A stretch of DNA of 11,852 nucleotides from Sulfurovum sp. bin170 (GTDB lineage: Bacteria; Campylobacterota; Campylobacteria; Campylobacterales; Sulfurovaceae). A program made the translations under genes and the position numbers. The notes under the pieces are model-generated. The model saw only the letters and a program-made list of their open reading frames with translations, had not been told where the DNA came from and did not search any database. The DNA is taken from positions 1-11,852 of the forward strand of contig NZ_JAACKB010000310.1 in the NCBI RefSeq assembly GCF_010892395.1, in the 5' to 3' direction. Position 1 is the first letter of the stretch. Each line of letters starts with the position of its first letter. Positions 1 through 11,852 of this stretch are shown here, one piece after another.

Positions 1-2
1 AT

Positions 3-536
3 GATGATAAAAAAATATTTTACTATGAAAATATTAAGGAGATTGATTTTGAAAAATCTTTAAATACAGAAGTTATAGAAACGGATATAAAACTAAAAGA
101 GCTTCATGGATATGAGGTTGTGATTGGAGAAAAAGTAAAATTTCTTACTAGTGTAGAGGATATTGTATTAACCATTGGAAATATAAAAGTTAATGGTGAA
201 AAATTTATTGTTGTTGGTAAAGATGAAAATGGATATGATATGGAACTACCATATACTAAAGAGAGTCTAGTGAGGTTTATTCAGAGTATAAAAGATAAAA
301 AATCAGGAATCAAAGAGATAGATATAGTTAAAAGAGATTTTCTAAATAGAAAGTTCAAGCAGAATATTCAAAGTGATTTAGGTGGATTTGAAGAGGCTAC
401 TTTTGAGATAATAGATTTTAAACCAACAGATGATGAGAATAAATTTATTGCTATTATTAAGATGCCTGATGGGAGTATTCAAGATAGTACAGCTCCTGTT
501 GATAAAAAGGCTCTTTTAAAGTTGAAGTGGGAATAA
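3..536 (+). CDS. 3' part of an unrecognised protein gene (5' end outside the window)
   Basis: One frame is open from base 3 to the TAA at 534-536, giving at least 177 residues. A GTG at 120 could be taken as the start, but the frame is already open for 39 codons upstream in the same style (rich in Lys, Glu, Ile and Asp) and no Shine-Dalgarno site precedes it. I therefore read this as a gene entering from the left. I do not recognise the family. The visible part is soluble, with alternating beta-type stretches (a segment around EKFIVVGKDENGYDMELPY, another around EEATFEIIDFKP, and FIAIIKMPDGS near the end) and no membrane segment or signal peptide. It ends at a normal stop 31 bases before the target duplication of the transposon, so the insertion missed the coding region. 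Whether it belongs to the conjugation cluster cannot be told from the sequence. Confidence 0.7.
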   Translation, partial: DDKKIFYYENIKEIDFEKSLNTEVIETDIKLKELHGYEVVIGEKVKFLTSVEDIVLTIGNIKVNGEKFIVVGKDENGYDMELPYTKESLVRFIQSIKDKKSGIKEIDIVKRDFLNRKFKQNIQSDLGGFEEATFEIIDFKPTDDENKFIAIIKMPDGSIQDSTAPVDKKALLKLKWE

Positions 537-568
537 AAATATAGAATTTTACAGCTATCTTACTCCCA
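528..568 (+). terminator. weak hairpin at the end of the first gene
   Basis: TGGGAATAA (528-536) can pair with TTACTCCCA (560-568) with one A-C mismatch, leaving a loop of about 23 bases. The stop codon lies inside the left arm. No run of T follows, so a classical Rho-independent terminator is doubtful. The transposon target repeat starts at the last base of the right arm. Confidence 0.22.
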
Positions 569-573
569 TCTTA
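568..573. repeat. left target-site duplication (ATCTTA)
   Basis: The six bases ATCTTA directly abut the outer end of the left terminal inverted repeat and recur directly after the right one at 4632-4637. Tn3-family elements usually duplicate 5 bp. Five (TCTTA) would also fit if the element were one base longer at its right end. A further ATCTTA at 557-562 is probably chance. Confidence 0.8.
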
Positions 574-648
574 GGCTACTTTTACATAACCACGCCAAAA
601 GCGACATTGATTCTTTAATAAAACTTAAATTAAAACTCTTCAAAGCTT
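574..648 (+). repeat. left terminal inverted repeat (IRL), 75 bp
   Basis: It begins GGCTACTTTTACATAACCAC and pairs base by base with the reverse complement of 4557-4631, with mismatches only at 616, 636 and 639. The first 42 bases are identical. Tn3-family ends are normally about 38 bp and often begin GGGG; this one is twice as long and begins GGCTAC. Its inner end covers the last codons and stop of tnpR (640-648). Confidence 0.92.
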
Positions 649-1251
649 AAGAACTTTCTCTCCAAACTCTCTAAGCTCCCCTGTGGGTCCAACATAACGA
701 TAAAGAGTAGGGCGAGTAATCCCAAGCTCTTTACAAAGTTCAGCCACAGAAGTATCACGATTTTTCATGGAGGCTTGAGCTAATCTCACTTGAGCTTTAG
801 TCAATTGAAATTTTCGTCCACCTTTTCGTCCTCTAGCTCGTGCTGCTTGAAGTCCTGCTATGGTTCGCTCACGGTTGAGTTCTCTTTCAAACTCAGAAAG
901 AGCAGCAAAAATAGAAAAGACCATTCTCCCTGATGGAGTGGTGGTGTCAATATCAACCCCTTGACCAGAGAGAACTTTGAATCCAACTTTTCTTTGTGTT
1001 AATTCATCAACTGTAGAGATAAGATGTTTTAGATTTCGTCCAAGCCTATCAAGTTTCCAAACCACCAATATATCATCCTCTCTAAGAGCCTTAAGACAAT
1101 TTTCCAATCCTGGTCTATCCTCTTTGACTCCAGATGCTTTGTCCGAGTAGATATTTTCTTTTTGAACTCCTGCTTCTATTAGTGCATCTATTTGTAAATC
1201 TAAAACTTGGCTTCCATCTGATTTTGAGACTCTTGCATAACCTATAAGCAT
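640..1251 (-). CDS. tnpR: Tn3-family serine resolvase (resolvase/invertase family)
   Basis: This site-specific serine recombinase resolves transposition cointegrates at res. From the chosen ATG (1249-1251) it has 203 residues, close to the usual 180-210. The N-terminal catalytic domain starts MLIGYARVS, with the nucleophile expected at Ser9. The family motifs VVWKLDRLGRNLKHL, TPSGRMVFSIFAALSEFER and ARARGRKGGR follow. The C-terminal helix-turn-helix is at about residues 168-187 (SVAELCKELGITRPTLYRYV). The frame could extend 17 codons upstream to 1302, but that extension has no family similarity, whereas AAGGGG lies about 9-10 bases before the ATG at 1251. The gene diverges from tnpA, as in Tn3 itself. 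Its TGA stop (640-642) lies inside the left terminal inverted repeat, so its C-terminus is tied to the transposon end sequence. Confidence 0.93.
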   Translation of the reverse strand: MLIGYARVSKSDGSQVLDLQIDALIEAGVQKENIYSDKASGVKEDRPGLENCLKALREDDILVVWKLDRLGRNLKHLISTVDELTQRKVGFKVLSGQGVDIDTTTPSGRMVFSIFAALSEFERELNRERTIAGLQAARARGRKGGRKFQLTKAQVRLAQASMKNRDTSVAELCKELGITRPTLYRYVGPTGELREFGEKVLKL

Positions 1252-1325
1252 TTTGGTTTTCCCCTTATGTAAATCAAACCACCGTTTGTGACCCATATTC
1301 AATTTATATTAAAATAGATTCAAAT

Positions 1326-1354
1326 AGTATAAAATAATCCGTTACTTATTCTAA
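1326..1354 (-). promoter_or_regulatory. candidate tnpR promoter
   Basis: On the minus strand, TTAGAA (1354-1349) is followed by a 17-base spacer and TATACT (1331-1326). The -10 matches the consensus at five of six positions; the -35 matches at three. Transcription would begin near 1319, giving a leader of roughly 68 bases before the tnpR ATG. It overlaps the inverted repeat at 1346-1352, which would fit autorepression. Confidence 0.4.
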
Positions 1355-1377
1355 GTATAGCAAAGGTTATATACAAT
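1349..1377 (+). promoter_or_regulatory. candidate tnpA promoter
   Basis: TTCTAA (1349-1354), 17 bases, then TACAAT (1372-1377), a five-of-six -10 match. The start of transcription would lie near 1384, about 23 bases before the tnpA ATG, leaving room for the AGGAA ribosome site at 1395-1399. The -35 hexamer is the same six bases used in the tnpR candidate on the other strand. Confidence 0.4.
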
Positions 1378-1406
1378 AAGAATAAAAAACAAATAGGAAT
1401 GACTTC

Positions 1407-4400
1407 ATGGGAACAACTTTAAGAATCCTAACCAAAGAGGAAGAAAAATTTTTAGAACAATCTCCAAAATTCACTTATCAACAAAAAGAGTATTTTTTTA
1501 AATTACCAAGTAGTCTAATGGATACTTTAATCTCCGTTGATAAAGCTTCAAATAAAACCCTACTTATTTTGATGTTTGGCTACTTTAAAGCAACCAATAG
1601 ATTTTTTAAAATTGAGAGTAGTGATGAGAATTTGTTTTATATCGAAGAGATTTATAATCTTAAAAAAACTAAAATTATCTCCAGTAGTTCAAGAACCATT
1701 CAGCGATATAAGAGATTAATAAAAACCCATTTAGGTATTAAGCCTTATGATAACTCGATAGAAAAGCAACTTCAACAAGAGGCAATTAATCTTGCCAACA
1801 ATTTTGTACATCGTAAAAAAATACTCTACTCTTTAATTGAGTTCTCAAAAAAGTTAAAGATAGAAATACCCAGTTATTCTGAACTGTTGAGAATCATTTC
1901 AGTCGCTCTAAGTTACCCAAAAATAAATGTTTTAAACAAACTAGAATCTTATTTAAATGATGAGAGGTTAAAAGTGCTTGATGATTTTTTAGATAAAAAT
2001 AGTAGCTATAAAAACAAGTATAACATCATACAGTATAAACGAATAGGACACTCCACAAATCGAAAGCAGATGTTATTGAGTTTGGAGCATTTTAGTACAA
2101 TAAAATCTAAATTTAATGCCATAAGAGCGTTGATAGAGACTATAGGAGTTACTCCAAAAATGGCTCAATATTATGCTAGATGGATTGAGAAAGGAAAAAC
2201 AACCCAACTTACTCAAAAAGATAAACTCAATACAAGTTTCCTCCTTCTATCTTTCATCTATTATCAATATCTCATCCGTAATGATAATCTAATTGATAGA
2301 TTTATCTCCATTGTACAAAGTGCCAAAAACTCATCACTTAGGTCTCAAAAAGATGCTAGTTTTGAACAGGAGCCGAATAAAAATAGAATTATTCAATCGC
2401 TAGAGGAGTCTAATCTTTCAATGCTTAATGAGATTGATGCCATTTTAAAAAATGAGACTATTAACGCCTCAAAAAAAGTAGATCTTATCAAACAGCTTGT
2501 AGAACAAAAAAGCAGGGTTCTTACAGAGATACTCTCAGAAAAAAAACTGTTTGAATCTTCAGTTGATAAGAGGTATGAGTTTATTGAGAAAAAATCAAAA
2601 TCACTTCAAGGCAAACTATCAGGAGTAGTTAAAGCTCTTGAGTTTGATGAACCAAGCTCTCATAAAAATATTATTGAGGCGATTAATTATTTCAAGAACC
2701 GAGATGGAGATGTTCAAAAAGATTCCCCCAGAGCATTTTTGAGTGAAGAGGAGCAACAAGTTATCTTTGAAGAGGGGAAATTTAGAATATCACTCTATAA
2801 AATATTGCTCTTTTTTCATATTGGTGATGCCATAAAATCAGGAAGACTTAATCTAAAACACTCCTATCGTTATCAAAACTTTGAAAGTTATCTGATTGAT
2901 AAAGAGGAGTGGAAAAAATATAAAGATGCACTATTGAAAACCTATAATTTGGAGCATTTAAAAGAGTTGGAGAAATTTTTAGAACCAATAAAATCAAAAT
3001 TAGAGAGTAGCTATAAGCAGACCAATGAGAGGATTATCAAAGAGTTAAACACCAATTTTAGATTAACAGCAGACTCTTTTATTCTAAAGACACCCAAGCT
3101 TGAAAAAGAGCCATATCAAGAGGAGTCTATCTCCAAATATTTTCCTCAAAGCGATTATCTTTCTGTTATTGATGTGTTGCACTCCATTAATCAAGAGACC
3201 AATTTTTTAGAAGCTTTTCAACACTATAGTCAAAGTAAAAGAGAGAGAAATCAAAACCTACTGTTGGCTTCTGTATTGGGCTATGGATGTAACATCAATA
3301 TCTCAAAAATAGGTAAAATTTCCAAAGGAATCAATGAGAATCAACTTGATAATACCAGGATATGGTACTTTACAGGAGAGAACACCATTGAAGCCAATAA
3401 TAGAGTTATTACATTTATGGACACTTTAGATATTGTAAAACTGATGAGAAGTCACAAAGAGGAGAATCATACTTCTAGCGATGGTCAAAAGTTTAATATG
3501 AATCCCTCAGTAGATTCCACCAATGCAGGACACTCTCTTAAATACTTTGGTTTCCCAAAAGGGGTAAGTGTTTATACCTTTATAGATGAGTCACACCAGC
3601 TCTTCCATTCACAAGTTATCAATGTTTCTGAACGAGAGAGTGGGTATGTGATTGATGGGTTGATGCACAATGATGTCATAAAAAGTGATATACACTCAAC
3701 GGATACACATGGATATAGTGAGGTTATTTTTGGATTGACTCATCTATTGGGATTTTCATTTGCACCAAGGATTAAAAACTTTAAAAAGCAACAACTCTAT
3801 AGCTTCAACTTTCCAAAGGAGTATCATGCTCTAGGCTATAAACTGATTCCAAAACATAAGATAAAAGAACAAATAATGAAAGAAAATTGGGATGATATTC
3901 TACGGTTTGTTGTCACTATAAAATCAAGGAAAACAACCACCTCTCAACTGCTAAAACGATTAACCTCTTATAGCCGTCAACACAAGTTATATAGGGCAAT
4001 CAAAGAGTTCGGAAAAATTATAAAAACAGATTTTTTACTAACTTATATTGATAATGTTGAGCTTAGACAACGCATTGAGAAACAGCTCAATAAAGTAGAA
4101 GCATCTAACAAATTTTCTAAAGCCGTTTTCTTTGGGAATAATGCAGAGTTTCAAGTCTCAACAGTAGAGGAGCAAAATATCGCTAATAACTCAAAAAGAC
4201 TAATTCAAAACTCTATAATCCTCTGGAACTATCTTTACATGAGTAAAAAAATACAACAAGCTCAATCTCAAAAAGAGAAGGATGAAATTATTCAAGCTAT
4301 TCAAAACAGCTCTACAGTTCATTGGAGTCATATCAATTTTTATGGGGAATATGATTTTACTAAAAGGAGTAAACGCGTTAGTGCCATGATTAGACTTGAC

Positions 4401-4418
4401 AAGGAGGAACTTTTTTAG
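1407..4418 (+). CDS. tnpA: Tn3-family transposase (DDE)
   Basis: The protein cuts the transposon ends and joins them to a target in replicative transposition. It has 1003 residues, the full length for the family (about 950-1010). The N-terminus (LTKEEEKFLEQSPKFTYQQK..., residues about 8-170) matches the DUF4158-type DNA-binding region. The C-terminal half holds the Tn3 DDE domain: first Asp at D692 in TSSDGQKF, second Asp at D766 in TDTHGYSE, and a probable catalytic Glu near E914 in VFFGNNAEF. The conserved downstream segments SIILWNYLYM and VHWSHINFYGEYDF follow. The ATG is preceded by AGGAA with good spacing (about 7 bases). The frame is uninterrupted and the key residues are in place, so the enzyme is likely functional. 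After the TAG there are 138 bases before the inner edge of the right inverted repeat. Confidence 0.97.
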   Translation: MGTTLRILTKEEEKFLEQSPKFTYQQKEYFFKLPSSLMDTLISVDKASNKTLLILMFGYFKATNRFFKIESSDENLFYIEEIYNLKKTKIISSSSRTIQRYKRLIKTHLGIKPYDNSIEKQLQQEAINLANNFVHRKKILYSLIEFSKKLKIEIPSYSELLRIISVALSYPKINVLNKLESYLNDERLKVLDDFLDKNSSYKNKYNIIQYKRIGHSTNRKQMLLSLEHFSTIKSKFNAIRALIETIGVTPKMAQYYARWIEKGKTTQLTQKDKLNTSFLLLSFIYYQYLIRNDNLIDRFISIVQSAKNSSLRSQKDASFEQEPNKNRIIQSLEESNLSMLNEIDAILKNETINASKKVDLIKQLVEQKSRVLTEILSEKKLFESSVDKRYEFIEKKSKSLQGKLSGVVKALEFDEPSSHKNIIEAINYFKNRDGDVQKDSPRAFLSEEEQQVIFEEGKFRISLYKILLFFHIGDAIKSGRLNLKHSYRYQNFESYLIDKEEWKKYKDALLKTYNLEHLKELEKFLEPIKSKLESSYKQTNERIIKELNTNFRLTADSFILKTPKLEKEPYQEESISKYFPQSDYLSVIDVLHSINQETNFLEAFQHYSQSKRERNQNLLLASVLGYGCNINISKIGKISKGINENQLDNTRIWYFTGENTIEANNRVITFMDTLDIVKLMRSHKEENHTSSDGQKFNMNPSVDSTNAGHSLKYFGFPKGVSVYTFIDESHQLFHSQVINVSERESGYVIDGLMHNDVIKSDIHSTDTHGYSEVIFGLTHLLGFSFAPRIKNFKKQQLYSFNFPKEYHALGYKLIPKHKIKEQIMKENWDDILRFVVTIKSRKTTTSQLLKRLTSYSRQHKLYRAIKEFGKIIKTDFLLTYIDNVELRQRIEKQLNKVEASNKFSKAVFFGNNAEFQVSTVEEQNIANNSKRLIQNSIILWNYLYMSKKIQQAQSQKEKDEIIQAIQNSSTVHWSHINFYGEYDFTKRSKRVSAMIRLDKEELF

Positions 4419-4556
4419 TTGAGAGAATCACTTTAAGCTAGATTTAAAGGGGGATGCCGAAAAAAGGAGATTGTTTAAACTTGTGTATATTTCAGATTAA
4501 ATTAAGAACTCTTGGCGTGTTTGGTACCTTTGTGTATTTCTCTTGTAAAAACTCTA

Positions 4557-4631
4557 AAGCTTTGAGGAATTTTAATTTAAGTTTTATTGAAGAATCAATG
4601 TCGCTTTTGGCGTGGTTATGTAAAAGTAGCC
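4557..4631 (-). repeat. right terminal inverted repeat (IRR), 75 bp
   Basis: It is the reverse complement of 574-648 at 72 of 75 positions and ends ...GTAGCC at 4631. The inner boundary is at AAGCTTTGAGG; further inward the two ends diverge. Both repeats keep the same order of blocks (GGCTAC, ACATAACCACGCC, AAAGCGACATTG, an AT-rich section, then CAAAGCTT). This suggests that more than the usual 38 bp is under selection, or that the ends were recently made alike. Confidence 0.92.
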
Positions 4632-4637
4632 ATCTTA
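4632..4637. repeat. right target-site duplication (ATCTTA)
   Basis: This is the direct copy of 568-573, next to the right end of the transposon. Removing 574-4637 restores a continuous intergenic sequence between the unknown gene and trbE. Confidence 0.8.
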
Positions 4638-4767
4638 CATCTATCATTATAAAAAAAATTAAAAGATATTAGGGTTGGTAAAGTTATAAACTACCCCAAA
4701 AACAGCATTATAACATTTTAAAGCATATTAAAAATAAATCATTTATATTAATTTTAGTTAGTTTTTA

Positions 4768-4796
4768 TTAAGAGTAAAGCAATTTTCTTATAAAAT
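4768..4796 (+). promoter_or_regulatory. candidate promoter of the trb operon
   Basis: TTAAGA (4768-4773), 17 bases, then TAAAAT (4791-4796) within TATAAAAT. The -10 matches five of six and the -35 four of six consensus bases. The upstream DNA has T-rich runs, as is usual for Campylobacterota promoters. Transcription would start near 4803, leaving about 20 bases with the AAGGGA ribosome site (4811-4816) before trbE. It lies outside the transposon, so the insertion need not silence the operon. Confidence 0.45.
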
Positions 4797-4822
4797 ACCC
4801 TTAATGTCAAAAGGGAAAACAA

Positions 4823-7246
4823 ATGATAAATCTAAAAGCCTACAGAGATAAACCAAAATCTCTAGGTGATTTACTAAACTATGCAACGATGATAGACTCT
4901 GCAACATTGTTAAATAAAAATGGCTCACTCACCACAGGGTATAGTTATACCTCTAGTGACCTCTCATCAGCCCCACTCTATGAGAGAAATGCATTAACCA
5001 ATAGAATGAACAGAATACTAAGCCAATTTGGTAGCAATTGGACAATACATATAGATTCCTTTAGAACCAAAGTTAATAACTACCCTAAAGAAGAAGAGTC
5101 ATTTTTTAAAGACCCCATAACCAAACAGATAGATAACAATAGAAGAGACTACTTTGAAAATCAGGGAAATCTATACGAAACACAATTCACCCTATTTCTA
5201 ACCTACATCCCACCCTCAAAGGTTAAATCATTACTGCTCTTAATGAGTGGAGAGAACAGAGAGACTGAATTTGAGACTCATATAAAATATTTTCATGAGA
5301 AATTGGCAGAGTTTGAAAATATTTTCACCTCATTTTTTAAAATAGAGAGACTAGAGAACTATACACAAGAGGATAAGTATAAAGAAGAGTCTATCTACGC
5401 CCCTATTCTCTCAACCATTAACTACTATATCACAGGTAAAAAACATCCTATAAAACTACCACCTCTTCCAATGTATCTTGATAGTATTATAGGAGCTAAA
5501 TCTTTAATAGGTGGATTAGAACCAAAGATAGGTGATAAGTTTATAAAGATAGTCTCTATCGATGGCTTCCCTATGGAGTCAAGCCCAAATATTCTAAATA
5601 ACCTAAACTTGATGGATTTTGAGTATAGATTCTCAAATAGATTTATCTATCTTGACCAGAGTGAAGCTCTATCACTACTAGATAAAGAGAGAAGAAAATG
5701 GAATCAACAGACCACCTCTTTATGGCAACAGCTTTTTGACATTCAAACAAACAAAGTTGATAAATACGCCACCGAGATGGTAGAGCAGATAGACTCTGCC
5801 ACAGCTGACCAAAAATCAAATATGGTCTCTTTTGGTTACTATAGTGCAAATATTGTCATACTAGATGAAGACCAAGAGAGACTACATAAAAAAGTTAATA
5901 TCGTTATTCAAAATATTGAGAGCTTAGGATTTAGTGCAAGAGTGGAGAACTTTAACGCATTAGAAGCGTGGTTGGGAACTCTACCCTCTCACTCCATAGA
6001 AAATCTCCGAAAACAGATGATTTCAACCCTAAATCTAGCTCACTTTATCCCTACAAGTAATATCTGGACAGGAGATAGATATTGCCCCTCTGATAAGTTT
6101 CCCATAAAGTCACCTCCCCTACTCCACACCGTATCAGATGGTCATGTACCCTTTAGACTAAATCTACATGTAGAGGATGTAGGACATACACTAATATTTG
6201 GTCCAACAGGAGCAGGAAAATCAACTCTTATTGCTCTACTTGTAGCTCAATTTCATAGATATAGAAATGCAAAAATATTTGCCTTTGATAAGGGAAACTC
6301 ACTCTTTGCACTTACCAAAGCAACTGGTGGGAAACATTATGAGATACTAACAGAGGATTCAGAACTATCCTTTGCACCATTAGCCAATCTTCAAACCACA
6401 GCAGATAGAGTTTGGGCTGAGGATTGGATAGAGATGATATGTGAGCTACAGGGGCAAACTGTTATGCCTGAACAGAAAAGAAAAATTAGAGAAGCTTTAA
6501 ATACCCACATAGATACCAACTCAAAAACCCTAACAGAGTTTATAGCTCAAATCCAAGATGATAATATATCAGAAGCTCTCTCATTCTATAGCTCCAAAGG
6601 CTCTATAGAGATACTTGATGGAGATGTAGATAGTATCACATTTGCAACACTATCTACATTTGAACTTCATGAGCTTATGCAGTTAGGGGATAAAGTAGTT
6701 ATACCCATACTACTCTATCTCTTTCATAAGATAGAGCAGTCACTTGATGGATCACCATCAGCCATTTTTATTGATGAAGCGTGGGTGGTTCTTGGTCACC
6801 CTGTATTTAGAGATAAAATCAAAGAGTGGTTAAAAGTTCTTAGAAAGTATAACTGTGCTGTTATACTTTCAACCCAATCTCTATCAGATGCAACCAACTC
6901 TGGAGTATTGGATGTACTCCAAGAGTCATGTCCTACAAAAATATTTTTACCCAACTCAAAAGCTTTCCAAAAAGGAACCGATAGCACTATTTTAGGACCC
7001 TATGATTTCTATAGAACCTTTGGACTAAATGACCAAGAGATAGAGATTATCTACTCCTCTATACCTAAAAGAGAATACTACTATAGCTCACCCAATGGTA
7101 CAAGAAAATTTAATCTAATGTTTGATGATTTCACCTTAGCATTCTGTGGAGCTTCCTCGATAGAGGAGGTAACAGAGATTAAAAAACTAATTGCAGAAGA
7201 TGAGTCAACTTGGATATCTAAATGGATTCAATATAGAACCAACTAA
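4823..7246 (+). CDS. trbE: type IV secretion / conjugation ATPase TrbE (VirB4 family)
   Basis: This is the cytoplasmic, membrane-associated ATPase that energises pilus assembly and substrate transfer. At 807 residues it has normal length for TrbE/VirB4. The N-terminus (NLKAYRDKPKSLGDLLNYA, then LLNKNGSLTTGYSY and SSDLSSAPLYER) follows the TrbE pattern. The C-terminal RecA-like domain has the Walker A motif GPTGAGKST at residues 460-468 and Walker B AIFIDEAW with D651/E652. The later conserved segment ILSTQSLSDA...LQESCPTKIFLPN is also present. There is no VirB3 fusion at the N-terminus. The ATG follows AAGGGA by six bases. It is the first gene of the operon seen here; trbB, trbC and trbD, expected just before it, are not present between it and the transposon. 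All motifs look intact. Confidence 0.95.
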   Translation: MINLKAYRDKPKSLGDLLNYATMIDSATLLNKNGSLTTGYSYTSSDLSSAPLYERNALTNRMNRILSQFGSNWTIHIDSFRTKVNNYPKEEESFFKDPITKQIDNNRRDYFENQGNLYETQFTLFLTYIPPSKVKSLLLLMSGENRETEFETHIKYFHEKLAEFENIFTSFFKIERLENYTQEDKYKEESIYAPILSTINYYITGKKHPIKLPPLPMYLDSIIGAKSLIGGLEPKIGDKFIKIVSIDGFPMESSPNILNNLNLMDFEYRFSNRFIYLDQSEALSLLDKERRKWNQQTTSLWQQLFDIQTNKVDKYATEMVEQIDSATADQKSNMVSFGYYSANIVILDEDQERLHKKVNIVIQNIESLGFSARVENFNALEAWLGTLPSHSIENLRKQMISTLNLAHFIPTSNIWTGDRYCPSDKFPIKSPPLLHTVSDGHVPFRLNLHVEDVGHTLIFGPTGAGKSTLIALLVAQFHRYRNAKIFAFDKGNSLFALTKATGGKHYEILTEDSELSFAPLANLQTTADRVWAEDWIEMICELQGQTVMPEQKRKIREALNTHIDTNSKTLTEFIAQIQDDNISEALSFYSSKGSIEILDGDVDSITFATLSTFELHELMQLGDKVVIPILLYLFHKIEQSLDGSPSAIFIDEAWVVLGHPVFRDKIKEWLKVLRKYNCAVILSTQSLSDATNSGVLDVLQESCPTKIFLPNSKAFQKGTDSTILGPYDFYRTFGLNDQEIEIIYSSIPKREYYYSSPNGTRKFNLMFDDFTLAFCGASSIEEVTEIKKLIAEDESTWISKWIQYRTN

Positions 7247-7259
7247 TATAAAGGGAGAG

Positions 7260-8006
7260 ATGAAACAAATCATACTATCAGCTATTATCTTATCGGTAAT
7301 ATCTCTATCTTCATTACAAGGTAGCTCATTTGCAGGTTCACTAGAGGTTACCCAAGTGGGTCAATGGGTGGATGATAAGATAGATTCAGTCAAAGACTAT
7401 GTACAGTTTGCAAAGAATGTAAAACATAATCTTGACCAATTAAAGACAATGAGGACTAATCTGAAAAAACTAGGTTCAAGAGATTGGATAGACTTTGAAG
7501 ATCAAGTAAGAGAGCTAAAACGATTGGTTAGTTATCAAGATGCTTTAACTTACGCAGCATCAAACTATGAGACCCTTTTTAAAAACAAGTATAAAAATTA
7601 TGATGAGTTTGTACGAATGTATCAAAGTACAACAGGTGTTAGAGACTTTGCCCAAGAGTATAAAACTCTAAACAAAAGTACAAGAAATACCGTAGAGTCA
7701 GCTCTAAAACAGCTAAATTTATCAATGGATGATATGGAAGATGATAAAGTGGTCATGGACAGACTAAAAGACTTAAGTAAAAGTTCTGTAGGACAGAAAC
7801 AGGCTATATCTGTAGTTAGTCAAATCTCTCTACACTCCATAGAGCAACTAAAAAAACTAGAAAAAGTCCTTATGTCAAACCATCAACTCCATGCTGCATG
7901 GATAGCCAAAAAGAATGCTAGAGAGGAGATGGAGGATGCAGCTCACTCGACACGAGTACCTGCCAATGGTAGAGACCTCACTATAAATTACGGAAAGGCA
8001 TATTAA
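7260..8006 (+). CDS. trbJ: TrbJ/VirB5-family conjugal transfer protein
   Basis: This is a periplasmic, minor-pilin-like component. I start it at the ATG at 7260 (248 residues), 13 bases after the trbE stop. An ATG at 7191 would overlap trbE by 56 bases and bury the signal peptide, whereas the 7260 start is preceded by AAGGGAG, although only four bases away. The first 25 residues (MKQIILSAIILSVISLSSL... ending SFA before G) form a Sec signal peptide. The mature part is mostly helical with coiled-coil character (VQFAKNVKHNLDQLKTMRTNLKKLG; SLHSIEQLKKLEKVL), as is usual for TrbJ. Sequence identity in this family is low, so the assignment rests on signal peptide, helix pattern and position between trbE and trbL, as in Ti-type trb operons. 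The trbK gene that follows trbJ there is missing: the next gene begins four bases after the stop. Confidence 0.82.
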   Translation: MKQIILSAIILSVISLSSLQGSSFAGSLEVTQVGQWVDDKIDSVKDYVQFAKNVKHNLDQLKTMRTNLKKLGSRDWIDFEDQVRELKRLVSYQDALTYAASNYETLFKNKYKNYDEFVRMYQSTTGVRDFAQEYKTLNKSTRNTVESALKQLNLSMDDMEDDKVVMDRLKDLSKSSVGQKQAISVVSQISLHSIEQLKKLEKVLMSNHQLHAAWIAKKNAREEMEDAAHSTRVPANGRDLTINYGKAY

Positions 8007-8009
8007 TCT

Positions 8010-8984
8010 ATGAAAGCCAATAGAAAACTCCAAACTATAGCCGTGGTTTTAATAATACTGCTCCCACTCAATCTATTGGCAACTTCTGTTCCTGCAACCC
8101 AAGACCCAACACTATATGATGATATAGTTGATTCATTTATAGCATCAGCTAATCAGTGGCAACCTATCTTTCAAAATCTAGGTTACAGAATATTTGTAGC
8201 TCTTGCAGCTATACAGATAGTTTTAGAGTTGGGATTCATGGCAGCAAGAGGTGAGATAGAGCTTGGTGGAGTAGTGGCTACATTTATGAGAATGTTTTTA
8301 ATATTTGGAATTTTCTATGGACTTATTGGAACACCAAACTTTTTTATAGATTGGTTCAATAGCTTTAATCTCTTAGCAGACCAAGCCAATACAGCAGCAG
8401 GTGGAACGGCTGTACACGCGGCTAATCTATTCGCGGCAGCTGACCAGATATTTCATCTTGCTATTGATAACTTCTCTCTATTCGATTTTGGTAAAAGCAT
8501 GGCTCTGATTCTTGCAGCTTTTTTAGCAGGGATTTTACTCGTACTACTCTCAATAGAATTGCTTATCACTATCCTAAAATTCTACTTTACCCTCTATATC
8601 AACATTATTATGATGGGATTTTCAGCACTACAACAGACGAGGCAGTGGGCAATTAATGGGATTACTAATCTTTTAAAAATAGGATTAGAGTTACTTATGA
8701 TAAAACTGATTATTGGACTCTCTATCACTACCATTATGCAGTTTGCAAATGATGCTTCAAATAATGATAATCAGAGCTTGATATATCTGGTCATCTTGGT
8801 ACTCTCTCTCTTCTCACTAGCAAAAATGATTCATCCAATGGTAGAGAGTTTCTTTACAGGATATGGTTCAAGTAATAGCAACTTTGGTCAAAGAGTAGGA
8901 CAAGCAGGATTAACTTCAGCTACAAACTCTATTGGACAAGGTTTAGGAAATGTAACAAGCTCTACAAAAAGTCAAGTCTCATAA
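8010..8984 (+). CDS. trbL: TrbL/VirB6-family inner-membrane protein, C-terminus cut by in-frame TAA
   Basis: This is the polytopic inner-membrane subunit of the transfer channel. The 324-residue product has an N-terminal hydrophobic segment (IAVVLIILLPLNLLA, a signal or first membrane span) and further spans near residues 50-70, 90-112, 167-205, 220-240 and 250-270. The TrbL-type architecture ends in a Gly/Ser/Gln/Asn-rich tail (GSSNSNFGQRVGQAG). The gene starts four bases after the trbJ stop, with GGAAAGG upstream. The frame ends at TAA (8982-8984) but continues open to 9293 without a shift; the uninterrupted protein would be 427 residues, nearer the usual TrbL length. All membrane spans lie before the stop, so the short product may still function. 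Alternatives are a recent nonsense mutation (CAA to TAA is one change), stop readthrough, or a sequencing error. Confidence 0.88.
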   Translation: MKANRKLQTIAVVLIILLPLNLLATSVPATQDPTLYDDIVDSFIASANQWQPIFQNLGYRIFVALAAIQIVLELGFMAARGEIELGGVVATFMRMFLIFGIFYGLIGTPNFFIDWFNSFNLLADQANTAAGGTAVHAANLFAAADQIFHLAIDNFSLFDFGKSMALILAAFLAGILLVLLSIELLITILKFYFTLYINIIMMGFSALQQTRQWAINGITNLLKIGLELLMIKLIIGLSITTIMQFANDASNNDNQSLIYLVILVLSLFSLAKMIHPMVESFFTGYGSSNSNFGQRVGQAGLTSATNSIGQGLGNVTSSTKSQVS

Positions 8985-9293
8985 CTAAAGACAAACCAAA
9001 CTTCACAAAATGGTGTTAATCAATCATCAGGACAAGCACCAAATACAACAAATGGAAGCAGTAGCAGTAAGAGTATGAATAATCCAATAAGCATGAAGAG
9101 CATAGGAAAAGGAGTAGGTGAAGCTACTCTAAAAGCAACAGTAGGAACACTCAAAGCAGTTTCAAATATTGGTGGAAGTATGGCTAAAGAGGCTTTGGAT
9201 GAGCGACATACAGCAAATTCAAATACAACTTCATCCCAAGATTATCACAAAAAGTTCCCAACAAACTATAGCCCACCAAGCAATAATAAATAG
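8985..9293 (+). pseudogene. detached TrbL C-terminal tail (includes a 72-codon ORF from ATG 9075)
   Basis: These bases continue the trbL frame directly after its TAA. They encode 102 residues: first a polar Ser/Thr/Asn/Gln-rich linker, then GKGVGEATLKATVGTLKAVS and a hydrophilic end finishing PPSNNK. Such low-complexity tails with a short amphipathic helix are typical of TrbL C-termini. An ATG at 9075 would give a separate 72-residue protein, but no Shine-Dalgarno site stands at the right distance (the nearest purine-rich stretch is GGAAG about 20 bases away). The most likely reading is that this is the former end of trbL. A small independent protein made by translational restart, or a readthrough extension, cannot be excluded. 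The next gene, trbF, begins 14 bases after the TAG. Confidence 0.72.
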
Positions 9294-9307
9294 GAGAGAA
9301 TCAGATA

Positions 9308-9970
9308 ATGCAGAATAAAAAGAGCCAAAACAACAGTGTCTATATGGATGCAAAAAGAGAGTGGAATGAACGATATGGCTCATATATCAAACAGGCACAC
9401 ACTTGGAAGATTATATCTATCTCTCTTATGCTTATAACTCTTCTAGCCGTAGGAGGATTTATATACACCTCTTCTCAAAATAGATTTATCCCCTATATCG
9501 TCCAAATAAACAAATTGGGTGAACCCATTTCCATCTTTAGAGCCAAAGCCACTATTATCAAAGACCCAAAAATAATCAAGTTCTCACTTTCGGAATTTAT
9601 AGTCAATTATAGAACAATCTATAATGATAAAGATGTTCAGGTTCAAATGATAAAAAAAGCCTACAACTATCTATCAGCCAACTCTCCTGCATACAATATG
9701 CTAACACAGTACTTTGTGGATAATCCACCATTCCACCAAAATAAGCGAGTAGTAGTAAAAATCATATCAGTGCTAAATCTCTCAAAAAATAGTTGGCAGA
9801 TAGATTGGGAAGAGGAGACATTTAACAGTAAAGGTGAGCTAACTCAAACAGAGAACTATAAAGGTATCACAAAGTTTGCAATAGTACCACCAACAAGCGA
9901 AGAGAGAATACTGAAAAATCCCATAGGACTCTACATCACAGAGTTTAACTTTAACCAAAAAATTAAATAG
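9308..9970 (+). CDS. trbF: TrbF (VirB8 family) conjugal transfer protein
   Basis: This is a bitopic inner-membrane scaffold protein of the type IV secretion system. The 220 residues fit the family (about 220-240). The cytoplasmic N-terminus carries the TrbF signature YMDAKREWNERYGSYIKQA (residues 12-30). One membrane span follows at residues 35-56 (IISISLMLITLLAVGGFIYT). The periplasmic VirB8 domain begins RFIPYIVQINKLGEP and includes the SWQIDWEEE strand. AGGAGA (9292-9297) overlaps the preceding TAG and sits ten bases before the ATG. Its own stop (TAG, 9968-9970) overlaps the ribosome site of trbG, so the two are translationally close. All parts look complete. Confidence 0.95.
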   Translation: MQNKKSQNNSVYMDAKREWNERYGSYIKQAHTWKIISISLMLITLLAVGGFIYTSSQNRFIPYIVQINKLGEPISIFRAKATIIKDPKIIKFSLSEFIVNYRTIYNDKDVQVQMIKKAYNYLSANSPAYNMLTQYFVDNPPFHQNKRVVVKIISVLNLSKNSWQIDWEEETFNSKGELTQTENYKGITKFAIVPPTSEERILKNPIGLYITEFNFNQKIK

Positions 9971-9975
9971 GAGGT
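9969..9975 (+). promoter_or_regulatory. perfect Shine-Dalgarno site deciding the TTG start of trbG
   Basis: AGGAGGT, complementary to the 16S rRNA 3' end over its whole length, lies five bases before TTG at 9981. It overlaps the trbF stop codon. The next in-frame ATG is residue 30 and would lose the signal peptide. Confidence 0.8.
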
Positions 9976-9980
9976 ATAGA

Positions 9981-10907
9981 TTGAGGAAAATTTTATTACT
10001 AATATATATCACACTAAGTAATCAACTTTTAGCAGAAAATAGCTACTTCTCAGAAGATAGCTACAGAATGGATGAGAGAGAGTGGGAGTCTGTACGACAG
10101 GCTAAAAAGTGGCTAGAGAATGATATTCGCTCGATGAAAGGGAGAGATGGACGAATCACATTTTTACATGGTGCAACCATGCCATCAGTCATCTGCTCTC
10201 CACTAAAGATAACCGATATTCAGCTAGAAGTTGGTGAAGAGTTAAAATCTATACAAGCAGGTGATACAGCAAGATGGAACTTCTCAACAGATGTATCAGG
10301 AAAAGGTAAAAATGAGATAGTTCACATTATTGTAAAACCTCTTGACCTTGGGCTAAATACAAATCTTATTATCTTTACAGATAGACGAACCTATAACCTC
10401 AAACTCATCTCAAAAAAATATGCATGGACTCCAATTGTAAACTTTACCTATAACGCTTCACTTCAAAGCTCTCTACTCAACTATAAACAGTACAAAAGAA
10501 AAAAAGCAAACAGCTATAGGAAACAAAACACATTTGAAAAGTCACCTCAAAGCCGAGTAGATATAAATAACTTAAATTTCAATTACGAAATAGAGGGTGA
10601 TGCAAAGTGGAAACCTCTTAGAGTCTACAATGATGGTATAAAAACCTTTATTCAGATGCCAAAAGATATGAGTGTACAAGAAGCACCTGCATTAGTAGTT
10701 TTGGATAGCTCATCCAATAAAAACTTGGTCAACTATAGACTGAAAGAGGATAAGTATATCGTAGATAAACTCTTCGATTCAGCCATGCTCCTACTTGGTG
10801 TGGGAAGTGACCAAGAGAGTATTATGATATATAGAGTTGATAAAAACTCTAACCATAAACCTAGTAATCATCTAAAAATATTAGAAGGAGTTAGTAATGA
10901 GTATTAA
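9981..10907 (+). CDS. trbG: TrbG (VirB9 family) conjugal transfer protein
   Basis: This is a periplasmic/outer-membrane core subunit that assembles with the VirB7- and VirB10-type proteins. It has 308 residues from a TTG start, supported by a perfect ribosome site and by an N-terminal Sec signal peptide (MRKILLLIYITLSNQLLA, cleavage after A18). The N-terminal VirB9 domain holds the TrbG motif chain DGRITFLHGATMPSVICSPL, then DIQLEVGE, GDTARWNFS, HIIVKP and LNTNLIIFTDRRTYNLKL. A linker rich in Lys and Tyr follows (about residues 165-190). The C-terminal domain begins FNYEIEGDAKWKPLRVYNDG and includes KTFIQMP. Its last 11 bases overlap the start of the next gene (ATG at 10897), which suggests translational coupling. 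Confidence 0.95.
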   Translation: MRKILLLIYITLSNQLLAENSYFSEDSYRMDEREWESVRQAKKWLENDIRSMKGRDGRITFLHGATMPSVICSPLKITDIQLEVGEELKSIQAGDTARWNFSTDVSGKGKNEIVHIIVKPLDLGLNTNLIIFTDRRTYNLKLISKKYAWTPIVNFTYNASLQSSLLNYKQYKRKKANSYRKQNTFEKSPQSRVDINNLNFNYEIEGDAKWKPLRVYNDGIKTFIQMPKDMSVQEAPALVVLDSSSNKNLVNYRLKEDKYIVDKLFDSAMLLLGVGSDQESIMIYRVDKNSNHKPSNHLKILEGVSNEY

Positions 10908-11598
10908 AAATAGATTTCTAATAGTTACAAGTGTAGCTCTACTATTCATAGGATGTAATTCAAAACCCACTCACTTTAGTCCATTTGTTTGTGATAAGAT
11001 TGACCTAAGTAAAAAGAGAGATGCTATAGTGGTTCATGATTTTATAACTATTATAAAAGCCTATTATTCACCTGCAACAACTGTATTTCAAATAGAGAAG
11101 ACAGGCTCTATGTTTGAGAAGAGTATAGAGAGTGAACTTAGAAAAAGAGGTTATGGTATAGGTGCTATCTATGGTAAAGGTATAACAAGAACTCCTCTAG
11201 CTTGGAGAGTTACCTATCTCAATAAAAAGATGATTCGAGTCTCTTATCATATTGGTGAAGATGTTAGTATTAGTAGAATCTACAAACTAAAAGATAGACA
11301 GTATAAACCCTTTAGCTCATTCTCTGCTGTTGGGCTAGATAGTAGAAAGTTTGCAAATTTAGACTTCTCCATGCCAAAAAATATAAGTGCAAGAAAGCAA
11401 AGCATTTTATCACTAGCAAAAGTAACAGCAAGTAGTCTGAAAATCAGGTCCAAACCTAGTGCTAAATCCAAAGAGATAGCTACGATAAAAAGAGGAGAGA
11501 GTATATCCTATAGTGAAATAATAATGGATAGTAGAGGTGAAGAGTGGGTAAAGCTAGAGGGTGGAGGCTATATGAAAGCTTCATATCTAAAGTTTTAA
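10897..11598 (+). CDS. lipoprotein at the trbH (VirB7-like) position with C-terminal SH3 domain
   Basis: The protein has 233 residues. The N-terminus MSIKNRFLIVTSVALLFIGC is a lipoprotein signal with the lipid-modified Cys at position 20; the box (FIGC) has Phe at -3, which is slightly unusual. The middle part is of no family I recognise. The last 62 residues (about 172-233: TASSLKIRSKPSAKSKEI, then IKRGESISY, EEWVKLEGGGYMKASYL) match a bacterial SH3 (SH3b) domain, a fold often tied to peptidoglycan or peptide binding. It overlaps trbG by 11 bases and precedes trbI. This is the place of trbH, itself a lipoprotein in IncP and Ti systems, so I infer an outer-membrane core partner of TrbG. Direct similarity to known TrbH is not evident to me, hence no symbol. 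AAGGAG stands about seven bases before the ATG. Confidence 0.85.
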   Translation: MSIKNRFLIVTSVALLFIGCNSKPTHFSPFVCDKIDLSKKRDAIVVHDFITIIKAYYSPATTVFQIEKTGSMFEKSIESELRKRGYGIGAIYGKGITRTPLAWRVTYLNKKMIRVSYHIGEDVSISRIYKLKDRQYKPFSSFSAVGLDSRKFANLDFSMPKNISARKQSILSLAKVTASSLKIRSKPSAKSKEIATIKRGESISYSEIIMDSRGEEWVKLEGGGYMKASYLKF

Positions 11599-11607
11599 GA
11601 GCCAACA

Positions 11608-11852
11608 ATGAGTAATAAAAATCTCCAAGTCAATCAATCCCCATCAAGCATGAGCCAAGGTGGGAAGTTTGCCTCTAAAAAACCCTATCTGATACTCCTT
11701 GGAATCTTTACCCTATTTCTAATAGGAATGATATACGCAACAGCCCAAAGAGGAGATACAAAAAGAGAGCAGGAGCAAGATAAACAAAACATTATAAAAT
11801 CAGACACCACAAAAATAGATGAGTTACTAAGATCTCTAAGCTCTATGAAGCA
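11608..11852 (+). CDS. trbI: TrbI (VirB10 family) conjugal transfer protein, 5' part
   Basis: The frame opens at ATG 11608, nine bases after the preceding stop, and runs off the window end after 81 codons. The visible part has a short polar cytoplasmic N-terminus (MSNKNLQVNQSPSSMSQGG...), one membrane span at about residues 26-46 (PYLILLGIFTLFLIGMIYAT), and then a charged, Gln/Lys-rich stretch leading to a helix (TTKIDELLRSLSSMK). This N-in, single-span, hydrophilic-linker layout is that of VirB10/TrbI, which spans from inner to outer membrane. The place after trbG and the lipoprotein agrees with trbG-H-I order. The diagnostic C-terminal domain is outside the window. The ribosome site is weak (AAGAG). 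Confidence 0.82.
   Translation, partial: MSNKNLQVNQSPSSMSQGGKFASKKPYLILLGIFTLFLIGMIYATAQRGDTKREQEQDKQNIIKSDTTKIDELLRSLSSMK

Follow-up and report, generated by a model that had tools for sequence, protein, structure and literature searches.

The question raised by this locus is why trbL is closed by an in-frame TAA when the same reading frame stays open far beyond it, and what the stretch behind the stop has become. The window, that is the whole stretch of 11,852 nucleotides of the uncultured Sulfurovum sp. bin170 that was analysed, is an entire contig of a genome in 462 contigs that is 83% complete. It contains a P-type operon, trbE-trbJ-trbL-trbF-trbG plus a trbH-like gene, lying behind a Tn3-family transposon, with the following features.

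574..4631, resolvase on the - strand and transposase on the + strand: Tn3-family transposon of 4058 bases, ending ∼190 bases upstream of trbE
4823..7246, + strand: trbE (VirB4-like ATPase), open throughout
7260..8006, + strand: trbJ, its start placed at an ATG that is preceded by a ribosome site (7191 for the mechanical ORF)
8010..8984, + strand: trbL head, a 324-residue TrbL carrying the hydrophobic spans and closed by an in-frame TAA
8982..8984, + strand: the in-frame TAA, a sense codon at the aligned place in the relatives L007-L010
8985..9293, + strand: what was once the C-terminal tail of TrbL, with 102 codons ahead of the TAG at 9291-9293, a Ser/Asn/Gln-rich linker, a predicted short helix and KKFPTNY near its end
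9075..9293, + strand: mechanical ORF of 72 residues within the tail, lacking a ribosome-site match (-0.2 kcal/mol)
9308..9970, + strand: trbF (VirB8-like), with its own AGGAG site overlapping the end of the tail frame
9981..10907, + strand: trbG (CagX/VirB9-like), open throughout
10897..11598, + strand: gene resembling trbH, with an SH3 domain at the C-terminus and an NCBIfam TrbH match below the cut-off

The head belongs to the TrbL/VirB6 family, as indicated by its profile match over the membrane domain (Pfam TrbL, PF04610, 1.6e-14, 54.7 bits against a cut-off of 25.9) and by its position in a trb operon, with trbJ before it and trbF after it. It shares the domain match, the hydrophobic spans and this position with other P-type TrbL/VirB6 proteins, but differs from them in that its tail is cut by an in-frame stop and its NCBIfam TIGR02783 score (2.3e-34, 119.1 bits) falls just under the curated cut-off of 128.85. 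A tail of ∼80-145 residues in frame is usual in the lineage, though not family-defining, and is lacking here with the stop after residue 324. The split itself had been described correctly in the original prediction, the frame running on without interruption from 8985 to 9290. Such a frame is seldom open by chance (3 of 4000 shuffles of the tail's own bases in each of two schemes, mononucleotide and dinucleotide), and the other two forward frames of the region hold 8 and 10 stops. In these shuffles, as in the pN/pS comparisons described below, the window tail piece included one base of the TAG, which was ignored as a partial codon.

The proposal that the frame behind the stop encodes the tail of TrbL itself is borne out by the relative L007 (Campylobacteraceae bacterium isolate 4559-240, with the same translations as G026:C5), in which TrbL is a single frame of 431 residues. 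A study on hydrothermal vent deposits of the deep sea also has a bin labelled 4559-240 (PMC9793634). Identity between the window and L007 is 87% over 323 aligned residues of the head and 60% over 96 residues of the tail, and the last 103 residues of the L007 protein (329-431), used as a query, recover positions 8979-9296 of the window at 60% (E 4.9e-29). The more distant L008-L010, of which L009 and L010 are near-copies, are 42% identical over the head, and their tails have in common NMN(S/T)PIT and, near the end, K(K/R)FPT(D/E)Y, along with a stretch that looks helical; the window has SMNNPIS, KKFPTNY and such a stretch as counterparts. Judged by its sequence, the stretch after the stop is the tail of TrbL. 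Pfam finds nothing in the relative's tail and gives only a chance-level match (0.13) for that of the window.

Around the stop the alignment is ungapped, with KSQVS-stop-LKTNQTSQ in the window against KTQSSTLKANQTSQ. The residue at the stop position is Thr in L007, Ala in L008-L010 and Gln in none of them, and the single CAA-to-TAA change suggested previously is thus not supported; TAA is at least two base changes away from every Thr or Ala codon.

Whole tails are the rule in the family. In a survey of 175 genomes of the window's family, TrbL was matched in 28 genomes (32 rows including the window), and its frame is 392-472 residues long in all 29 other rows, one of which (G151) holds a TAG; this count omits the window as well as G167, whose single frame-broken gene takes up two rows. 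Beyond residue 328 of L007, 80-145 residues follow in 25 of 25 aligned rows (alignment A2, which leaves out the window, L002, which equals L007, L010 as a near-copy of L009, L006, the stop-holding L015 and the broken L023). The C-terminal columns of this alignment end in lineage-specific conserved motifs (YISGVPG, STGEIKGA, KFPTEY). Across 398 genomes drawn from the order, 24 match TIGR02783, six of them above the cut-off, so that most matching genomes score below it as the window does, and short TrbL frames in this set include those of G330 (341 residues), G422 (319), G513, G424 (with TAA), G266 and G453. The G330 protein (L048) resembles that of the window in ending soon past the core, but it has a short Gly/Ala-rich end of its own, shows no split frame and is distant from the window TrbL. 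The G422 frame was rejected as a natural short TrbL, being a frame break with an overlapping tail-like frame. G151 (TAG), G167 and G422 (frame breaks) are like the window in carrying a lesion in an otherwise recognisable trbL; in contrast to the window, where only the tail is lost, the G151 stop and the G167 break lie in the membrane core, and the G422 break lies near its end. The in-frame TAG of G151 (L015, position 1756) represents a nonsense lesion of independent origin within the family. The survey of frames thus indicates that tails are normal in the family, that a short TrbL exists and that the window is not alone in having a broken trbL.

The depth of this comparison is set by the relatives found: L007 was the only close one, the species of the window being represented by no other genome, and it was the single relative among 25 stretches in the genome contigs scanned. 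The viral contigs scanned gave one candidate stretch and no relative. Plasmid records with a match numbered 99; among the 30 matches listed, none covers 80% of the query and all are below 60% identity. In one of these plasmids TrbL has 430 residues, and its start is overlapped by a lipoprotein gene of the EexN family.

Could translation instead begin at the ATG at 9075 and yield the tail as a small protein of its own? The Met and the motif MN(N/S/T)PI(S/T) are conserved in L007-L010 and in an orphan tail of G156, where a tail is present without a head, and the site before this Met scores -7.1 in L008 and -10.0 in L009 and L010, within Gly-rich coding DNA that is purine-rich. In the window, however, the site scores -0.2 kcal/mol, in agreement with the original view that this ATG lacks a fitting ribosome site, and in L007 -2.8; the starts of seven window genes score between -3.9 and -11.5. 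Of six strong tail matches (E <1e-9) in the 175 genomes, four lie within whole TrbL frames of 434-441 residues, the others being the window and G156, and no relative in the same survey ends at this stop, with or without a conserved small gene behind it. The G156 tail (L050, 94-429) comprises only the last 111 TrbL residues, 90% identical to L008, in a 117-codon frame that starts within the first 100 bases of its contig, and its conserved Met has GGAG just ahead. A search of the G156 genome for a TrbL head found none. Behind the tail lie the same small frames and integrase gene (PF00589, 1.6e-14) that follow the whole trbL of G142, and this flanking, together with the nearby contig end, argues against a small gene in its own right. 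The G156 tail is likely a deletion remnant of an integrated element, or a contig-end artefact, rather than a conserved small gene, a single case being too little to settle this. Taken together, we regard a separate product from ATG 9075 as very unlikely.

Programmed or leaky readthrough of the stop, yielding a short and a long TrbL, is in keeping with a frame and a constraint that persist past the stop, but the stop is absent from every relative with an in-frame tail, both in the 175-genome survey and in L007-L010; the conservation of the stop, flanked on either side by constraint, that programmed readthrough calls for is thus not seen. Moreover, the window carries no tRNA, and TAA acts as an ordinary terminator in this operon, ending trbE, trbJ, trbG and trbH at, or within three residues of, the ends of the relative's genes. 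Since four neighbouring genes end in TAA where those of the relative end, reassignment of this codon is excluded within the operon, and the programmed readthrough raised in the original prediction becomes extremely improbable. An error of sequence or assembly would leave the real TrbL whole, and so would a minor strain variant, the bin being fragmented and metagenome-like; the number of contigs and the incompleteness of the genome speak for this, as does a tail without clear sign of decay. Against it, the other complete genes of the contig are unbroken, including those for the 1003-residue transposase and the 807-residue TrbE, and substitution errors are rare in an assembled consensus. We consider such an error or variant unlikely.

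Divergence from L007 offers some insight into the age of the stop. With the L007 protein divided into head and tail behind residue 328, a point two codons short of the residue that faces the stop in the alignment, pN/pS between the window and L007 is 0.47 for the tail (bootstrap 0.30-0.73), 0.36 from ATG 9075 on and 0.13 for the head. In 11 pairs of intact TrbL (L012, L014 and L031 each being used in two pairs) the values are 0.07-0.55 for tails and 0.04-0.39 for heads. The window tail therefore ranks second highest of 12, and a slight relaxation is possible, though not established. Relative-rate counts of window-only against L007-only changes (9 versus 5 and 8 versus 7, with two outgroups) appear to lean slightly to the window, are far too few to tell and give no clear acceleration. 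A third of the tail (34 of 102 codons) is one change away from a stop, no second stop is present and the reading frame is identical at both tail ends. Constraint on the tail without clear acceleration in the window lineage makes the stop look recent, and the kept frame with no second stop implies that the stop is recent or that the tail is still made; a still-translated tail would give the same divergence pattern.

The surroundings bear on how far the operon is still in use. The inverted ends of the transposon (84 bases, 93% identical, the first 40 identical) are flanked by a 6-base repeat, ATCTTA, and resolvase and transposase are the only genes seen within it. A second copy was searched for in the window's assembly and not found, and no drug-resistance gene was present among the ten window ORFs scanned. 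The frame at 3-536, open from the contig start and without a Pfam match, is probably the C-terminal part of a protein. At the other end, the trbH-like gene is followed by a partial frame that resembles the next gene of L007 and is presumably trbI by gene order. In G026 the genes lying between the VirB3-like gene (in the place of trbD) and trbE encode type I restriction functions and a replication initiator of the Rep3 type, and the G026 element is therefore probably a plasmid. This cargo (L032, 8317-12000; L033, 1-5069) occupies the interval where the window has its Tn3 element, and this interval may be a site for cargo within the trb operon. For the TrbB-like ATPase of G026, the window's 83%-complete genome gave partial matches at 33-36% and no close match. 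The window operon may be partly disabled, in which case selection on trbL would be relaxed.

What the shortened protein keeps and loses can be estimated from hydropathy and modelling. All spans with a mean hydropathy of at least 1.6 lie in the head, the tail reaching a maximum of 0.65, which confirms the expectation that the membrane spans are all upstream of the stop. In an AlphaFold model of the L007 TrbL (25 sequences, mean pLDDT 68), ten-residue pLDDT means are 80-96 for residues 41-290 and below 50 for all of 291-431, where a helix at 374-398 is of no confidence; no solved structure was matched by sequence at E 0.1. Although the modelled tail is of low confidence, the conserved motifs at the tail ends suggest, as far as sequence conservation can indicate, a binding motif at the end. 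VirB6, whose RP4 counterpart is TrbL, sits in the inner membrane as a pentameric part of the stalk and is thought to serve as a platform for pilus assembly (PMC12624023, review). Deletion of trbL abolished transfer of pKPC_UVA01 (PMC8923210). Mutations in RP4 trbL selected by phage PRD1 were linked to partial resistance with a moderate drop in conjugation, and some PRD1-susceptible clones also had trbL mutations, with conjugation not significantly affected (PMC13222520).

Our results are best explained by a nonsense mutation that arose recently in the trbL gene of a conjugation operon of P-type (RP4/Ti-like), a reading that we hold to be highly probable. Under the ordinary code, translation ends at residue 324, giving a TrbL without its ∼100-residue low-complexity tail, about a quarter of the protein, but with its membrane domain kept; the shortened protein probably still inserts and may work, perhaps less well. 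The 323 bases from the new stop to the start of trbF would no longer be translated, so that trbF would lean on the ribosome site at its own start at 9308, which has a duplex of -7.3 kcal/mol, and not on a four-base overlap with the trbL frame as in L007. The tail would now be unselected, with too little time yet for decay. Of the earlier interpretation, the split TrbL tail, the upstream spans and the poor site at ATG 9075 are supported, and the CAA-to-TAA change and programmed readthrough are not.

It is most likely that the mutation is an ordinary one and not a new way of reading genes. A different reading holds that loss of the tail is a selected tuning of a working channel, for example to lessen infection by plasmid-dependent phages, with the tail, which has a conserved start Met, made on its own through weak restart or low-level readthrough. 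The RP4 mutants selected by PRD1 are comparable in that a change in trbL is tied to partial phage resistance and moderately lower conjugation (PMC13222520), but the window carries no phage evidence, and we judge such tuning highly improbable. If it were true, pilus or channel behaviour would be altered with the DNA channel still working. As a recent nonsense mutation, the stop is mildly useful as a pointer to where the folded core of TrbL gives way to its variable tail.
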